Source: Nonomuraea sediminis
Lineage (GTDB): Bacteria; Actinomycetota; Actinomycetes; Streptosporangiales; Streptosporangiaceae
DNA: 64,000 bases
Assembly: GCF_018531495.1 (NCBI RefSeq)
Contig: NZ_JAHDTI010000011.1
Location: 434,001-498,000 of the forward strand
Direction of reading: 5' to 3'
Each line of letters opens with the position of its first letter. Position 1 is the first letter of the stretch. Shown here in pieces: positions 1-64,000 of the stretch. Position numbers and translations under genes: made by a program. The notes beneath the pieces were generated by a model. The model saw only the letters and a program-made list of their open reading frames with translations, ran no database searches and had not been told where the DNA came from.

Positions 1-1
1 C

Positions 2-730
2 ATGAGCGTCATCGTCACCGGAGCCGGATCGGGCATCGGCAGGGCCACCGCGCTGGCCTTCGCCGCGCAGGGCATGCCCGTCGTCATCGCCGACCTCGAC
101 GCCGAAGGCGCCGAACGGACGGCCGAGGGCTGCGCGAAGGCCGTCGCCGTGGTGGGCGACCTGAGCGAGCAGGAGGTCGTCGACCGGGTCGTGGCCAGCG
201 CGGTCGCCGAGTTCGGCGGCATCGACGTGCTGGTCAACAACGCCGGGGTGATGGACACGATGTCGCTGGCGGCCACGGTCGGCGATGCCGAGTGGGAGCG
301 GGTCATCCGCGTCAACCTGACCGCGCCGTTCATGATGAGCCGGGCGGTCCTGCCGTACCTGCTCGAGCGGGGCAAGGGGGCGATCGTGAACGTCGCGTCG
401 GAGGCCGGGTTACGCGGCGGCGCGGCGGGGACGGCCTACACGGTCTCCAAGCACGGCGTGGTCGGGCTCACCAGGTCGCTGGCCGCCGCCTACCGCGACC
501 GCGGCATCCGCACCAACGCGGTCGCGCCCGGCGGCGTGGCCACCTCGATCATGTCGGGCCTGACGCTGGATGAGGAGGGCGCCCGCACGCTGACGCCCCT
601 CCACGGCGCCGCGGGCCGCATGGCCCAGCCGGAGGAGATCGCCGCCGCCATCGTCTTCCTGGCCTCCGACGCCGCCTCCAACGTCAACGGCGTCATCCTC
701 CCCGTCGACGGCGGCTGGTCATCCGTCTAG
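2..730 (+). CDS. SDR family NAD(P)-dependent oxidoreductase
   Basis: Short-chain dehydrogenase/reductase of 242 residues, a soluble Rossmann-fold enzyme that oxidises or reduces an alcohol/ketone with NAD(P). The nucleotide-binding TGAGSGIG lies at residues 6-13, the NNAG motif near 79-82, and the catalytic Ser, Tyr and Lys in the VASEAG and YTVSK stretches near 130-150. The C-terminus has the usual VDGGW. The substrate cannot be named. The ATG sits at the second base of the window, and SDRs normally have several residues before TGAGSGIG, so the true start may lie outside. Its stop codon overlaps by 4 bases the stop of the converging permease gene. Confidence 0.85.
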   Translation: MSVIVTGAGSGIGRATALAFAAQGMPVVIADLDAEGAERTAEGCAKAVAVVGDLSEQEVVDRVVASAVAEFGGIDVLVNNAGVMDTMSLAATVGDAEWERVIRVNLTAPFMMSRAVLPYLLERGKGAIVNVASEAGLRGGAAGTAYTVSKHGVVGLTRSLAAAYRDRGIRTNAVAPGGVATSIMSGLTLDEEGARTLTPLHGAAGRMAQPEEIAAAIVFLASDAASNVNGVILPVDGGWSSV

Positions 731-1545
731 GACTTGTCGCTGCCCTCGCGGGCTCCGCGGATGAAGTGGCGTTGGAAGACGACGAAGATGATCGCCACCG
801 GGAGGGTGGCCAGGAGGGCGGCGGCGAGTTTGAGCGGGTACTGGGTGCCGGCGCCGAGGGAGCCGCTGACCAGGTCGGCCAGGCCGCGGGGGAGGGTGAA
901 CAGGTTCGGGTCCTGCACCGCCACCAGGGTGTGGGGGAACTCGTTCCAGGTGCCCTGGAAGGACAGGATGGTCAGGGTGATGAGGGCGGGCTTGGACATC
1001 GGGAGCACCACCGACCAGAAGACGCGGAAGGTGCCGGCGCCGTCGATGCGGGCGGCCTCCTCCACGCCCGGCGGGATCGACTCGAAGAACTGCTTCATGA
1101 TGAACACCCCGGCCGCGTCCGCGATCACCGGCACGATCAGCGCCGCGTAGCTGTCGTACATCCCAAACTGATTCAAGACCAGAAATTTCGGGATAAAGAG
1201 GACTACTCCGGGGACCGCCATGATGGCGATGACCGCCGCGAACAGCGCCGACCGGCCACGGAAGCGGATCCGCGCCAGCGCGTACCCGGCCAGCGAGTCC
1301 AGGAAGACCCGCGCGACCGTCAGCACGAGCGTGACCAGCAGCGAGTTGCCCAGCCACAAGGGCATGTCCGTGCCGGTGAAGACCCGCTCGAAGGCCGACA
1401 GCGTAGCCGGGTGCGGGACGGGGGACAGCGGGCTCGCGGCGGCGTCTGGCTCGGTCTTGAAGGAGTTCGCGATCTGGATCACGAACGGGTAGACGAACAC
1501 CAGAGCCGCGCACGAGAGCAGGAAGTACCGGATGAAGCGGGTCAT
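727..1545 (-). CDS. carbohydrate ABC transporter permease, MalG type
   Basis: Inner-membrane permease of 272 residues, second of the two transmembrane subunits of a sugar importer. The first segment (FLLSCAALVFVYPFV) starts at about residue 7. The family's cytoplasmic EAA loop is visible as EAARIDGAGTFRVFW, which docks the ATPase. The ATG overlaps the stop of the upstream MalF-type gene by 4 bases, so the two subunits are probably translationally coupled. It is the last gene of the lacI-SBP-permease-permease operon. No ATPase gene is present here; such actinobacterial CUT1 importers commonly share an MsiK-type ATPase encoded elsewhere, which is an inference in this case. Confidence 0.92.
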   Translation of the reverse strand: MTRFIRYFLLSCAALVFVYPFVIQIANSFKTEPDAAASPLSPVPHPATLSAFERVFTGTDMPLWLGNSLLVTLVLTVARVFLDSLAGYALARIRFRGRSALFAAVIAIMAVPGVVLFIPKFLVLNQFGMYDSYAALIVPVIADAAGVFIMKQFFESIPPGVEEAARIDGAGTFRVFWSVVLPMSKPALITLTILSFQGTWNEFPHTLVAVQDPNLFTLPRGLADLVSGSLGAGTQYPLKLAAALLATLPVAIIFVVFQRHFIRGAREGSDKS

Positions 1546-2540
1546 GCGCGCCTCTCCCTGAGGGCCCAGCGCTGGAACAGCGTCAGCAGCACGATGATCA
1601 GGAACAGCACGAACGAGATCGCCGTGCCTGCCCCGTAGTCGAAGTCGCGGAAGGCCGTCCGGTACGACAGGTACGCGGGCGTGAGCGTGGTCTTGGCGGG
1701 GTTGCCCTGGCTCATCACGTAGATCTGGTCGAAGACCTGCCACGTCCCGATCAGCCCCAGCGTCAGCACCAGGAACATGGTCGGCCGCAGCAGCGGCAGC
1801 GTCACGTATCGGAAACGCTGCCACCGCCCGGCCCCGTCGAGCAGCGCCGCCTCCTCCAGCGACACGGGCACGTCCTGCAGGGCCGCCAGGAACATCAGCA
1901 TGAACGTCCCCGACGTCGTCCACACCACCAGCGCGATGATCGCGCACATGGCCACGCTCGGCCCCGACAGCCACTCCCACCAGGTCAGCCCGAACGGCCC
2001 CTCGCTCTGCAAGGCAACCGGAGCCCGGTCGTCGAACAGCAGGTGGATGATTCCGCGCGGGTCGGAGAACCACTGCGGCCCCCGGATTCCTAAGTATCCG
2101 AGCAACTGCGTGACCGCTCCGGAGTTGCTGAAGATGAACAGGAACACCACCGAGATCGCCACCGAGCTGGTGACGGACGGGAAGTAGAAGGCGGTGCGGA
2201 AGAACGTCCTGGCCTTCAGCCTGCGGCTGTTGACCAGCAGCGCCAGCCCGAGCGCCAGCGCCGTCTGCAGCGGCACCACCAGCGCCACGTAGTAGGCGTT
2301 GTTCCTGATGCTGATCATGAAGTTCTCGCGGGCCAGGTTGTCCTCGGTGAACAGCCGCGCGTAGTTGTCCAGGCCGACGAACGGCACGCCGCCCTTGAAC
2401 GGGCTGCCCTGGCCGTTCCACGAGGTCAGGCTGACCCACAGCGCCATCAGGATCGGCAGCAGCATGAACAGCCCGAGGATCAGCACGACCGGCGAGACGA
2501 ACAGCCAGCCCGCCAGGTTCTCCCTGGCACCGCGGCGCAT
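1542..2540 (-). CDS. carbohydrate ABC transporter permease, MalF type
   Basis: Inner-membrane permease of 332 residues with six predicted helices. The first, GWLFVSPVVLILGLFMLL, begins near residue 11. The EAA motif appears as EEAALLDGAGRWQRF near residue 215. The ATG at 2540 was chosen because it overlaps the stop of the solute-binding protein by one base (TGATG) and follows directly on the lipoprotein gene. It forms a heterodimer with the next permease to move the sugar delivered by the binding protein. The periplasm-facing loop is of ordinary length for CUT1 systems. The substrate is unknown; a malto- or glucooligosaccharide is likely given the debranching-type enzyme across the promoter. 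Confidence 0.92.
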   Translation of the reverse strand: MRRGARENLAGWLFVSPVVLILGLFMLLPILMALWVSLTSWNGQGSPFKGGVPFVGLDNYARLFTEDNLARENFMISIRNNAYYVALVVPLQTALALGLALLVNSRRLKARTFFRTAFYFPSVTSSVAISVVFLFIFSNSGAVTQLLGYLGIRGPQWFSDPRGIIHLLFDDRAPVALQSEGPFGLTWWEWLSGPSVAMCAIIALVVWTTSGTFMLMFLAALQDVPVSLEEAALLDGAGRWQRFRYVTLPLLRPTMFLVLTLGLIGTWQVFDQIYVMSQGNPAKTTLTPAYLSYRTAFRDFDYGAGTAISFVLFLIIVLLTLFQRWALRERRA

Positions 2541-3760
2541 CAGTCGCCCAGCGCGGCGGCCGTGTTCTTCCGCAGCCTGGCCAGGAGCGCCTTCGGGTCC
2601 TGCGCGGTGAGCTGCTGCAACCCGGCGTCGAAGTCGGCCAGGACGCTGTCCATCTTGGGGGCGTTCACCGGGCCCTGCGCGTAGTCGGCGCCGTTGACGA
2701 AGGCCGCGTCGCCGGGGAACTCCTTGACGTAGGCGTCCTTGGCCGACTGGCGCGAGGGCATCACGCCGAACGCCCTGGCGAAGGCCAGCTGCTGGTCGGC
2801 CTTGGTCATCGCCTCGACGAAGCTGATCGCGGCGGCCTTGTTGGCGCTCTTGGCCGCGATGCCCCAGCAGTTGGTGAACGACAGCGTGCCCTTCTTGGCG
2901 CCGGCGGGCAGCTCGTGCACCGAGTACTTGATGCCGGGGAAGTCGCTCTTGAGCGCGCCCTTGATCCAGTTGCCCTCGATCGTCATCGCGGCGTTGCCCT
3001 TGCCGAACGCCTCGCCGGGCCAGGCCGCGTCCAGCTGCTTGGGGTACTGGGCGAGCTTGTCCTTCAGCAGCGACCTGACGTACTCCAGGGCCTGCAGGTT
3101 CTGCGGGCTGTCGCCGGTGGCCTGCTTGCCGTCGGGGCTGATGATCCAGCCGCCCGCCTGCACCATGAACGCGCCGATCCGGTCGCGCGTGTCGCCGATC
3201 GCCAGCGGCGTGACGCCCTTGAACTTCTTGGCCACCGCCGTCAGCTGGTCCCAGGTGGTGGGCACGTCGGCGTCGCTCAGCCCGGCCTTCTTCCACAGGT
3301 CGTCGTTGATGACCAGGGCGAGCGTGGAGAAGTCCTTGGGCGCGCAGTAGAACTTGCCGTCGAAGGTGAACGTGCTGCGCAGGCTCGGGTAGAAGTCGTC
3401 GGGCTGCGACACCTTGTCGCCGTAGGGCTCCAGCGCGCCGACGCTGGCGTAGTCGGCGAAGTGGTCGGCGCCCACGTAGAAGACGTCGGGCGGGTTGCTG
3501 CCCGCGAAGGCCTGGCCGAGCTGCTGGTTGATGTCCTGGGCGGGCGTGACGGTGGCCTGGTTGCCGCCGGCCTTGGCCCACGCGTCGGCCGCCTGCTTGA
3601 CCGCGGCGGTCTCCGCGTCGCCCGACGAGCCGATCAGCACCTTGATCGAGGCGGGTCCGCTGCTCTGCGGCGCGGCCTTCGGCTTGTCCTCGAAGCCGCT
3701 GCCGCACGCCGTGGCGGCCAGCGCCAGCACACCGAGCGCGGCCAGGGGGAGGTGTTTCAT
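2540..3760 (-). CDS. extracellular sugar-binding lipoprotein
   Basis: Substrate-binding lipoprotein of 406 residues for the adjacent importer. A lipobox (LAATAC) places the lipidated cysteine at residue 19, after a short hydrophobic signal peptide, so the protein is anchored on the outer face of the membrane. The remainder is a family-1 bacterial extracellular solute-binding fold, with typical stretches such as NPPDVFYVG, GNAAMTIEGNW and the late PSRQSA motif. The ATG at 3760 overlaps the lacI stop by 4 bases. Tryptophan-rich patches fit sugar stacking. The ligand cannot be read from the sequence. Confidence 0.9.
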   Translation of the reverse strand: MKHLPLAALGVLALAATACGSGFEDKPKAAPQSSGPASIKVLIGSSGDAETAAVKQAADAWAKAGGNQATVTPAQDINQQLGQAFAGSNPPDVFYVGADHFADYASVGALEPYGDKVSQPDDFYPSLRSTFTFDGKFYCAPKDFSTLALVINDDLWKKAGLSDADVPTTWDQLTAVAKKFKGVTPLAIGDTRDRIGAFMVQAGGWIISPDGKQATGDSPQNLQALEYVRSLLKDKLAQYPKQLDAAWPGEAFGKGNAAMTIEGNWIKGALKSDFPGIKYSVHELPAGAKKGTLSFTNCWGIAAKSANKAAAISFVEAMTKADQQLAFARAFGVMPSRQSAKDAYVKEFPGDAAFVNGADYAQGPVNAPKMDSVLADFDAGLQQLTAQDPKALLARLRKNTAAALGD

Positions 3761-4737
3761 CGGGGGTCCTTCCTGATGACGAGGGAGGGTTCGAGCAGGA
3801 CGTGGTACGGCGGGCCACCCCGGCGAGCGCCCGGTTTGTCGGGATCGAGGATCGTGGTCACGACGTCGACGCAGGCCCTGGCGACCTCCTCGAGCGGCTG
3901 CGCGAGGCTGCTCAGCCCGATGGCCCTGGCGACCGGCGTGTCGTCGAACCCGATCACGGGCACGTCCCCGGCCTGCAACGCCCCCAGCGCCACGGCGTCG
4001 CTCACGCACACCAGCGCGGTGGCGCCCGCCGCGATCAGCTCGCGCGCCGCCGCCTCACCCATGGCCGCGCTGCCGTCGGTGTCCCGCTCGAGCAGCGGAC
4101 GGTCGCCGAGGGCGCGCACCCAGCCGGAGCGCCGGTCGTCGCCGACACCGGATCCGCGGGTCCAGCCGACGAAGCCGATCCGCTCGTGCCCGGCGTCGAG
4201 CAGGTGCCGGGTGGCGGCGGCCGTCCCGGCGGCACCGTCGACGTCGACCCACGGATGGGACCCGCCGCCGGGCGTGCCCCACGGGCGGCCGAAGGTGACG
4301 AACGGCAGCCCGCGCCCGGCCAGCCACTCGGTCCGCACGTCCCCGTAGTCGGTGCTGGTCAGCACGAACGCGTCAGGCTCGTAGGTGCCGAGCAGGTCGT
4401 CGAAGGCCTCGATCTCGGAGGGCCCGTCCTGCGCGGTGTAGAGGATGACGCGGTACCCGGCCAGGCCCGCAGACTCGGTGAGCCCGTGCAGGAACCGGTC
4501 GAAGACGTTCATGCCGTCCTGCGTGTGCTCGGCCCGGACGGCCAGCAGCCGCGACCGCCCGGTCCGCAGGCGCCTGGCCGCCTGGCTGACCCGGTAACCG
4601 AGCTCCTCGACCGCCTGCAGCACGCGCTGTCTGGTCTCCTCGCGGACGATCTCGGGGGAGTTGAGCACGTTCGAGACGGTCTGCCGGGACACGTTGGCAT
4701 GCCGCGCGACGTCGGCGATCGTCACCTTCTCGGCCAT
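3757..4737 (-). CDS. LacI family transcriptional regulator
   Basis: DNA-binding repressor of 326 residues. The N-terminal helix-turn-helix covers residues 5-27 (TIADVARHANVSRQTVSNVLN) and is followed by the hinge helix and a periplasmic-binding-protein-like sensor domain. A good ribosome-binding site (AAAGGGA) precedes the ATG. The gene is the first of the sugar importer operon and overlaps the binding-protein gene by 4 bases, so it is probably autoregulated. Two matching palindromes lie just upstream between it and the divergent debranching-type gene. It presumably releases DNA when the imported sugar or a breakdown product binds. Confidence 0.92.
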   Translation of the reverse strand: MAEKVTIADVARHANVSRQTVSNVLNSPEIVREETRQRVLQAVEELGYRVSQAARRLRTGRSRLLAVRAEHTQDGMNVFDRFLHGLTESAGLAGYRVILYTAQDGPSEIEAFDDLLGTYEPDAFVLTSTDYGDVRTEWLAGRGLPFVTFGRPWGTPGGGSHPWVDVDGAAGTAAATRHLLDAGHERIGFVGWTRGSGVGDDRRSGWVRALGDRPLLERDTDGSAAMGEAAARELIAAGATALVCVSDAVALGALQAGDVPVIGFDDTPVARAIGLSSLAQPLEEVARACVDVVTTILDPDKPGARRGGPPYHVLLEPSLVIRKDPR

Positions 4738-4755
4738 TTGTCCCTTTCAAATTGG

Positions 4756-4770
4756 TTTGATCGATCCAAT
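4756..4770. promoter_or_regulatory. LacI-type operator, proximal
   Basis: TTTGATCGATCCAAT, a near-palindrome centred on ATCGAT (centre 4762/4763). It repeats, in the opposite orientation, the distal site at 4785-4800. CG-centred palindromes of this length are typical LacI-family targets. It lies 18 bases from the lacI start codon. Confidence 0.7.
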
Positions 4771-4784
4771 CGAAGTATGGCAGG

Positions 4785-4800
4785 ATTGGATCGATCAAAT
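4785..4800. promoter_or_regulatory. LacI-type operator, distal
   Basis: ATTGGATCGATCAAAT, palindromic at 14 of 16 positions, centre 4792/4793. Its centre is exactly 30 bases from the centre of the proximal site, about three helical turns, so both can be bound on one face of the helix. Its position suits joint control of the minus-strand operon and the divergent plus-strand gene. Confidence 0.7.
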
Positions 4801-4859
4801 GCGGAGTGTTACGCACTATCTCCCTTAGCGCACCGCCTGTCAAGATTCGGGGACCGCCT

Positions 4860-6887
4860 GTGCCAGATCACGCCATGCAGCCGCTGCTCCACCACCTCGC
4901 CGTCACCGTGCTCGCGCCGACCAGCGCGCTGAGCGGGGCCGACGGGCAGATCAGGGCCGAGGGGGTGCAGGGCCTCTTCCACGCGGACTCGCGGGCGCTG
5001 TCGCAGGCCAGACTGCTGGTCGACGGCCGGGAGCCGGAGGCGGTGGGCCACGCCGAGCAGGCGGCCGGCCGTACCAGGTTCGTGTCGCTGGCGCGCTGGC
5101 TGGGCGATCCTGGGCCCGACCCGACCGTGCGCGTCGACCGCACGCGGGAGGTTTCCCCCGGGCGGATGGCCGAGGTCGTCCAGATCGCCTCGAGCGCGTC
5201 GGAGCCGGTGACCGCGGTCGTGACGGTGGAGCTGAGCTGCGACTTCGCTCCCATCGAGGCGGTGAAGTCGGGTGGCGCCACCGCGCAAGCCGTACCTGTG
5301 ATCAAAAACGACACGCTGACCTGGCGCTCCGGCGACATCCTTGTGACGGCCACCGGCGAGGGCGCGGCCTGCGGCGCGTCGGGGCTCAGGTGGGAGGTGG
5401 CGGTCGCGCCGGGCGAGACCGTGACGCTGCGGTGGAGCGCGGCGGTCGAGGATCCCGGCGCGGTGGTACGGGCCCCCGCGCGGGCGCTCGAGTGGCGCGA
5501 GCCGCGCGTCACGGCCGACGACCACCGGCTGGTACGGCTGGCGGAGCGAGCCGTGGCCGACCTGCGCTCACTGCGGCTGGCCGAGCTCGGGCACCCGGAC
5601 GACACGTTCCTGGGGGCGGGGGTGCCGTGGTTCCTGACCGTGTTCGGGCGCGACAGCATCTGGGCCGCCAGGATGCTGCTGCCGCTGGGCACCGAGCTGG
5701 CCGCGGGCACGCTGCGGGTGCTGGCCAGGCGGCAGGGCGCCAGGGTGGACCCGGCCTCGGGCGAGGCTCCCGGGAAGATCATGCACGAGCTGCGGCGGCA
5801 CGAGTTCGCCGCCAACGGCATGCGGCTGCCGTCCGCCTACTACGGCACGATCGACGCCACGCCGCTGTGGATCGGCCTGCTGCACGACGCCTGGCGGTGG
5901 GGGATGCCGGAGTCCGAGGTGGAGCCGCTGCTGCCCGCGCTGGAGGCGGCGCTCGGCTGGCTGGGGGAGCACGCCGACCCCGACGGCGACGGGTTCCTGG
6001 AGTACATCGACACCAGCGGGCGGGGGCTGGCCAACCAGGGCTGGAAGGACTCGGGCGACGCGGTCCGCTTCCACGACGGGCGCCAGGCAGAGCCGCCGAT
6101 CGCGCTGGCCGAGGTCCAGGGGTACGCCTACGCGGCGGCCAGGCAGGGAGCGGCGCTGCTCGAGGCGTTCGGGCGGCCGGGCGGGGAGCGGTGGCCGGCG
6201 TACGCCGACGCCCTGGCGACCCGCTTCAGGGAGCGCTTCTGGGTGGACGGCGGATATCCGGCGCTGGCGCTCGACCGGGACAAGCGGCCCGTCGACTCCC
6301 TGACCAGCAACATCGGTCACCTGCTCGGCACCGGGCTGCTGACGCGGGAAGAGGAGGGCAGGGTGGCGGCGGCGCTGGCCTCGCCGTCGATGTCGGCGGG
6401 GTTCGGTTTGCGGACGATGTCGGCGGACGACGCCGGGTTCAGCCCGCTGTCCTACCACTGCGGGTCGGTGTGGTCGCACGACACGGCCATCGTCGTCGCC
6501 GGGCTGGCCCGCGCGGGCTTCGCGGAGCCGGCCGCCGAACTGGCCGGCGGGCTGCTGGCGGCGGCCGAGGCGTTCGACTTCCGGCTGCCCGAGCTGCACG
6601 CGGGAGACGCCAGGGACACCGTCGGGCGGGCGATCGCCTACCCGGCCGCCTGCCGTCCGCAGGCGTGGTCGGCGGCGGCCGCCGTCACGCTGCTCCACGC
6701 GGCCGTCGGGGTGTATCCGGATGTGCCCGCGGGGCGGGTGGAGGTCCGGCCGCTGGAGGGTGCGCCCCTGGGCGCGGTCAGGGTCCAGGGGCTGCGCGTG
6801 GCCGGCGCCGAGGTGACCGCCGAGGTGGACCGTTCAGGCAAGCCCACGCTCGACGGCCTCCCGCCGGGGCTGGTTACTAGCTCTTGA
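4860..6887 (+). CDS. glycogen-debranching-type glycoside hydrolase (amylo-alpha-1,6-glucosidase family)
   Basis: Protein of about 675 residues with an N-terminal beta domain (roughly 1-215; LSGADGQIRAEGVQGLFHADSR) and a C-terminal (alpha/alpha)6 domain holding the GH-like motifs GVPWFLTVFGRDS, NQGWKDSGD and GSVWSHDTA. Proteins of this architecture hydrolyse alpha-1,6 or related glucan linkages and are often encoded next to sugar ABC importers, as here. No signal peptide is seen, so it probably acts in the cytoplasm on imported oligosaccharide. GTG 4860 has a GGGGA ribosome-binding site; ATG 4875 is the alternative. It is divergent from lacI across two operators and overlaps the chitosanase stop by 11 bases. 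Confidence 0.8.
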   Translation: MPDHAMQPLLHHLAVTVLAPTSALSGADGQIRAEGVQGLFHADSRALSQARLLVDGREPEAVGHAEQAAGRTRFVSLARWLGDPGPDPTVRVDRTREVSPGRMAEVVQIASSASEPVTAVVTVELSCDFAPIEAVKSGGATAQAVPVIKNDTLTWRSGDILVTATGEGAACGASGLRWEVAVAPGETVTLRWSAAVEDPGAVVRAPARALEWREPRVTADDHRLVRLAERAVADLRSLRLAELGHPDDTFLGAGVPWFLTVFGRDSIWAARMLLPLGTELAAGTLRVLARRQGARVDPASGEAPGKIMHELRRHEFAANGMRLPSAYYGTIDATPLWIGLLHDAWRWGMPESEVEPLLPALEAALGWLGEHADPDGDGFLEYIDTSGRGLANQGWKDSGDAVRFHDGRQAEPPIALAEVQGYAYAAARQGAALLEAFGRPGGERWPAYADALATRFRERFWVDGGYPALALDRDKRPVDSLTSNIGHLLGTGLLTREEEGRVAAALASPSMSAGFGLRTMSADDAGFSPLSYHCGSVWSHDTAIVVAGLARAGFAEPAAELAGGLLAAAEAFDFRLPELHAGDARDTVGRAIAYPAACRPQAWSAAAAVTLLHAAVGVYPDVPAGRVEVRPLEGAPLGAVRVQGLRVAGAEVTAEVDRSGKPTLDGLPPGLVTSS

Positions 6888-7671
6888 TCGTGTAGGAGTC
6901 GCCGTAGACCTTCCACTTCAGCGGCGGGTCCAGGTCGAGGTTGCCGTTCTTGAGGAAGACGCGCTGCTCGGTGTCGACGCGGCTGGTGTCGGAGTGCGCC
7001 TCCTCCTGCTTCATCACCTTCTTGCGCACGTCCAGGTAGGCGTTGAGGTAGGCGACCTCGTCGCCGCCCTGCGCCGGGGTCTTGGCCTTCTTCATCGCGG
7101 CCTTCCTGATGCCGCCGAAGCTGGTGCTGTCGTCGCCAGGGCCGTGCATGACGATGGCGTCGTAGTAGATGAACTGCCCGAGCGCCCGTAGCCCGTCCTG
7201 CTTGGCCTGCTGGACCGCCGGGTTGAAGTAGACGCGGTCGCGCTCGTCGTTCTGGGCCTGCTGGAAGGCCGAGTCCTTGGCGGCGGTGGCCCAGTCCTTG
7301 GTGAAGTTCGGGTCGAGGCCCTTGTGCGAGTCGCTGCCGTTGACCTTGCGCAGCGCGGGCAGGTACTTGGCCAGCACGTTGCCCGGCTTGCGCTGGGAGT
7401 AGAGCTCGACCAGGTCCAGCATGTCGCCCGTGCCGGAGCAGAAGCCGATGATGCCCGCCGTGTAGCCGCGGCCGTCGTCGATGTCCTCGATGTACTTGTA
7501 CTGTGCTTTCCAGTCGAGCGAGGAGTTCTCCGCGCTGGACACCAGCTGCATGGCGATGTCCTTCTTGTGCGGGTCGGTGAGGTCGACCGCGGCGCGGGCC
7601 GTCCCGCCCAGCGCGAGCGCGGGGGCCAGGGCCGCGACGGTGACCAGGACGGCTCGTAACGAGTTCCGCAC
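6877..7671 (-). CDS. csn: secreted chitosanase, glycoside hydrolase family 46
   Basis: Endo-acting chitosanase of 264 residues that cleaves beta-1,4 bonds in chitosan outside the cell. A signal peptide ends at TARA (about residue 27). The mature part closely follows the well-studied Streptomyces sp. N174 enzyme: SSAENSSLDW carries the catalytic acid (Glu48 here, Glu22 in N174), and the DGRGYT stretch carries the base (Asp66 here, Asp40 in N174). NDERDRVYF and MHGPG are also family landmarks. The GTG start has a GGAGAG site. The gene is single, with its own promoter and a CsnR-type palindrome upstream, so induction by chitosan breakdown products is expected. Confidence 0.96.
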   Translation of the reverse strand: MRNSLRAVLVTVAALAPALALGGTARAAVDLTDPHKKDIAMQLVSSAENSSLDWKAQYKYIEDIDDGRGYTAGIIGFCSGTGDMLDLVELYSQRKPGNVLAKYLPALRKVNGSDSHKGLDPNFTKDWATAAKDSAFQQAQNDERDRVYFNPAVQQAKQDGLRALGQFIYYDAIVMHGPGDDSTSFGGIRKAAMKKAKTPAQGGDEVAYLNAYLDVRKKVMKQEEAHSDTSRVDTEQRVFLKNGNLDLDPPLKWKVYGDSYTIKS

Positions 7672-7686
7672 GTGCTCTCCCGAGGG

Positions 7687-7713
7687 GTTCGTTAGGAAAG
7701 ATTCCTAACGAAC
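7687..7713. promoter_or_regulatory. CsnR-type operator of the chitosanase gene
   Basis: A perfect inverted repeat with arms GTTCGTTAGGAA and TTCCTAACGAAC separated by AGA. Actinomycete chitosanase genes are known to carry a palindrome of this kind (TTAGGAAA/TTTCCTAA core) recognised by the ROK-family repressor CsnR. It sits between the -10 element and the GTG start. Confidence 0.85.
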
Positions 7714-7723
7714 CATACTCGCG

Positions 7724-7752
7724 AGAGTAAACTAATGGGGCCAATGTTGCAA
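7724..7752 (-). promoter_or_regulatory. predicted chitosanase promoter
   Basis: On the minus strand, TTGCAA (7747-7752) and TACTCT (7724-7729) are separated by exactly 17 bases, a good housekeeping-sigma match. The operator at 7687-7713 begins about 10 bases downstream of the -10 element, where a repressor would block initiation or clearance. Confidence 0.6.
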
Positions 7753-7765
7753 AAGTTGGGCCCCC

Positions 7766-8356
7766 TTACGGGCGGAGCCCGGCCAGCAGATCCTCGAAGG
7801 GCGTGAGCTCCTCCTCGGCCTGTACGGCGGGTCGCATGATCCCGGCCAGCTCGCCCGCGGCCCGGTCGATGCGCTCGGACAGCCCGTCGGTGAACTCGTC
7901 ACCGCCGCCGCCCCAGTCCTCCGACGCCGCGTACACCGCGGTCGGCACGACCACGGCCCGCAGGTAGCTGAACATCGGCCGCACGGCGTGCTCCAGCGCC
8001 AGCGAGTGCCGCGCCGTCCCGCCCGTGGCCGCGACCAGCACCGGCTTGCCCGCCAGCACGGTGTTGTCGATCACGTCGAAGAACGACTTGAACAGCCCGC
8101 TGTAGGACCCGGTGAAGATCGGCGTGACCGCGATCAGCCCGTCGGCCGCGGCGACCGCGTCGAGCGCGACCCGCAACCTGGTCCCGGGGAAACCGGTGAC
8201 GAAGGCGTTGGCGATGTCGACGGCCAGGTCGCGCAGCTCGACGACCTCGACCTCGAGCCCCTCCACCCGGCGGCCGACCGCCTCGGCCAGGCGGTCGCCG
8301 AGCAGCCGGGTCGACGACGGCTGGGTGAGCCCCGCGGTGACGACTACGATCTTCAT
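7766..8356 (-). CDS. NAD(P)H-dependent FMN reductase, CE1759 type
   Basis: Flavodoxin-like flavin reductase of 196 residues. It has the NADPH-dependent FMN reductase fold: VTAGLTQPSSTRLL at the N-terminus binds the FMN phosphate, and TPIFTGSYSGLFKSFFD at about 80-96 is the family signature. It supplies reduced FMN to a monooxygenase. The ATG overlaps by 4 bases the stop of the luciferase-like monooxygenase upstream; this exact pairing is the conserved CE1758/CE1759 duo. The oxygenase substrate is not known for this family. Confidence 0.88.
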   Translation of the reverse strand: MKIVVVTAGLTQPSSTRLLGDRLAEAVGRRVEGLEVEVVELRDLAVDIANAFVTGFPGTRLRVALDAVAAADGLIAVTPIFTGSYSGLFKSFFDVIDNTVLAGKPVLVAATGGTARHSLALEHAVRPMFSYLRAVVVPTAVYAASEDWGGGGDEFTDGLSERIDRAAGELAGIMRPAVQAEEELTPFEDLLAGLRP

Positions 8357-9426
8357 GACTGTACGGTCTGCCTCTCGGTGTGCGTGGGCGCGTCCGGCAC
8401 CTTGGCCGGGCGCCCGATGGCGAACTCCTTGCGCAGCACGGGGACGACCTCCTCGCCGAGGAGGTCCAGCTGCTCGAGCACGGTCTTCAGCGGAAGCCCG
8501 GCGTGGTCCATCAGGAACAGCTGCCGCTGGTAGTCGCCGAACGACTGGCGGAAGGCCAGCGTCCTGTCGATGATCTCCTGCGGGCTGCCCACGGCCAGCG
8601 GCGTCTCGGCCATGAACTCCTCCAGCGACGGCCCGTGCCCGTAGACCGGGGCGTTGTCGAAGTAGGGCCGGAACTCGCGGACGGCGTCCTGGGAGTTCTT
8701 GCGGATGAACACCTGCCCGCCCAGCCCGACGATGGCCTGCTCGGGGGTGCCGTGCCCGTAGTGGGCGTAGCGCTGCCTGTACAGGCTGATCAGGCGCTGG
8801 AAGTGCTCCTTGGGCCAGAAGATGTTGTTGGCGAAGAACCCGTCGCCGTAGTAGGCCGCCTGCTCGGCGATCTCCGGGCTGCGGATCGAGCCGTGCCACA
8901 CGAACGGCGGCACGCCGTCCAGCGGCCGCGGCGTCGAGGTGAACCCCTGCAGCGGCGTGCGGAAGCGGCCCTCCCAGTCGACCACGTCCTCGCGCCACAG
9001 CCGGTGCAGCAGCGCGTAGTTCTCGATGGCCAGCGGGATCCCCTGGCGCATGTCCTGGCCGAACCACGGATACACGGGACCGGTGTTGCCGCGGCCCAGC
9101 ATGACGTCGACCCGCCCGTCGGCCAGGTGCTGCAGCATCGCGAAGTCCTCGGCGATCTTGACGGGGTCGTTCGTCGTGATCAGCGTGGTCGCGGTCGACA
9201 GCACCAGCCGTGAGGTCTTCGCGGCGATGTAGCCGAGCATGGTCGTGGGCGACGACGGCACGAACGGCGGGTTGTGGTGCTCGCCGGTCGCGAACACGTC
9301 CAGCCCGACCTCCTCGGCCTTGAGCGCGATGGCCACCATCGCCTTGATCCGCTCGTGCTCGGTCGGTGTCCTGCCCGTGGTCGGGTCCATGGTCACGTCG
9401 CCGACGCTGAAGATCCCGAACTGCAT
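8353..9426 (-). CDS. luciferase-like (LLM) flavin-dependent monooxygenase, CE1758 type
   Basis: TIM-barrel FMNH2-dependent monooxygenase of 357 residues. Landmarks are FATGEHHNPPF near residue 46, RLVLSTATTLITTNDPVK near 74, and VDVMLGRGNTGPVYPWFG near 105. It is co-transcribed with its reductase partner, with a 4-base overlap, in the arrangement typical of the CE1758/CE1759 pair. It acts in the cytoplasm. The 89-base gap upstream carries its promoter and the end of the rodA transcript. The physiological substrate is unknown. Confidence 0.9.
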   Translation of the reverse strand: MQFGIFSVGDVTMDPTTGRTPTEHERIKAMVAIALKAEEVGLDVFATGEHHNPPFVPSSPTTMLGYIAAKTSRLVLSTATTLITTNDPVKIAEDFAMLQHLADGRVDVMLGRGNTGPVYPWFGQDMRQGIPLAIENYALLHRLWREDVVDWEGRFRTPLQGFTSTPRPLDGVPPFVWHGSIRSPEIAEQAAYYGDGFFANNIFWPKEHFQRLISLYRQRYAHYGHGTPEQAIVGLGGQVFIRKNSQDAVREFRPYFDNAPVYGHGPSLEEFMAETPLAVGSPQEIIDRTLAFRQSFGDYQRQLFLMDHAGLPLKTVLEQLDLLGEEVVPVLRKEFAIGRPAKVPDAPTHTERQTVQS

Positions 9427-9480
9427 TTCGGTCACCAATCTTGACTGTTGAAAGTTTAACCCACTAAGCGCGAGCGACCC

Positions 9481-9495
9481 CGTGGTTATTCCACG
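9481..9495 (-). terminator. possible terminator after rodA
   Basis: Stem CGTGG/CCACG with loop TTATT just downstream of the rodA stop. It is short and lacks a U-tract, so it is only a candidate end for the mre-mrd-rod transcript. Confidence 0.3.
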
Positions 9496-9515
9496 CCCAG
9501 GGTATGACGGGGACC

Positions 9516-10649
9516 CTACGCCCGTCCGGTGCGGTGGATCGCCTGCAGCAGGCCGACCGCCACCAGCCCGGCCACCGTGGCCGACCCGCCGTACGACACG
9601 AACGGCAGCGGCACCCCGATGACCGGCACCAGCCCCACGGTCATGCCGACGTTCACGAACGTCTGGAACGCGAGCCAGCACACCACCGCGCCCGCCACCG
9701 CCGTCCCGTACGGCGAGCCGCTGCGCAGCCCGATCGCCAGCCCCCGCCACAGCAGCACGCAGATCAACGCCAGGATGGCCAGCGCGCCGAGGAAGCCGAG
9801 CTCCTCGCCCGCCACCGTGAAGACGAAGTCCGTGTGCTGCTCGGGCACGAAGTGACCGGCGGTCTGCTCGCCGTGGAACAGCCCCTTGCCCAGCAGCCCG
9901 CCCGATCCGATCGCGATGCGGGCCTGCGCGGCCGTGTAGCCGGCCCCGGCCGGGTCGGCGCCGGGATCGGCCAACACCAGCAGCCGCCGCAGCTGGTAGG
10001 GCCGGACCAGGCCGAACCGCCAGGCCGCCGCGCCCGCCGCCGCCCCGGCCACCACCAGCGCGAGCAGCCACCGCTTGGGCGCGCCCGACACCAGCAGCGC
10101 GCCCAGCACCATGGCGCAGAACACCAGCATCGTGCCCAGGTCGGGCTGCAGCAGGATCAGCCCGACCGGGACCGCCGCCAGCACCAGCGCAAGCAGCACG
10201 CCGCCGAACCCGGGCCGGTGCTCGCCCTCGCGCAGCTCGCCGAGCGGCACGGCGAACGCGAGCGCCAGCGCCACCTTGGCCACCTCGGACGGCTGCAGCC
10301 GCACCCCGGCGATCAGCGGGATCCACGAGTGGGCGCCGTTGACCCGCACGCCCAGCGGGGTCAGCACGACGACGAGCAGCGCCACGGCCAGCACGTACGC
10401 CACCGGCACGTAGGCGCGCAGCATCCGCAGGTCGCAGCGGGAGACCAGCCACATCAGCGCCAGCCCCACCGCCACGCTGCCGGCCTGCCGCAGCAGCAGC
10501 GACCGGTCCTGCTCCAGCCGGGTCGCCGACCACACCAGCACCAGCCCCACGCCGGACAGCGCCACGGCCGCCCCGGCGAGCACCCAGTCCGGCGCCCCCA
10601 GCACCGGCGTCCACGACAGCCGCCCCCGGATGCCTGTCGTCGAGGTCAT
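9516..10649 (-). CDS. rodA: peptidoglycan glycosyltransferase RodA (SEDS family)
   Basis: Polytopic membrane protein of 377 residues that polymerises lipid II into glycan strands during lateral wall growth. About ten hydrophobic segments are visible. Characteristic SEDS stretches are VRVNGAHSWIPL, LQPSEVAKVALAL, LLLQPDLGT-like ILLQPDLGTMLVF, and the C-terminal IGVPLPFVSYGGSA. It overlaps its partner transpeptidase mrdA by 4 bases and closes the mreB-mreC-mreD-mrdA-rodA operon. RodA rather than FtsW is favoured because of these neighbours. Confidence 0.93.
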   Translation of the reverse strand: MTSTTGIRGRLSWTPVLGAPDWVLAGAAVALSGVGLVLVWSATRLEQDRSLLLRQAGSVAVGLALMWLVSRCDLRMLRAYVPVAYVLAVALLVVVLTPLGVRVNGAHSWIPLIAGVRLQPSEVAKVALALAFAVPLGELREGEHRPGFGGVLLALVLAAVPVGLILLQPDLGTMLVFCAMVLGALLVSGAPKRWLLALVVAGAAAGAAAWRFGLVRPYQLRRLLVLADPGADPAGAGYTAAQARIAIGSGGLLGKGLFHGEQTAGHFVPEQHTDFVFTVAGEELGFLGALAILALICVLLWRGLAIGLRSGSPYGTAVAGAVVCWLAFQTFVNVGMTVGLVPVIGVPLPFVSYGGSATVAGLVAVGLLQAIHRTGRA

Positions 10650-12454
10650 CGGGTCTCCCTCAGGCCGTCGATGCCCTCCCAGATCTGCCTGGCGGCGGGT
10701 GCCGCTCCCCGGGCGCCGCGCCCGCCCTCCGACAGGACCACGACCACCGTGTAGGCGGGGTCGGGGGCGAAGGAGGCGAACCAGGAGGTGTCCCGGTGCC
10801 CGGCGGACTCGGCCGTGCCCGTCTTGCCCGCCACCGCGATCCTCCCGAACGGGAACCCCTTGAAGGCGGCGGCAGCCGTACCCGAGCGCGGGACGCCGGC
10901 CAGCGCGCCCCTGATGTAGGCGAGCGTGGCGGCCGATGCGGGCAGGCGGCCCGTGACGGGCGGCACGATCGAGCGGACCGTCGTCCCGTCGGGCCGTACG
11001 ACGCGCTCGCCCACGCGCGGCGCGTAGAGCGTGCCGCCGTTGGCCAGCGCCGCGTAGGCGCGCGCCAGCTGCAGCGGCGTCACCAGCACCCCGCCCTGCC
11101 CGATGGCGAAGTTGGCCGCGTCACCCGGTCGCGGGCTCGCCTGCGGCACCGCGCCCGCCGCCTCGCCCGGCAGGTCGATCCCGGTGCGGGTCCCGAAGCC
11201 GAAGCCCGTCGCGGTCCTGCGCGGCACGTCCGAGCGCCGCCGCCACAGCTCGTCCGCGATCCGGTAGAAGACCGTGTCGCACGACTTCACCAGGGCCTGG
11301 CGCATCGTCATGATGCCCAGGTCGGCCGAGGCGAAGTTGCGGAACAGCCGGTCGCCCACGGTGTAGCCGCTCGGGCAGCCGTAGCGGCCGTCGAGCCGGT
11401 ATCCGGCGTTCGCGGCCGCCGCCACGGAGGCGACCTTCCAGGTGGAGCCGGGCGCCCACTGCCCCTGCACGGCCCGCGACAGCAGCGGCAACCCGGCGTA
11501 CTGCCTGGCCGTCACCCCGCCCGTCCACACCGACGGGTCGTAGCCCGGGTACCCGGCCAGCGCCGCGACCCGCCCGGTGTTCGACTCGAGCACCACGACC
11601 GCGCCCGAGGTGCCGCCCGTGCGGGTCAACGCCGTGGCCAGGGCCCGCTCGGCGATCACCTGGATGCGCGCGTCGAGGCTGGTCACCAGGGAGTTCCCGG
11701 TTGTGGCCGGGTCCTGCGCGACCACCCGGGTGACGCGTCCGGCGTTGTCCACGGCCACCACGCGGCGGCCCGGCCGCCCGGCCAGGTCCCGGTCGTAGAC
11801 GGCCTCCAGCCCGTCGCGCCCCACGCCCGCCTGCAGGTATCCCAGGGTGTGCCCGGCCGCCTCCCCGTAGGGGTAGACCCGGATCGGGCGCAGCTCGGTG
11901 GTGACGCCGGGGAAGTCGGCCTGCCGTTCGGTGATCTGCAGCGCGACCTGCACCGGCACGCCGTCCGCGACGGGGATCTGTTCGTACGGCGAGCCAGGCC
12001 AGCACGGGCGCGGCACGCCAGGCCCGCACGTCCTGATCTTCCCGGCCAGCCGCTCGTACGGCTGCCGCAGCACGGCCGCCAGCCGCCCGAGCACGGCCCG
12101 CCCGCCGTCGGCCTGGTGCGCCAGCGCGACCCCGTCCACCGACACGACCGGCACGGTCTTGTTGGCCACCAGCGGCCTGCCTGCGGCGTCCAGGATCTGC
12201 CCGCGCAACGGAGCCAGCGCCACCGTCCGCACCGACACGTTCACCGCCGCCCGCACGTACCGATCCCCGTCGACGACCTGCAGCAGCCACAACCGTCCCG
12301 CCAGCGTCACCATCAACCCCACCACCACGACCCGGAGCACCCCCACCCGCCGCGCCCTCGCTCCCGTCCTGGCTCCGCGCCTTCGCACTGCCGGTTGCGC
12401 GCCGACCACGTTGCGCCGGGGTCCGCCGTACGGCCCCTCGCCGTACCGGCGCAT
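10646..12454 (-). CDS. mrdA: penicillin-binding protein 2 (elongation transpeptidase)
   Basis: Class B penicillin-binding protein of about 602 residues that cross-links glycan made by RodA. An N-terminal cytoplasmic stretch is followed by one membrane anchor (VLRVVVVGLMVTLAGRLWLL), a PBP dimerisation domain, and a transpeptidase domain with catalytic STWK (after WAPG), SCD and KTGTAES motifs. ATG 12454 is 22 bases after the mreD stop; a later GTG just before the anchor is possible. The basic N-terminus (MRRYGEGPYGG) is encoded by a 78-bp repeat whose second copy encodes the C-terminus of MreD. Confidence 0.9.
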   Translation of the reverse strand: MRRYGEGPYGGPRRNVVGAQPAVRRRGARTGARARRVGVLRVVVVGLMVTLAGRLWLLQVVDGDRYVRAAVNVSVRTVALAPLRGQILDAAGRPLVANKTVPVVSVDGVALAHQADGGRAVLGRLAAVLRQPYERLAGKIRTCGPGVPRPCWPGSPYEQIPVADGVPVQVALQITERQADFPGVTTELRPIRVYPYGEAAGHTLGYLQAGVGRDGLEAVYDRDLAGRPGRRVVAVDNAGRVTRVVAQDPATTGNSLVTSLDARIQVIAERALATALTRTGGTSGAVVVLESNTGRVAALAGYPGYDPSVWTGGVTARQYAGLPLLSRAVQGQWAPGSTWKVASVAAAANAGYRLDGRYGCPSGYTVGDRLFRNFASADLGIMTMRQALVKSCDTVFYRIADELWRRRSDVPRRTATGFGFGTRTGIDLPGEAAGAVPQASPRPGDAANFAIGQGGVLVTPLQLARAYAALANGGTLYAPRVGERVVRPDGTTVRSIVPPVTGRLPASAATLAYIRGALAGVPRSGTAAAAFKGFPFGRIAVAGKTGTAESAGHRDTSWFASFAPDPAYTVVVVLSEGGRGARGAAPAARQIWEGIDGLRETR

Positions 12455-12461
12455 GAGGGTG
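12384..12461. repeat. 78-bp repeat, copy A (start of mrdA)
   Basis: This stretch matches 12523-12600 at about 72 of 78 positions, in the same orientation and 139 bases apart. On the minus strand it includes the mrdA start codon. One of the few differences between copies turns AGG (copy B) into ATG (copy A), so copy A provides the start codon. Confidence 0.9.
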
Positions 12462-12476
12462 CCCGCGGCCCCTCGC

Positions 12477-13088
12477 CTAACCACGGCGCGCCCCGAAGGC
12501 GGAGGCCGTGCCGCGCCGCACTCGCAGTGCCGGTTGCGCGCCGACCACGTCGCGCCGGGCTCCGCCGTACCACCCCTCGCCGTACCGGCGCCTGAGGGTG
12601 ATCCCCGGAGGTGATCCGCGCGCGCCCGCTCGCCTGAGCAGGGTGGGATCGTGCCAGGCAGGGGTGCGGAGGCGGAGGGCGGCGGTGAGCAGGGCGGCGG
12701 CGGCGGCCGTCCAGGCGAGCGTCCACGGCAGCCAGGCCGTGACCGTGATCCAGGAGGCGTCGCCGAGCAGCAGGGTCGCCGCCGCGCGGAGGACGAGCCC
12801 GGCGCACGCCCCGAGCACCAGCGCCGCGAGCCGTCCCTCACCGAAGCGCCCGGCCACCAGCCCCACCACGGCCAGCACGAACGCGTCCCGCCCCACGGTG
12901 TGATCCGCGGGCGGCACGAGGTCCACGGCCAGCCCGGCCGCGAAGCCGCCCGCGCACCCCCACAGCGCACCGCGCGACAGCGCGACCCACAGCACCCCGA
13001 GCAGCACCACGTCGGGCGCGCCCCACGGCAGCGTGTTCAGCACCATCACCTGGACCAGCGGCAGCACGGCCAGCACCACCAGCGCCAT
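12477..13088 (-). CDS. mreD: rod-shape-determining protein MreD
   Basis: Small integral membrane protein of 203 residues in the elongasome. Four to five hydrophobic segments span residues 1-150, starting MALVVLAVLPLVQVMVLNTLP, with the PDVVLLGVLWVAL and GGFAAGLAVDL patches usual for actinobacterial MreD. The last 45 or so residues are an arginine/glycine-rich cytoplasmic tail (RRRYGEGWYGGARR) encoded by the 78-bp repeat and absent from ordinary MreD proteins. It lies 3 bases after mreC and 22 bases before mrdA. Confidence 0.88.
   Translation of the reverse strand: MALVVLAVLPLVQVMVLNTLPWGAPDVVLLGVLWVALSRGALWGCAGGFAAGLAVDLVPPADHTVGRDAFVLAVVGLVAGRFGEGRLAALVLGACAGLVLRAAATLLLGDASWITVTAWLPWTLAWTAAAAALLTAALRLRTPAWHDPTLLRRAGARGSPPGITLRRRYGEGWYGGARRDVVGAQPALRVRRGTASAFGARRG
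12523..12600. repeat. 78-bp repeat, copy B (end of mreD)
   Basis: Second copy of the repeat, inside the 3' end of mreD. It is read in the same phase relative to the repeat as copy A, giving RRYGEG-x-YGG-x-RR in both proteins. Confidence 0.9.
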
Positions 13089-13091
13089 GGC

Positions 13092-13799
13092 TCACCCCAC
13101 CACGGTCACGAGGTCGAGAGCCGACACCCGCGCGGCGGGACGCACCACCGCCTCGAGCACCGCCCCTGCCGGGTCAGCCGAGACCCGCACGACGCTGCCG
13201 ATGAGCACCCCCGGCCGGTACGGCCGGCCGCCCTCGGACCCGAGCGTCACCACCCGGTCCCCGGCCTTGACCGGCGCGTCGGGACTGAACAGCCGGAGCC
13301 GCAGCAGCCCCTGGCCCGGCACCCCGCTCACCAGCCCCAGCTCGCCCGAGCCCGCCACCCGCGCGCCCACCGAGGAGTCCGGGTCGGTGATCAGCCCGAC
13401 GGTCGCGCTCGACGGCCCGGCCCAGGTCACCTTCCCGACCAGGCCGTCGGCGTTCACCACGGTGACGTCCCGCGCGACGCCCCCGGCGGCTCCGGCGTCG
13501 ATCGTCACGCTCTGGCCCTGCCCGAACCCCACCACGTGCGCGGGAACGCCCCGCGCGGACGTGCCCGCGGAAGCCGGAGCGGTCAGGACGGCCGTCCGCA
13601 GCCTGGCGTTCTCGCGCTCGAGCGCGTCCACCCGGCCGGTGCCCGTCCACAGCAGGGCCACGGAGCCGAGGGCGCGCTCGGCCGTGCCGTACACGACGGA
13701 ACCGGCCGCGCGCAGCGGGGTGAGCGGCACCAGGTAGCGGTCCACGCCCACCAGCGCCGCCGCCAGCACCACCAGCAGGAACGACGCCCAGGCCCTCAT
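13092..13799 (-). CDS. mreC: rod-shape-determining protein MreC
   Basis: Elongasome scaffold of 235 residues: one N-terminal membrane anchor (WASFLLVVLAAALVGVDRY), a coiled-coil segment around residues 55-70 (VDALERENARLRTAV), then the extracytoplasmic double beta-barrel with GFGQGQSVTIDAGAAGGV and VGLITDPDSSVGARV. It links MreB and MreD inside to PBP2 outside. It overlaps mreB by 4 bases. It is somewhat shorter than typical MreC proteins but no core motif is missing. Confidence 0.93.
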   Translation of the reverse strand: MRAWASFLLVVLAAALVGVDRYLVPLTPLRAAGSVVYGTAERALGSVALLWTGTGRVDALERENARLRTAVLTAPASAGTSARGVPAHVVGFGQGQSVTIDAGAAGGVARDVTVVNADGLVGKVTWAGPSSATVGLITDPDSSVGARVAGSGELGLVSGVPGQGLLRLRLFSPDAPVKAGDRVVTLGSEGGRPYRPGVLIGSVVRVSADPAGAVLEAVVRPAARVSALDLVTVVG

Positions 13800-14986
13800 C
13801 GCCGCGACCACTCGGGCAGCAGCACGTCCCGCATCGCCTGGAAGCGCTCCACGCAGCGGCCCGCGCCCAGCGCGACCGAGTACAGCGGCCTGTCCACCAC
13901 CCTGATCGGCATGCCGGTGGCCTCGCCCATCCGCTCGGCCAGCCCGCGCAGCAGCGCGCCGCCCCCGGTCAGCACGATGCCGTTGTCCAGCAGGTCGCCC
14001 GCCAGCTCGGCCGGGCACTGGTCGAGCGTCGCCTGCACCGCGTCGATGATCGTCTGGACCGTGTCCTCGATGCCCTCGCTGATCTCCGCCACGGAGAGCG
14101 TCGCGGTCTTCGGCAGCCCCGTCACCAGGTCGCGGCCCCTGACGGGCGCCGACTCGTCGGGGTCGAGCGGTTCGGGCCGCAAGTCCCGGGCGGGCTCGGC
14201 CTTCTGCCTGGCGCGGAAGGGGTTCCATGAACGCTGGGCGGGGCCGGATTCGGCCTCGTCGGCCAGCTTGAGGTTCGCCGTGAGGACGATCCGGTGGCGG
14301 CCGCGCGGCTCGGACCCGGGCTGGGCCACGGCCGGCTTCACCATGCCCAGGCCGATCTTGAGCCGCTCCGCCGTACGCTCGCCGAGCAGCAGCGCGTGCT
14401 CCTTCTTGACGTAGGAGATGATCGCCTCGTCCAGCTCGTCGCCGCCGACGCGCAGCGACTTGGAGACCACCACGCCGCTCAGCGAGACGATCGCCACCTC
14501 GGTGGTGCCGCCGCCGATGTCGACGACCATGTTGCCCGACGCCTCGCCCACCTTCAGCCCGGCGCCGATCGCCGCCGCCATCGGCTCCTCGATGATGTGC
14601 ACCCGCCGGGCGCCAGCCTCGTAGGCGGCCTCCTTGACGGCCCGCTGCTCGATCGAGGTGGTCCCGCTCGGCACCGCGACGACGATCCGCGGCTTGGCCA
14701 GGAACCGGTGCGGGTGCGCCCGCTGGATGAACATCCGCAGCATCCGCTCGGCCGCCTCCAGATCGGCGATCACACCGTCCTTGAGCGGGCGGATGGTCGC
14801 GATGTGCGGGGGAGTGCGGCCCATCATCCGCTTGGCCGCCTTGCCGACGGCCACCACGTGGTTCCTGGACAGGTTGATCGCGATCACGGAGGGCTCGTTC
14901 AGCACGATGCCCTTCCTGCGCACGTACACGAGCGTGTTCGCGGTCCCTAAGTCGACCGCCATGTCATGACCGAGGAGGAGTCCCAT
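13796..14986 (-). CDS. mreB: rod-shape-determining protein MreB (actin homologue)
   Basis: Actin-like ATPase of 396 residues that forms membrane-bound filaments directing wall synthesis. ATP-binding motifs are clear: DLGTANTLVY (12-21), DIGGGTTEVA (156-165), and GIVLTGGGALLRGL near 335. It is about 50 residues longer than usual. The extra stretch, roughly residues 217-280, is rich in Pro, Arg, Glu and Asp and lies between LKIGLG and the conserved VRGRDLVTGLPK. First gene of the mreB-mreC-mreD-mrdA-rodA operon; the 111-147 bases upstream hold its promoter and that of the divergent hydrolase-like gene. Confidence 0.93.
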   Translation of the reverse strand: MGLLLGHDMAVDLGTANTLVYVRRKGIVLNEPSVIAINLSRNHVVAVGKAAKRMMGRTPPHIATIRPLKDGVIADLEAAERMLRMFIQRAHPHRFLAKPRIVVAVPSGTTSIEQRAVKEAAYEAGARRVHIIEEPMAAAIGAGLKVGEASGNMVVDIGGGTTEVAIVSLSGVVVSKSLRVGGDELDEAIISYVKKEHALLLGERTAERLKIGLGMVKPAVAQPGSEPRGRHRIVLTANLKLADEAESGPAQRSWNPFRARQKAEPARDLRPEPLDPDESAPVRGRDLVTGLPKTATLSVAEISEGIEDTVQTIIDAVQATLDQCPAELAGDLLDNGIVLTGGGALLRGLAERMGEATGMPIRVVDRPLYSVALGAGRCVERFQAMRDVLLPEWSRR

Positions 14987-15133
14987 CGCCGCCGCCCTTC
15001 GAAGAGCCCGCCCCCGCGCTGCCCCCAGAACGCCGCCGCAAACGTACGCTGGTATTTCCCGCTAAGCCAATAGGTATTAAAGGAATGGTGAAACGCCGTG
15101 AGCGTGCCCCCGTGCCGACCTACGCTCGTGCCC

Positions 15134-16024
15134 ATGTCGATCGACGAGAAGCTGCTCCCCGACCCGGAGCGCGCCATGACGGCCGTCCCCGCGCCCGCGG
15201 CGGGTGCCGGCCACTGGGTGGGCGCGCCCAGCGCGGTCGCCGCCGACGGACTGGTTTACCTGGCCTATCGCCTGCGTCGCCCGATCGGTGAGGGGCGCGG
15301 CCACGCGGTCGCGCTGGCCCGCTCGGCCGACGGCGTGCGTTTCGAGACGATGGCGACGATCGCCCGCGAGGAGATGGACGCCGAGTCACTCGAGCGCCCC
15401 GCCCTGGTCCGGACGCCCGAGGGCCGCTGGCGGCTCTACCTGAGCTGTGCCACCACGGGCACCAAGCACTGGCGGGTCGAGGTGCTCGAGGCGGACCACC
15501 CGGCCGCCTTCGACTCGCGCGAGCGCCGTACCGTCCTGCCCGGCGACCCGAAGACGGGCGTCAAGGACCCCGTGATCGTACGGCGCGGCGGCGTGTGGCA
15601 CCTGTGGGCCTCCTGCCATCCGCTGGGCCGGGCCGGCGAGGAGGACCGGATGGTGACCGACTACGCCACCAGCCCCGACGGCCTGGAATGGACCTGGCAC
15701 GGCACCGCGCTGAGCGGCCGCCCCGGCATGTGGGACGCCAGGGGCACCCGCATCAGCGCCGTCCGCTTCACCGGCAATGGCGTGCTGGCCTTCTACGACG
15801 GCCGGGCCGACGCCGCGGAGAACTACGAGGAGCGCACCGGCGTCGCCTACGGCGTCGAACCGGACTCGCTCACCCCGCTGGGCCAGGAGCCCGCCGCCCG
15901 GTCGCCGCACGGCGGGCTGCGCTACCTGGACGTGGTCGATCTGCCCGAAGGGGGAGTGCGGCTGTACTACGAGTACACCCGCGGGGACGGCACGCACGAG
16001 CTGCTGACCGAGCTGCGCGCCTGA
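15134..16024 (+). CDS. five-bladed beta-propeller protein, GH43-like
   Basis: Soluble protein of 296 residues made of repeated beta-rich blades of the type seen in GH43/GH32-like hydrolases: SLERPALVRTPEGRWRLYLS near 80-100, KDPVIVRRGGVWHLWASCHP near 140-160, and the GLRYLDVVDLPEGGVRLYYEY blade near the end. Acidic residues in the second and third blades could be catalytic, but I cannot assign them safely. No signal peptide is seen. GTG 15098 would add 12 residues. The gene is divergent from mreB and converges closely on the sulfotransferase. The substrate is unknown. Confidence 0.6.
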   Translation: MSIDEKLLPDPERAMTAVPAPAAGAGHWVGAPSAVAADGLVYLAYRLRRPIGEGRGHAVALARSADGVRFETMATIAREEMDAESLERPALVRTPEGRWRLYLSCATTGTKHWRVEVLEADHPAAFDSRERRTVLPGDPKTGVKDPVIVRRGGVWHLWASCHPLGRAGEEDRMVTDYATSPDGLEWTWHGTALSGRPGMWDARGTRISAVRFTGNGVLAFYDGRADAAENYEERTGVAYGVEPDSLTPLGQEPAARSPHGGLRYLDVVDLPEGGVRLYYEYTRGDGTHELLTELRA

Positions 16025-16031
16025 CCCAGGG

Positions 16032-16994
16032 TCATCCTGGCCGGGGGCGGCCGTTCCTGGCCTGGCGCTGGCCTGCTGGGCGATGGCCGATCAGGCCGCC
16101 CGCGCGTTCCCTCGGCCGCAGCCAGTCGCCGAAGTCCTCGCCGAGGATCCGCTGTAACAGCTCCACGTCCTCGGCGAAGTGCGGGATCAGTCGCTGCCGC
16201 TGATCCCAGGTGAGCGGCCGCCGGGCCCGTCCGCGCCGTTGGAGGAGCCGTTCGATCGGCTCGCCAAGGGGGCCCGGCAGGCCTCGCCGCAGCGACGACA
16301 GCAGGCGGTGGCCGTGACCCGAAGCCGGGTGCGCGGTCACGTTCTCCCTCGGCACCTGTGACAGCAGGCCCTGCTCCACCCCGAGGAAGGCGCAGATCCT
16401 GTCGAGCGTGTCGGCGGGCCTGTCCACCAGGTCCCGGTAGCGGAAGACGAGCACCTGATCGCGGGGGAAGAGCGTGAACAGGTGGGCGAGCTGCTCGCCG
16501 TACCTGCCCAGGCTCAGGTAGTGCCAGAAGTGCGCCCAGCCGAGCGCGATGCGGCGGGTCTCCTCCTGGCAGGCGCGCACCACGTCGCCGATCGGCTCGA
16601 GCCCGGCCGACCACAGGTGCGTCCAGTTGGAGTGGGCGCGCTCGACCGGGTCGCGCAGGATCACGACGAGCCTGGCGTGCGGGACGGCGGCGTGGACGCG
16701 TCGCTGGGCGTCCAGGTCGTAGAGGTAGAACGGGGTGGACTCGCCCCGCGGCACGCCCGGGGGAGCGGCGGCGAACAGCGCCTCGTAGTCACCGCGGCGC
16801 CAGACGTGCTCGCGGTAGGTCCTGGCGTCGCCGGGCCCCCCCGAGGACGGCGGCGGTCCGTCGGTGAGGAAGTACTTCGGCTCCTTGACGGGAGACAGGT
16901 AGAGACCGGGGTGCGCGCGTAGTGCGGCGTGCAGGGCCGTCGTGCCCGCCTTGGGCGCACCGATCACCAGGAAAGTCGGCATCGGCATGCCCAC
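16032..16994 (-). CDS. PAPS-dependent sulfotransferase domain protein
   Basis: Protein of about 320 residues with the sulfotransferase P-loop-like 5'-phosphosulfate site GAPKAGTTALH (residues 12-22), and the 3'-phosphate site RDPVERAHSNW near 115-125. It would transfer sulfate from PAPS to a hydroxyl or amino group. ExPKYFL near 38-43 is typical of the Sulfotransfer_1/3 families, which modify glycans or secondary metabolites in bacteria. Start codons at 16994 (GTG), 16988 and 16982 are close together. It is divergent from a TetR regulator. The acceptor is unknown. Confidence 0.85.
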   Translation of the reverse strand: MGMPMPTFLVIGAPKAGTTALHAALRAHPGLYLSPVKEPKYFLTDGPPPSSGGPGDARTYREHVWRRGDYEALFAAAPPGVPRGESTPFYLYDLDAQRRVHAAVPHARLVVILRDPVERAHSNWTHLWSAGLEPIGDVVRACQEETRRIALGWAHFWHYLSLGRYGEQLAHLFTLFPRDQVLVFRYRDLVDRPADTLDRICAFLGVEQGLLSQVPRENVTAHPASGHGHRLLSSLRRGLPGPLGEPIERLLQRRGRARRPLTWDQRQRLIPHFAEDVELLQRILGEDFGDWLRPRERAGGLIGHRPAGQRQARNGRPRPG

Positions 16995-17068
16995 ACGTTA
17001 ACCTAGAATCCCTACCAAATATATGGGAAGTATATCCATCAAGCGATTGATTGGATACGGTGGACGGC

Positions 17069-17683
17069 ATGACCCAGGTCGAGGTGATCCTCAAGGCCGC
17101 GACCCAGCTGTTCGCGGCGCTCGGCTACGACGGGACCTCCACCCGGCAGATCGCCGACGCCGCCGGGCTGAACATCGCGACCGTCAGCTACCACGTCGGC
17201 GGCAAGCGCGAGCTCTACCTCGCCGTGATCGAGCGCGCCCACCAGGACGAGCGGGCCGCGCTCGAGGCCTCGCTGGCCCGCTTCCCCGGCGACGACCCGG
17301 TCGTGGCCATCCACGGGCTGATCGACGACTACCTGGACTTCTGCGTCGAGCACCCGGAGGTGCCCGCGCTGTGGATGCACCGGTGGCTGTCGGACGCCGG
17401 CGACCTGACCGAACTGGAGAAGGAGTACGTCCAGCCGCTCGTGGCGGCCGTCGCCACCGCGCTGGAGCCCGCGGTCGCGGCCGGGGCGATCGACCAGGAC
17501 GTCGACCTGCAATTCGCGATCTGGACCACCATCTGGTGCGTGCACGGCTTCACCAAGGGCGGTGTGCTCGACACCGACGGCCGCCGCAGGGCCGGGGGAG
17601 ACCCGGCGGTGGTCCGCCGCTTCCGCGCCCACCTGCACCAGACCATGCACCGCGCGCTCGGACTGCCCGGGCAGGCGCCATGA
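17069..17683 (+). CDS. TetR/AcrR family regulator
   Basis: Repressor-type regulator of 204 residues. The N-terminal helix-turn-helix is at about residues 21-45 (STRQIADAAGLNIATVSYHVGGKRELY); the rest is an all-helical ligand-binding domain. A GGTGGA sequence precedes the chosen ATG; upstream TTG and GTG codons are in frame. Its stop overlaps the start of the transporter gene by 4 bases, so it probably senses a substrate or product of that operon. The AT-rich patch upstream (about 17010-17040) is the likely operator/promoter region. Confidence 0.9.
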   Translation: MTQVEVILKAATQLFAALGYDGTSTRQIADAAGLNIATVSYHVGGKRELYLAVIERAHQDERAALEASLARFPGDDPVVAIHGLIDDYLDFCVEHPEVPALWMHRWLSDAGDLTELEKEYVQPLVAAVATALEPAVAAGAIDQDVDLQFAIWTTIWCVHGFTKGGVLDTDGRRRAGGDPAVVRRFRAHLHQTMHRALGLPGQAP

Positions 17684-18993
17684 ACGCCGGGCGGTTACTC
17701 GGCTACGGGATCGGCTCCGTCGGCACCGGCGTGTTCTCCGCCGTGCCGGGACTGCTGCTGCTGTACTACCTGACCGACACGCTGGGCGTGCCCGCGGCGC
17801 TGGCCGGCGGGGTGCTGGTGGCGCCGAAGATCTGGGACGTGCTGGTCAACCCGTTCGTGGGCGCCGCGAGCGACCGCGAGGCCGTGCGCACGGGGCGGCG
17901 GACCCGGCTGCTGCTCGCCGGGTCCGTGGCGCTGCCCGTGGGGTTCGCGCTGATGTTCGCCGTGCCCGGCGCCGTGCCGGGGGCGGTGTGGGCCGGGGGC
18001 GCGTTCCTGGTCGCGGCCACGGCCTTCGCCTGTTTCCAGGTGCCCTACGTCGCGTTGCCCGCGGAGATGTCGCCCATCAGCGACGAGCGGACCCGGATCA
18101 TGTCGTGGCGGGTCGTCTGCCTGACCGTCGGCATCCTCGTCGCGGGCGGCCTGGCCCCCGCCGTGGTGGGGCTGGCCGGTGGCGGCAGGCCCGGATACGC
18201 CGTGATGGGCGTGACGATCGGCGCCGTCATGGCCGGCGCGCTCCTGACCGCCACGCTGGCCACCCGATGGGTGCGCTCCAGGCCCGGGCCGCACCAGCTC
18301 GGTCCGGTGGCCGCCTTCCGGCTGGCGCGCGGCAACCGGCCGTTCTTCGCGCTGCTCGCCGCCTTCGTCACGCAGGCGCTCGGGGTGGCCGTCATGCTGG
18401 CCGGCGCGCCGTACATCGCCTCCTACCGGCTGGGCGACTACGGGCTGACCTCGGTGATGTTCGTCTGCCTCGTCGGGCCCAGCATGCTGGCCGTGCCCGG
18501 GTGGGCGCGGCTGGCCCGCGCCTATGGTCACGTGCGCTGCTACCTGGCCGCCACCGCCGGGTTCGGGCTGGTGGCGCTCGGTCTCGTGCCCGCGATCGCG
18601 GCCGGATCCCTGGCCGCGACGCTCGCGCTCACCGCGCTGGCCGGCGTCTGCTACGCCGCGCTGCAGCTGCTGCCCCTGGCCATGCTGCCCGACACCGTGC
18701 ACGCCGACACGGCGCGCACCGGCCACGCGCAGGCGGGCGCCTTCACCGGCCTGTGGACCGCGGGCGAGACCGCCGGGCTGGCGGTCGGGCCAGGCCTGTT
18801 CGCGCTGGTGCTGGCCGCCTCCGGCTTCGCCTCGGCGCCGGTCGAGTCGCCCGTCGCCCAGGCGCCCTCCGCGCTGACCGGGCTGCTGCTCGGCTTCACC
18901 GTCCTCCCCGCGCTGCTCATGCTGCTCAGCCTCCCGCTCATCACCTGGTACGGCAGGATCGCCGTACGGAAGGAGACCCGTGAACCTGCCTGA
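17680..18993 (+). CDS. MFS transporter, glycoside-pentoside-hexuronide:cation symporter type
   Basis: Membrane transporter of 437 residues with about twelve hydrophobic segments. The GPH/MelB-family loop is visible as KIWDVLVNPFVGAASDRE (about 50-67) with the following RTGRRTRLL. The ATG overlaps the TetR stop by 4 bases, and the 3' end overlaps the PLP-enzyme gene by 14 bases, so TetR, transporter and enzyme form one tight operon. The family moves sugars and their derivatives with a cation, but related proteins carry other solutes, and the PLP-enzyme neighbour suggests an amine or sphingoid-like compound. Confidence 0.85.
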   Translation: MNAGRLLGYGIGSVGTGVFSAVPGLLLLYYLTDTLGVPAALAGGVLVAPKIWDVLVNPFVGAASDREAVRTGRRTRLLLAGSVALPVGFALMFAVPGAVPGAVWAGGAFLVAATAFACFQVPYVALPAEMSPISDERTRIMSWRVVCLTVGILVAGGLAPAVVGLAGGGRPGYAVMGVTIGAVMAGALLTATLATRWVRSRPGPHQLGPVAAFRLARGNRPFFALLAAFVTQALGVAVMLAGAPYIASYRLGDYGLTSVMFVCLVGPSMLAVPGWARLARAYGHVRCYLAATAGFGLVALGLVPAIAAGSLAATLALTALAGVCYAALQLLPLAMLPDTVHADTARTGHAQAGAFTGLWTAGETAGLAVGPGLFALVLAASGFASAPVESPVAQAPSALTGLLLGFTVLPALLMLLSLPLITWYGRIAVRKETREPA

Positions 18994-20386
18994 GACCGGA
19001 CGCAGCGTCGAGGAGCTGCTGGCGGAGGTCGCCCGGCTCAAGGAGCACGACCTGCCGGTGCGCGGCGGCCAGGTCACCGCCTACGTCTACGACACAGGGC
19101 GGGCGGCGGTGCACGACGCGGCCGCGCGCGTCTATCTGGAGATGCTGGAGGTCAACAGCCTGGACCCGACCGCGTTCCCGAGCATCGTGGAGATGGAACG
19201 CCAGGTCGTCGGCGCCGTGGCCGACCAGCTCGGCGGCGGGCACGGCATCTTCACCAGCGGCGGCACCGAGTCGATCATGCTGGCGGTGAAGGCCGCCCGC
19301 GACCTCATGGGGCGCGCCCGCCCGAACCTGGTGCTCCCCGTGACCGCCCATCCGGCCTTCCACAAGGCCGCGCACTACCTCGGCGTCGAGGTGCGGCCCG
19401 TGCCCGTGGACCTGGAGACGTTCCGCGCCGCGGCCGGCGGGCTGCCGATCGACGAGGACACCGTGCTCGTCGTGGCGTCCGCGCCCTCCTATCCGCAGGG
19501 CGTGGTCGACCCGGTCGAGGAGATCGCCGCCGCGGCCGCCGCGGCGGGCGTGCCGTGCCACGTCGACGCGTGCGTGGGCGGGTGGCTGCTGCCCTGGCTG
19601 CGGGAGGCGGGCGCCAAGGTGCCCGCGTTCGACCTGTCCGTGCCGGGGGTGACCTCGATCTCGTGCGACCTGCACAAGTACGGCTACGCGCCCAAGGGGG
19701 CCTCTGTCGTGCTGTTCAAGGACCCGGCCATGCGCCGCAAGGCCTACTTCGCCTCGGCCGCCTGGCCCGGGTACACGGTGATCAACACGACCGTGCAGAG
19801 CTCGCGCTCGGCCGGGCCGCTGGGCGGGGCCTGGGCGACGCTTCAGGCCCTGGGCCGCGACGGGTACCTGGAGCTGGGACGGACCACCTGGGAGGCGGTG
19901 AGGCGGCTCCGGTCCGGCATTTCCGAAATTTCAGGACTGAGGGTGCTCGGGGAGCCCGAGTCGGCCCTGGTGGCCTTCACCGGCGACGACGTGTTCACGC
20001 TGGCCGACGAGGCGCGGGCGCGCGGCTGGTTCCTGCAGCCCCAGCTGTCCTTCGCCGGGATCCCCGCCAACCTGCACATCACCGTCACCGGGGTGACGCT
20101 GGCCGGGGTCGAGGCCATGCTCGAGGTCATCGCCGAGTCCGCGGCGGCGGCCAGGCGGCGCGGCCCCGCCGTACTGCCCGAAGGGCTGGTCGAGCTCGTC
20201 GCCGGGCTGGACCTGGAGGCCCTCGACGACGCCGCGTTCGCCGAACTGGCCGCCGCGGTCGGCGTCGACCTGCGGCCAGGCGCGGGCCAGCCCGAGCTCG
20301 CCGTCGTGAACGCCATCCTGGACGCCCTGCCGGTGGCCCACCGTGAGGCGGTCCTGGTGCGGTTCCTGTCGCTCATCTACGCGTGA
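18980..20386 (+). CDS. PLP-dependent lyase/decarboxylase, sphingosine-1-phosphate lyase-like
   Basis: Fold-type I PLP enzyme of 468 residues. The phosphate-binding FTSGGTESIM is at 91-100, the cofactor-stacking/Asp region at HVDACVGGW (194-202), and the Schiff-base lysine is Lys233 in SCDLHKYGYAPKG. This spacing and the PKGAS tail of the motif match the group II decarboxylase/sphingosine-phosphate lyase branch, which cleaves C-C bonds of amino compounds. About 90 residues after the catalytic domain form a small C-terminal extension. It is the last gene of the TetR-MFS operon. The natural substrate cannot be told. Confidence 0.82.
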   Translation: MNLPETGRSVEELLAEVARLKEHDLPVRGGQVTAYVYDTGRAAVHDAAARVYLEMLEVNSLDPTAFPSIVEMERQVVGAVADQLGGGHGIFTSGGTESIMLAVKAARDLMGRARPNLVLPVTAHPAFHKAAHYLGVEVRPVPVDLETFRAAAGGLPIDEDTVLVVASAPSYPQGVVDPVEEIAAAAAAAGVPCHVDACVGGWLLPWLREAGAKVPAFDLSVPGVTSISCDLHKYGYAPKGASVVLFKDPAMRRKAYFASAAWPGYTVINTTVQSSRSAGPLGGAWATLQALGRDGYLELGRTTWEAVRRLRSGISEISGLRVLGEPESALVAFTGDDVFTLADEARARGWFLQPQLSFAGIPANLHITVTGVTLAGVEAMLEVIAESAAAARRRGPAVLPEGLVELVAGLDLEALDDAAFAELAAAVGVDLRPGAGQPELAVVNAILDALPVAHREAVLVRFLSLIYA

Positions 20387-20418
20387 GGTGAGGGCCGTGC
20401 CGTGATTCACTGGGGCGC

Positions 20419-20874
20419 ATGGCAGCCACCCACGAACTGCTGCGCCGGCTGGATCCGCTCGTCGGCAACTGGGAGATGGTGCCCTCCGTCCATGGCGAGG
20501 CCACCGGGCGGGGCTGGACCAGGTTCGACTGGATCGAGGACGGGGCGTTCCTGCGGCAGACCGCCGACGCGGACCTGTCGGGCGCCCCGCCGCTCTGGGC
20601 GGCCAACTCGCCGTTCCCCGTCACGTCGCTCATCGGCGTGGACGACTCGCTGGAGAACTACGCCCTGCTGTACTCCGACGCCCGCGGCGTGTTCCGGGTG
20701 TACGCCATGACCCTCCACGAGGGCGGGTGGACGCTGCGGCGGGACGCGCCGGGCTTCTTCCAGCGCTTCACCGCCACGCTCGAGCCCGCCACGATCACGG
20801 GCCGCTGGGAACGCGCCACCGACGGCACCGACTGGGCCTACGACTTCGACGTCGTGTACAACAAGATCACATGA
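20419..20874 (+). CDS. hypothetical protein, lipocalin/nitrobindin-like
   Basis: Protein of 151 residues beginning with LDPLVGNWEMV, a motif shared by DUF1579-like and nitrobindin-like small beta-barrels, followed by alternating beta-strand patterns (GWTRFDWIEDGAFLRQ, ENYALLYSDARGVFRVYAM). No signal peptide or membrane segment is seen. Its stop overlaps the start of the ASCH gene by 4 bases, so the two are co-translated. No function can be assigned. Confidence 0.65.
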   Translation: MAATHELLRRLDPLVGNWEMVPSVHGEATGRGWTRFDWIEDGAFLRQTADADLSGAPPLWAANSPFPVTSLIGVDDSLENYALLYSDARGVFRVYAMTLHEGGWTLRRDAPGFFQRFTATLEPATITGRWERATDGTDWAYDFDVVYNKIT

Positions 20875-21548
20875 GCGGCTATGGCGTGGGGCAGAGCGCC
20901 CTGGTGGTGAACGTTCCCGATGCGGTGGTGCTGCGGCTCGTTTCCGACGGCGCCGCCGGGGTGCGCGAGAGGCTCGCCGGGTGGCGGCCGTTCGGGCTGG
21001 AGGAGTCCCGGTTGCGGGAGCTCGCCGAGGCCGTCGGAGGCGAGCTGACCGACCCGCCGCCCGCCTCGGCGTGGCAGGTGTCGGGGGTGGCGCTGGCGGT
21101 CTTCGACGGCTCGGGCTGGCGGGCGGAGGAGCTGTTCCCGCTGGGCGAGCCGGCCGCCGAGGAGTTCGCCTTCCCCGGGCCGCTGCGCGACCAGCTCGTG
21201 GCGGCGATCCTCAGCGGCGACAAGACCACGACCACCGGGCTGCTGGCCGACTACGAGTACGCCGGCGATCCGCTCCCCGTCGCCGGGGAGTGGGGCGCGG
21301 TCCTCGACTCAGGCGGGCGGCCGGTCGCGCTGATCGAGACGGTGGAGGTCAGGGTGGTGCCGATCAGGGAGATCGATGTGGAGTTCGCCGTGGCCGAGGG
21401 CGAGGGCTACACCACGGTCGCCGAGTGGCGGGCAACCCACGAGCGCTTCTGGCACAGCCCCGAGATGGTCGCCGCCCTCGGCGGCCACGACCCGGTGATC
21501 GACGATCACACTCCGGTCGTCGCCCAGCGCTTCCGCCTGCTGCGCTAG
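20871..21548 (+). CDS. ASCH domain protein
   Basis: Protein of 225 residues. The C-terminal part (about 100-200) has the ASCH hallmarks RDQLVAAILSGDKTTTTGLL, the central GEWGAVLD...PVALIETVEV strands, and the EGYTTVAEWRATHERFW helix; this PUA-like fold binds RNA or nucleotides. The N-terminal 95 residues are not recognisable. It overlaps the preceding hypothetical gene by 4 bases and converges on the M24-type gene with a 4-base overlap of stop codons. Confidence 0.8.
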   Translation: MSGYGVGQSALVVNVPDAVVLRLVSDGAAGVRERLAGWRPFGLEESRLRELAEAVGGELTDPPPASAWQVSGVALAVFDGSGWRAEELFPLGEPAAEEFAFPGPLRDQLVAAILSGDKTTTTGLLADYEYAGDPLPVAGEWGAVLDSGGRPVALIETVEVRVVPIREIDVEFAVAEGEGYTTVAEWRATHERFWHSPEMVAALGGHDPVIDDHTPVVAQRFRLLR

Positions 21549-22771
21549 CCCCCGACCCTCATCGGCCCCCAGGGCAGGCGCGACAGCGGGCGGGTGCCGG
21601 AGTCGGTGAAGACGACGGTCTCCACCAGCGCGAAGTGGAAGTTGCTGTGGAAGCTGGTCACCGTGCCCGCCTCGACCACACCGTCCACGTCCACCTCCTC
21701 GACGTCGAACACCGACTCGCCCACCCAGTCGGGCGGGAAGCTGAGCCCGAGCTCGTAACCGCCTGCCCAGGTCGCCAGCTCCCAGATGCCGCAGTCCTGG
21801 TAGTAGCGCCGCAGCGCCGCATTCACCTCGCCGACGGGCGTGCCTGCCTTGGCCGTCTCGCACAGCACCTCCACCGCGCCTCCCGCCAGTGCGAGCAGCC
21901 GCGCCAGCGGCGCGGGCGGCTCGCCCAGCGTGAACGTACGGGCGGTGTTGGCGTGGTAGCGGTCCACCACGCCGCACGGGTCGGCCAGGAAGCAGTCCCC
22001 CTCCCGCAGTCGCCGCCTGCCCGACCAGGCGTGCCCGCGCTCGAGCCCGCCGGCCAGCACCAGCTCATGGATCGCGGCCGGTTCGCCGCCCGCCGCGGCC
22101 ATGGCGGCCATCATGCTCGCCCACACCTCGAGCTCGGTACGGCCGGGCCGCGCCGTACGGGCGACCTCGAGCAGGCCGGCGTCGGCGACGGCGGCGGCGC
22201 GCTCGATCCGGTCCAGCTCGGCCGCCGTCTTGACCCGGCGGGCGGCCCTGATCACCGCGCTGCCGTCGGTGACCGTGGCGCCCTCCAGGATCAGCGCCTC
22301 CTCCACCATCCGGCTGACCGCGGGATTGGGCACCGGGCTCCACAGTTCGAGCCCGACCCTGCCGCGCAGCGCGCCCTCCCTGCGCAGCTCCTCCACCAGG
22401 AAGCCGAGCCCGGCCTCGGGGTAGAGCCGCACGTCGCGCGCCACCGAGGTGACGCGCAGCAGCTCGGCCTCGCGCGGCAGGTCGAAGTGGGTGACCTCGT
22501 CGCGGTCGGCGCGCACGACCGTGGTGGCCAGCGGCGGCCACGCGGTGGGGGAGTGCGCCCGGTAGTAGCGGGCGGTGTAGCCGTGCAGGTAGCACATGGA
22601 CTCCGGCGAGGTCAGCAGCAGCGTCTCCAGGCGCGCCTGCGCCATCAGGGTGCGCAGCCGCGCCAGCCGCAGGTCGTACTCCTGCCGCGGGAACGCGGGC
22701 CGCGGCGGCTCGGCGGCGCGCGAGGCGAGCCAACCGGACACGAAGGCGGCCAGCTCGGGATCGGTGGGCAC
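21545..22771 (-). CDS. M24 (creatinase/aminopeptidase P) family protein with altered metal site
   Basis: Protein of 408 residues with the two-domain creatinase/prolidase layout: N-terminal domain about 1-165 and pita-bread domain about 185-400. Several of the five metal ligands of M24 peptidases are replaced: Asp264 is kept, but the second aspartate position reads ANTARTF (Asn275), the GHGIG histidine region reads GYELGLSFPPDW, and the fourth-ligand glutamate region reads SFHSNFHF. That pattern resembles the metal-free creatinase branch rather than a true aminopeptidase. It is 9 bases after the peptide-importer ATPase gene and ends the ten-gene operon. Confidence 0.8.
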   Translation of the reverse strand: MPTDPELAAFVSGWLASRAAEPPRPAFPRQEYDLRLARLRTLMAQARLETLLLTSPESMCYLHGYTARYYRAHSPTAWPPLATTVVRADRDEVTHFDLPREAELLRVTSVARDVRLYPEAGLGFLVEELRREGALRGRVGLELWSPVPNPAVSRMVEEALILEGATVTDGSAVIRAARRVKTAAELDRIERAAAVADAGLLEVARTARPGRTELEVWASMMAAMAAAGGEPAAIHELVLAGGLERGHAWSGRRRLREGDCFLADPCGVVDRYHANTARTFTLGEPPAPLARLLALAGGAVEVLCETAKAGTPVGEVNAALRRYYQDCGIWELATWAGGYELGLSFPPDWVGESVFDVEEVDVDGVVEAGTVTSFHSNFHFALVETVVFTDSGTRPLSRLPWGPMRVGG

Positions 22772-22780
22772 GTACGCCTC

Positions 22781-23716
22781 CTACAGGGGGAAGTGGCAGG
22801 CGCTTGCGTGGCCCGCCCCGGACAGGATGGGTTCCTCCTCGGCGCAGCGTGCCTGGGCGGCGCGGCACCGGGTGCGGAAGGCGCAGCCCGACGGCGGGTC
22901 GGTCACGCTGGGCACCTCGCCGCGCAGCACGATCCGCTCGCCGCGCTCGCCCACGGACGGCACGGCCGACAGCAGCGCCTGCGTGTAGGGATGGCGCGGC
23001 GCGCCGAACACGGCGGCGGTCGTGCCGGTCTCGACGATGCGCCCCAGGTGCATCACGGCGATCCTGTGCGCCACCCGCCGAGCCACGTGCAGGTCGTGCG
23101 TGATGAACAGGTAGGCCAGGCCGAGCCGCTGCTGCAGGTCGGACAGCAGCCGCAGGATCTGCGCCTGGATCGACACGTCGAGCGCCGACACCGGCTCGTC
23201 CAGGATCACCAGCCTGGGCTGCAGCGCCAGCGCCCGGGCGATGGCGATGCGCTGCCGCTGCCCGCCGGAGAAGGCGTGCGGATGCCGCCCGGCGTCCGAG
23301 GCCCGCAGGCCCACGGTCTCCAGCAGCTCGGCCACCCTTTCCCTGGCTCCGGCCCGGTCGTGGGTGCGGTGGCTGCGCAGCGGCTCGGCGATGATCCCGC
23401 CGACGGTCATCCGGGAGTCCAGCGACGCGTACGGGTCCTGGAACACCATCTGGACCTGGCGGCGGACGCCACGCAGCCGCCTGCGCGGCAGGTGGGTGAT
23501 GTCACGCCCGTCCAGGGCGATCCGCCCGCCGTCCGGCTCGGCCAGCCGGATCGCCAGCCGCGCCAGCGTCGACTTGCCCGATCCTGACTCGCCCACCAGG
23601 CCGAGCGTCTCCCCGGCCGCGATCTGCAGGGACACCCCGGCCACGGCCCGCGCAGCGGCACCGTGCACGCGGAAGCTCTTGGTCACCTCCTCGACGTGCA
23701 GGACGGGTTCAGCCAC
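22781..23716 (-). CDS. oligopeptide ABC transporter ATP-binding protein, DppF type
   Basis: ATPase of 311 residues. It shows Walker A GESGSGKST near 38-46, signature SGGQRQRIAIARAL, Walker B LVILDEPVSALDVS, and the family-specific C-terminal extension with a Cys cluster (CAFRTRCRAAQARC) that may hold a [4Fe-4S] cluster in this family. It powers the adjacent permeases. It overlaps the DppD-type gene by 8 bases. Confidence 0.95.
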   Translation of the reverse strand: MAEPVLHVEEVTKSFRVHGAAARAVAGVSLQIAAGETLGLVGESGSGKSTLARLAIRLAEPDGGRIALDGRDITHLPRRRLRGVRRQVQMVFQDPYASLDSRMTVGGIIAEPLRSHRTHDRAGARERVAELLETVGLRASDAGRHPHAFSGGQRQRIAIARALALQPRLVILDEPVSALDVSIQAQILRLLSDLQQRLGLAYLFITHDLHVARRVAHRIAVMHLGRIVETGTTAAVFGAPRHPYTQALLSAVPSVGERGERIVLRGEVPSVTDPPSGCAFRTRCRAAQARCAEEEPILSGAGHASACHFPL

Positions 23717-24656
23717 GGGCGGCCTCCTCGAGCTCGGCGTGGAAATGGCAGGCGGAACCGGCCTCCAGCGACGGCGTGCGCGTACGGCACACCTCGCGCG
23801 CGTGCCCGCACCGCGGATGGAAGGCGCACCCCGCGGGCAGCGCGCCCGGCCTGGCGGGCTGGCCGGGGATCGGGATCAGCTCGGCGTCGGCCGGCCGCGC
23901 CCCCGGCGAGCAGCCGAGCAGCGCCAGCGTGTACGGGTGGCGCGGCGCGCGCAGGACACGGTCGACCGAGCCCTGCTCGACCACTCGCCCCGCGTACATG
24001 ACGGTGACGGCATCGGCTCGCTCGGCCACCAGCCCCAGGTCGTGCGTGATCAGCAGGACCGCGGCGCCGGTCTCGGCCCGCGCGTGGTCGAGCAGGTCGA
24101 GGATCTGCGCCTGCACGGTCACGTCCAGCGCGGTCGTCGGCTCGTCGGCGATGATCAGCCGCGGCCGGTTGGCGATCGCCATCGCGATGCCCACCCGCTG
24201 CCGCATCCCGCCGGAGAACTCGTGCGGGTAGCGTCCCGCCGGTCCGGAGATCCCGACGCTGCGCAGCAGCTCGGCCACCCGCGCCCGCAGCGCGGCCCGG
24301 CCGGCGCGCCGGTCGTGCGCCCGCACCGCGTCGGCGACCTGCCGCTCCACGGTGACCAGCGGGTCCAGGGTCGTCATCGGGTCCTGGGCGACCAGCCCGA
24401 TCTCCAGCCCTCTGATCCTGCGCAGCTCCTGCTCCGGCAGCCCGGCCAGGTCCCGCCCGCCGAACAGCACCCGCCCGCCGGAGACGGCCACGCCGCGCGG
24501 GAGCAGCCCCATGACCGCCATCGCGGTGATGCTCTTGCCCGAGCCGGACTCGCCGACCACGCACCGGGTGGCGCCCGCCTCGACCGCCAGGGACACGCCG
24601 TCGACCAGGCGGGTCGGTCCGCAGTCGACGCTCAGCTCGTGTACGGCCAGCACCAT
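23709..24656 (-). CDS. oligopeptide ABC transporter ATP-binding protein, DppD type
   Basis: ATPase of 315 residues, partner of the DppF-type subunit. It shows Walker A GESGSGKSITA, Q-loop VAQDPMTTLDP, signature SGGMRQRVGIAMAI, Walker B LIIADEPTTALDVT, and a C-terminal Cys motif (CAFHPRCGHAREVC). ATG 24656 shares a base with the stop of the upstream permease gene. Two distinct ATPases plus two permeases plus a family-5 binding protein make a complete Dpp/Opp-type importer. Confidence 0.95.
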   Translation of the reverse strand: MVLAVHELSVDCGPTRLVDGVSLAVEAGATRCVVGESGSGKSITAMAVMGLLPRGVAVSGGRVLFGGRDLAGLPEQELRRIRGLEIGLVAQDPMTTLDPLVTVERQVADAVRAHDRRAGRAALRARVAELLRSVGISGPAGRYPHEFSGGMRQRVGIAMAIANRPRLIIADEPTTALDVTVQAQILDLLDHARAETGAAVLLITHDLGLVAERADAVTVMYAGRVVEQGSVDRVLRAPRHPYTLALLGCSPGARPADAELIPIPGQPARPGALPAGCAFHPRCGHAREVCRTRTPSLEAGSACHFHAELEEAARG

Positions 24657-25489
24657 CAGCGCCCTCCCGGGTCCAGGACGTCGCGGACGCCGTCGGCCAG
24701 CAGGTTCAGTCCCATCACGAACAGGCACAGGGCAGCGCCGGGCACGATCGCCAGCCAGGTGGCATCGAGCACCGCACTGGCCTCGCTGAGCATCCCGCCC
24801 AGCGTCGGCGCCGGGGGAGGAGCGCCCAGCCCGATGAACGACAGCCCGGCGTCCAGCAGCACGGCGTCCGGCAGCGCCAGCCCCACCTGGATGACGAACA
24901 TCGGCAGGCTGTTGGGCAGCACGTGCCTGGCGATGATCTCCCTGTCGCGCAGCCCCGCCGCCACCGCCGCGTCGACGAACGGCCGGTTGCGCAGCTGCAG
25001 CGCGCACCCGCGCATGATCCGCACGAACGTCGGCACGTTGAACGCCGCGATGGCCCAGGTGATCGCGCCGAGCCCGGGCCGGGTCAGCGCCACCACGACG
25101 ATGCCGACGATGATCTCGGGGAAGCCGAAGGCGATGTCGGTCAGCCGCATCACCACGTTGTCGAGCCACCCGCCGAAGTAGCCGATCAGCAGCCCGATCA
25201 CGCTGCCGATCAGCGCCCCCACGGCCACCCCGAGCACGTCGACCTGGACCGCGTTACGGCAGGCCACCACGACCCGCGACAGCACGTCCCGGCCGAGCGC
25301 GTCGGTGCCGAGCAGGAATTGTGGTCCCGGCGGGCTCAGCTCGTGCCCGGTGAACAGCCGCACCGGGTCGTACGGCGTGATCCAGGGCGCCAGCGCGGCC
25401 AGCACCAGGACGATCCCGACGGCCAGGCCGCCCGCGATCATGTTCCGGTGCCGGGGGACCGCGGCCAGCGGCACGGCCAGGGTCGTCAC
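24656..25489 (-). CDS. oligopeptide ABC transporter permease, DppC type
   Basis: Permease of 277 residues. The GTG start at 25489 overlaps the DppB-type stop by 4 bases (GTGA). The N-terminal helix (MIAGGLAVGIVLVLAALAPWI) is followed by the DppC signature LLGTDALGRDVLSRVV and the ATPase-docking loop DAAVAAGLRDREIIARHVLPN. It forms the translocation pore with the DppB-type subunit. Confidence 0.94.
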   Translation of the reverse strand: MTTLAVPLAAVPRHRNMIAGGLAVGIVLVLAALAPWITPYDPVRLFTGHELSPPGPQFLLGTDALGRDVLSRVVVACRNAVQVDVLGVAVGALIGSVIGLLIGYFGGWLDNVVMRLTDIAFGFPEIIVGIVVVALTRPGLGAITWAIAAFNVPTFVRIMRGCALQLRNRPFVDAAVAAGLRDREIIARHVLPNSLPMFVIQVGLALPDAVLLDAGLSFIGLGAPPPAPTLGGMLSEASAVLDATWLAIVPGAALCLFVMGLNLLADGVRDVLDPGGR

Positions 25490-26412
25490 GCGCCCGCCTC
25501 CTTCCCGAGCACGTGCGACCGAACCCGCGGGTCGAGCACGGCGTACAGCAGGTCGGCCAGGAACGTCACCGCCAGGAACGTGCCGACGAACATCACCAGC
25601 AGTGCCTGCAGCACGCCGTAGTCGCGCTTGGCGGTGGCGTCGATGATCAGCCGCCCCACGCCGGGGATGGTGAACACCGCCTCGATGATCACCGCGCCGG
25701 TCAGCAGCGACCCCATTAGGATCGCCACCACCGGCAGCAGCTGGAGCCAGACGTGGCGCAGCACGTGCCGGCGGATCGTCAGCAGCCGGCTCATGCCCTT
25801 GGCCGCGGCCGTCCTGATGAAGTCCTCGCCGGACACCTCGATGACCGCGCTCCTGGTGAAGCGGGCCAGCACCGCGCCCGGCGCCGCGGCCAGCGCCAGG
25901 GTCGGCAGCACGAGGGCGGGCAGCGGCAGGCGCAGCCGTACGGTGAACAGCAGCAGCAGGAGCAGCCCCAGCCAGAAGTTCGGGATGCCGAGCGCGCCGG
26001 TGTTCAGCACCGAGACGAGCCGGTCGGCCCAGGTGTCCTTGCGCGTCCCCGCGACCAGGCCCAGCGTCACGCCGCCCACCAGGGCGGCGGCCAGCGTGGA
26101 CAGGGCGAGCCGCACGGTGTTGGGCAGCGCCTGGCCGATCAGCTCGCCGACCGGCAGCCCGCTGGTCGTGGAGACCCCGAGGTCGCCGGTGGCCAGCGCC
26201 TTCACCCACAGCGCGTACTGCACGGGCAGCGGGGCGTCGAGCCCGAGCCGGGCACGGACGGCGGCCACCACCTCGGGCCCGGCGAACGGCCCGGCCAGCG
26301 CCCGCGCCGCGTCCCCCGGCATCAGGCGGATGACCAGGAACACCGCCACCGACGCGCCGGCCGGCACCAGCGCCATCTGGGTGAGCCTGCGCAGCAGGAA
26401 TCCGGCCGTCAT
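25486..26412 (-). CDS. oligopeptide ABC transporter permease, DppB type
   Basis: Permease of 308 residues with six membrane segments. The N-terminus FLLRRLTQMALVPAGASVAVFLVIRLMPGD and the docking loop EDFIRTAAAKGMSRLLTIRRHVLRH are diagnostic of the DppB/OppB branch. It overlaps the binding-protein gene by 4 bases and the DppC-type gene by 4 bases. Confidence 0.94.
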   Translation of the reverse strand: MTAGFLLRRLTQMALVPAGASVAVFLVIRLMPGDAARALAGPFAGPEVVAAVRARLGLDAPLPVQYALWVKALATGDLGVSTTSGLPVGELIGQALPNTVRLALSTLAAALVGGVTLGLVAGTRKDTWADRLVSVLNTGALGIPNFWLGLLLLLLFTVRLRLPLPALVLPTLALAAAPGAVLARFTRSAVIEVSGEDFIRTAAAKGMSRLLTIRRHVLRHVWLQLLPVVAILMGSLLTGAVIIEAVFTIPGVGRLIIDATAKRDYGVLQALLVMFVGTFLAVTFLADLLYAVLDPRVRSHVLGKEAGA

Positions 26413-27908
26413 CGCAGCTCGACGTTCTCGAGAATGAGGTAGCCGTCGAGCGTCACCTGCAGACCGTGCACGTCGCGGGCGTAGACGTAGTGCGGCGTCT
26501 GCGTGGTGATGGCCACGAAGAAGTCCTCATTGAGCAGCAGGTCGTTGATCTGGCGCAGCGACTCGAGGCGCTGGGCGCGGTCGGGCTCGTGCAGGGCGTC
26601 GTCGATCAGCTTGGCGTAGCGGCCGGAGGAGTAGCCGTGGACGCTGCCGTTGGCCAGAGGCTGGCCGAGCACGATGGACGAGCCGCTGTCGTGGGCGACT
26701 CGCTGGACGTTGGAGGTCAGGATCGTCCAGTCGCCGTTGTCGATCCTGGTGTTGAACATGGCGTCGTCTACCAGGTCGATGCGGGCCCTGACGCCGACCG
26801 CCGCGAGCTGCTGCTGCAGGATCTGCGACACCGCTTCGTCCACGCCGCCGCCGGTGAGGATGGAGGCGTCCAGGCCGGAGCCGTGCCCGGCCTGCGCCAG
26901 CAGCCGTTTGGCCTTGGCGGGGTCGGGCGGGCAGCTCCTGGCCTGCTCGGGTGAGGCGTCGAAGCCGATGGAGCCCTTGGGCCACGGCAGGCACCACGGT
27001 TCCGTCCTGCCCTTGTAGACGGCGCCGACGATGGCCTTGCGGTCGAGGGCCGCCGCGACGGCCTGCCGTACGCGGACGTCGTCGAAGGGCGGCTTGGCGG
27101 TGTTCATCAGCAGCATCTCGACGCGGCCGCCCTCGCCGGCCTGGAGGGTCTGCACGGAGGGGTCCTTGGCGAAGTTCGCGAAGTCCTGCCAGCTGGAGTC
27201 GAACAGGAACCCTGCCTGGCCCGACTGGAACAGCAGCCGCGAGGACTGAGCGTCGCCGGTGACGCGGAAGACCAGCCGCTCGAGCTTGGGCACGCCTTGC
27301 CGCCAGAAGTGCGGGTTCGGCGCCAGGACCGCCTGGCTGGCGGGCTGCCAGCTCTGCAGCAGGAACGGGCCGCTGCCGACGGGGTGGTTCTTGAGCTGGT
27401 CGCGGCCGTCCTGCGGCTTGGCGATGAACAGGTAGTCGAACAGGTCGAACGGGGCGGCCAGCGGCTTGCGGAAGGTGACGCGCACGGTGGCCGGGTCCGG
27501 CGCGGCGGCGCCCTGGGTGGTCAGGAACAGCGGCCGGGCGGTGGCGCCGGTGGCGGCGCTCTGCGCGTGCTGGACGTTCCAGACCACGTCCTTGGCGGTC
27601 AGCGGGGTGCCGTCGCTGAACTTCAGCCCCGGCCTGAGCGTGAAGGTGAGGGTCCGGCCGCCGTCGCCCTGCTTCCACGACTGGGCCAGGCGCGGCTGCA
27701 CGTTCCTGTCGGCGTCGAGCAGGGTGAGCGTGTCGTACAGCTGGCGCATCACGCCGGCCTGGACGTTGGTGCCGGCCAGGTCGGTGGGCTCGAAGCCGTC
27801 GAACTGCTCGTCCACCGCGATCGTCAGCTGCCGCGCGTCCTGGACGGCTCCGCCGGTGCCGCAGGCGGCGGCCAGCAGCAGCGGCACCGCGAGCAGGAGG
27901 GCTCTCAT
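26409..27908 (-). CDS. family-5 solute-binding lipoprotein (peptide/nickel type)
   Basis: Surface lipoprotein of 499 residues that captures the ligand for the Dpp-type importer. The lipobox LLAAAC puts the lipidated cysteine at residue 16. Family-5 landmarks include YDTLTLLD, LKFSDGTPLTAKDVVWN near 100-116, and the mid-protein VRQAVAAALDRKAIV. Family members bind peptides but also nickel, opines or modified amino acids. The enzymes encoded upstream (ComA-like, CocE-like, RidA repeats) suggest the ligand is not simply a nutrient peptide. Confidence 0.93.
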   Translation of the reverse strand: MRALLLAVPLLLAAACGTGGAVQDARQLTIAVDEQFDGFEPTDLAGTNVQAGVMRQLYDTLTLLDADRNVQPRLAQSWKQGDGGRTLTFTLRPGLKFSDGTPLTAKDVVWNVQHAQSAATGATARPLFLTTQGAAAPDPATVRVTFRKPLAAPFDLFDYLFIAKPQDGRDQLKNHPVGSGPFLLQSWQPASQAVLAPNPHFWRQGVPKLERLVFRVTGDAQSSRLLFQSGQAGFLFDSSWQDFANFAKDPSVQTLQAGEGGRVEMLLMNTAKPPFDDVRVRQAVAAALDRKAIVGAVYKGRTEPWCLPWPKGSIGFDASPEQARSCPPDPAKAKRLLAQAGHGSGLDASILTGGGVDEAVSQILQQQLAAVGVRARIDLVDDAMFNTRIDNGDWTILTSNVQRVAHDSGSSIVLGQPLANGSVHGYSSGRYAKLIDDALHEPDRAQRLESLRQINDLLLNEDFFVAITTQTPHYVYARDVHGLQVTLDGYLILENVELR

Positions 27909-28948
27909 CGGTCCACCATCGCGACGGCCTCCGCGCAGATCAGCAGCCCGGGGGAGACCAGCCCGGCCACCCCGACCCCGGTCGCGCACGGTCCCTTGGT
28001 GAAGTACTCGGCGCGGATGGGCGCCGCCTGGATCCACGCGTCAGGGTCGAGACCCACGTAGTAGGTGTTCTTGCGCAGCACGTCGTCGGTGCTCGCGCCG
28101 AGCTCGGCCAGCACCGCGCGCAGGTTGTCCATCACGACGCGGGTCTGGGCGGCCATGTCCCGTTCGACGCCGAGCGCGACCTGCCCCGAGACGAACACCA
28201 GGTCGCCGGCGCGCACTCCGGCGTGGAACGCGGTGGGCTCCGGCCAGGCGGTCACGCCCGGCGGGTCGGCGAAGGTCGTCGGCGTGTCCACCATCGCCAC
28301 GGCCTCGATCTGGATGAGCGCGCCCGGCGGCAGCGCCCGCGCGACCACGTCGGTGGTGGCCACCCCGTGCCCCAGCAGTTGTGAGCGCACCCGCGCGGTC
28401 TCCGCCCAGTCGCCCTCGTCGGCCAGGTAGACGGTGGTCTTGACGACGTCGGCGAGGGTGCCGCCCAGCTCCTCCAGCGTGATCGCGATGTTGCCGAGGA
28501 TCGCCCGCGTCTGCGCCGCCGCGTCGCCCGGGTGCCGCACGTCGGTCTTCCCCTCGACGAAGATCATGTCTCCGGCGCGGACGCCGCCGCGCGGCGAGTA
28601 CGCCTTCCGCACGCCGACCACCGCGATCGCGTCCACCTCGACCAGCAGCGACGGCGTCATCAGGTCTGTCACGTCCATTGAGGTGTACGGCGTGCCACGC
28701 GGGAACCGCCTGGGCACCCACGGCTCGCCGCCCACGTGGTAGCCGTTGAGCCTGACCACGTCGGCGGGCCCGGCCCCGGCCGCCTTGAGCACGTCCACCA
28801 GGTCGTTCTCGGCGCTGTCATGATCGGCCCCGTCACCCGTCTGACCGGTCACGAACACCAGGTCGCCGCTGCGGACGGCGTTGCAGAAGGGCACGGGGAC
28901 GCCCAGCGTGCCGAAGTCCTCGGGCAGGTCCACCCATTGCTTAGCCAT
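27905..28948 (-). CDS. triple-domain RidA/YjgF protein
   Basis: Protein of 347 residues made of three tandem RidA folds at about 1-112, 113-225 and 226-347. Each repeats the pattern AG(D)-h-h-F-V-x-G(Q/K), then a helix, then ADVVK/DDVLR and YL/YYV. RidA proteins are usually about 130-residue single domains forming trimers with three active sites, so this chain could fold as a one-chain trimer. None of the three domains has the Arg of the archetypal imine-deaminase site: the matching segments read TPYTSMDV, GVATTDVV and GPCATGVG. It is therefore probably not a simple enamine deaminase. The start has a GGAGA site; both ends overlap neighbouring genes. Confidence 0.85.
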   Translation of the reverse strand: MAKQWVDLPEDFGTLGVPVPFCNAVRSGDLVFVTGQTGDGADHDSAENDLVDVLKAAGAGPADVVRLNGYHVGGEPWVPRRFPRGTPYTSMDVTDLMTPSLLVEVDAIAVVGVRKAYSPRGGVRAGDMIFVEGKTDVRHPGDAAAQTRAILGNIAITLEELGGTLADVVKTTVYLADEGDWAETARVRSQLLGHGVATTDVVARALPPGALIQIEAVAMVDTPTTFADPPGVTAWPEPTAFHAGVRAGDLVFVSGQVALGVERDMAAQTRVVMDNLRAVLAELGASTDDVLRKNTYYVGLDPDAWIQAAPIRAEYFTKGPCATGVGVAGLVSPGLLICAEAVAMVDR

Positions 28949-30602
28949 CCAGGTCTCCTCCAGGTCGGATCGGCAGCACGAGCCGGGAGGGCCGGGCGGC
29001 GGCGTGGAAGATCTCCTGCCGTGCCGGGCGCAGCTCACGGTCGCTCCAGAAGTCGGCGCCGGTGTTGTGGTTGCGGTCGTGATTGGGGAAGTCGGAGCTG
29101 GTGACGTCCAGCCGGATCCGCTCGCCGGGCAGGAACGCCACGCACGCGGGAGTCAGCCGGATGTGCAGCTCCCGAGGCACCCCTGGCTCCATGGCGGCGC
29201 GCAGGACGCCCTCGGCCAGGTTGACGGCGCGCCCGGCGGCGTCCTCCCTGATGAGGCGGGCCACCCAGTCGGTCTGCGGGGCAGAGCTCGCGGCCCAGAG
29301 CACGGCGCTCACCGGACCCGCCACGCGCAGGCCCGCCTCGAGCGGTTCGGTGCGGTAGACGAGCTTGTCGGCCCGCCCGTCGTTGGGCGCCTGGTCGGTG
29401 GGGGCGAGCTGGGAGTCGGCGCCCATCAGGCTCATCACCGGGTCACGCGGGTCGTAGGTGTAGCGGTCGGACGGCTCGTCGCCCGGCAGGTCGCGGGAGA
29501 GCCGCCCGTCGCCGAAGGCGGTGTTGGCGCGCCCGCCGCCACGCAGGTAGAGCGGCGTCGGCGAGGCGCCGCGGGGCGGCCAGTCGGGCTCGGCCCGCCA
29601 TCGGTTCCCGCCCAGCTCGAACACGCGCACGGGCGGGCCGTCGTCACGTGGCCTGCCGCGCAGGAGCGGGGCGAAGAAGTCGTCGACGATCTGGGCGAAC
29701 GACAGCTTGCCTGCCGGTCCGGGATCGAGGGCGGGGAACGGCTCGCCGTACCCGTCGGGGTCGTGGCTCCACGGCCCCACGATCAGCCGGTGCGCGTCCC
29801 GGGTGGCGGCGGGCCCGTTGCGGCGCATGCCGGTGAAGTGGTCCACGCCGTGCACGAACCTGTCCCACCAGCCGGTCACCACACACACCGGCACCTCGAC
29901 CAGGGGATGGATCTCATCCAGCGCCCACAGCTCCCTGTCCACCTCGCGCAGGAACCGCTTGAGCTGCGGCGTGACGAGCGAGAAGACGTGCGAGGGGATG
30001 TCGTCCAGCGGGGTGAACCACAGCCACTTGCCCCGCTCGACCTCCGCCCAGTCCCGCTCCGCCTCCGCGTAGCTCGTCGGGCCGCCGCGCCCGCCCGCGC
30101 GCCTGCGCGCCTCGGCCGCCTCCAGGTAGCACCACTCCAGGCGGCGGCCCAGGTCGAAGATGCCGTGCGTGACGTCGAGCAGCCTGGCTGTGATCCCGGC
30201 CGTCAGGATGCCGCGCAGGCTGGGAGGCCGCTCGGCGGCCAGCCGCCAGCTCGCCCACGCGTCGTAGGAGTGGCCGAATGCGCCCACCCGCCCGTCGGCG
30301 TCAGGCAGCCGCGCCGCCCACTCCACCGTGTCGAAGCCGTCCTCGGCCTCGACGCGCTGCGCCGTCTCGGCGAAGGCCCACACCCACGCGCCGTCGGAGG
30401 CGTGCCGTCCGCGGATGTCCTGCACCACTACCAGGTAGCCACGCGCGGCCAGCTCGCTGGCCAGCCCGGCGAAGGCCTGCTTGCCGTAGGGCGTACGGCG
30501 CAGCAGCACCGGAAACGGACCGGGCCCCGGCGGACGGTGGACGTCGGCGCGCAGCATGGTCCCGTCGCGCATCGGCGCCGCCACGTCCCTGATGACGTCC
30601 AT
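28941..30602 (-). CDS. CocE/NonD-type alpha/beta hydrolase
   Basis: Serine hydrolase of 553 residues in the X-Pro dipeptidyl-peptidase/cocaine-esterase family. The N-terminal alpha/beta domain has the nucleophile Ser112 in FGHSYDAW and the VGPWSHDPD segment, which supplies the catalytic His. The C-terminal part (from about 370) is the family's jelly-roll domain (AGPVSAVLWAASSAPQTDWVARL). It cleaves an ester or an N-terminal dipeptide; no signal peptide is seen. The ATG shares one base with the ComA-like stop, and the stop overlaps the RidA-repeat gene by 8 bases. Confidence 0.9.
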   Translation of the reverse strand: MDVIRDVAAPMRDGTMLRADVHRPPGPGPFPVLLRRTPYGKQAFAGLASELAARGYLVVVQDIRGRHASDGAWVWAFAETAQRVEAEDGFDTVEWAARLPDADGRVGAFGHSYDAWASWRLAAERPPSLRGILTAGITARLLDVTHGIFDLGRRLEWCYLEAAEARRRAGGRGGPTSYAEAERDWAEVERGKWLWFTPLDDIPSHVFSLVTPQLKRFLREVDRELWALDEIHPLVEVPVCVVTGWWDRFVHGVDHFTGMRRNGPAATRDAHRLIVGPWSHDPDGYGEPFPALDPGPAGKLSFAQIVDDFFAPLLRGRPRDDGPPVRVFELGGNRWRAEPDWPPRGASPTPLYLRGGGRANTAFGDGRLSRDLPGDEPSDRYTYDPRDPVMSLMGADSQLAPTDQAPNDGRADKLVYRTEPLEAGLRVAGPVSAVLWAASSAPQTDWVARLIREDAAGRAVNLAEGVLRAAMEPGVPRELHIRLTPACVAFLPGERIRLDVTSSDFPNHDRNHNTGADFWSDRELRPARQEIFHAAARPSRLVLPIRPGGDLDG

Positions 30603-31357
30603 CAGCCGGTCACCGCGTTCGGTCCGATGCCGCGCCGGGTGGCCTCCAGGAACAGCGCGTCCTCGCTCGCCACGTTGGCGAGGTTCACGTCGGGGCCGAA
30701 GCGCCGCACCAGCATCAGCTGCATGGCCTGCACTTCGTGGTGGTGAATGCCGGGGATCCATGGCCCGGGCAGCTCGAACACGACGTCGCCGATCGGCAGC
30801 GCCGCCTCGACGGCCTCCAGCACGTCGGCGCGCACCAGCTCGGCCGCCTCGATCAGGACCTTCCAGCAGCCGTGGTCAAGCAGCCGCCTGGCGCCCTCCA
30901 CCAGCTCGGCCGGGCCGGTCCTGTGGTGCTTGCTGCCCACCTCGCCCAGCACGGTCAGCCCGCGCTCGAGCGCCGCGGCCACCAGCTTGGCCTTGACCTC
31001 CTCGCCCAGCGGCCTGGCGTTCTCCGACACCTCGACCACCCGGTACCCGGCCTCTTGCGCTCCGTCGAGGAAGGCGTCGGCGGCGTCGCGGAACACCGCG
31101 TGCTCGAGGAACATCCCGCCGGGGAACGCCTCCACCCCGTGCTCCCGGTAGACGGTGACCTTCTCGGCGAGCACGTCGAACGGCAGCATCGCCGACACGC
31201 CCACCACGAGCTTGGCCAGGTCGACCGTCTCACCGCAGGTGCGCAGCAGGTCCTCCTGCGCCAGCGGGCCCAGCCCGAAGTCCGCGGTGATCGTCAGACC
31301 GGTCCGGCGCGGCTTGGCCGTACGGACGGTGACCGGTACTCGAGGAAAAGGGATCAT
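30602..31357 (-). CDS. phosphosulfolactate synthase (ComA) family protein
   Basis: TIM-barrel protein of 251 residues. It matches the ComA family through KPRRTGLTITADFG (15-28), VDLAKLVVG near 45, FPGGMFLEHA near 78, VVEVSENARPL near 107 and LGEVGSKH near 137. ComA adds sulfite to phosphoenolpyruvate to make (2R)-phospho-3-sulfolactate, first known from coenzyme M synthesis in methanogens; actinobacterial members are poorly studied. The start has a GGAGGAG site. It is the first gene after lysR in the minus-strand operon. The product in this organism is unknown, and a changed substrate is possible. Confidence 0.78.
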   Translation of the reverse strand: MIPFPRVPVTVRTAKPRRTGLTITADFGLGPLAQEDLLRTCGETVDLAKLVVGVSAMLPFDVLAEKVTVYREHGVEAFPGGMFLEHAVFRDAADAFLDGAQEAGYRVVEVSENARPLGEEVKAKLVAAALERGLTVLGEVGSKHHRTGPAELVEGARRLLDHGCWKVLIEAAELVRADVLEAVEAALPIGDVVFELPGPWIPGIHHHEVQAMQLMLVRRFGPDVNLANVASEDALFLEATRRGIGPNAVTG

Positions 31358-31428
31358 GGAGCTGCTCCTCCGACGCGGGTTTTCGAGAATTCAAGACCCA
31401 CGCTGCGGAACAGGTCCAAGACGCATCA

Positions 31429-31444
31429 CCTATAGGGGCATAGG
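31429..31444. promoter_or_regulatory. candidate LysR-type site upstream of the ComA-like gene
   Basis: Inverted repeat CCTAT-N6-ATAGG just after the lysR stop codon and 72 bases upstream of the ComA-like start. A related ATAGG-N5-CCTAC lies at the lysR start (32339-32353). Both could be targets of the adjacent LysR protein. A partly symmetric GGGTTTT...AAGACCC also lies at 31378-31400. Confidence 0.35.
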
Positions 31445-31446
31445 AA

Positions 31447-32340
31447 TCAATCGGCAGGCCGCCTGGTACGGGGCGTGGGGAAGACGTCCGCCGCGACCTT
31501 GACGAACTCGCGCACGGCCGGCGCGGGTTCGCCCTCGCTGATCGCCAGGCCCACCCGGTGCACCAGCGGCGGATCGAGCGGCACGATGTGCGCGCCGCCG
31601 CGGGCGGCCCGCCTGGCGTGCGGCTCCACCAGCAGCGCGCCGCCCACGCCCGCCAGCACCAGCTCCACCAGCGCCTGCGCGGAGGGCACCTCGACGTTGA
31701 CGGCCTCGCCCGCGTTCTCTGCGTCGATGATGCGGCGGGTGACCGTGCCCTGCGGGAAGGCCACCAGCGGCAGCTCACGCAGCGCCGAGCGGGGAAGCGC
31801 CGTCTGCTCCGGCGGGTCCATGCCCGGCGGCAGCGCGATGAACAGCTCGTAGTCGGCCAGCTCTCGCACCCGCACCCCGGGACCCGCCGACGACAGCTCG
31901 AGCACCGCCACCTCCGACAGGCCGCTGCGCACGCGCTCGGCCGCGGCGGCGGAGTCCTCGGCGCCCTCGATGCGCACCATGACCCGCGGGAACCTGCGGC
32001 GGAACTCGGTCACCAGCTCCGTCGCCGGGTTCACCATCAGCGCCCACGGCGCGGTGATCTCCAGCTCCCCGCCCTGCACGCTCGACACGGCCCGCACCGC
32101 CTCCCGGGCGTCCTGCATGGCCCGCAGCGCCCGCCGGGCGGGCACGATCAGCGCCTCGCCCGCCGAGGTGAGCTCGATCGCGCGCGGCAGCCGCCGGAAC
32201 AGCGGCGAGCCCAGCTCGTGCTCCAGCGCCCTGATCGACTGGGACAGCGAAGGCTGAGCGATGTGCAGCGCCTCGGCGGCCTTGGTGAAGCTGCCGTTCT
32301 CCGCCACGGCCAGGAAATGTGTCAGCTTTCGCGCATCCAT
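31447..32340 (-). CDS. LysR family transcriptional regulator
   Basis: Regulator of 297 residues. The winged helix-turn-helix is at residues 1-60 (LTHFLAVAENGSFTKAAEALHIAQPSLSQSI), followed by the two-lobed LysR substrate domain. It sits between two operons: it reads in the same direction as the ComA-CocE-RidA-Dpp block 89 bases downstream and is divergent from the thioredoxin-CGSC module 62 bases away. That placement makes it the likely regulator of one or both. The inducer is unknown. Confidence 0.92.
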   Translation of the reverse strand: MDARKLTHFLAVAENGSFTKAAEALHIAQPSLSQSIRALEHELGSPLFRRLPRAIELTSAGEALIVPARRALRAMQDAREAVRAVSSVQGGELEITAPWALMVNPATELVTEFRRRFPRVMVRIEGAEDSAAAAERVRSGLSEVAVLELSSAGPGVRVRELADYELFIALPPGMDPPEQTALPRSALRELPLVAFPQGTVTRRIIDAENAGEAVNVEVPSAQALVELVLAGVGGALLVEPHARRAARGGAHIVPLDPPLVHRVGLAISEGEPAPAVREFVKVAADVFPTPRTRRPAD

Positions 32341-32402
32341 AGGCGCAACCTACCGGCCTGCCGTTTTTTCATCTTTGACCATGAGGCTCGGGCACGGCTG
32401 TC

Positions 32403-32705
32403 ATGAGCCGCATGACCATCAGCGATCTGACCGAGCAGGGACGGCCCGTGCTCGTGGACTTCTGGGCGCCCGGCTGCGCCCGCTGCCGGAGCCTGCGGCC
32501 CGTCCTGGAGGAGCTCGCCGAACGGTACGGCGACCGGGTCGCCTTCACCGAGGTGGACGCGCACGCCGAAGCCGAGCTCGCCGCGCGCTACGGCGTGATG
32601 CGGCTGCCCACCGTGCTGATCGTGCGGGACGGCCAGGTCACGACCGTGCTGTCGGGATCGGGAGGCAGGGCCGAGCTCGAGGCGGCGCTGGACGCGATCG
32701 CATGA
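32403..32705 (+). CDS. atypical thioredoxin
   Basis: Single thioredoxin fold of 100 residues. VLVDFWAPGCARC holds the redox pair Cys25/Cys28 in a CARC motif instead of CGPC. The cis-proline loop is present as MRLPTVLIV, and a C-terminal GRAELEAALDAI helix closes the fold. A second ATG three codons in (32412) is possible. The stop overlaps the next start by 4 bases, so it is translated with two downstream partners and is likely their dedicated electron donor. Atypical thioredoxins are also known as partners of glycine reductase systems. Confidence 0.88.
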   Translation: MSRMTISDLTEQGRPVLVDFWAPGCARCRSLRPVLEELAERYGDRVAFTEVDAHAEAELAARYGVMRLPTVLIVRDGQVTTVLSGSGGRAELEAALDAIA

Positions 32706-33724
32706 GCGGGCACCACGTCGACGACTACTGGCAGGCCGTCGAGTACTGCCACGCCCGGGGCTGGACCGACGGCTCCCCGATCGTGCCGCCCACCGCCGAG
32801 CGGGTCGAGGAGTTCCTCGCCCACGCCGGCTGGGACCCGGCCGAGGTGCTCGCCGTCGAACCCGTCCGCGGCCGCAAGCTGCCCGCCGAGCAGGTGGCCG
32901 CCTGCTGCGTGATGGCCGGCTGCCTGCCGTCCTACCTGCCCGTCATGGCCGCAGTCCTGGCCGCGGTCAGCGATCCGCGCTACAAGCTGCACGGTACGGT
33001 CACCAGCACCGGAGGCGCCGCGCCGCTCATCGTCGTCAACGGCCCGATCCGCGACCGGATCGAGCTCAACTACCGGGGAGACCTGTTCGGGTCCGCCCGC
33101 CGCGCCAACGCCACCATCGGCAGGGCCCTGCGGCTGATCTTCCTGAACTGCCTCGACGCCAGGCCAGGCGTGCTCGACCGCTCCACGCAGGGCAGCTTCG
33201 CCAAGTACAGCGGCTGCTTCGGCGAGTACGAGCAGGCCAGCCCGTGGGAGCCGTTCCACGTGTCGCGCGGTTTCGACGCCGCCGACAGCGCCGTCACGGT
33301 GTTCGCCGCCGAGTCGGGGCACAACATCCTGTGCCACGGCACCGACAGGCCCGACCGGCTGCTGGCCATCGCCGCCGACACCATGGCCGCCATGGGCAGC
33401 TTCAGCGCGGGCGAGTCGCTGCTGGTGCTGTCGCCCGAGCACGCCGCCATCCTGGGCGCCGCCGGCTGGAGCCGCGCCGACGTGCGGGAGTTCCTCTTCC
33501 AGGGCGCCCGGCGCCGGCTGGCCGACCTCAAGAGCGCCGGCAAGATCGACGGCGCGGGCGAGCCCGACCCCGGCGACGAGGACGTCTGGGTGCACCGCGG
33601 CCAGTCCCCGGCCGACATCCACGTGCTCGTGGGCGGCGCCGACGCCGGCGGCCACTCGGCCTTCTTCCCCTCATGGAGCCGCGTCCGCGGCAGCCTCGCC
33701 GTCACCAAGGGAGTACGCACATGA
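32702..33724 (+). CDS. conserved protein of the CGSC/UGSC redox module
   Basis: Soluble protein of 340 residues that I cannot place in a named enzyme family with certainty. The N-terminus (VEYCHARGWTDGSPIVPPT) and the Cys-rich segment QVAACCVMAGCLP near 64-77 stand out, as does the glycine-rich HGTVTSTGGAAPLIVVNGP near 99-117. The C-terminal HVLVGGADAGGHSAFFPSW looks like a conserved loop. It is encoded between the thioredoxin and the CGSC protein with ATGA overlaps at both ends, so the three act together. I recall similar proteins being annotated alongside UGSC-family selenoproteins, but this should be tested. Confidence 0.7.
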   Translation: MSGHHVDDYWQAVEYCHARGWTDGSPIVPPTAERVEEFLAHAGWDPAEVLAVEPVRGRKLPAEQVAACCVMAGCLPSYLPVMAAVLAAVSDPRYKLHGTVTSTGGAAPLIVVNGPIRDRIELNYRGDLFGSARRANATIGRALRLIFLNCLDARPGVLDRSTQGSFAKYSGCFGEYEQASPWEPFHVSRGFDAADSAVTVFAAESGHNILCHGTDRPDRLLAIAADTMAAMGSFSAGESLLVLSPEHAAILGAAGWSRADVREFLFQGARRRLADLKSAGKIDGAGEPDPGDEDVWVHRGQSPADIHVLVGGADAGGHSAFFPSWSRVRGSLAVTKGVRT

Positions 33725-34494
33725 TCCGGCTGGTCGATCCCACGCTGCGCGCCGTACGGGAGGACTTCGAGCCCGCGCCGCGGCCCGCCACGCTCGACGG
33801 CGCGCGGCTCGGGCTCCTCGCCAACGGCAAGACTCACGGCGAGTTCCTGCTCGATGCCGTGGTGGCCGAACTGTCCCGCACGTACGCGCTGGGCGAGGTG
33901 CTGCGGATCACCAAGCCGCACCCGAGCGAGCCGCCCACCGCCGCGCAGTGGCGGCAGCTCGCCGAGCACAGCACCGTGGTGCTGTCGGCCATCGGCGACT
34001 GCGGCTCGTGCAGCTCCTGCTCGGTCGTGGACGGGATCCGCCTCGAACGCGAGGGCATCCCCAGCGCCGTCCTCATCACCGAGCCCTTCGTGCCCACCGT
34101 CCAGGCCATCGCGGCCATGAACGGCGCCCCCGGCTACGGCTTCGCCGTCATCCCGCACCCCGTCACCAGGCTGGCCCCCGACCTGCTGCGCGAGCGCGCC
34201 GCCCAGGCGGCCCCCGCGCTTGCCGCGCTGCTGCTCGGCGCTCCCGCGCTCCGTTCACCCGGCCCGACGGCGCGCTCGGCGGACGAGGCGCTCGCCCCGC
34301 TCCGCTCCGCGCTGGCCGCCGACGGCGTCACGCTCACCGTCCAGGTCGAGCAGGGAGTCGTACGGCTCGGCCTGTCCACCGCGGACGACGCCTGCGCGAC
34401 CTGTGTGCTCCCCGAGCCGACGATCCACGCCCTGGCGACCCGCGCCCTGACCGACCACTTCGGCGCCCCCGTCGCCGTCGAGCTCAAGCCGTGA
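33721..34494 (+). CDS. UGSC-family protein (Cys form), GrdB/PrdB-like active site, with NifU-like C-terminal part
   Basis: Protein of 257 residues. Residues 85-123 (VVLSAIGDCGSCSSCSVVDG onward) hold Cys94-Gly-Ser-Cys97 and Cys100, followed by EGIPSAVLITEPF. From memory, the selenocysteine subunits of glycine and proline reductases have U-G-T-C-T-R-C at the same place, followed by a similar AGIPVVH stretch; here the first residue is Cys instead of Sec. Residues 190-257 have the shape of a NifU-like C-terminal domain, with CATC at 225-228. It is the last gene of the three-gene redox module. The substrate is unknown. Confidence 0.75.
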   Translation: MIRLVDPTLRAVREDFEPAPRPATLDGARLGLLANGKTHGEFLLDAVVAELSRTYALGEVLRITKPHPSEPPTAAQWRQLAEHSTVVLSAIGDCGSCSSCSVVDGIRLEREGIPSAVLITEPFVPTVQAIAAMNGAPGYGFAVIPHPVTRLAPDLLRERAAQAAPALAALLLGAPALRSPGPTARSADEALAPLRSALAADGVTLTVQVEQGVVRLGLSTADDACATCVLPEPTIHALATRALTDHFGAPVAVELKP

Positions 34495-34507
34495 TCACGA
34501 CGGTGTG

Positions 34508-34921
34508 TCAGCAGCCGCGCTCGACCTTCCAGGCCTTCAGCATGGCGCGGGGGACCTTCTCCAGGCAGCCGCCCGTGTCGCCGCGGTAGGCCCAGTGGCC
34601 CTTGCCGACCTTGCGCCAGACGTGCGGGCCGTCCTGGTAGCTGACCGGGTTGCCCTTGATCCCGATGCCGCCGATGGCCCAGTACACGTTGCCGAGCCTG
34701 CCGTAGCGGACCTGGGTGGGCCCGTCGACCTTGCTGCGCTTGAAGCTGGTCGAATGGTTCCAGAACGCGTCGGCGAGCTGGTGGCGCACCGTCGCGGTGG
34801 CCTTGAGCACGACGGCCTTGGGCGTCTGCGCCGAAGCCGCGGCCCCGCCGGCCGCGGCCAGGCCGGAGGCGAGTGTCACGCTGGTGATGGCCACGACCGC
34901 GGCCTTCCTCGTCAGGCTCAT
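34508..34921 (-). CDS. small secreted protein
   Basis: Protein of 137 residues with a clear Sec signal peptide (KAAVVAITSVTLASGLAAAGGAAASA, cleavage near 31). The mature part of about 106 residues contains ALADAFWNHS-like and GPTQVRYGRLGNVYWAIGGI stretches and two cysteines (GGC near 118 and the C-terminal Cys) that could form a disulfide. No known domain is evident. It converges on the CGSC gene 13 bases away. Its function is unknown. Confidence 0.75.
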   Translation of the reverse strand: MSLTRKAAVVAITSVTLASGLAAAGGAAASAQTPKAVVLKATATVRHQLADAFWNHSTSFKRSKVDGPTQVRYGRLGNVYWAIGGIGIKGNPVSYQDGPHVWRKVGKGHWAYRGDTGGCLEKVPRAMLKAWKVERGC

Positions 34922-34977
34922 GCACCGTATGAGTGCACGTCCCCCGCGATTGTTGAAGGCTCCGAGTGTGATGTGCG

Positions 34978-35736
34978 TCACCCTGACAACGTACCCTCCT
35001 GGCGGCGCAGCAGGTAGGTGTCCATGATCCAGCCCTTGCGCTCCCGGGCCTCGGCGCGCAGCTCGCGGATGCGGTCGCCGACCTCGGCGACGGGCCCCGA
35101 CACCAGGATCTCGTCGGGCGTGCCCAGATAGGCGCCCCAGTAGACGTGGTGGTCGGGCAGCGCGGCGAACGAGCAGTGCGCGTCCAGCATCACCACCATG
35201 TCGTCGGCGGTGGCCCCCTGCTCGGCCAGCCGCCGCCCGGTGGTCAGGTGCACCGGCCGCCCCACCCGGGTCAGGCCGATGCGGTGACGGGCCGTCAGCG
35301 CGGCCACGCTGCTGATCCCCGGGATGACCTCGTAGTCGAAGGTGACATTCCCGCGCCGCAGGATCTCCTCGACCACGGCCAGCGTGCTGTCGTACACGCC
35401 AGGATCGCCCCACACCAGGAACGCGCCGGTCTCGTCGTCGCCGAGCTCCTGGATGAGCGCCTCGCACGCCACCGCCCGCCGCGCCCGCCAGTCGTCCACG
35501 GCCTCGACATAGGCGGCGGCGCTCCTGTCCCGCTCCGGATCGCGCGCCTCCGCGATCCGGTACGGCCGGCGGCCGTGCTCGTGGATAAGGTCCTGCCGCA
35601 GCTGGACCAGTTCCTGCTTGACCTCGCCCTTGTCCACGATGATGAACATGTCCGTGGCGGCGATCGCCTTGACCGCCTGGAGGGTGAGGTGATCGGGGTC
35701 TCCGGCGCCAATGCCGATGATGAGTAGCCGCTTCAC
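34978..35736 (-). CDS. cobF: precorrin-6A synthase (deacetylating)
   Basis: SAM-dependent C1 methyltransferase of 252 residues that methylates precorrin-5 at C1 and releases acetate, a step specific to the oxygen-dependent cobalamin route. The tetrapyrrole-methylase fold shows IIGIGAGDPDHLTLQAVKAI at the start, FLVWGDPGVYDS near 105, and YEVIPGISSVAALTARHRIGL near 137. The GTG start at 35736 gives the normal family length. It is divergent from the PPOX-cobL operon. Confidence 0.94.
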   Translation of the reverse strand: MKRLLIIGIGAGDPDHLTLQAVKAIAATDMFIIVDKGEVKQELVQLRQDLIHEHGRRPYRIAEARDPERDRSAAAYVEAVDDWRARRAVACEALIQELGDDETGAFLVWGDPGVYDSTLAVVEEILRRGNVTFDYEVIPGISSVAALTARHRIGLTRVGRPVHLTTGRRLAEQGATADDMVVMLDAHCSFAALPDHHVYWGAYLGTPDEILVSGPVAEVGDRIRELRAEARERKGWIMDTYLLRRQEGTLSG

Positions 35737-35799
35737 CCGACAGAGTGTGCCAGAGTGCGCGCTATACGATATCGCTGCCCAAACCACCCAAGGAGGACC

Positions 35800-36186
35800 G
35801 TGAACCTGGCCGAGCTGGGCGAGGGATTCGCCGCGTTCTGGCAGGAGCGTCACCTGTGCACGCTCGCCACCGCCCGTCCCGGCCTGCCGCCGCACGTGGT
35901 GCCGGTGGGCGCGACGCTCGACCTGGACTCCGGCACGGCGAGGGTCATCACGTCGGGCACGTCGGTCAAGGCCAGGCTCGTCGGCGAGCAGGGTGCGCTG
36001 GTGTCGCTGAGCCAGGTGGACGGCCGCCGCTGGTCCACGCTGGAGGGCAGGGCGGTCGTGCGGACCGAGCCCGAGCAGGTCGCCGACGCCGAGCGCCGCT
36101 ACGCCGCCCGCTACAAGCCGCCCAGGCCCAACCCGAGGCGAGTGGTGGTGGAGATCCAGGTGACCCGCGTCCTGGGCAACGTGTGA
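35800..36186 (+). CDS. PPOX-class (split beta-barrel) flavin/F420-binding protein
   Basis: Protein of 128 residues of the pyridoxamine-5'-phosphate-oxidase-like fold: FAAFWQERHLCTLATARPGLPPHVVPVGATLDLD, then VITSGTSVKARLV and VSLSQVDGRRWSTLEGRAVV. Such actinobacterial proteins usually bind F420 or FMN. The GTG start follows AGGAGG by 4 bases, one of the best ribosome-binding sites in the window. Its stop overlaps the cobL start (GTGA), so it is the first gene of the cobL-cobM-cobK operon; a role in corrin ring chemistry or cofactor reduction is possible but unproven. Confidence 0.8.
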   Translation: MNLAELGEGFAAFWQERHLCTLATARPGLPPHVVPVGATLDLDSGTARVITSGTSVKARLVGEQGALVSLSQVDGRRWSTLEGRAVVRTEPEQVADAERRYAARYKPPRPNPRRVVVEIQVTRVLGNV

Positions 36187-37400
36187 TCACGGTCGTCGGT
36201 ATCGGCGCTGACGGCTGGGACGGCCTCGCCGAGCCCTCCCGCCGGGCCCTCCGCGGCGCCGAGGTCGTCATGGGCGCCTCCCGCCAGCTTGACCTGCTGC
36301 CTGGCGCCGACACCGCGGAAGCCGAGCGGGTGGTCTGGCCGTCGCCGCTGCTCCCGGAGCTGCCCGGGCTCATGGAACGGCACGCGGGGCGCGAGGTGTG
36401 CGTGCTGGCCAGCGGGGACCCGATGTTCTACGGGATCGGCGCCACGCTGGTGCGGCTGCTGGGCGCCGAGCGGGTCAGGGTGCTGCCGCACGTGTCGTCG
36501 TTGTCGCTGGCCTGCGCCAGGCTCGGCTGGCCCGTCGAGCAGGTGGACGTGGTGAGCCTGGTGGGCCGCCCGCTGTCGGCCTTGAACGCGGCCGTGCTGC
36601 TCGGACGGCGGCTCGTCGTGCTCGGCGCGGGACTCGACGCGCCCGCGAGGGTCGCCGGGCTGCTGGCCGAGCGGGGCTACGGCCCCAGCGAGCTGCACGT
36701 GCTCGCCGACCTCGGCTCGGCCACCGAGTCCGTGCTCCGGGGCACCGCCGCCGGGTGGACCGGGCCGGCGCCCTCCGCCCTGCACGTGATCGCCGTCGAG
36801 TGCGTCGCCGCGCCGGGCACCCGGCCGCCGGCCCGCGTGCCCGGCCTGCCCGACGACGCCTTCGAGCACGACGGCCAGCTCACCAAGCGGGAGGTGCGCG
36901 CGGTCAGCCTGTCACGGCTCGCGCCGCTGCCCGGCGAGCTGCTGTGGGACGTCGGCGCGGGCGCGGGCAGCATCGCGATCGAATGGATGCGCAGCCACCC
37001 CGCGTGCGCCGCCGTTGCCGTCGAGAGCCACCCTGACCGCGCCGCGGCCATCCGCCGCAACGCCGAAACGCTCGGCGTGCCCGGGCTGCAAGTCGTGGAG
37101 GGCAGGGCGCCCGCCGCGCTCGACGGCCTGCCCACGCCCGACGCCGTCTTCGTCGGCGGCGGCCTGACGGCCGGCGGGCTGCTCGAACACTGCTGGTCCG
37201 CGCTCAGGCCCGGCGGCCGCCTGGTGGCCAACGCCGTCACCCTGGAGTCCGAGGCGCTCGTCACCACGTGGTACGGCAGGCTCGGCGGAGACCTGGTCCG
37301 CCTGGCCGTCCAGCGGGCCTCGCCCGTCGGCTCGTTCACGGCCTGGCGCCCCGCGATGCCGGTCACCGTATGGACCGTCGTGAAGGAGACAACGCCGTGA
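36183..37400 (+). CDS. cobL: precorrin-6Y C5,15-methyltransferase (decarboxylating)
   Basis: Bifunctional enzyme of 405 residues. The CbiE-type tetrapyrrole methylase domain spans about 1-200 (VVGIGADGWDGL; VLASGDPMFYGIGATL), and the CbiT-type Rossmann methyltransferase and decarboxylase spans about 215-405 (LLWDVGAGAGSIAIEW). It methylates C5 and C15 and decarboxylates the C12 acetate. It overlaps the upstream PPOX gene and downstream cobM by 4 bases each. Confidence 0.95.
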   Translation: MITVVGIGADGWDGLAEPSRRALRGAEVVMGASRQLDLLPGADTAEAERVVWPSPLLPELPGLMERHAGREVCVLASGDPMFYGIGATLVRLLGAERVRVLPHVSSLSLACARLGWPVEQVDVVSLVGRPLSALNAAVLLGRRLVVLGAGLDAPARVAGLLAERGYGPSELHVLADLGSATESVLRGTAAGWTGPAPSALHVIAVECVAAPGTRPPARVPGLPDDAFEHDGQLTKREVRAVSLSRLAPLPGELLWDVGAGAGSIAIEWMRSHPACAAVAVESHPDRAAAIRRNAETLGVPGLQVVEGRAPAALDGLPTPDAVFVGGGLTAGGLLEHCWSALRPGGRLVANAVTLESEALVTTWYGRLGGDLVRLAVQRASPVGSFTAWRPAMPVTVWTVVKETTP

Positions 37401-38152
37401 CCGTGTACTTCGTCGGGGCAGGCCCAGGCGCCGCGGACCTGATCACGCTGCGCGGGCTGGAGCGGCTGCGCTCGTCGCCGGTGTGCCTGTACGCCGGGTC
37501 GCTGGTGCCGGCCGAGCTGCTCGAGTACTGCGCGCCCGGCGCCAGGCTGGTGGACACCGCGAACCTGACGCTCGGCCAGATCGTCGAGGAGCTGGCCGCC
37601 GCCCACCGGGCCGGGCTGGATGTGGCACGGCTCCACTCCGGCGACCCGTCGGTGTTCAGCGCCGTGGCCGAGCAGCTGCGCCGCCTGGACGCGCTCGGCG
37701 TGCCGTACGAGATCGTCCCAGGGGTACCGGCGTTCGCGGCGGCGGCCGCCTCGCTGGGCAGGGAGCTGACCGTGCCGGGCGTCGGCCAGACGGTCATCCT
37801 GACGCGCACCTCGGCGCGGGCGACGCCGATGCCCGAGGGCGAGGACCTGGCGACGCTCGGGGCGAGCGGGGCGACCATGGTGCTGCACCTGGCCGTGCAG
37901 CGGATCGACGCGGTGGTTGCGGAGCTGCTGCCGTCCTACGGCGCGGACTGCCCGGTGGCGGTCGTGGCCCGGGCCAGCAGGGCCGACGAGGTGATCCTGC
38001 GCGGAACCCTGGCCGGCATCGCGGCCATGGTGCACGAGGCGGGGATCAGGCGCACGGCCGTGATCGTGGTCGGCCGGGTGCTGGCCGCCGAGGAGTTCCC
38101 CGACAGCCACCTCTACAGCGCGCACCGGGACAGGTCGTGCGGCGCGTCCTGA
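37397..38152 (+). CDS. cobM: precorrin-4 C11-methyltransferase
   Basis: Tetrapyrrole methylase of 251 residues. VYFVGAGPGAADLITLRG at the N-terminus, YAGSLVP near 35, RLHSGDPSVFSAVAEQ near 76 and VPGVPAFAAAAASLGRELTVPG near 108 identify the C11 enzyme. It uses SAM to methylate precorrin-4. The GTG start overlaps the cobL stop, and its end overlaps the cobK start by 16 bases. Confidence 0.95.
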   Translation: MTVYFVGAGPGAADLITLRGLERLRSSPVCLYAGSLVPAELLEYCAPGARLVDTANLTLGQIVEELAAAHRAGLDVARLHSGDPSVFSAVAEQLRRLDALGVPYEIVPGVPAFAAAAASLGRELTVPGVGQTVILTRTSARATPMPEGEDLATLGASGATMVLHLAVQRIDAVVAELLPSYGADCPVAVVARASRADEVILRGTLAGIAAMVHEAGIRRTAVIVVGRVLAAEEFPDSHLYSAHRDRSCGAS

Positions 38153-38862
38153 TCCTGGGCGGCACCGCCGAGGCCAGGGCGCTGGCGGCCGAGCTGCACG
38201 GGCGCTGCCACGTGGTGTCGTCGCTGGCCGGAAGGGTGACCAACCCGCGGCTGCCGGTGGGCGAGGTGCGCGAGGGCGGCTTCGGCGGCCCCGCCGGCCT
38301 GGCCGCCTGGCTGGCGGCCGAGCGGATCGACGCGATGGTGGACGCCACGCACCCCTTCGCCGTCCGGATGTCCGCCTCGGCGGCCGAGGCGTCGGGCGTG
38401 AGCGGCGTGCCGCTGCTGGCGCTGCGGCGGCCCGGCTGGCGGGAGGGCCCCGGCGACGCCTGGGAGCGGACCGGCTCCCTGCGGGCCGTCGCGGACCTGC
38501 TCGGCCACGGCGACCGGGTGTTCCTCACCACGGGGCGGCGCAGCCTGCCGGTGTTCGCCGGGCTGCCCGGCGTGTGGCTGCTCGCCCGGTCGGTCGATCC
38601 GCCTGAGCCGCCCGTCCCCGGCAACGTGCGCGTGCTGCTGGACCGCGGGCCGTACACCCTGGAAGGCGAGCTGGCGCTCATCCGCGAGCACCGGCTGGAC
38701 GTGCTGGTCACCAAGGACAGCGGCGGCTCGATGACGACCGCCAAGCTGGACGCGGCCCGCGAGCTCGGGCTGCGCGTGATCATGGTGGACCGGCCGCCGC
38801 CGCCCGCGGGGGTCCGGCTGGTGGATACCGTGGCGGAGGCGGCGGCCTGGGCTCAGGGGTAG
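38137..38862 (+). CDS. cobK: precorrin-6A reductase
   Basis: NADPH-dependent reductase of 241 residues that reduces precorrin-6A to precorrin-6B. Family landmarks are VLILGGTAEARALAAEL at the start, DAMVDATHPFAVRMS near 66, RVFLTTGRRSLPVF near 128, and DVLVTKDSGGSMTTAKLDAARELG near 188. The GTG start lies inside the end of cobM. It converges on cobIJ with a 10-base overlap of coding ends. Confidence 0.94.
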   Translation: MRRVLILGGTAEARALAAELHGRCHVVSSLAGRVTNPRLPVGEVREGGFGGPAGLAAWLAAERIDAMVDATHPFAVRMSASAAEASGVSGVPLLALRRPGWREGPGDAWERTGSLRAVADLLGHGDRVFLTTGRRSLPVFAGLPGVWLLARSVDPPEPPVPGNVRVLLDRGPYTLEGELALIREHRLDVLVTKDSGGSMTTAKLDAARELGLRVIMVDRPPPPAGVRLVDTVAEAAAWAQG

Positions 38863-40337
38863 CGGCGGGGCGTGTAGACCTGGCCGGTGCCGGTGACCCG
38901 GGTGGTCGAGGAGCCGACGATCAGCAGGCAGCGCATGTCCACCCGAGCCGGGTCGAGCTCGCCCAGCGTGGTGACGGTGAGGCTCTCCTCGGGGCCGCCC
39001 ACGTCGCGGCCGACCACCACGGGCGTTTCCGGGCCGCGGTGCTCCAGCAGCAGGTCGCGGGCGGCGGCCAGCTGCCAGGTGCGGCTCTTCGAGGCCGGGT
39101 TGTAGATCGCCAGCACCAGGTCGGCCCTGGCGGCGGCGGCGATCCGGTCGGCCACCACCTCCCACGGCTTGAGCAGGTCCGACAGCGACAGCACGCAGTA
39201 GTCGTGGCCGAGCGGCGCGCCGATCCTGCTCGCCACCGCCTGCGCCGCCGTCACCCCCGGCACCACCCGGACGGGCACGCCGGGGAAGTCGGCCGCGACC
39301 TCGAGCACCGCGCTGGCCATGGCGAACACGCCGGGATCGCCGGACGACACCACCGCCACCCGGGCGCCCTCGCGGGCCAGCTCGAGCGCGTGCCTGGCGC
39401 GTTCGGCCTCGACCCGGTTGTCCGTGCGGTGGCGGCGCTGGCGCGGGTTCGGCGCCACCCGGTCCACATAGGGGCCGTAACCGACCAGGTCGGTGGCCGC
39501 CGCCAGCGCCTCCTGCGCCTCGGGCGTCAGCCACGGCCGCCCGGCGGGGCCCAGCCCCACCACGGCGACCTCGCCCGTGCCGCGCGCGGCCTGAGGCGAC
39601 GGCACGAAGGTGCGCTCGGCCGGGCTGGCCAGCAGCGCCAGCGAGAAGTACGGCACGCCCTCGGCGTCCACGTCCTTCAGCGGCGCGACCCGCTCGGCGC
39701 CCATCGTGGCCCGCTCGACGTACCAGGCGTCGTCCAGCCGCCCGGCCTCGGCCAGCGCCTGGCGTACCTTGCCGAACGTGCGGCCCAGCTTCAGCACCGC
39801 CGCCGAGTCGGTGTCCCGCAGCCGCTCGGCCAGCACGTCCTGCGGCAGCGTGCCGGGCAGCACGGTGAGCACCTCGTCCCGCTCGACCAGCGGCCGCCCG
39901 AGCACGGCCGAGGCGGCGCTGACCGACGTGACGCCTGGCACCACCTCGGTCGGATAGCGGTGCGCCAGCCGCTTGTGCAGGTGCATGTAGGAGCCGTAGA
40001 ACAGCGGATCGCCCTCGCTCAGCACCACCACGGTCCGCCCCGCGTCCAGGTGCGCGGCCAGCCGCTCGGCGCAGTCGGCGTAGAAGTCGTCCAGCGCCCC
40101 CTGGTAGCCGCCGGGATGGTCGGTCGTCTCCGTCGTCAGCGGGTACAGCAGCAGCTCCTCGACCTGCCCGTCCTTCATGTACGGCAGCGCGATGGAGCGG
40201 GCGATGCTGCGCCCGTGCCTGGCGGCGTGATAGGCGATCACGTCGGCCTCGCCGATCAGCCGGGCCGTCTTCACCGTGACCAGCTCGGGATCGCCGGGAC
40301 CGAGCCCGACACCGTACAGCCGTCCCGTCAACGCCAT
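38853..40337 (-). CDS. cobIJ: fused precorrin-2 C20-methyltransferase / precorrin-3B C17-methyltransferase
   Basis: Two tetrapyrrole methylases in one chain of 494 residues. The CobI half (about 1-240) begins GRLYGVGLGPGDPELVTVK and has VVLSEGDPLFYGSYMHL. The CobJ half (about 255-494) has VAVVGLGPAGRPWLTPEA, VVSSGDPGVFAMA and VVPGVTAAQAVASRIGAPLGHDYC. They carry out the second and third ring methylations, flanking the CobG step. Fusion of the two is common in actinobacteria. The ATG shares one base with the cobH stop. Confidence 0.95.
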   Translation of the reverse strand: MALTGRLYGVGLGPGDPELVTVKTARLIGEADVIAYHAARHGRSIARSIALPYMKDGQVEELLLYPLTTETTDHPGGYQGALDDFYADCAERLAAHLDAGRTVVVLSEGDPLFYGSYMHLHKRLAHRYPTEVVPGVTSVSAASAVLGRPLVERDEVLTVLPGTLPQDVLAERLRDTDSAAVLKLGRTFGKVRQALAEAGRLDDAWYVERATMGAERVAPLKDVDAEGVPYFSLALLASPAERTFVPSPQAARGTGEVAVVGLGPAGRPWLTPEAQEALAAATDLVGYGPYVDRVAPNPRQRRHRTDNRVEAERARHALELAREGARVAVVSSGDPGVFAMASAVLEVAADFPGVPVRVVPGVTAAQAVASRIGAPLGHDYCVLSLSDLLKPWEVVADRIAAAARADLVLAIYNPASKSRTWQLAAARDLLLEHRGPETPVVVGRDVGGPEESLTVTTLGELDPARVDMRCLLIVGSSTTRVTGTGQVYTPRRYP

Positions 40338-40957
40338 CACTCCGTCTCGCTGGCGATGGCGTTGACCGCCGCCGCCGTCATGGCACTGCCGCCGCGACGG
40401 CCGTGCACCACCAGGTACTCCAGATCGCTGTCCGCGAGCGCGCGCTTGGACTCGGCCGCGCCGATGAAGCCCACCGGCACGCCCAGCACCGCGGCCGGCC
40501 GTCCCGCGCCCTCGGCGACCAGCTCGAGCAGCCGGAACAGCGCCGTCGGCGCGTTGCCGATCGCCACCACCGCGCCCTCGAGCCGGTCGCGCCACAACTC
40601 CAGCGCCGCCGCGCTGCGCGTCGTCCCGAGCCGTAGGGCGAGCTCGGCCACCCCGGGGTCGCCCAGCGTGCACACCACGTCGTTGTCCGCGGGCAGCCTG
40701 CGCCTGGTGACGCCGGAGGCGACCATCATCGCGTCGCACAGCACCGGCGCGCCGCCGTCCAGCGCCCGCCTGGCACGGGAGACCACGCCGGGCGACCAGT
40801 CCAGGTCGCCGACCAGGTCGGTCATGCCACAGGCGTGGATCATCCTGACCGCGACGCGCGCCACGTCGGGCGGCATCCCCGTCAGGTCGGCCTCGGCGCG
40901 GATCGTGGCGAAGGAGCGCCGGTAGATCTCGGCGCCATCGCGGATGTAGTCGGTCAC
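40337..40957 (-). CDS. cobH: precorrin-8X methylmutase
   Basis: Enzyme of 206 residues that moves the C11 methyl to C12, giving hydrogenobyrinate. Landmarks are the [16 protein letters not shown] start, [12 protein letters not shown] near 38 (the catalytic His is in this segment), [11 protein letters not shown] near 73, and [13 protein letters not shown] near 165. The GTG start overlaps the cobG stop by 4 bases. Length is normal. Confidence 0.95.
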
Positions 40958-42231
40958 CTGTATCCGTTCTCGGTGGCCACCCGCTGGGTGACCGTTCCTC
41001 GGGGAAGCCCGCAGCGCCGCTCGCACCCGGACCAGTGGACGCGGGCCGGCTGGGCCCGCTTCTGGGCGGCCACCCAGCCTCGGGCGTCCTCCTGCACGTC
41101 GGCCAGCGCCTTGGCACAGCCGGGCCGCCCGGTGCACGCCGTGACACCGACCCACGGGGACCCGGGATCGGTCACCAGCCCTGCGGCCTCCAGCATCCCT
41201 GCCGCGTGTGCGGGGTCGTCGAGGTCGAGCAGCATCACGGTCCGCCACGGCGTCAGCCGTACCTTGGCGTCGGTGGGCGCGTTCGCGGCTGTGGCGAGGA
41301 CGCGGGCCTGGTCGGCGGACAGGCGTCCGAGGGGCGCCACCACTTCCAGCGCCGTGCGGCCGTCACGCTGCGCGATCGGCCCGGCATGCGGGTCAGGGAC
41401 GCGGGGGTCCGGGCCAGGCTCGACCGCACGCCCCAACCGGGCGGCGACCGCCGCGGCCCCACCGGCCACCTCAGCGATCCGCCACGCATCCCCGCGCACA
41501 TCCAGAAACGCCTCAGCCGCCGCGATCATCACCGCCACCACCTCAGAGACCGCCTCCACACGTCCCGCATCCGCACTCTCCGCGCGCCCGGCCGCGCTGT
41601 CCGCGCGTCCGGCGGTTGGGGCTGCGCTGTCCGCGTGTCCGGCGGTCGCGGCTGCGCTCTCTGCGCGTCTGGCGGTCAGGGCCGGGCTTTCCGTGCGTCC
41701 GGAGATTGTGGCGGCGCCGCAGTTCATGCCTGCCAGCAGGAGGTGTCCCGAGGTGTAGGTGACGTCGGCGGCGAGGGCGGTCACGTCGTTCGTGCCGTCG
41801 TCCACGGCGAACAGGAAACGGCCCGGCAGCCCGGCCAGGCGAGGCCGCGCGCACAGGACCCGGTCAAGGGCTTCCACCAGCGGCTGCGGATCCAGCGCGC
41901 CCGAGGGACCCCGGCCGCCTAACGGTGAGGCCACGATGTTGCGGACCCGTTCGTGTGCCGCCGACGGCAGCAGTCCGGCCTCGGCGATCCGCGCGGCGAA
42001 GGCGGACGGCGAGCGCAGCCCGCGGACCTGGACGTTGGCGCGGGAGGTGAGTTCGATCACGCCCGAGCCGAGCTCGGCGGCGCACGCGGCCAGCTCGAGC
42101 AGTTGCCCCGCCGAGATCGCCCCGCCCGGTACGCGGACACGGGCCAGCGGCCCGTCCGCCGCCTCGTGCACCTGGAGCGCCCCCGGACAGGCGTCAGGAC
42201 GCAAACGTCCGGAAAAGTCGGCTATGGACAC
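40954..42231 (-). CDS. cobG: precorrin-3B synthase (oxygen-dependent ring-contraction enzyme)
   Basis: Fe-S/haem-like monooxygenase of 425 residues, related to sulfite/nitrite reductases, that hydroxylates precorrin-3A and so marks the aerobic route. Two ferredoxin-like halves are seen, with [13 protein letters not shown] near 65 and the cluster-binding cysteines TACTGRPGC and [10 protein letters not shown] near the C-terminus. Between the halves lies an unusual Ala/Ser-rich stretch of four 10-residue repeats. The GTG at 42231 is chosen because upstream in-frame starts fall in the riboswitch region. No clear ribosome-binding site is visible. Confidence 0.88.
41571..41710. repeat. 30-bp in-frame minisatellite in cobG
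   Basis: Four tandem 30-bp units (41591-41710) plus a partial one, each encoding a 10-residue pattern close to [10 protein letters not shown]. They diverge from one another at several positions. The stretch lies between the two halves of CobG and looks like a flexible linker. Confidence 0.85.
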
Positions 42232-42254
42232 GAAGAGGATGGTAACGCCAGTTC

Positions 42255-42470
42255 GCTGTGCCGTAGGCTCCTCCGTAGGCGATGGCAAGGGAGGAAGCCG
42301 GTGCGAAACCGGCGCGGTCCCGCCACTGTGACCGGGGAGCGAACCCCACCGCAGGCCACTGCCCGGAAACGGGTGGGAAGGCCGGGGAGAGCGCTGATCC
42401 GGGAGCCAGGAGACTCCAGCCGTCGCGACACCCGCGACCCGGGGCGAGGACCCCGAGGGAGGACTCCGTC
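42255..42470 (+). ncRNA. cobalamin riboswitch upstream of cobN
   Basis: Leader with the conserved cobalamin-aptamer elements in order: GGTGCGAAACCGGCGCGG, CCCGCCACTGTGA, GCCACTG with GGAAGGCCG, and the B12 box GAGCCAGGAGACTCCAGC at about 42402-42420. The following 50 bases contain a CGGGG/CCCCG hairpin and the cobN ribosome-binding site GGGAGGA, so control is probably at translation initiation. It would shut off cobN when adenosylcobalamin is plentiful. The aptamer boundaries are approximate. Confidence 0.92.
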
Positions 42471-45400
42471 GTGCCTGGCGTGCTGCTGCTCTCCACCTCC
42501 GACACCGATCTGCTGAGCGCGCGCGCCAGCGGCGCCGACTACCGCCTGGGCAACCCCGCCAGGCTGGCCACCGGCGATCTGCCTGACCTGCTCGAGGGCG
42601 TCGACCTGGTCGTGGTCCGCCTGCTCGGTGGTCGGCGGGCCTGGGAGGAGGGGCTCGACGCGTTACTCGCCGGGCCGCGGCCGGTGGTGGTGCTGGGCGG
42701 GGAGCAGGCGCCCGACGCCGAGCTGATGGAGCTGTCCACGGTCAGCGGCGGCGTCTGCGCCGAGGCGCACGCGTACCTGGCCCACGGAGGCCCCGCCAAC
42801 CTGGCCGAACTGCACGCCTTCCTGTCCGACACCGTCCTGCTGACCGGCCACGGCTTCGCCCCACCCGCACCCACCCCCTCCTGGGGCGTCCTGGATCGCG
42901 AGCCACGCGGCGAGGGCCCCGAGGTCGGCGTGCCGGAGGGTGAGGGGCCTGTGGTCGGGGTGCTCTTCTACCGGGCGCATCACGTGGCGGGGAACACCGG
43001 GTTCGTCGAGGTGCTCTGCGAGGCGATCGAGGACGCGGGCGGCCGGGCGCTGCCGGTCTTCTGCTCCTCCCTGCGCACCGCCGAGCCGGGACTCCTCGAC
43101 ACGCTGCGCGCCGCGGACGCGCTCGTGGTGACCGTACTCGCGGCAGGAGGAACGCGCCCGGCGACGGCAGGAGCGGGCGGTGACGACGAGGCGTGGGACG
43201 TCGGCGCGCTGGCCGAGCTGGACGTGCCGATCCTGCAGGGCCTCTGCCTGACCACCAGCAGGCAGGCCTGGGAGGCGAACGACGACGGCCTGTCGCCGCT
43301 CGACGCGGCCTCGCAGGTGGCGATCCCCGAGTTCGACGGCCGGATCATCACGGTGCCGTTCTCCTTCAAGGAGGTCGACAGGGACGGGCTGACGGTCTAC
43401 GTCGCCGACCCCGAGCGGGCGGCCAGGGTGGCGGGCATCGCCGTACGGCACGGCCTGCTCAGGCACACCCCGCCCGCCGAGCGGCGCCTGGTCGTGATGC
43501 TGTCGGCGTACCCGACCAAGCACTCCCGCATCGGCAACGCGGTCGGCCTGGACACCCCCGCCAGCACGGTCCGGCTGCTGGCCAGGCTCAAGGACGCGGG
43601 CTACGACCTCGGGCAGGGCTTCCCCGAGGACGGCGACCCGCTGATCCACGCGCTGATCGCGGCGGGCGGGCAGGACCAGGACTGGCTGACCGAGGAGCAG
43701 CTGGCGGCCAACCCGGTGCGCATCCCCGCCGCCGCCTACACGCAGTGGTACGGCACGCTGCCCGCCGACCTGCGCGAGGGGATCGAGCGGCACTGGGGTC
43801 CGCCGCCCGGCGAGCTGTTCGTGCACGAGGGCGACATCGTGCTGGCCGCCCTCCGGGCGGGGAACGTCGTGCTGATGGTGCAGCCGCCGCGCGGCTTCGG
43901 CGACAACCCGATCGCCATCTACCACGACCCCGACCTGCCGCCGAGCCACCACTACCTGGCCGCTTACCGCTGGCTGTCGAGCAGCTTCGGCGCGCACGCC
44001 ATGGTCCACGTCGGCAAGCACGGCAACCTGGAGTGGCTGCCGGGCAAGTCCGCGGGACTGTCGGCCTCGTGCGCCGCCGACGCCGCGATCGGCGACCTGC
44101 CGCTGGTCTACCCGTTCCTGGTCAACGACCCTGGCGAGGGCACCCAGGCCAAGCGGCGCGCGCACGCCGTGCTCGTGGACCACCTGGTGCCGCCGATGGC
44201 CAGGGCCGAGTCCTACGGTGACATCGCCAGGCTCGAGCAGCTGCTCGACGAGCACGCAAGCATCGCCGCCATGGACCCGGCCAAGCTTCCGGCCATCCGG
44301 GCGCAGATCTGGACCCTCATCCAGGCCGCCCGGCTCGACCACGACCTCGGGCTGGCCGACCGGCCGCACGACGCCGAGTTCGACGAGTTCATCCTGCACG
44401 TGGACGGCTGGCTGTGCGAGGTGAAGGACGCCCAGATCCGCGACGGCCTGCACGTGCTCGGCCAGGCGCCGGTGGGGGAGGCCAGAGTGGGGCTGGTGCT
44501 GGCCATCCTGCAGGCCAGGCAGATGTGGGCGGGCAGGGAGGCGCTGCCCGGGCTGCGCCAGGCGCTCGGTCTCCGGGAGGACGGCGGCGCGTCGCTGAAG
44601 GACGTCGACCGGGTGGAGGCGACGGCCCGCGCCCTGGTGGAGGCGATGGAGGCCCGACGCTGGGACCCGGCGGCCGCCTCCGAGGCAACGGCCGCGGTCC
44701 TGGACGGAGCACTAGGAGATCGGGAGCTCGTGGCCGGCATCCTGAGGTTCGCCGCCACGGAGGTCGTGCCACGGCTCGACCGGACCACGGACGAGCTCGA
44801 CCACGTCCTGCACGCGCTCGACGGCGGCTACGTGCCCGCGGGCCCGAGCGGCTCGCCGCTGCGCGGCCTGGTCAACGTGCTGCCGACCGGCCGCAACTTC
44901 TACTCGGTCGACCCGCGCGCCGTACCATCCCGGCTGGCCTGGGAGACCGGCCAGGCCATGGCCGACTCGTTGCTCGAGCGCTACCGCGCCGACCACGGCA
45001 CCTGGCCCCGCTCGGTCGGCCTGTCGGTGTGGGGCACGAGCGCGATGCGCACGGCGGGCGACGACGTGGCCGAGGTGCTGGCCCTGCTCGGCATCCGCCC
45101 CGAGTGGGACGAGGCGTCGAGAAGGGTCGTCGGCCTGCGCCCGATCCCGATGGACGAGCTGGGCCGCCCCAGGATCGACGTGACGGTCCGCATCAGCGGC
45201 TTCTTCCGCGACGCCTTCCCGCACGTGGTGGTCATGCTCGACGACGCCGTACGGCTGGCCGCCGCGCAACCCGAGCCCGACGCGGACAACTACGTGCGCG
45301 CCCACGTCAACGAGCCAGGAGGATCCACGATGCGGATCTTCGGCTCCGCGCCGGGCGCCTACGGGGCCGGGCTGCTGCCGCTGATCGACAGCCGCAACTG

Positions 45401-46058
45401 GCGCGACGACGCCGACCTGGCCGAGGTGTATGCCGTGTGGGGCGGCTACGCCTACGGCCGCGACCTGGACGGCGTGGCCGCCCGCCCGCAGATGGAGGAC
45501 GCCTACCGCAGGATCGCGGTGGCCGCCAAGAACGTCGACACCCGCGAGCACGACATCGCCGACTCCGACGACTACTTCCAGTACCACGGCGGCATGATCG
45601 CCACCGTGCGGGCGCTGACCGGCAAGTCGCCGGCCGCCTACGTGGGCGACAGCACCCGCCCCGACGCGGTCAGGACGCGGACGCTGTCGGAGGAGACCTC
45701 GCGGATCTTCCGTGCCCGGGTGGTCAATCCGCGCTGGCTGGCCGCGATGCGCAGGCACGGTTACAAGGGCGCCTTCGAGCTGGCCGCGACCGTGGACTAC
45801 CTGTTCGGCTACGACGCCACCACGGGTGTCGTGGCCGACTGGATGTACGACAGGATCACCGAGGCCTACGTGCTGGACCCGGAGAACCAGGAGTTCATGG
45901 CCCGGTCGAACCCGTGGGCGCTGCACGGCATCGCCGAGCGGCTGCTGGAGGCGGCCGACCGCGGCATGTGGCAGCACCCCGATCCGGAGATCCTGCGCGG
46001 GCTGCGCGAGGTCTACCTCAAGACGGAGGGCGACCTGGAGGACGACACCAGCCGCTGA
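42471..46058 (+). CDS. cobN: cobaltochelatase subunit CobN
   Basis: Large chelatase subunit of 1195 residues that binds hydrogenobyrinate a,c-diamide and inserts Co2+ with ATP-driven help from a ChlI/ChlD-like partner. The CobN/BchH-type core is clear: VVMLSAYPTKHSRIGNAVGLDTPAST near 340, HVGKHGNLEWLPGK near 518, LPTGRNFYSVDPRAVPSRLAWE near 805, and AYGAGLLPLIDSRNW near 965. The GTG start has GGGAGGA 8 bases upstream, inside the riboswitch expression platform. Its 3' end overlaps cobB by 46 bases on the opposite strand. Confidence 0.96.
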   Translation: MPGVLLLSTSDTDLLSARASGADYRLGNPARLATGDLPDLLEGVDLVVVRLLGGRRAWEEGLDALLAGPRPVVVLGGEQAPDAELMELSTVSGGVCAEAHAYLAHGGPANLAELHAFLSDTVLLTGHGFAPPAPTPSWGVLDREPRGEGPEVGVPEGEGPVVGVLFYRAHHVAGNTGFVEVLCEAIEDAGGRALPVFCSSLRTAEPGLLDTLRAADALVVTVLAAGGTRPATAGAGGDDEAWDVGALAELDVPILQGLCLTTSRQAWEANDDGLSPLDAASQVAIPEFDGRIITVPFSFKEVDRDGLTVYVADPERAARVAGIAVRHGLLRHTPPAERRLVVMLSAYPTKHSRIGNAVGLDTPASTVRLLARLKDAGYDLGQGFPEDGDPLIHALIAAGGQDQDWLTEEQLAANPVRIPAAAYTQWYGTLPADLREGIERHWGPPPGELFVHEGDIVLAALRAGNVVLMVQPPRGFGDNPIAIYHDPDLPPSHHYLAAYRWLSSSFGAHAMVHVGKHGNLEWLPGKSAGLSASCAADAAIGDLPLVYPFLVNDPGEGTQAKRRAHAVLVDHLVPPMARAESYGDIARLEQLLDEHASIAAMDPAKLPAIRAQIWTLIQAARLDHDLGLADRPHDAEFDEFILHVDGWLCEVKDAQIRDGLHVLGQAPVGEARVGLVLAILQARQMWAGREALPGLRQALGLREDGGASLKDVDRVEATARALVEAMEARRWDPAAASEATAAVLDGALGDRELVAGILRFAATEVVPRLDRTTDELDHVLHALDGGYVPAGPSGSPLRGLVNVLPTGRNFYSVDPRAVPSRLAWETGQAMADSLLERYRADHGTWPRSVGLSVWGTSAMRTAGDDVAEVLALLGIRPEWDEASRRVVGLRPIPMDELGRPRIDVTVRISGFFRDAFPHVVVMLDDAVRLAAAQPEPDADNYVRAHVNEPGGSTMRIFGSAPGAYGAGLLPLIDSRNWRDDADLAEVYAVWGGYAYGRDLDGVAARPQMEDAYRRIAVAAKNVDTREHDIADSDDYFQYHGGMIATVRALTGKSPAAYVGDSTRPDAVRTRTLSEETSRIFRARVVNPRWLAAMRRHGYKGAFELAATVDYLFGYDATTGVVADWMYDRITEAYVLDPENQEFMARSNPWALHGIAERLLEAADRGMWQHPDPEILRGLREVYLKTEGDLEDDTSR

Positions 46059-47329
46059 GCCGCCTGCGGCGTCCCCGCCCAGTGCAGGTGCAGGTAGGAC
46101 GCTGTGACGAGGGGGTCGCCGTACCCGTCGGTGCACTGGTACAGCGGCTCCGCGTCCAGTTGGACGGCGGTGCGATGGAACTCGTGGCCCCGCTGGCGCT
46201 CGCCTCGCCGCGTCAGCAGGGAGTCCTTCAGCGCGACGGCGTCCCGGTAGCCGAGCGTGAGCCGGTCCGTCATGCGCGCGGTGCCCGGGATCCTGCCGCA
46301 CATCCGGCGGCCGTCCAGCTCCTGGCACAGGTACAGCAGCCCGGCGCACTCGGCGGCGATCGGGCCGGGGAAGGCGGCGACCTGCTCGCGCAGGGGCTCG
46401 TTGGCGGCCAGCTCGGCCGCGTACACCTCGGGGAAGCCGCCGCCGATCACCAGCGCGCCGGCGCCCTCGGGCAGGCGCTCGTCCCTGAGCGGGTCGAACA
46501 CCGCCACGTCCGCCCCGGCGGCGCGCAGCAGCTCGACGTGCTCGGCGTACCCGAAGGTGAACGCGGCTCCGCCCGCCACCGCCACCACGGCCCGGCTCTG
46601 CTTGACGCGCCCGGGGCTCCAAGGGGTGGCCGTGAGCGGGGGTGCCGAGGCGGCCAGCCGTACCAGGGCGTCCAGGTCGCAGGAGCGTGACACGAGCGCG
46701 GCGAGCCGGTCGACGGCCCGCACCGCCTCGACTTCGCGCTCGGCGGCGGGGATGAGGCCCAGGTGGCGGGAGGGCGTGGCGACGGCGTCGTCGCGGCGGA
46801 TCGCGCCCAGCACCGGCACGCCTGCCTCGGCCAGCGCCGCCCGGCACAGCTCCTCGTGCCTGTCGGAACCCACCCGGTTGAGCACCACCCCGCCCACTGT
46901 CACGCGCGGGTCGAAGGTGGCGAAACCATGCACCACCGCCGCGACGGACCGGCTCTGCCTGGCCGCGTCCACGACCAGCACCACCGGGGCCTCGAGCAGC
47001 CTGGCCACGTGCGCGGTCGAGGCGAAGTCGGTCTCGGCCCTGCCGTCGAACAGGCCCATCACGCCCTCGACCACCGCCACGTCGCACCCCGCCGCGCCGT
47101 GCGCGAACAGCGGGGCGACCAGGTCCTCGCCGACCAGCCACGGGTCCAGGTTGCGGCCGGGGCGGCCGGTGGCCAGCGCGTGGTAGCCGGGATCGATGTA
47201 GTCGGGGCCCACCTTGTGCGGCGAGACCCGCAGCCCGCGCGCCCGCAGCGCGGCCATCAGGCCGGTCGCCACGGTCGTCTTGCCGCTGCCCGACGACGGC
47301 GCGGCGATCACGAGCCGGGGTACTACCAC
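46013..47329 (-). CDS. cobB: hydrogenobyrinate/cobyrinate a,c-diamide synthase
   Basis: Glutamine-dependent amidotransferase of 438 residues. The N-terminal P-loop domain starts LVIAAPSSGSGKTTVATGLM and has HKVGPDYIDPGYH; the C-terminal class I glutaminase-like domain holds VIGGGFPEVYAAELAAN and the nucleophile Cys in AECAGLLYL. It amidates the a and c side chains using ATP. The GTG start overlaps the cobO stop by 7 bases. Confidence 0.95.
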   Translation of the reverse strand: MVVPRLVIAAPSSGSGKTTVATGLMAALRARGLRVSPHKVGPDYIDPGYHALATGRPGRNLDPWLVGEDLVAPLFAHGAAGCDVAVVEGVMGLFDGRAETDFASTAHVARLLEAPVVLVVDAARQSRSVAAVVHGFATFDPRVTVGGVVLNRVGSDRHEELCRAALAEAGVPVLGAIRRDDAVATPSRHLGLIPAAEREVEAVRAVDRLAALVSRSCDLDALVRLAASAPPLTATPWSPGRVKQSRAVVAVAGGAAFTFGYAEHVELLRAAGADVAVFDPLRDERLPEGAGALVIGGGFPEVYAAELAANEPLREQVAAFPGPIAAECAGLLYLCQELDGRRMCGRIPGTARMTDRLTLGYRDAVALKDSLLTRRGERQRGHEFHRTAVQLDAEPLYQCTDGYGDPLVTASYLHLHWAGTPQAAQRLVSSSRSPSVLR

Positions 47330-47925
47330 TCGATGCCTTTCTGCCCCTTCTGACCGGCGTCCATGGGGTGGCGGACCTTGGCCATCTCCGTCACCAGGTC
47401 GGCCGCCTCGAGCAGCGGCCCGGGCGCGTCCCTGCCGGTGATCACCACGTGCTGGTTGCCAGGGCGGGCTTTCAGGGTCTCCACCACGTCGTCCAGGTCC
47501 AGCCAGCCCCACTTCAGCGGGTAGGTGAACTCGTCGAGCACGTAGAAGCGGTACGTCTCGGCCGCCAGGTCCCGCTTGATCTGCTCCCAGCCTTCGCGGG
47601 CGTCGGCGGCGTGGTCCTCCTCGGTGCCGGCCCGCTGGATCCACGACCAGCCCTCGCCCATCTTGTGCCAGGTCACCGGGCCGCCCTCGCCCGTCTCGCC
47701 GAGCACGCGCAGTGCCCGCTCCTCGCCGATGCGCCACTTGGCCGACTTCACGAACTGGAACACGCCGATCGGCCAGCCCTGGTTCCACGCCCGCAACGCC
47801 ATCCCGAAGGCGGCGGTGGACTTGCCCTTGCCCGGGCCGGTGTGCACGATCAGCAGCGGCCGCGCGCGGCGCTGCCGGGTGGTGAGGCCGTCGTCCGGCA
47901 CGACGGCCGGCTTGCCCTGCGGCAT
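47323..47925 (-). CDS. cobO: cob(I)yrinic acid a,c-diamide adenosyltransferase
   Basis: CobA/CobO-type adenosyltransferase of 200 residues that attaches the 5'-deoxyadenosyl group from ATP to Co(I). The P-loop is HTGPGKGKSTAAFG near 29, followed by VFQFVKSAKWRIGEE, FYVLDEFTYPLKWGWLD near 125 and VITGRDAPGPLLEAADLVTEM near 160, all typical of the family. It starts 2 bases after the chelatase gene ends. Confidence 0.96.
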   Translation of the reverse strand: MPQGKPAVVPDDGLTTRQRRARPLLIVHTGPGKGKSTAAFGMALRAWNQGWPIGVFQFVKSAKWRIGEERALRVLGETGEGGPVTWHKMGEGWSWIQRAGTEEDHAADAREGWEQIKRDLAAETYRFYVLDEFTYPLKWGWLDLDDVVETLKARPGNQHVVITGRDAPGPLLEAADLVTEMAKVRHPMDAGQKGQKGIEW

Positions 47926-47927
47926 CC

Positions 47928-50060
47928 TCAGCCTGCCTTCCTGTAGTTCCTGGGCTGGTCCGTTCTGTGGTCGCGGACGACCGAGCCGAGGTCGGTCAGC
48001 GCGTCGAGGGGGAGGAGCCTGGCGCCCATCCGCGCCGCCAGCCCGGCCGCCAGGCCGAGCCGTACCGGGCCGCTCTCGCAGTCGACGACGACGCTCGCCG
48101 TACCGGCCAGGAGCGCGGCCGCCCTGGCCGGGTCACCGCCGTGTGTGGCACGCCCGTCGGTCACCAGCACGAGCAGCGGACGGCGAGCGGGGTCCCGCAG
48201 CCGCTCGACCCGCAGCACCTGCGCCGCCCGGGCCAGGCCCGCCGCCAGTGGCGTGCGCCCGCCCGTCGGCAGCGACCGCAGCCGCGCCGCGCCCGCCTCC
48301 ACCGACGAGGTCGGCGGCAGCGCCACCTCCGCCGACGAGCCGCGGAAGGTCACCAGGCCCACCTTGTCGCGCCGCTGGTAGGCGTCGAGCAGCAGGCTGA
48401 GCACCGCCGCCTTCACCGCCCCCATCCGCCGGCGCGCCGCCATCGAGCCGCTGGCGTCCACCACGAACAGGACGAGATTCCCCTCCCTGCCCTCGCGCCG
48501 CACCTCCCGCAGATCGCCCGCGCGCAGTTCCAGCCCGCGCCCGCCGCGACCCCTGTCCTTCTGGTACGGCGCGGCCGCCAGCACCGTGGCCGGCACGTGC
48601 ACGTCGGTGACCTTCGCCCCGGGCCGCCGCGAACCCACGGCCCGGCCCCCGGCCCCCTTCGACCTGGACCGCCGCCCCGCCGCGCCCTCACCCAGCCCGG
48701 GAACCTCCAGTAACGGCACCCGATGCGTCGCCCCGGGCACGACCACCGACCCGGGCACGTTCACCTCGGGATTCCCCTCGTCACCGGTCACACCGCCATC
48801 CGCCCGCCCGCCCGCTTCGGGATGCTCGCCCCGGCCGCTCCCCGGCTCCGCACCGCCACCGCGGTCCGCCCCATCGCGCGGCGCCTGGTCGGGCTCGCGG
48901 CCATCCACCTCTTCCTGATGCCCGTCGGAGGACGGGTCGCCATCGTGGGATCCGCCGTCCTCCCCCGAGTCGGAGGACGGGGAATCGTCCGGGCCCGGAG
49001 GCGGGGAGCCGTCCGGCCCCTGGGGTGGGTCGTCGGGGTCGTCGTCTTCCGACGTGCGGTCGAGCAGCTCGTCGAGCAGCTCCTCGTCCAGCCCCGGCGC
49101 GTCGAACGGATCGCGCCGCCGCCGGTGCGGCAGCGACAGCCGGGCCGCCGCCCGGACGTCGGCGACGGTGACCGCGTCCCGCCCCTGCCAGGCGGCATGC
49201 GCGATGGCGGCGTTGGCCGTCACCAGGTCCGCCCGCAGGCCGTCCACCTCGAAGGCGGCGCACACCGCCGCGATCTGCCGCAACCGCGCGTCGGGCAGCC
49301 GCACCTCCGGCACGCGGGCCCTGGCCTGCGCGATCCTGGCCGCCAGCGCCGCCTCCTCGGCCGCCCACCGGTCCGCGAACCCCTCAGGGTCCGCGTCGAA
49401 GGCCAGCCGCCTCCTGACCACCTCGGCCCGCTCCCCGGGATCCCGCGACGCCCGCACCTCGACCGTCAGCCCGAACCGGTCCAGAAGCTGCGGCCGCAGC
49501 TCGCCCTCCTCCGGGTTCATCGTCCCCACCAGCAGGAACCTGGCGGCGTGCCGTACCGACACCGAGTCGCGCTCGACGTAGCAGATGCCCAGGGCGGCGG
49601 CGTCCAGCAGCAGGTCGACGAGGTGGTCGTGGAGCAGGTTGACCTCGTCGACGTAGAGCACTCCCCGGTGCGCGGCCGCCAGCAGGCCGGGCTCGAACGC
49701 CTTCACGCCCTCGGTCAGCGCCCGCTCCACGTCCAGCGATCCGGCCAGCCGATCCTCGGTAGCCCCCACCGGCAGCTCCACCAGCGCGGCCGGCCTGGCC
49801 AGCCCGGCACCGCCCGGCTCGTGCGGGCCGTCGGGGCAGCGCGGGTCGGGCGCTGCGGGATCACACGCGAACCGGCAGCCGGGCACCACCCGCACGGCGG
49901 GCAGCTGGGCGGCGAGCGCGCGGACGACCGTGGACTTCGCGGTGCCCTTCTCGCCCCGCACCAGGACGCCGCCCACGCGCGGCGACACGGCGTTCAGCAG
50001 CAGGGCCAGCTTCAGGTCCGCCAGCCCGACGACCGCGCTGAAGGGATAGGTGACGATCAC
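47928..50060 (-). CDS. fused ChlI/ChlD-type cobaltochelatase ATPase subunit
   Basis: Protein of 710 residues joining an AAA+ domain (about 1-330; Walker A GEKGTAKST at 36-44, Walker B VLYVDEVNLL, and LLVGTMNPEEGELRPQLLDRF) to a von Willebrand-A domain (about 520-710; MIDAS DASGS). Between them is a long acidic and Gly/Pro-rich linker. Proteins like this, annotated as putative magnesium or cobalt chelatases, replace CobS and CobT in actinobacteria and drive CobN. The GTG start overlaps the upstream gene by 4 bases. Cobalt rather than magnesium is inferred from the cob neighbours. Confidence 0.9.
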   Translation of the reverse strand: MIVTYPFSAVVGLADLKLALLLNAVSPRVGGVLVRGEKGTAKSTVVRALAAQLPAVRVVPGCRFACDPAAPDPRCPDGPHEPGGAGLARPAALVELPVGATEDRLAGSLDVERALTEGVKAFEPGLLAAAHRGVLYVDEVNLLHDHLVDLLLDAAALGICYVERDSVSVRHAARFLLVGTMNPEEGELRPQLLDRFGLTVEVRASRDPGERAEVVRRRLAFDADPEGFADRWAAEEAALAARIAQARARVPEVRLPDARLRQIAAVCAAFEVDGLRADLVTANAAIAHAAWQGRDAVTVADVRAAARLSLPHRRRRDPFDAPGLDEELLDELLDRTSEDDDPDDPPQGPDGSPPPGPDDSPSSDSGEDGGSHDGDPSSDGHQEEVDGREPDQAPRDGADRGGGAEPGSGRGEHPEAGGRADGGVTGDEGNPEVNVPGSVVVPGATHRVPLLEVPGLGEGAAGRRSRSKGAGGRAVGSRRPGAKVTDVHVPATVLAAAPYQKDRGRGGRGLELRAGDLREVRREGREGNLVLFVVDASGSMAARRRMGAVKAAVLSLLLDAYQRRDKVGLVTFRGSSAEVALPPTSSVEAGAARLRSLPTGGRTPLAAGLARAAQVLRVERLRDPARRPLLVLVTDGRATHGGDPARAAALLAGTASVVVDCESGPVRLGLAAGLAARMGARLLPLDALTDLGSVVRDHRTDQPRNYRKAG

Positions 50061-50632
50061 GGGACGAGCCTCCGGTTGACATGGGTGACCCGCCAGCCGT
50101 CCCGCGAGACGGCCAGCCCGGTCGAGGACAGCGGCGCGACGTCAAGCCGCCCGGCCCGCACCGGGTCCAGCCCCAGCGCACACCCCACCGCCGCACGGAC
50201 GACCCCCGCATCACACACCACCACCCCGCCACCGGAGCCCGGCACGCCGCGCACCCCCTCCAGCCAGGCCGCCACCCGCGCCGCGAGCGCGCCCAGGCTC
50301 TCGCCGCCGTGCGGCGCCGCCTCCGGATCGCTCAGCCACCGCGCCAGCGCCTCCGGCTCCTCCTCGGCGACCCGCACGTACGGCAGGCCGCTCCACCGCC
50401 CGTAATCCGCCTCGCCAAGCGCGGGAACCACGTGCGGCTCCCACCCCAGCGCGACGGCCGTCTGCCGGGCCGCCGTCGCGGGTCCGACCCATGCCATCCC
50501 GTCCGAAGCCCCTGCCATGGCTCCGGCGAGGGAGACGGCACGAGCCAGGCCCGCAGGGTCGGCCTCCGCGGCGGGGTCGGGGAAGCAGGCCGTACGCATG
50601 CCGGGGGTGCCGGCCTGCCGTACGAACAGCAC
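50057..50632 (-). CDS. degenerate histidine-phosphatase-fold protein of the cob cluster
   Basis: Protein of 191 residues with the phosphoglycerate-mutase/CobC-like layout, but both catalytic histidines are absent. The N-terminal RHG motif reads FVRQAGTPGM (Gln6), and the later (S/T)HGG motif reads VVCDAGVVRA. The rest of the fold, including PHGGESLGALAARVAAWLEG near 118, is well kept, so the gene is maintained for another role. A GTG at 50632 begins just inside the end of cbtA. CobC normally removes the phosphate of alpha-ribazole phosphate; this chain probably cannot. Confidence 0.8.
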   Translation of the reverse strand: MLFVRQAGTPGMRTACFPDPAAEADPAGLARAVSLAGAMAGASDGMAWVGPATAARQTAVALGWEPHVVPALGEADYGRWSGLPYVRVAEEEPEALARWLSDPEAAPHGGESLGALAARVAAWLEGVRGVPGSGGGVVVCDAGVVRAAVGCALGLDPVRAGRLDVAPLSSTGLAVSRDGWRVTHVNRRLVP

Positions 50633-50637
50633 CCCGC

Positions 50638-51357
50638 TCAGCTCGCGATGGCCGCTGGACGCGCGGCCCTGTCGGACAGCCAGCCGAACAGCACGCCGAA
50701 GGCCGTCCAGAACACCAGTTGCGTCCCCAGCGAGGCCAGCCTGAACTGCCACAGCAGCGTCGCGGGGAAGTCCGCGGGCACCTCGTTGACCGTCGGCAGC
50801 AGCAGCCACGCGGCGATCACCGGCACCAGGAACGCCGCCACGGCGGCGACCCAGCGCGCCCACGGCCCGGTCGTGACGCGGCGGGCCGTGGCCACGGCGA
50901 TCGCCGTCGCCGCCAGCCCGACCAGCACCATCACCACGTAGAGCAGCGTCCGGCCGGTGATCGTGTCCGGATCGCCGACCGCCGGGGGATTGGCTGGATA
51001 TTTCACGAACGGCACGAGAATGACCGCCGCGAAGGCCGTCCCGGCGGCGGCCAGCGCCAGGCCGCCCTCCGAGCGGGGTCCCACCCGGCCGCGCAGACCG
51101 GCGTACACCAGGGCGAAGATCCCGCCCACCGCCAGCCCGTACAGCCCGGTGGCCAGGAACAGCCCTACCTTCTGCCCGGGCCTGCTGACGAGTTCCTCCT
51201 CGCCGTGGTCGTGCCCGGCGTTCTGGGCGGCGTGCGCCTCCTCCAGGGCGATCGCGCTTTCGACGCGTGGCTCGCCGAAGACGAAGGCGAACCCGCCCGC
51301 GATCAGTCCGGCCAGCAGGCCCACCAGCAGGCCCCTGACCAGCAGGGTGCGAATCAT
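50638..51357 (-). CDS. cbtA: cobalt transporter subunit CbtA
   Basis: Membrane protein of 239 residues with about five hydrophobic segments, starting LLVRGLLVGLLAGLIAGGFAFVFGEP. A metal-binding-like HDHGEEE stretch near residue 49, on the outer side after the first helix, and PFVKYPANPPAVGDPDTI near 118 are family landmarks. CbtA-type importers are regularly under B12 riboswitches. It lies 8 bases after cbtB in one transcript feeding cobalt into the chelatase encoded downstream. Confidence 0.92.
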   Translation of the reverse strand: MIRTLLVRGLLVGLLAGLIAGGFAFVFGEPRVESAIALEEAHAAQNAGHDHGEEELVSRPGQKVGLFLATGLYGLAVGGIFALVYAGLRGRVGPRSEGGLALAAAGTAFAAVILVPFVKYPANPPAVGDPDTITGRTLLYVVMVLVGLAATAIAVATARRVTTGPWARWVAAVAAFLVPVIAAWLLLPTVNEVPADFPATLLWQFRLASLGTQLVFWTAFGVLFGWLSDRAARPAAIAS

Positions 51358-51365
51358 GCCCGTGC

Positions 51366-51554
51366 CTAGTGGCAGGGCACGCCGAGCAGGTGCCGCCCGT
51401 CGTGCATGAGTTCGTGCAGGTAGGACCCGGCCTGCGAAATGGCGCCGTTGTCCATCAGGACGAGGTAGGCGACCAGCAGCAGCACCGGGACGGTGAGCAG
51501 CCAGAGACCCAGACGGGGAAGGGGAATGACGGAAGGAGTGGACAGCCCACTCAT
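51366..51554 (-). CDS. cbtB: cobalt transporter subunit CbtB
   Basis: Small protein of 62 residues: one membrane helix (LGLWLLTVPVLLLVAYLVLM) and a C-terminal histidine-rich tail (HELMHDGRHLLGVPCH) that matches the CbtB metal-binding motif. It is the first gene after the second riboswitch and has a strong GAGGAGG site 4-5 bases from the ATG. It partners CbtA. Confidence 0.95.
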   Translation of the reverse strand: MSGLSTPSVIPLPRLGLWLLTVPVLLLVAYLVLMDNGAISQAGSYLHELMHDGRHLLGVPCH

Positions 51555-51562
51555 ACTTGCCT

Positions 51563-51700
51563 CCTCAGGGATGACGCGTCCCGGCCAGTGAGGTCACGAT
51601 CGCCTAGTGACCTGGCTCCCGGGATCTGGGTCCCGGATACAGTGGCGCGTCCGCACCGGCATCTCACCGGATTTCCCTTGGACGATCGTGAAATCTCCCA
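51563..51700 (-). ncRNA. compact cobalamin riboswitch upstream of cbtB
   Basis: On the minus strand the leader has a closing stem (51680-51691 with 51594-51604), GGTGAGATGCCGGTGCGG, CGCCACTGTATCCGGGA and the B12 box GGGAGCCAGGTCAC. It is about 100 bases, shorter than the cobN leader. A hairpin at 51563-51593 pairs CCTCA with TGAGG, which is part of the ribosome-binding site, with a nested GGGA/TCCC stem. That suggests translational control. The 51555-51890 stretch otherwise holds only the upstream promoter region and the tRNA terminator. Confidence 0.88.
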
Positions 51701-51848
51701 GAATGTATCCCGTGCCCGGTTTTGCGTCAACAGCAACCCCGCCGCCACCCAAGGATCCACGGCCCTGTGCTCCGCCAACCGGCCGGCGCACCGCCTCTTC
51801 TGGCGGATCGAGCGCCGCGTATTGCGGAGGCTTGCCGTACAAGCAGCG

Positions 51849-51881
51849 AAGGCCGGCTCTCGTGAGACGAGAACCGGCCTT
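51849..51881 (-). terminator. terminator of the tRNA operon
   Basis: Long hairpin: arms AAGGCCGG-C-TCTCGT and ACGAGA-A-CCGGCCTT with a GAG loop and one mismatch. It lies just after tRNA-Val in the direction of transcription. There is no U-run, which is usual in high-GC actinomycetes. Confidence 0.8.
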
Positions 51882-51890
51882 CGTTACCGC

Positions 51891-51965
51891 TGGTGGACGA
51901 TACTGGGATTGAACCAGTGACCTCTTCCGTGTCAGGGAAGCGCTCTCCCGCTGAGCTAATCGTCC
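51891..51965 (-). tRNA. tRNA-Val (GAC)
   Basis: The minus strand folds as a tRNA with acceptor GGACGAT/ATCGTCC. The anticodon stem CTTCC/GGAAG carries loop CTGACAC, giving anticodon GAC. The T-arm is GGTTCAATCCC, and CCA is encoded (51891-51893). It is third in the Gly-Cys-Val operon. Confidence 0.96.
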
Positions 51966-51968
51966 GTG

Positions 51969-52039
51969 AGGTGGAGACGGGATTTGAACCCGTGTAGACG
52001 GCTTTGCAGGCCGCTGCCTCGCCTCTCGGCCACTCCACC
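51969..52039 (-). tRNA. tRNA-Cys (GCA)
   Basis: The acceptor stem is GGTGGAG/CTCCACC and the anticodon loop CTGCAAA gives GCA. The T-arm is GGGTTCAAATCCC. CCA is not encoded. It lies 3 bases from tRNA-Val. Confidence 0.96.
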
Positions 52040-52054
52040 GAGTCGGAAGCTCCG

Positions 52055-52126
52055 AGCGGAAGACGGGATTCGAACCCGCGACCCTCACCTTGGCAAGGTG
52101 ATGCTCTACCACTGAGCCACTTCCGC
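52055..52126 (-). tRNA. tRNA-Gly (GCC)
   Basis: The acceptor stem is GCGGAAG/CTTCCGC. The anticodon stem TCACC/GGTGA carries loop TTGCCAA, giving GCC. CCA is not encoded. It is first in the operon. A GTCGCC/GGCGAC stem lies just upstream (52127-52150). Confidence 0.96.
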
Positions 52127-52160
52127 GTCGCCACCGCTTGCCGCGGCGACGTAGAGAACT

Positions 52161-52640
52161 CTAGCGAATCCCGGCCGACTCCCCAAACCGGAACTCGCCC
52201 ACCTGCTCGGCGTACCAGGTGATTTCGCTTACGTGCTCGGCGATCTCGCGCAGAGTCCAGTTGGGCGCGCGCGGCGTGTCCCACTGGTCAGGGACGGTTG
52301 AGTAGCGGTCCACGTACGCCCGGCCCAGGCGGATCCAGCGCGAGCGCGCCTCGGCCAGATCGAGTTCGGTGAAGCGGGCCCAGTCCCGCTCGAGCGTGAC
52401 CGCCCGGCCGTGCCAGGGTTCCTGCACCGTCGGCGCTCCGGCGACCAGCGCCTCGACCTCGGCCAGGTGGTCGATCAGGTGGTCCTCGATGCGGCGGGCC
52501 GCCTTGGCGGGGGTCCAGATGTTGTCGCCGTCAGTGACGATGGCGCGCCCGTCCCAGGCCAGCCAGGTGGCGGCCAAGGCGAGGCAGCGGTCCACGGCGT
52601 CGGCTACGAGCTGTGCGGGGTTGTCCGTCATGGGGCTCAT
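52161..52640 (-). CDS. DinB-like / maleylpyruvate-isomerase-N-type four-helix protein
   Basis: Protein of about 159 residues (ATG 52640; ATG 52631 is equally possible). It shows the four-helix-bundle pattern of the DinB/MDMPI superfamily: an early IWTPAKAARRIEDHLIDHLAEVEAL helix with histidines, and the late WTLREIAEHVSEITWYAEQVGEF helix with another. Three such histidines bind a metal in active members, which use mycothiol or bacillithiol as cofactor. The reaction is unknown. The gene ends 34 bases before the tRNA operon. Confidence 0.75.
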   Translation of the reverse strand: MSPMTDNPAQLVADAVDRCLALAATWLAWDGRAIVTDGDNIWTPAKAARRIEDHLIDHLAEVEALVAGAPTVQEPWHGRAVTLERDWARFTELDLAEARSRWIRLGRAYVDRYSTVPDQWDTPRAPNWTLREIAEHVSEITWYAEQVGEFRFGESAGIR

Positions 52641-52689
52641 CGTGGGCCAGGAACAGTTGGCCCGCCGTCGAAGTATGCCTGGCGCGTCA

Positions 52690-52738
52690 CGATATATCGC
52701 GCTAGGCTTTCGCATTGTCCGATATATCGTGATGTATC
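52690..52738. promoter_or_regulatory. PadR-like operator repeats upstream of the siderophore-interacting protein
   Basis: Two copies of the palindrome CGATATATCG (52690-52699 and 52720-52729) and a degenerate GATGTATC (52731-52738) are spaced 30 and 10 bases apart, on the same helical face. ATATC-rich repeats of this type are typical PadR-family targets. No PadR gene is in the window. Confidence 0.55.
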
Positions 52739-52752
52739 TAGGGGGTATCGAG

Positions 52753-53460
52753 ATGGCGTCCATCGGCCGAGCACTGCGCGACAAGCTGTTCGTGGTGGGC
52801 GAGATCATGCAGGTCGAGCAGGTCGCGCCCCGCATGCGCCGCATCACGATCGGCGGCCCCGCCATCGCCGGCCTGACCTGGACACCGGGCCAGCACGTAC
52901 GCGTCCTGGTCGGCCGCGGCGTCCTGCTCAGGACGTACTCCGTCTGGCACCTCGACCCCACCTGGGAGACCCTCGACCTGATCGGCTACGACCACGGCGG
53001 AGACGCCCCCGGTGCCGCCTGGGTCCGCACCGCGCGAGTGGGCGACCAGGTCTCCTTCACCCGCCCCGACGGCAAACTCGTGGTACGGCAGGCCGCCCCC
53101 TACCACCTCTTCATCGGCGAGGAAACGGCATCGGTGGCCTTCGGCGCCATGCTCCGCGCCCTGCGCCCCACCGCCCAGACCTTCGGCGTGGTCGAGGCCG
53201 AAGGCTCCGACGACCACCTCGCCCTCCCGCGCCCCCTGACCCGCGTCTCCCGCCGCGGCCCCCACACCACCCCCTCAACGCCCCTGATCGAAGCGGTGTC
53301 CGACCTCCCGCTCCCCGACGCCCCCGGCATCGCCTATCTGGCAGGCGAAGCCCGCACCATCCAGGCCATCCGCACCCACCTCGTCAAGGACCGCAACTGG
53401 CCCCGCCGCTTCGTCCTCGCCAAGCCCTTCTGGACCCCCGGCCGCCGCGGCCTCGACTAA
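52753..53460 (+). CDS. siderophore-interacting protein (FAD-dependent reductase family)
   Basis: Flavoprotein of 235 residues related to ViuB/YqjH. The FAD-binding barrel shows MRRITIGGP near 29, WTPGQHVRVLVG near 43, and RTYSVW near 61. The C-terminal NAD(P)-like domain has FIGEETASVAFGAMLRAL near 120 and AYLAGEARTIQAIRTHLV near 195. It releases iron from ferric siderophores by reduction in the cytoplasm. The ATG at 52753 has AGGGGG 8 bases upstream; ATG 52732 lies inside the operator repeats and is unlikely. Confidence 0.88.
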   Translation: MASIGRALRDKLFVVGEIMQVEQVAPRMRRITIGGPAIAGLTWTPGQHVRVLVGRGVLLRTYSVWHLDPTWETLDLIGYDHGGDAPGAAWVRTARVGDQVSFTRPDGKLVVRQAAPYHLFIGEETASVAFGAMLRALRPTAQTFGVVEAEGSDDHLALPRPLTRVSRRGPHTTPSTPLIEAVSDLPLPDAPGIAYLAGEARTIQAIRTHLVKDRNWPRRFVLAKPFWTPGRRGLD

Positions 53461-53479
53461 CCCCCGCCGGGCCGAGAGG

Positions 53480-54055
53480 TCAGGGCGTTGTGTCGCGGGT
53501 GCGGGCGCGGAAGGCGGCGGTTTTGACGCGGCCCTGGCAGGCCGTGGAGCAGAAGCGGCGGGTGCCGTTGCGGGAGACGTCCACGTAGACGCGGTCGCAG
53601 TGGGGGGCCGTGCACACGCCGAGGCGGTCGTGGAACTCGCTGCCCAGGACGATCGCCAGGGCTGTGGCGCAGGAGGCCGCCCAGTCGCCGGGCATGGTGC
53701 CCGCGGGCCCGTGGAAGTGCAGGTGCCAGGGCTCGCCGTCGTGCCGAGACAGGAGCGGGCGGGCGTTGGTCTCGTTCAGGAGCCCGTTCACCTCGCCGGC
53801 AGCTCCGTCCAGGTCGCCCGCGGCCACCGCGTCGAAGACCCTGCGCAGCCGCGAGGCCAGCGACACCAGTTCCGCCGCCTCGCCGGGGGTGGGTTCCCGG
53901 AAGGAGGGATAGCCCGCGCGCAGCCACTCGGCGACGGCGGCCACCTGGTCGGTGGGCTGCTCGTAGGGGCGGCCGCGCCGTTCGCCGGGCGTCAGCGCGT
54001 TGATCAGGCCCACGGTCGCGCGGACCACTCCATCGGTGTGACTGTTGAAGTTCAC
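53480..54055 (-). CDS. CGNR zinc-finger domain protein
   Basis: Probable stress or antibiotic-related regulator of 191 residues. An N-terminal ABATE-type domain (about 1-130) is followed by the C-terminal zinc finger CTAPHC...DVSRNGTRRFCSTAC, with four cysteines. The motif that names the family, CGNR, reads CQGR here. The GTG at 54055 is preferred because the upstream residues resemble non-coding promoter DNA; it is divergent from a methyltransferase gene. The DNA target is unknown. Confidence 0.85.
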   Translation of the reverse strand: MNFNSHTDGVVRATVGLINALTPGERRGRPYEQPTDQVAAVAEWLRAGYPSFREPTPGEAAELVSLASRLRRVFDAVAAGDLDGAAGEVNGLLNETNARPLLSRHDGEPWHLHFHGPAGTMPGDWAASCATALAIVLGSEFHDRLGVCTAPHCDRVYVDVSRNGTRRFCSTACQGRVKTAAFRARTRDTTP

Positions 54056-54085
54056 TTGACCGGTTACACCCCTACGTTCTAGCGT
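54056..54085 (+). promoter_or_regulatory. predicted promoter of the methyltransferase gene
   Basis: TTGACC (54056-54061) and TAGCGT (54080-54085) with 18 bases between. The -10 element is 40 bases from the GTG start. Confidence 0.45.
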
Positions 54086-54125
54086 GTGACTACCCAAAGC
54101 TTAAATGACGGTTACGGGAGGACTC

Positions 54126-54878
54126 GTGCTCACCAACGATGCCGCACTGGAGTGGATCGCGCGCTGGGATCGGCAGCAGGAGGGCTACCTGCCCGACCGC
54201 GAGGAGCGCTTCACCGCGTTGATCGACGCCGTGGAGGCCGCCGCCGGGCCCGCCCCGGTGGTCGTGGACCTGGGTTGTGGCCCCGGCTCGCTGTCGGCGC
54301 GCCTGCTCGAACGGCTGCCGGAGGCCACCGTCGTCTCCGTCGACGCCGATCCGCTGCTGATCGGTCTGGGCCGGGCCGCCTACCCGCACCTGAATTTCGT
54401 CTCGCTCGACCTGCGCACCCCCGGCTGGAGCGCCGGGCTCCGCCTCGACCGTCAGGTCGACGTCGCCGTCAGCACCACCGCGCTGCACTGGATCTCCGGC
54501 CCCGAGCTCGAAGTCGTGTACGGCGAGCTGGCCTCGATCCTCAAGCCCGGCGGCCTGGTGCTCAACGGCGACCACCTCGACGGCGACGACACCAAGCCCG
54601 CGATCGCGCGCCTGGAGCGGGCGGTGCACGACAGGGAGACGGCCCGCCGATTCGCCGACAGCCCGCCGGAGGACTGGCGCCAGTGGTGGGACGCCATCAC
54701 CGCCGACCCCGCCCTGGCCGAGCTCAACGAGGCCAGGTCCACCGCCGGCGCGAGCCACAGCGGCTCGGAGTCCCACCTGCTGTCCACCCACGTCCACGCC
54801 CTCGAGGCGGCCGGCTTCACCGAGACCGGCACCCTCTGGCAGCGCGGCAACAACCGCCTGCTCTGCGCGGTCCTCTGA
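54126..54878 (+). CDS. class I SAM-dependent methyltransferase
   Basis: Rossmann-fold methyltransferase of 250 residues. SAM motif I is VVVDLGCGPGSLSARLL near 43, then VVSVDADPLLIGLGR, and the motif IV region VAVSTTALHWIS near 117, followed by ILKPGGLVLNGDHL. The GTG at 54126 is chosen because GGGAGGA lies 4 bases upstream; ATG 54105 would add 7 residues that include that site. The histidine after the acidic loop resembles small-molecule methyltransferases. The substrate is unknown. Confidence 0.85.
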   Translation: MLTNDAALEWIARWDRQQEGYLPDREERFTALIDAVEAAAGPAPVVVDLGCGPGSLSARLLERLPEATVVSVDADPLLIGLGRAAYPHLNFVSLDLRTPGWSAGLRLDRQVDVAVSTTALHWISGPELEVVYGELASILKPGGLVLNGDHLDGDDTKPAIARLERAVHDRETARRFADSPPEDWRQWWDAITADPALAELNEARSTAGASHSGSESHLLSTHVHALEAAGFTETGTLWQRGNNRLLCAVL

Positions 54879-54962
54879 CGGTGAGTACGGCGGGCGGCGG
54901 GTGTTGGCCATCAGGGCATGCTTCGCCCGGGGGCGAAATATGGTTGGGCTACCGTCGGGAGC

Positions 54963-55676
54963 ATGGCAGTGGAATACGTGGCAGGCGACGCCGACATCGC
55001 TCCCGTCGCCGCGCTCATCGCAGACCCGACGAGGGCCGCCATCCTGACCGCGCTGCTCGGCGGCAAGGCGCTGGCCGCGGGGGAGTTGGCCAGGCTGTCC
55101 GGGGTGAGCCCGGCCACGGCCAGCGCCCACCTGGCCAAGCTGCTCGACGGCCACCTGGTCGACGTCGTCAAGCAGGGCAGGCACCGCTACTACCGGCTGT
55201 CCGGCCACGAGATCGCCGAGGTGCTCGAGGTGCTGGCCAGGATCAGCGTGCGGCCGGCCGTACGGTCGCTGCGGCAGTCGCGCCAGGCGCGGCTGCTGGA
55301 GGAGGCCCGCACCTGCTACGACCACCTGGCCGGACGGGCGGGCGTGGCGCTGCTCGACCTGCTCAGGGAGGGCGGCTATCTGGACGGGGTGGAACCAACA
55401 CAACAAGGCGAGGACCTGCTCGCAAGCCTCGGAGTCGATGTCGCAGGGGCCAGGAGGGCGCGGCGGCGGTTCGCCGCGGAATGCCTGGACTGGACCGAGC
55501 GCCGCGCCCACCTGGGCGGCGCGCTCGGCGCGGCCATCACGGGAGTGCTGCTGGAGCGCGGGTGGTACGTGCGGGGCAAGGTCCCGCGCGCGGTCACCCT
55601 CACCGACGAGGGCAGGCAGGGCCTCGAAACGATGTTCTCCGGTAAGGAGCTAACATCGCATACGCCGGTTACCTGA
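54963..55676 (+). CDS. ArsR family regulator
   Basis: Winged helix-turn-helix protein of 237 residues. The DNA-binding part is near residues 18-85 (LIADPTRAAILTALLGG; AGELARLSGVSPATASAHLAKLLDGHLV). A longer C-terminal half (about 100-237) with several Cys and a second wHTH-like WYVRGKVPRAVTLTDEG is usual for this actinobacterial subfamily. It lies 14 bases upstream of hutH in the same orientation, so it could control histidine breakdown. Confidence 0.87.
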   Translation: MAVEYVAGDADIAPVAALIADPTRAAILTALLGGKALAAGELARLSGVSPATASAHLAKLLDGHLVDVVKQGRHRYYRLSGHEIAEVLEVLARISVRPAVRSLRQSRQARLLEEARTCYDHLAGRAGVALLDLLREGGYLDGVEPTQQGEDLLASLGVDVAGARRARRRFAAECLDWTERRAHLGGALGAAITGVLLERGWYVRGKVPRAVTLTDEGRQGLETMFSGKELTSHTPVT

Positions 55677-55690
55677 GAGAGAGTTGCAAC

Positions 55691-57241
55691 ATGCGCGACA
55701 ACGGAGTCGTGAACGTCGGTCCGGAGCCACTGACCTTCGACGACGTCATCCGAGTGGCCCGACACGGCGCCGCCGTACAGCTCACCGACGACGCGATCGC
55801 GGCGATCTCCGCGGCGCGCCAGCGGGTGGACGAGCTGGCCGAGAGCCCCGTCCCCGCCTACGGGGTCTCCACCGGGTTCGGCGCCCTGGCGACCCGGCAC
55901 ATCGACCCCGCGCTGCGCGCCCAGCTGCAGCGCTCGCTGGTGCGCTCGCACGCGGCCGGCAGCGGGCCCGAGGTGGAGACCGAGGTGGTGCGCGCGCTGA
56001 TGCTGCTGCGCCTGCACACGCTGGCCACCGGCCACACCGGCATCCGCCCCACCACGGCCAAGACCCTCGCCGCGCTGATCAGCGCGGGGATCACCCCTGT
56101 CGTGCACGAGTACGGCTCGCTCGGCTGCTCCGGCGACCTGGCGCCCCTGGCCCACGTGGCGCTCACGCTCATGGGCGAGGGCGTCGTAAGGGATAGATCC
56201 GGAAATGTGGGGCCGGCGCAGGAGGCGCTGAAGCAGGCCGGGATCGAGCCCGTGGAGCTGGCCGCCAAGGAGGGCCTGGCCCTCATCAACGGCACCGACG
56301 GCATGCTCGGCATGCTGATCCTGGCCATCGACGACCTGACCAAGCTGCTCAAGACCGCGGACGTGAGCGCCGCGATGTCGGTCGAGGCGCTGCTGGGCAC
56401 CGACGCCGTGTTCGCGCCCGAGCTCCAGGCCCTGCGCCCGCAGCCCGGCCAGGCCCTGGCCGCCGCCAACATGCGGAAGATGCTGGCCGACTCCGGGATC
56501 ATGGCCAGCCACCGGGACCCGAACGCCTGCACCCGCGTCCAGGACGCCTACTCGCTGCGCTGCGCCCCGCAGGTGGCGGGCGCGGCCCGCGACACGATCG
56601 CGCACGCCGCCAACGTGGCCACCTGGGAGCTGGCCAGCGCCGTCGACAACCCGGCGGTGCTCGACGACGGGCGGGTGGAGTCCAACGGCAACTTCCACGG
56701 CGCCCCCGTCGCCTACGTGCTGGACTTCCTGGCGATCGTGGCCGCCGACGTGGCGTCGATGTCCGAGCGGCGCACCGACCGCTTCCTGGACGTGGCGCGC
56801 AACCACGGCCTGCCCGCGTTCCTGGCCGACGACCCGGGCGTCGACTCGGGCCACATGATCGCCCAGTACACGCAGGCCGCCATCGTGTCGGAGATGAAGC
56901 GCCTGGCCGTGCCCGCCAGCGTCGACTCGATCCCGAGCTCGGCCATGCAGGAGGACCACGTCTCCATGGGCTGGTCCGCGGCGCGCAAGCTGCGCAAGGC
57001 CGTCGACGGCCTGACCCGGGTGCTGGCCGTCGAGGTCCTCACCGCGGCCAGGGCCATCGACCTGCGCGCCCCGCTCGAGCCCGCCCCCGCCACCGGCGCC
57101 GTGGTCACCGCGCTCAGGGAGAGCGTGCCCGGCCCGGGTCCCGACCGGTTCCTGGCGCCGGAGATCGAGAGCGTGGTCCGCCTGGTCGCCGACGGCACGG
57201 TCGTCACCGCCGCGGAATCGGTGACCGGCCCCCTCGCCTAG
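55691..57241 (+). CDS. hutH: histidine ammonia-lyase
   Basis: Enzyme of 516 residues that turns L-histidine into urocanate and ammonia, first step of histidine use. The MIO prosthetic group would form from Cys146-Ser147-Gly148 in GSLGCSGDLAPL; Cys in place of Ala is normal for actinobacterial enzymes. YGVSTGFG near 57 and the DNP-containing SAVDNPAVLDDGRVESNGNFHG near 317 are also present. The ATG follows a GAGAG site. No other hut genes are nearby. Confidence 0.96.
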   Translation: MRDNGVVNVGPEPLTFDDVIRVARHGAAVQLTDDAIAAISAARQRVDELAESPVPAYGVSTGFGALATRHIDPALRAQLQRSLVRSHAAGSGPEVETEVVRALMLLRLHTLATGHTGIRPTTAKTLAALISAGITPVVHEYGSLGCSGDLAPLAHVALTLMGEGVVRDRSGNVGPAQEALKQAGIEPVELAAKEGLALINGTDGMLGMLILAIDDLTKLLKTADVSAAMSVEALLGTDAVFAPELQALRPQPGQALAAANMRKMLADSGIMASHRDPNACTRVQDAYSLRCAPQVAGAARDTIAHAANVATWELASAVDNPAVLDDGRVESNGNFHGAPVAYVLDFLAIVAADVASMSERRTDRFLDVARNHGLPAFLADDPGVDSGHMIAQYTQAAIVSEMKRLAVPASVDSIPSSAMQEDHVSMGWSAARKLRKAVDGLTRVLAVEVLTAARAIDLRAPLEPAPATGAVVTALRESVPGPGPDRFLAPEIESVVRLVADGTVVTAAESVTGPLA

Positions 57242-57247
57242 CGGATC

Positions 57248-57283
57248 GGAGGCGGTCAGCCGCAGAAAGGGCAGACCGCCTCC
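57248..57283. terminator. bidirectional terminator between hutH and the dehydrogenase-RidA gene
   Basis: Perfect 10-bp stem GGAGGCGGTC/GACCGCCTCC around a 16-base loop, midway between two converging genes. Confidence 0.65.
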
Positions 57284-57320
57284 ACGCCATGCTTTCTGCT
57301 GAAGAAGAAGTGACGGACGG

Positions 57321-58478
57321 CTAGGGCAGGGCGACGATGAGGTCCACCTCCAGCACCACGCCCTCCATGAACAGCCGCGACACCTCGACCGTCGTGCTCG
57401 CCGGCGGCGTGCCCGTCAGGTAGCGCCTGCGCACCGCGCCCAGCTCCATCCGCTGGTCCATGTCCGTCAGGTACGTCCGGATGAACGCGATGTCCTCGAA
57501 CCGGGCGCCCTGGTCCGCGAGGATCTTGGCGATGTTCTCGAAGACGAACTCCGCCTGCGCGGTCATGTCACCGGGCGCCACGACCTTGCCGTCCTCGTCG
57601 AAGGCGGCCTGACCGGAGATGTAGAGCGTGTCACCGGCCCGTACGGCGTGCGAGTAGTAGCCGTTGGTGGGCGGGATCGTCTTGACGTTGATCGGCACGG
57701 CCTTCGGCGTCCCGCCCTTGAGCGCGACGAACCGGGCGATGGCCGTCAGGTCGCGGTCGCCCAGCCCGGCGGACTCGGCCTCCTGCAGCCACTCGCGGGC
57801 CCTGGCAGCCGTGGGCGCGCCCTCCCAGGCCGCCAGCCGCAGATCCTTGGCCGCAAGCCCGAGCGCGTAACGGGTCTCGGCCGACGGGTTGGCCACCCGC
57901 TCCACCAGCCCGCCCAGCGGGGTCCGCGACAGCACCTCGACCAGCTGGGCCCGGTCGACGCCGTGCTGCTCGCCGTACGCGAGCGTCTCGGCGAGCACCA
58001 CCTGGGCCGGCACGATCGCGCTCATCACGGCCAGCTTCATCGCCGCGCCCGCGCCGAGCGGCCCGCACGGGCGCACCGTGCCGAAGACCTCGAGCACCTC
58101 GCGCACCTCGCCGAGGTCGCCGCCCGCCAGCACGACCAGCGTGCCGTCGGCGGCGGGGGCGACGCTGCCGAGCACCGGCGCGTCCACCAGCCTGACCTCG
58201 CTCGGCAGCAGCTCCCGCAGTTCGGCGACGGCCTCAGGGCCGATCGTGGACATCTCCACCACCGTCGTGCCCGGCCGCAGCCCCCGCAGCGCGGCCGTCA
58301 GCACCTCCCGCACCGCGTCCGGATCGCTGAGCATGGTGATCACCAGGTCCGCGTCCGCGACCGCCTCGGCCGCCGTCACGCCCGTGCCCCGCCGCCACGT
58401 CGTCACCTCGTGCCCGGCCTCGCTCAGCCGCCGGGCCATGGGGACGCCCATGCGTCCCTGTCCAAGAAAAGCAATCAT
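57321..58478 (-). CDS. fused beta-hydroxyacid dehydrogenase and RidA-domain protein
   Basis: Chain of 385 residues. The first part (about 1-255) is an NAD(P)-dependent 3-hydroxyisobutyrate-dehydrogenase-like protein: dinucleotide site IAFLGQGRMGVPMARRL (2-18), VDAPVLGSVAPAADGTL (98-114), and the catalytic Lys148 in GAGAAMKLAVM. The second part (about 262-385) is a RidA domain, AVRAGDTLYISGQAAFDEDGK. The RidA active-site Arg is Ser here (PPASTTVEV). The joint suggests a dehydrogenase producing or scavenging an imine/enamine-type product. It is divergent from a LysR gene across two palindromes. Confidence 0.88.
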   Translation of the reverse strand: MIAFLGQGRMGVPMARRLSEAGHEVTTWRRGTGVTAAEAVADADLVITMLSDPDAVREVLTAALRGLRPGTTVVEMSTIGPEAVAELRELLPSEVRLVDAPVLGSVAPAADGTLVVLAGGDLGEVREVLEVFGTVRPCGPLGAGAAMKLAVMSAIVPAQVVLAETLAYGEQHGVDRAQLVEVLSRTPLGGLVERVANPSAETRYALGLAAKDLRLAAWEGAPTAARAREWLQEAESAGLGDRDLTAIARFVALKGGTPKAVPINVKTIPPTNGYYSHAVRAGDTLYISGQAAFDEDGKVVAPGDMTAQAEFVFENIAKILADQGARFEDIAFIRTYLTDMDQRMELGAVRRRYLTGTPPASTTVEVSRLFMEGVVLEVDLIVALP

Positions 58479-58495
58479 GCGGACAGTCAACCCAT

Positions 58496-58540
58496 ATGCC
58501 AGGCATTCCACCACCGACTAGATTGCATGGCAGCCATGCA
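58496..58540. promoter_or_regulatory. two palindromes in the divergent LysR/dehydrogenase-RidA region
   Basis: ATGCC-A-GGCAT at 58496-58506 and TGCATGGC-A-GCCATGCA at 58524-58540 are both perfect, share the GCC-A-GGC-like core in opposite sense, and have centres 31 bases apart. The second covers both candidate ATG codons of the LysR gene, suggesting autoregulation. Confidence 0.6.
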
Positions 58541-59444
58541 CGATGAGAATGCCTTTGACGCCGCCACGCTCCGGCTCTTCGACGAGGTCGCCACGAGCGG
58601 GTCCTTCACGGCCGCCGCCGAACTGCTCGGCTACACCCAGTCCGCGGTGTCGCGCCGCATCGCCGCGCTGGAGCGCGCCGTCGGCGGCCCCCTGTTCGAG
58701 CGCCTGGCCCGCGGGGTACGGCTGACGCCGGCCGGAGCCGCGCTGCACCGCCACGCCGTCGCCGTGCTCGACCGGCTGGCGCGGGCCAAGCAGGAGCTGG
58801 CCGCCATCCACGCCGGCAGCGGCGGCGTGCTGCGCATCGGGGCGTTCGCCACGGCCAACGTCGACCTGGTGCCCGCCACGATGAAGGCCTTCGCCGCCCG
58901 GCACCCGCGGGTCGAGCTGCGGATGGTCGAGGGGCTCAGCGCGCGGCTGCTCGACCGGCTGGACACCGGGGCCCTGGACGTGGCCGTCGTCAGCGACTAC
59001 CCCGCCGGGCTGCCCGTCGACGGGCGGCTGCTGCTTGAGGACCGGCTGCTCGTCGCGCTGCCGCGCACGCATCCGCTGGCCGTACAGGACGCCGTCGACC
59101 TGCGCGACCTGGCCGGGGAGGTGTGGATCGAGGCGGCGCCGAGCGGGCAGCCGACGCAGCTGGTCGCCGCGTGCGCGGCGGCCGGGTTCACGCCGCGCAG
59201 CGGGCTGCGGGTGGCCGAATGGACGGGAAAGTTTGGGTTCGTCGCCGCCGGGCTCGGCGTGACGCTGGTGCCCGAGCTGGCCGCGCGTGCCGTACCCACC
59301 GACCTGGTGCTGCGGCCGCTGCTCGAGCACGCCCCTACCCGCAGGGTCTACGTGGTGCTGCCGGACGAGCCGCTACCCGCCGCGCTGGAGTTCGCCGGAA
59401 TGCTGGGAGAATGGGACGTGTGCACGACGCTTTCGCCCATCTGA
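58527..59444 (+). CDS. LysR family transcriptional regulator
   Basis: Regulator of 305 residues (ATG 58527; ATG 58536 also possible). The N-terminal helix-turn-helix is at about 12-45 (TLRLFDEVATSGSFTAAAELLGYTQSAVSRRI), followed by the effector domain. It probably controls the divergent dehydrogenase-RidA gene 48 bases away. Its end overlaps the start of pabB by 25 bases, so it may also be transcribed into the pab genes. Confidence 0.92.
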   Translation: MAAMHDENAFDAATLRLFDEVATSGSFTAAAELLGYTQSAVSRRIAALERAVGGPLFERLARGVRLTPAGAALHRHAVAVLDRLARAKQELAAIHAGSGGVLRIGAFATANVDLVPATMKAFAARHPRVELRMVEGLSARLLDRLDTGALDVAVVSDYPAGLPVDGRLLLEDRLLVALPRTHPLAVQDAVDLRDLAGEVWIEAAPSGQPTQLVAACAAAGFTPRSGLRVAEWTGKFGFVAAGLGVTLVPELAARAVPTDLVLRPLLEHAPTRRVYVVLPDEPLPAALEFAGMLGEWDVCTTLSPI

Positions 59445-60415
59445 ACGGTCTCCTGGCGACAGGATTGCGCGACCTGACCTCCGACCTGGGTGCGCTGGAC
59501 GGGTCGGGCTGGTGGGCGGTCGTGGTGGACTTCGAGGGCAAGGCGACGTGCGCCCGCTTCGACACGGTACGGCCGGCCCCGCTGCCCGCGGCCGGACCGT
59601 GGATCGGGCCCTCGCAGTGGAGCAGTTCCCTCGACCAGGCCGGGTACGAGCGCGGCGTCGAGGCCATCCGGGGCTACATCGCCGAGGGCGAGGTCTACCA
59701 GGCGAACCTGTGCCGGGTGCTGTCGGCGCCGCTTCCCCCGTCGGCCGATCCGCTGGCCCTGGCGGCGCGGCTCTCGTCGGGAAACCCCGCCAACTACGGG
59801 GGCGTGATCCAGGTGCCCGGCCTGAGCGTGGTCACGGCCTCGCCCGAGCTGTACCTGTCGCGCGACGGCGCCGTGATCGAGTCCCGCCCGATCAAGGGCA
59901 CCGGCGTGACCAGGGACGACCTGCTGGAGAAGGACTACGCCGAGAACGTCATGATCGTCGACCTGGTCCGCAACGACCTCGGGATCGTGGCCGCCGTCGG
60001 TTCGGTCACCGTGCCCTCGCTGTGCGCCGCCGAGGACTACCCGGGCTCGGTGCACCTCGTCTCCACCGTCCGCGCCCGGCTCGCGCCGGCCTTCGGCTGG
60101 CAGGAGCTGTTCGACGCCACGTTCCCGCCCGGCTCGGTGACGGGAGCACCCAAATCGTCGGCGCTGCGCATCATCAATGAGCTCGAACCGGAGCCCCGCG
60201 GGCCGTACTGTGGGGCGATCGGCTGGGTGGACGCCGACCGTGGCACCGCGGCGCTGGCCGTCGGGATCCGCACGTTCTGGATGACCGGCGGCGAGATCCG
60301 CTTCGGCACCGGGGCCGGCATCACCTGGGGCAGCGACCCCCGGCGAGAGTGGCAGGAAACCGAGCTCAAGGCGTCCAGGCTGATCGCACTGGCATCCTCA
60401 GGAGGCAATAGATGA
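59420..60415 (+). CDS. pabB: aminodeoxychorismate synthase component I
   Basis: Chorismate-binding enzyme of 331 residues that converts chorismate, with ammonia, to 4-amino-4-deoxychorismate for folate. Core motifs are EGEVYQANLCRV near 92, ASPELYLSRDGAVIESRPIKGT near 140, VMIVDLVRNDLG near 178, PPGSVTGAPKSSAL near 238 and FGTGAGITWGSDP near 300. It lacks the longer N-terminal region of TrpE. The GTG at 59420 fits the GGGAG site better than ATG 59411. It overlaps pabC by 4 bases. Confidence 0.92.
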   Translation: MHDAFAHLNGLLATGLRDLTSDLGALDGSGWWAVVVDFEGKATCARFDTVRPAPLPAAGPWIGPSQWSSSLDQAGYERGVEAIRGYIAEGEVYQANLCRVLSAPLPPSADPLALAARLSSGNPANYGGVIQVPGLSVVTASPELYLSRDGAVIESRPIKGTGVTRDDLLEKDYAENVMIVDLVRNDLGIVAAVGSVTVPSLCAAEDYPGSVHLVSTVRARLAPAFGWQELFDATFPPGSVTGAPKSSALRIINELEPEPRGPYCGAIGWVDADRGTAALAVGIRTFWMTGGEIRFGTGAGITWGSDPRREWQETELKASRLIALASSGGNR

Positions 60416-61242
60416 CCATCCCCGTCTGGGTCAACGGCGAGCTGATCGACCCCGCCCGGGCAACCGTATCCGTCTTCGACCACGGCCTGATGGTCGGCGA
60501 CGGCGTGTTCGAGACCATCAAGATCGTGAACGGCGAGTCGTTCGCGCTCACCCGCCACCTCGACCGGCTCACCCTGTCCGCCCAGCGCATGGACCTGCCG
60601 GACCCCGACGTGTCGGCCATCGCCGACGGCATCGCCAAGTGCCTGGCCGAGGCGCCCGCCTGGCCGCTGGGCCGCATCCGCGTCACCTACACCAGCGGCC
60701 CAGGACCCCTCGGCTCCGACCGCGGCGACCAGGGCACCACCTCGGTCGTCATCGTCGACGAGCAGAAGCCGTTCCCCGCCGCGGCCAACGTCGTGGTCGT
60801 CCCCTGGCCCCGCAACGAGCGCGGCGCCCTGTCGGGCGTCAAGTCGACCTCCTACGGCGACAACGCCAAGGCCCTGGCCTTCGCCAAGGCCCGCGGCGGC
60901 GGCGAGGCCATCTTCGGCAACCTCGCCGGCAACCTGTGCGAGGGCACGGGCTCCAACGTCTTCCTCGTGCACGGCGGGCGCCTGATCACCCCCACCCTCG
61001 AGTCGGGCTGCCTGGCGGGCGTCACCCGGGCCCTCACCCTGGAGTGGTGCGGCGGCGTCGAGGAGGACGTGCCCCTGTCGGCCATCTACGAGGCGGAGGA
61101 GGCCTTCCTCACCTCGACGACCCGCGACATCCAGCCCATCGGGCTCGTCGACGACACCTCGCTCCCCGTCGCCCCCGGCCCCGTCACTGCCGAGGCCATG
61201 AAGATCTTCGCCGACCGCTCGGCCACCGACCTCAACCCCTGA
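60412..61242 (+). CDS. pabC: 4-amino-4-deoxychorismate lyase (class IV aminotransferase fold)
   Basis: PLP enzyme of 276 residues. VFDHGLMVGDGVFETIKIVNG near 22-42 and the lysine-bearing GVKSTSYGDNAKALAFAK near 143-160 identify the class IV fold, and GLCEGTGSN-like NLCEGTGSNVF follows near 178. With pabB directly upstream and overlapping, cleavage of aminodeoxychorismate to 4-aminobenzoate and pyruvate is the best call; branched-chain or D-amino acid aminotransferase activity is the alternative. Confidence 0.88.
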   Translation: MTIPVWVNGELIDPARATVSVFDHGLMVGDGVFETIKIVNGESFALTRHLDRLTLSAQRMDLPDPDVSAIADGIAKCLAEAPAWPLGRIRVTYTSGPGPLGSDRGDQGTTSVVIVDEQKPFPAAANVVVVPWPRNERGALSGVKSTSYGDNAKALAFAKARGGGEAIFGNLAGNLCEGTGSNVFLVHGGRLITPTLESGCLAGVTRALTLEWCGGVEEDVPLSAIYEAEEAFLTSTTRDIQPIGLVDDTSLPVAPGPVTAEAMKIFADRSATDLNP

Positions 61243-61249
61243 CGCCCCA

Positions 61250-61274
61250 GGTGGGGGCGCACCCCGCCCCCACC
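61250..61274 (+). terminator. terminator after pabC
   Basis: Perfect 10-bp stem GGTGGGGGCG/CGCCCCCACC with a 5-base loop, 8 bases after the pabC stop. There is no U-tract. Confidence 0.7.
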
Positions 61275-61384
61275 CCCCGCGCGGGCTCGCCGTACCGCAT
61301 GCGCCAGAAAGGCCCGCCTACCCACTAGGGTGTCGGACACGGTCGGGGGACCAGGGGAAGCGTATCGGGGCACGGGGGTGCTGC

Positions 61385-61942
61385 ATGTCCGATCCACGTT
61401 CACGTATTTCTGCCCGCCCACCCGGGATATCCGGGCACGGCTCCGCGCGGCAGCTGGCCGCCGAGGCCGCCAGGGCGCGACGGGCCTTCACGGTGGCGCC
61501 GCTGATCACGGTGGCGGTCGTGGCGGCGCACACGGCGCTGACCGCCAACTGGTGGGCGCTGGCGGTCCTGGTGGGCGGCGCCGTCCTGCTGCTGCCGTCC
61601 GACCTGGTACTGCGGAAGCTGGTGGCGGCCAGGATGCGGGTCGGCCCCGGCGAGTTCGCCGTCAGGTTCCAGCGGTACGAGGAGATAGGCGGGCGGGAGA
61701 CGTCCCGCACGGCCGTCCTGGTGATCCACCCCGACCGGCTGGCGTTCCGGCGCTACGGGGCCGAGATCCTGCTGGAGGAGATCCACGACGTCGTGATCGA
61801 GCGCCCCCACCTGCTCAGGCCGCGCCCGGCCGTCTACGTGGGGCTCACGGACGACGTGGTGGTCGGCTTCTCGATCCTGGACGGCGCCGCCAGGCTCGCG
61901 CCCGCTCTGCGCGCCCTCGGGATCCGCGTCGAGGAGATCTGA
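61385..61942 (+). CDS. small membrane protein with C-terminal PH-like region
   Basis: Protein of 185 residues. A basic N-terminus (1-33) precedes two adjacent hydrophobic helices (APLITVAVVAAHTAL and ALAVLVGGAVLLLPSDLVL, about 38-74). A cytoplasmic-type domain of about 100 residues follows (VLVIHPDRLAFRRYGAEILLEEIHDVVIE), whose strand pattern resembles bacterial PH-like domains. No function can be assigned. It stands alone between pabC and a GNAT gene. Confidence 0.7.
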   Translation: MSDPRSRISARPPGISGHGSARQLAAEAARARRAFTVAPLITVAVVAAHTALTANWWALAVLVGGAVLLLPSDLVLRKLVAARMRVGPGEFAVRFQRYEEIGGRETSRTAVLVIHPDRLAFRRYGAEILLEEIHDVVIERPHLLRPRPAVYVGLTDDVVVGFSILDGAARLAPALRALGIRVEEI

Positions 61943-61958
61943 CGATACGGTTGCCCGC

Positions 61959-62468
61959 ATGCGCCTGGAACGGCTGTCCGGTGAAGAGGCCCTCGCCCGC
62001 ACGCCCGCCTTCGTCGAGCTCTACAGGACCGCCTTCGCGGAGCCGCCATGGAACGAGGACGGCACCCAGGCCGACGCCTTCGCCGGGCGCCTGGCCGCCG
62101 ACGTCCTTCGCCCCGGCTTCACGGCCGTCCTCGCCTCCGACTCCGGGCGCCCCGCGGGCTTCGGTACGGCCTGGCCCACCCAACCGCCCTTCCCCGCGAA
62201 CCGCGCCTACGGCCGCGTCCGCGCCGAACTCGGCGACCGGGTGGACTCCCACCTCGTAGGCGCCCTCGAAGTCGACGAACTGGCCGTGGCCCCCCACGCC
62301 CGCGGCCAGGGCCTCGCGGCCCGCATCCTCGACCTCCTCTGCGCCGACGCCCCCCGAGCCTGGCTCCTCACCTCTCCCCAGGCCACCCCCGCCATCCGCC
62401 TCTACGAACGCCTCGGCTGGCACCGCCTGACCACCCCTGAAGCCACCGTCACGGTCTTCACCCGCTAG
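61959..62468 (+). CDS. GNAT family N-acetyltransferase
   Basis: Acetyltransferase of 169 residues. The acetyl-CoA site is VDELAVAPHARGQGLAARIL near 107-126, with the RGQGLA loop, and the late TSPQATPAIRLYERLGWHRL is the other family landmark. FVELYRTAFAEPPWNED at the start is typical of a subgroup acting on small molecules. It is 16 bases after the small membrane protein gene. The acceptor is unknown. Confidence 0.88.
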   Translation: MRLERLSGEEALARTPAFVELYRTAFAEPPWNEDGTQADAFAGRLAADVLRPGFTAVLASDSGRPAGFGTAWPTQPPFPANRAYGRVRAELGDRVDSHLVGALEVDELAVAPHARGQGLAARILDLLCADAPRAWLLTSPQATPAIRLYERLGWHRLTTPEATVTVFTR

Positions 62469-62619
62469 AACACCGGGTGCTCATGGCGGGGTCGACCACG
62501 GGCTGATTTTCGAGGACGTCGTCCCGGCGCTGATCGGCGGTCGCGGTGTTACCGGCGGAGATCTCGTGCCCCACCGCGTTCAGGCCCTCCCGCGTGAGCT
62601 CGACGTCCAGACCGAACAT
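62458..62619 (-). CDS. possible small protein or gene remnant
   Basis: Open frame of 53 codons beginning MFGLDVELTREGLNAVGHE. Its third codon positions are mostly G or C, like real genes here. It overlaps the GNAT stop by 11 bases and fills the only space between two genes. No ribosome-binding site or known domain is evident. It could be a small gene or the remainder of a longer one. Confidence 0.35.
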   Translation of the reverse strand: MFGLDVELTREGLNAVGHEISAGNTATADQRRDDVLENQPVVDPAMSTRCSSG

Positions 62620-62644
62620 CGCGTGAGGCAGGGGCGGGCGAGGG

Positions 62645-63379
62645 TCAGGGGGTTCTGGCCAGGAGGGTGAAGCGGTGGCAGGAGGTCTTGAGGGGCATGT
62701 GGGTGTGGAGGGTCTGGAGGGCCTGGGCGTAGCGGTCGGTGGTGAAGTCGGGGATCTGCCAGGGGGTGATGCGAAGGAACATCACTATCGCGCCGATGTC
62801 GTGGAATGTCGCAGGCACCGTCGCCTCCTGCTGCCAGAGGATCTCGAGGCCGGCCTTCTCGAGTTCGGCGGCCGCCGTCTCGAGGCGCCAGGAGCGGTAG
62901 CCGTGCGGCGGCGCGCCCAGGGCGGCGTTGAGCCCGGCGAGATCGTCGCCGCCGACCTGCTGGGTGAGGAAGACGCCGCCGGGTGAGAGGACCCGGCGGA
63001 TCTCGTCGGGGTCGTAGGACTCGTGGCGGCTGGTGATCAGCTCGAAGGAGGCGTCGCCGAACGGGAGCGCGTCGTCATCGTCGATCTCCTCGACCCGCAC
63101 CCCGAGAGGCTCGAGCCGCCGCCGCGCCACGGGGACGTTGGGCGGATACCCCTCGGTGGCCGCCGTGCGAGGCGGCAGCGGCGCCAGCGACGACAGCAGC
63201 TCGCCCCCACCGGTCCCGAGATCCAGCAGCGACGAGAGGCCGGGCAGCCGCTCACGCACCATCGCCTCGTAGTCCCACGGCAAGGTCGCGTCCTCGGAGA
63301 AGCGGCCGTCGAACACGCCGAAGTCCCAGCCTTCGAACGGCGCCTCCAGCGCGTCCCTGACCAGCTCGCCGTAGGTCAT
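62645..63379 (-). CDS. class I SAM-dependent methyltransferase
   Basis: Methyltransferase of 244 residues. LSSLLDLGTGGGELLSSL near 47-64 is SAM motif I, ALPFGDASFELITSRHESYD near 103-122 covers the acidic loop and motif IV, and VLSPGGVFLTQQVGGDDL follows. The pattern resembles RNA/small-molecule methyltransferases of the Methyltransf_11 group. The ATG overlaps by 4 bases the stop of the LVIVD-repeat gene upstream, an unexpected partner. The substrate is unknown. Confidence 0.85.
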   Translation of the reverse strand: MTYGELVRDALEAPFEGWDFGVFDGRFSEDATLPWDYEAMVRERLPGLSSLLDLGTGGGELLSSLAPLPPRTAATEGYPPNVPVARRRLEPLGVRVEEIDDDDALPFGDASFELITSRHESYDPDEIRRVLSPGGVFLTQQVGGDDLAGLNAALGAPPHGYRSWRLETAAAELEKAGLEILWQQEATVPATFHDIGAIVMFLRITPWQIPDFTTDRYAQALQTLHTHMPLKTSCHRFTLLARTP

Positions 63380-64000
63380 GAGGGGTTCCCGTACGACTTC
63401 TGGGTCTGGACGTTGAAGTCGGGCATCTTGATCTTCTTGGCCGGGTCCGTCAGGGGGTCGGAGATCTGGATGACGTCCAGGCCCATGCGGATGTCGCTGG
63501 AGTAGACGTAGCCGTTGTAGTAGTAGGCCGACCACGAGCCCGCCACGCCTCCCGCGCTGTCGGGCGGGTACGGCCCGCGTTCGAAGTAGCCGATCTCCTT
63601 GGGCTGCGTCGAGTCCGTGAAGTCCCAGATGGACACGCCGCCCTGGTACCAGGCCTGGACCATGACGTCCCTGCCCTTGACGGGGATGAGCGAGCCGTTG
63701 TGGGCCACGCAGTTCTCGTCCGGCTGCTGCTGACGCGGGATCTTGAAGTATCCGCGCCGCTCCAGCCGCCCGCCGACGAGGTCGTAGATCGCGTCCGCGC
63801 CCTTCGTCGCGGGCGTGTGCCTGTCGCACGTCGGGATCGAGCCGCCGCCCAGCTCGTCGCTGAAGACGACCTTGGTGGCGTCGTTGTTGAACGTGGCCGA
63901 GTGCCAGATCTGGAAGTTCTCCGTGTCGCGGACCTGCTGCAGGACCTTCGGGTTGACCGGGTCGGCGATGTCGAGCAGGAACCCCTCGCCGAAGCAGGCA
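63376..64000 (-). CDS. LVIVD-repeat beta-propeller protein, 3' part only
   Basis: C-terminal 208 residues of a longer protein whose start lies beyond the window. Repeats of the kind G-V-S-I-W-D-F-T-D...P-K-E-I-G-Y-F and LDIADPVNPKVLQQV are LVIVD-type blades of a secreted beta-propeller. Acidic and tryptophan residues recur in the blades (YYNGYVYSSDIRMGLDVIQI). Such actinobacterial proteins normally carry a signal peptide, which cannot be checked here. It overlaps the downstream methyltransferase by 4 bases. Confidence 0.8.
   Translation of the reverse strand, partial: ACFGEGFLLDIADPVNPKVLQQVRDTENFQIWHSATFNNDATKVVFSDELGGGSIPTCDRHTPATKGADAIYDLVGGRLERRGYFKIPRQQQPDENCVAHNGSLIPVKGRDVMVQAWYQGGVSIWDFTDSTQPKEIGYFERGPYPPDSAGGVAGSWSAYYYNGYVYSSDIRMGLDVIQISDPLTDPAKKIKMPDFNVQTQKSYGNPS

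Follow-up and report, generated by a model that had tools for sequence, protein, structure and literature searches.

Introduction

Among the closest described systems to the locus analyzed here are the UGSC family and the GrdB/PrdB reductases. UGSC is already known as an orphan family. It includes selenoproteins whose selenocysteine (Sec) is encoded by UAG, as stated in the accessible part of one study (PMC5330540). A thioredoxin-like fold was suggested for the family in 2008, in the accessible part of that paper (PMC2398784). The available portion of a 2026 review describes the functions of such families as largely uncharacterized (PMC13188914). As for its function, the published accounts of UGSC, as far as they are accessible, go no further than a presumed redox role. 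They name no partner, no relation to GrdB and no thioredoxin block. Nor do they report enzyme activity for any UGSC protein, which counts against reading it as a reductase.

The partner, the homology and the electron route described here are new. The window analyzed is a stretch of 64,000 nucleotides from Nonomuraea sediminis, part of a contig (C43) in a genome of 12.1 Mb. With a probability of about 0.6, it encodes the Cys version of a two-subunit, normally Sec-dependent, thioredoxin-driven reductase composed of UGSC and a partner that we call MID. Together, the partner, the predicted fold, the relation to GrdB/PrdB and the thioredoxin route turn the UGSC orphan into an assayable enzyme. The Cys form is easy to make, because the expression host needs no selenium machinery.

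A three-gene operon

The module consists of three genes, joined by ATGA overlaps at 32702-32705 and 33721-33724:

32403..32705, + strand: thioredoxin (PF00085) with active site C-A-R-C, the proposed electron donor; in certain other genomes, trxA or trxB adjoins the module
32702..33724, + strand: MID, 340 aa, partner subunit of UGSC as judged from pairing and fusions, proposed substrate-binding subunit
33721..34494, + strand: UGSC-family protein (PF24696, NF041046), 257 aa, Cys form, with a C-terminal NifU-like CxxC domain
~34282-34479 (residues ~188-253), + strand: NifU-like domain of the UGSC protein, recognized by its CATC motif and predicted fold

Rereading of the sequence confirmed the three genes, their overlaps, the CGSCSSC motif at residues 94-100 of the third protein (CGSC at 94-97) and the EGIPSAVLI segment at 111-119, all of which had been claimed in the original prediction. 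The NifU-like CATC domain in the third protein had been overlooked there.

The usual active site of thioredoxins is C-G-P-C. The first protein is a thioredoxin by its PF00085 score (75.7 bits, cut-off 23.5), carries C-A-R-C at this site and falls short of the equivalog threshold of TIGR01068 (78.2 against 96.8). The third protein exceeds the cut-offs of the UGSC family in both Pfam (PF24696, 175.1 against 25) and NCBIfam (NF041046, 134.2 against 125). Its motif is beyond chance, since it is kept in homologues of the family, most of which, among those seen, have TGA where the window has its first Cys codon.

Near-constant pairing of MID and UGSC

Within the window's phylum, 396 genomes were searched and MID was found in 28. 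UGSC exceeds the cut-off in 27 of the same genomes, all of them within the 28 with MID. The probability of this co-occurrence by chance is 5.5e-41, in a count that ignores relatedness. These searches score the best candidates per genome alone, so that copies may have been missed. The exception, G238, has MID and no UGSC match. Two more UGSC matches, in G251 and G326, fall under the cut-off, and the UGSC protein of G191 (locus L051) has lost the motif.

Pairing extends far beyond the phylum. A scan of one genome per species, across ~85,000 species, detected at least 571 stretches that encode a MID relative, and the best 80 were analyzed. These span Chloroflexota, Pseudomonadota, Rokubacteria, Binatia, Acidobacteriota, Actinomycetota, others and the haloarchaeon Natrialba. 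A UGSC gene is present in 78 of these best 80 loci, and in 76 it lies on the same strand within 1 kb of MID. UGSC is on the strand opposite MID in L108 and 5.3 kb away in L129. The two misses, L139 and L151, both run into a contig edge. Ten distinct fusions join the two proteins in one open frame, always with UGSC first (L116, L132, L136, L152, L010, L021, L023, L024, L051 and L052). In the wider stretches, the UGSC gene of L210 has no MID within 15.5 kb of sequence, and that of L209 is at a contig edge; in L284, the two genes are separated by 5.9 kb.

MID and UGSC are one unit. The original prediction took the middle protein as a partner of the third, and the near-constant pairing in the phylum genomes and the best 80 loci upholds this. 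Its expectation that all three genes stay together holds for MID and UGSC (76/80 within 1 kb), and fails for the thioredoxin gene, which is not constant. UGSC is found in just 5 of 36 genomes of the window's genus, which makes it an accessory trait.

Several observations were counted against the reductase reading. They include the exceptions to pairing in L210, L284, L129, L108, G238 and G191/L051. Cys74 of MID is absent from some fusions (L116, L132 and L152), and this was counted in the same way.

No named family was found for MID. The window protein gave nothing above noise in Pfam or NCBIfam. With 44 MID members, Pfam and NCBIfam gave stray single matches, none better than E 0.015 and E 0.02, respectively, and no PDB sequence matched better than E 0.32. 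Structure searches with a MID-UGSC fusion mostly returned the UGSC domain. We propose that MID may bind the substrate. The protein called 'Unknown_1' in the accessible part of the 2008 paper (PMC2398784) may be MID.

Gene neighborhood and candidate substrate

Of the relatives found, the closest lies on a plasmid of Arthrobacter sp. ERGS1:01 (L300), whose MID is 61% identical by tblastn and 62% in the comparison with the window proteins. The order there is LysR, ABC transporter, CocE/NonD hydrolase, 'phosphosulfolactate synthase', trxB, trxA, hypothetical protein (MID) and UGSC, and the genes from LysR to UGSC all point one way. The window has the following genes divergent from the module:

31447..32340, - strand: LysR regulator, divergent from the thioredoxin gene, with a 48% identical relative in the Arthrobacter block
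30602..31357, - strand: ComA-like (PF02679) protein, with a 45% identical relative beside trxB-trxA-MID-UGSC in Arthrobacter
28941..30761, - strand: CocE/S15-type hydrolase, a mechanical ORF whose similarity to Arthrobacter starts at residue 56 (45% identity)
27905..29038, - strand: RidA-type (PF01042) protein with repeats, on the same strand as CocE

Identities between the window and the Arthrobacter block are 37% for trxA, 45% each for UGSC, ComA-like and CocE, and 48% for LysR. For the two transport proteins compared, SBP and one permease, there is no clear relationship. The one-block order in Arthrobacter indicates that the window's LysR, ComA-like and CocE genes (28941-32340, - strand) probably belong to the same cluster. 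The ComA-like and CocE proteins are probably part of the module's pathway. The ComA-like protein is above the PF02679 cut-off (175.8 against 25.2) and below the equivalog cut-off for phosphosulfolactate synthase, ComA (TIGR03849, arch_ComA; 151 against 280). In the other 140 loci examined, tblastn at E 1e-3 found no ComA-like or CocE relatives of the Arthrobacter kind. MID matched 24 plasmid records, of which 7 were examined, and no phage record.

Peptidases of X-Pro type S15 and M24 occur in the window's divergent operon. A link to proline through them was left as weak. Both families are broad, and no M24 is annotated in the Arthrobacter stretch.

Two sets of neighbors were compared across loci, using a simple gene caller, with which some frames may be wrong. 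The first comprises 72 of the 73 same-strand neighbors of L084-L163, and its commonest families are TctC (7/72), Amidohydro_2 (5/72) and luciferase-like (4/72). The second comprises 100 of the 107 nearest genes below 600 aa in loci L202-L241 and L270-L289, seven short ones having been dropped; SDR (7/100), CoA_transf_3 (5/100) and IclR (4/100) are commonest there. No neighbor family is constant, so no substrate follows from them. Probable candidates are small organic acids or CoA-type intermediates of catabolism that the products of the neighboring genes process.

UGSC is remotely homologous to GrdB and PrdB by profile comparison

The third protein had been likened to GrdB/PrdB, and profile-profile alignment bore this out. 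In hhalign, a profile of 49 UGSC sequences matched a profile of three full-length GRDB sequences (PF07355) with a score of 48.6, a probability of 85.7 and an E value of 5.5e-6. The alignment places Cys/Sec 94 on the GrdB Sec and continues via the G-I-P strand to the H segment. A PrdB-like profile, made of 21 short PF07355 proteins with UPxC-type motifs, matched more weakly (39.4, probability 55.6). Controls with ten unrelated families, MID, GrdE and reversed profiles scored 25.9 or less, and 20 column shuffles of each reached maxima of 21.8 and 21.3. GrdB against PrdB-like scored 215. The similarity between UGSC and GrdB spans 76-85 columns; this short span, the weaker PrdB-like match and the lack of GrdE/PrdA similarity were counted against the reductase reading.

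Searches with individual proteins gave a similar picture. At E 0.1 or better, 21 of the 49 UGSC proteins matched the GrdB model (best 1.1e-5), 12 matched GrdF, 12 a mixed selenoprotein-B model, 9 PrdB and 8 GrdH. Beyond UGSC itself, just these five Grd/Prd models were matched by more than three members. The window protein alone matched GrdB with E 0.084 and is far below the GrdB equivalog (TIGR01917, 11.8 against 602.2). PDB sequences, searched with the three-sequence GRDB profile, yielded no GrdB structure. On these profile matches, UGSC is a remote homologue of the C-terminal domain of GrdB/PrdB.

The partners are different. MID scored 25.9 against the GrdB profile, with a probability of 2.7. 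A relationship of MID to GrdE/PrdA was rejected, with a probability of 0.1 for a GrdE profile of four sequences. The profile matches between GrdB and UGSC and the lack of likeness between MID and GrdE suggest a common catalytic domain with a different partner. The original term 'Grd-like reductive system' is apt for the catalytic domain, and does not extend to a partner of GrdE/PrdA type.

The module might itself be an amino-acid reductase of the glycine, sarcosine, betaine or D-proline type. The remote GrdB/PrdB homology, with Sec aligned, and the S15 and M24 peptidases of the divergent operon, broad as these families are, speak for this. However, MID is unrelated to GrdE/PrdA, and the Arthrobacter stretch lacks an annotated M24. 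Moreover, PF09338 and PF07355 have no match in the window genome, where the controls were silent, while the models matched 3/3 and 13/15 genomes elsewhere. We consider such an enzyme highly improbable here. Among the annotations of the Arthrobacter stretch, there is no GrdA or GrdC/D. Since MID has no detectable similarity to GrdE/PrdA, the module is Grd-like rather than Grd.

Predicted structure and conserved residues

The AlphaFold2 model of the window UGSC protein has a mean pLDDT of 90.0 and a pTM of 0.71. Strands and helices alternate in it, in five strand-helix repeats. The structural matches listed for UGSC models are to proteins of flavodoxin-like, receiver, PurE or other Rossmann type, with Z up to 10.5; in these models, such values reflect a common arrangement, not kinship. 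The predicted fold is flavodoxin-like, which differs from the published thioredoxin-like guess.

Residues C94, G95, D104, F123, H146 and P147 are invariant in the UGSC alignment (A5), and K37, K65, D93, S96 and C97 are 90% or more conserved. In the model, K37, K65, D93-C94-G-S-C97, F123 and H146-P147 come after the five strands in turn. The conserved residues would gather at one edge of the flavodoxin-like sheet, as expected of an active site.

Conservation also bears on whether the Cys/Sec is a redox center. It could instead be the nucleophile of a non-redox reaction, such as acyl or alkyl transfer or elimination in a carrier or lyase subunit, with thioredoxin merely keeping it reduced. The CoA-transferase III, AMP-ligase and ComA-like neighbors would suit such chemistry, and the third Cys is not conserved (29/49 rows). 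However, the resolving Cys97 is present in 47/49 rows, which fits a redox cycle, and the NifU-like CxxC and the trxB/trxA partners also point away from a non-redox role, which we consider quite unlikely. The model of the fusion L136 (pLDDT 88.3, pTM 0.89) suggests some confidence in the relative placement of its two domains, and the linker at 193-212 is disordered (pLDDT below 50). In the alignment folded (A9), the UGSC rows were shortened by ~35 residues and just four rows cover both domains. UGSC rows were misaligned in the mixed alignments A4, A7 and A8, which were left out of folding.

Thioredoxin-system neighbors

Genes of the thioredoxin system recur at some modules. A trxA gene is in an operon with the module in the window, L215 and the Arthrobacter block alone, and the active site varies: CARC in the window, CGPC in Arthrobacter and CAQC in L215, where trxA follows a fusion and a NifU-like gene is also present. 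In Roseovarius (L305), trxB is the next gene after UGSC, and in Variovorax (L301) it is two genes away from MID. Three loci of one genus (L279, L282 and L284) have a divergent trxB within ~450 bp of UGSC or the NifU-like gene, accompanied by trxA in L279 and L282. In L203 and L217, trxB is 3-4 kb away. Among the annotated plasmid loci examined, 3/6 have trxB; a seventh, L303, bears no annotation. A tblastn search with the Arthrobacter TrxB found no trxB in the window.

In the set of 140 loci, trxA is in the operon only in L215, a trxA- or TlpA-type match occurs elsewhere in seven others, a close trxB relative is found in 5/140 and weak TrxB-like matches (27-31%) in four more. Most of the 140 loci have no thioredoxin gene nearby, which was counted against the reductase reading. 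The proposal that the CARC thioredoxin feeds the system stands in part: thioredoxin-system genes recur, while trxA is not constant and CARC is not conserved.

In place of a catabolic reductase, these neighbors could also serve a peroxidase or repair-type thiol enzyme, one that detoxifies peroxides, disulfides or electrophiles. UxxC motifs are common in peroxiredoxin-like selenoproteins, according to the accessible part of the 2008 paper (PMC2398784). However, the neighbors are largely catabolic (CoA-transferase III, SDR, TctC/DctP receptors, amidohydrolases, CocE and ComA-like), the predicted UGSC fold differs from a thioredoxin-like one, and a peroxiredoxin needs no separate partner of 340 aa. 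We regard this explanation as unlikely.

Sec and Cys forms

An in-frame TGA (Sec) is present in the UGSC domain in 77 of the 78 UGSC loci among the best 80 MID loci, Natrialba being the sole Cys form. The expectation that Sec versions exist in some genomes proved right, and Sec is in fact the common form. Among the 132 MID rows of a FastTree tree, 101 have a Sec partner and 31 a Cys partner. There are 11 changes between Sec and Cys on this tree, at least 8 of them on supported branches. No supported group holds the window row. The nearest row by path is L084 (53% identity), whose UGSC has Sec and is likewise fused to the NifU-like domain.

The window genome contains a tRNA-Sec with anticodon UCA and two SelA genes. 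The window UGSC protein hence uses Cys although Sec seems available. The term 'selenium-free' describes this protein, and does not describe its genome or its nearest rows in the tree, which are Sec forms.

The NifU-like domain

The tail of the window UGSC protein scores 20.6 bits with PF01106, under the cut-off of 27, and a relative, L239, exceeds it (32.0). Its predicted fold matches CnfU (2z51; Z 8.6, rmsd 2.9, 75 residues). By eye, the Arthrobacter UGSC protein has a similar CxxC tail. An iterated profile detected the domain at 20 of the UGSC-bearing loci (138 among the 140 examined, window excluded). It is mostly a small gene adjoining MID or UGSC, and is fused to UGSC in L084 and the window. 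The CxxC is kept in 21/21 matches. The accessible literature on the UGSC family contains no report of this association.

A NifU-like gene is present with 13/31 Cys modules (window counted) versus 4/101 Sec modules (Fisher 8e-7), and within the window's phylum with 13/30 Cys versus 3/28 Sec rows (0.008). Of 8 independent pairs on the tree, 2.7 agree with the link and 0.1 oppose it (median p 0.375). The association of the NifU-like gene with the Cys form is suggestive, and is not significant once relatedness is considered.

One might instead assign the module a metal or Fe-S role, in which the NifU-like domain and the CxxC motifs insert metal at a site, repair that site or process a metalloid. 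The 20/138 loci with the domain fused or nearby and the fully kept CxxC are in line with this. However, most loci have no NifU-like domain, the core pair does without it in most genomes, and no Fe-S assembly family is among the 25 commonest families listed for the two neighbor sets. Such a role is very unlikely.

Proposed mechanism

We infer that UGSC-MID works like Grd/Prd without being one of them; beyond gene content and homology, its mechanism is a proposal. Cys94, or Sec in relatives, would attack a substrate held by MID. Cys97 would resolve the Cys94 adduct into a disulfide, which thioredoxin, elsewhere together with TrxB, would re-reduce. The NifU-like CxxC domain would perhaps relay electrons from thioredoxin. 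The earlier interpretation as a whole is supported in part.

A broader reading, which we put forward tentatively and whose parts taken jointly are somewhat more likely wrong than right, makes UGSC-MID a third class of selenol/thiol carbon-heteroatom reductase, with a GrdB-type catalytic domain and an unrelated substrate subunit. This class would be driven directly by NADPH-TrxB-TrxA and serve ordinary catabolism in bacteria and haloarchaea. The change from Sec to Cys would be compensated by a recruited NifU-like CxxC relay or a dedicated thioredoxin. Following hydrolysis by CocE, and alongside the ComA-like lyase, the enzyme of the window's operon type would reductively cleave a C-S, C-N or C-O bond beside a carboxylate.

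Comparison with known systems

The module can be compared with four described systems. From the thioredoxin system (TrxA/TrxB) it has a member of the thioredoxin family, and trxB-trxA directly precede MID-UGSC in the Arthrobacter block; unlike a typical thioredoxin, the window protein has CARC and a sub-equivalog score. Its tail shares the predicted CnfU fold and a CxxC with the C-terminal domain of NifU/Nfu (PF01106), whereas its sequence score is below the Pfam cut-off. Compared to the typical UGSC family (PF24696, NF041046), the window protein has Cys in place of Sec and the additional NifU-like tail. In contrast to GrdB/PrdB (PF07355, TIGR01917, TIGR04483), UGSC does not have the N-terminal part of GrdB, is partnered by MID instead of GrdE/PrdA, and has neighbors of ordinary catabolism in hosts that are presumably aerobic. 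It shares with them, in co-linear order, the [U/C]-G-[S/T]-C motif, a helix, the G-I-P strand and the H-containing segment.

Neighbors and copy number of MID

Two features neighbor the thioredoxin-MID-UGSC module in the window:

21545-31357, - strand: divergent operon encoding ComA-like and S15/CocE proteins, RidA repeats, a peptide ABC transporter and an M24 peptidase of the Xaa-Pro/creatinase type
34978-35895: gene for a tetrapyrrole methylase, 3' of the module

The frames around the methylase resemble corrin biosynthesis, an impression gained from their translations. Elsewhere, DUF6282 proteins adjoin MID-UGSC in two haloarchaeal plasmids (loci L302 and L306), and are found near two MID-UGSC modules in the window's phylum. 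Tandem arrays of two or three MID genes are located next to a single UGSC gene at six loci (L147, L154, L157, L159, L211 and L214), which suggests that the MID paralogues may be additional subunits.

GrdB/PrdB-family genes in other genomes

The GrdB/PrdB family (PF07355) has matches in 13 of the 15 genomes reached from MID loci, with up to seven per genome; within the window's phylum, three of 10 genomes contain matches (loci L164-L197 in all). Most of these proteins are short and contain a motif of the form U-P-x-C. Matches to the Pfam GRDB model end immediately 5' of the Sec codon. Full-length GrdB genes have GrdE-like partners (L198-L201), whose consensus at the processing site reads GAVVGSYRT, where a Cys is expected in GrdE.

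Selenocysteine supply and recoding

The window's genome encodes tRNA-Sec and two copies of SelA, on separate contigs:

C43:276876-278223: tRNA-Sec adjoining one SelA
C23:106227-107237: separate second SelA

In another genome, G801, the Sec position is TAG in both UGSC genes, and the tRNA-Sec of the same genome has the anticodon CUA (loci L274, L283 and L293). The same recoding of Sec was already described for Geodermatophilaceae (PMC5330540).
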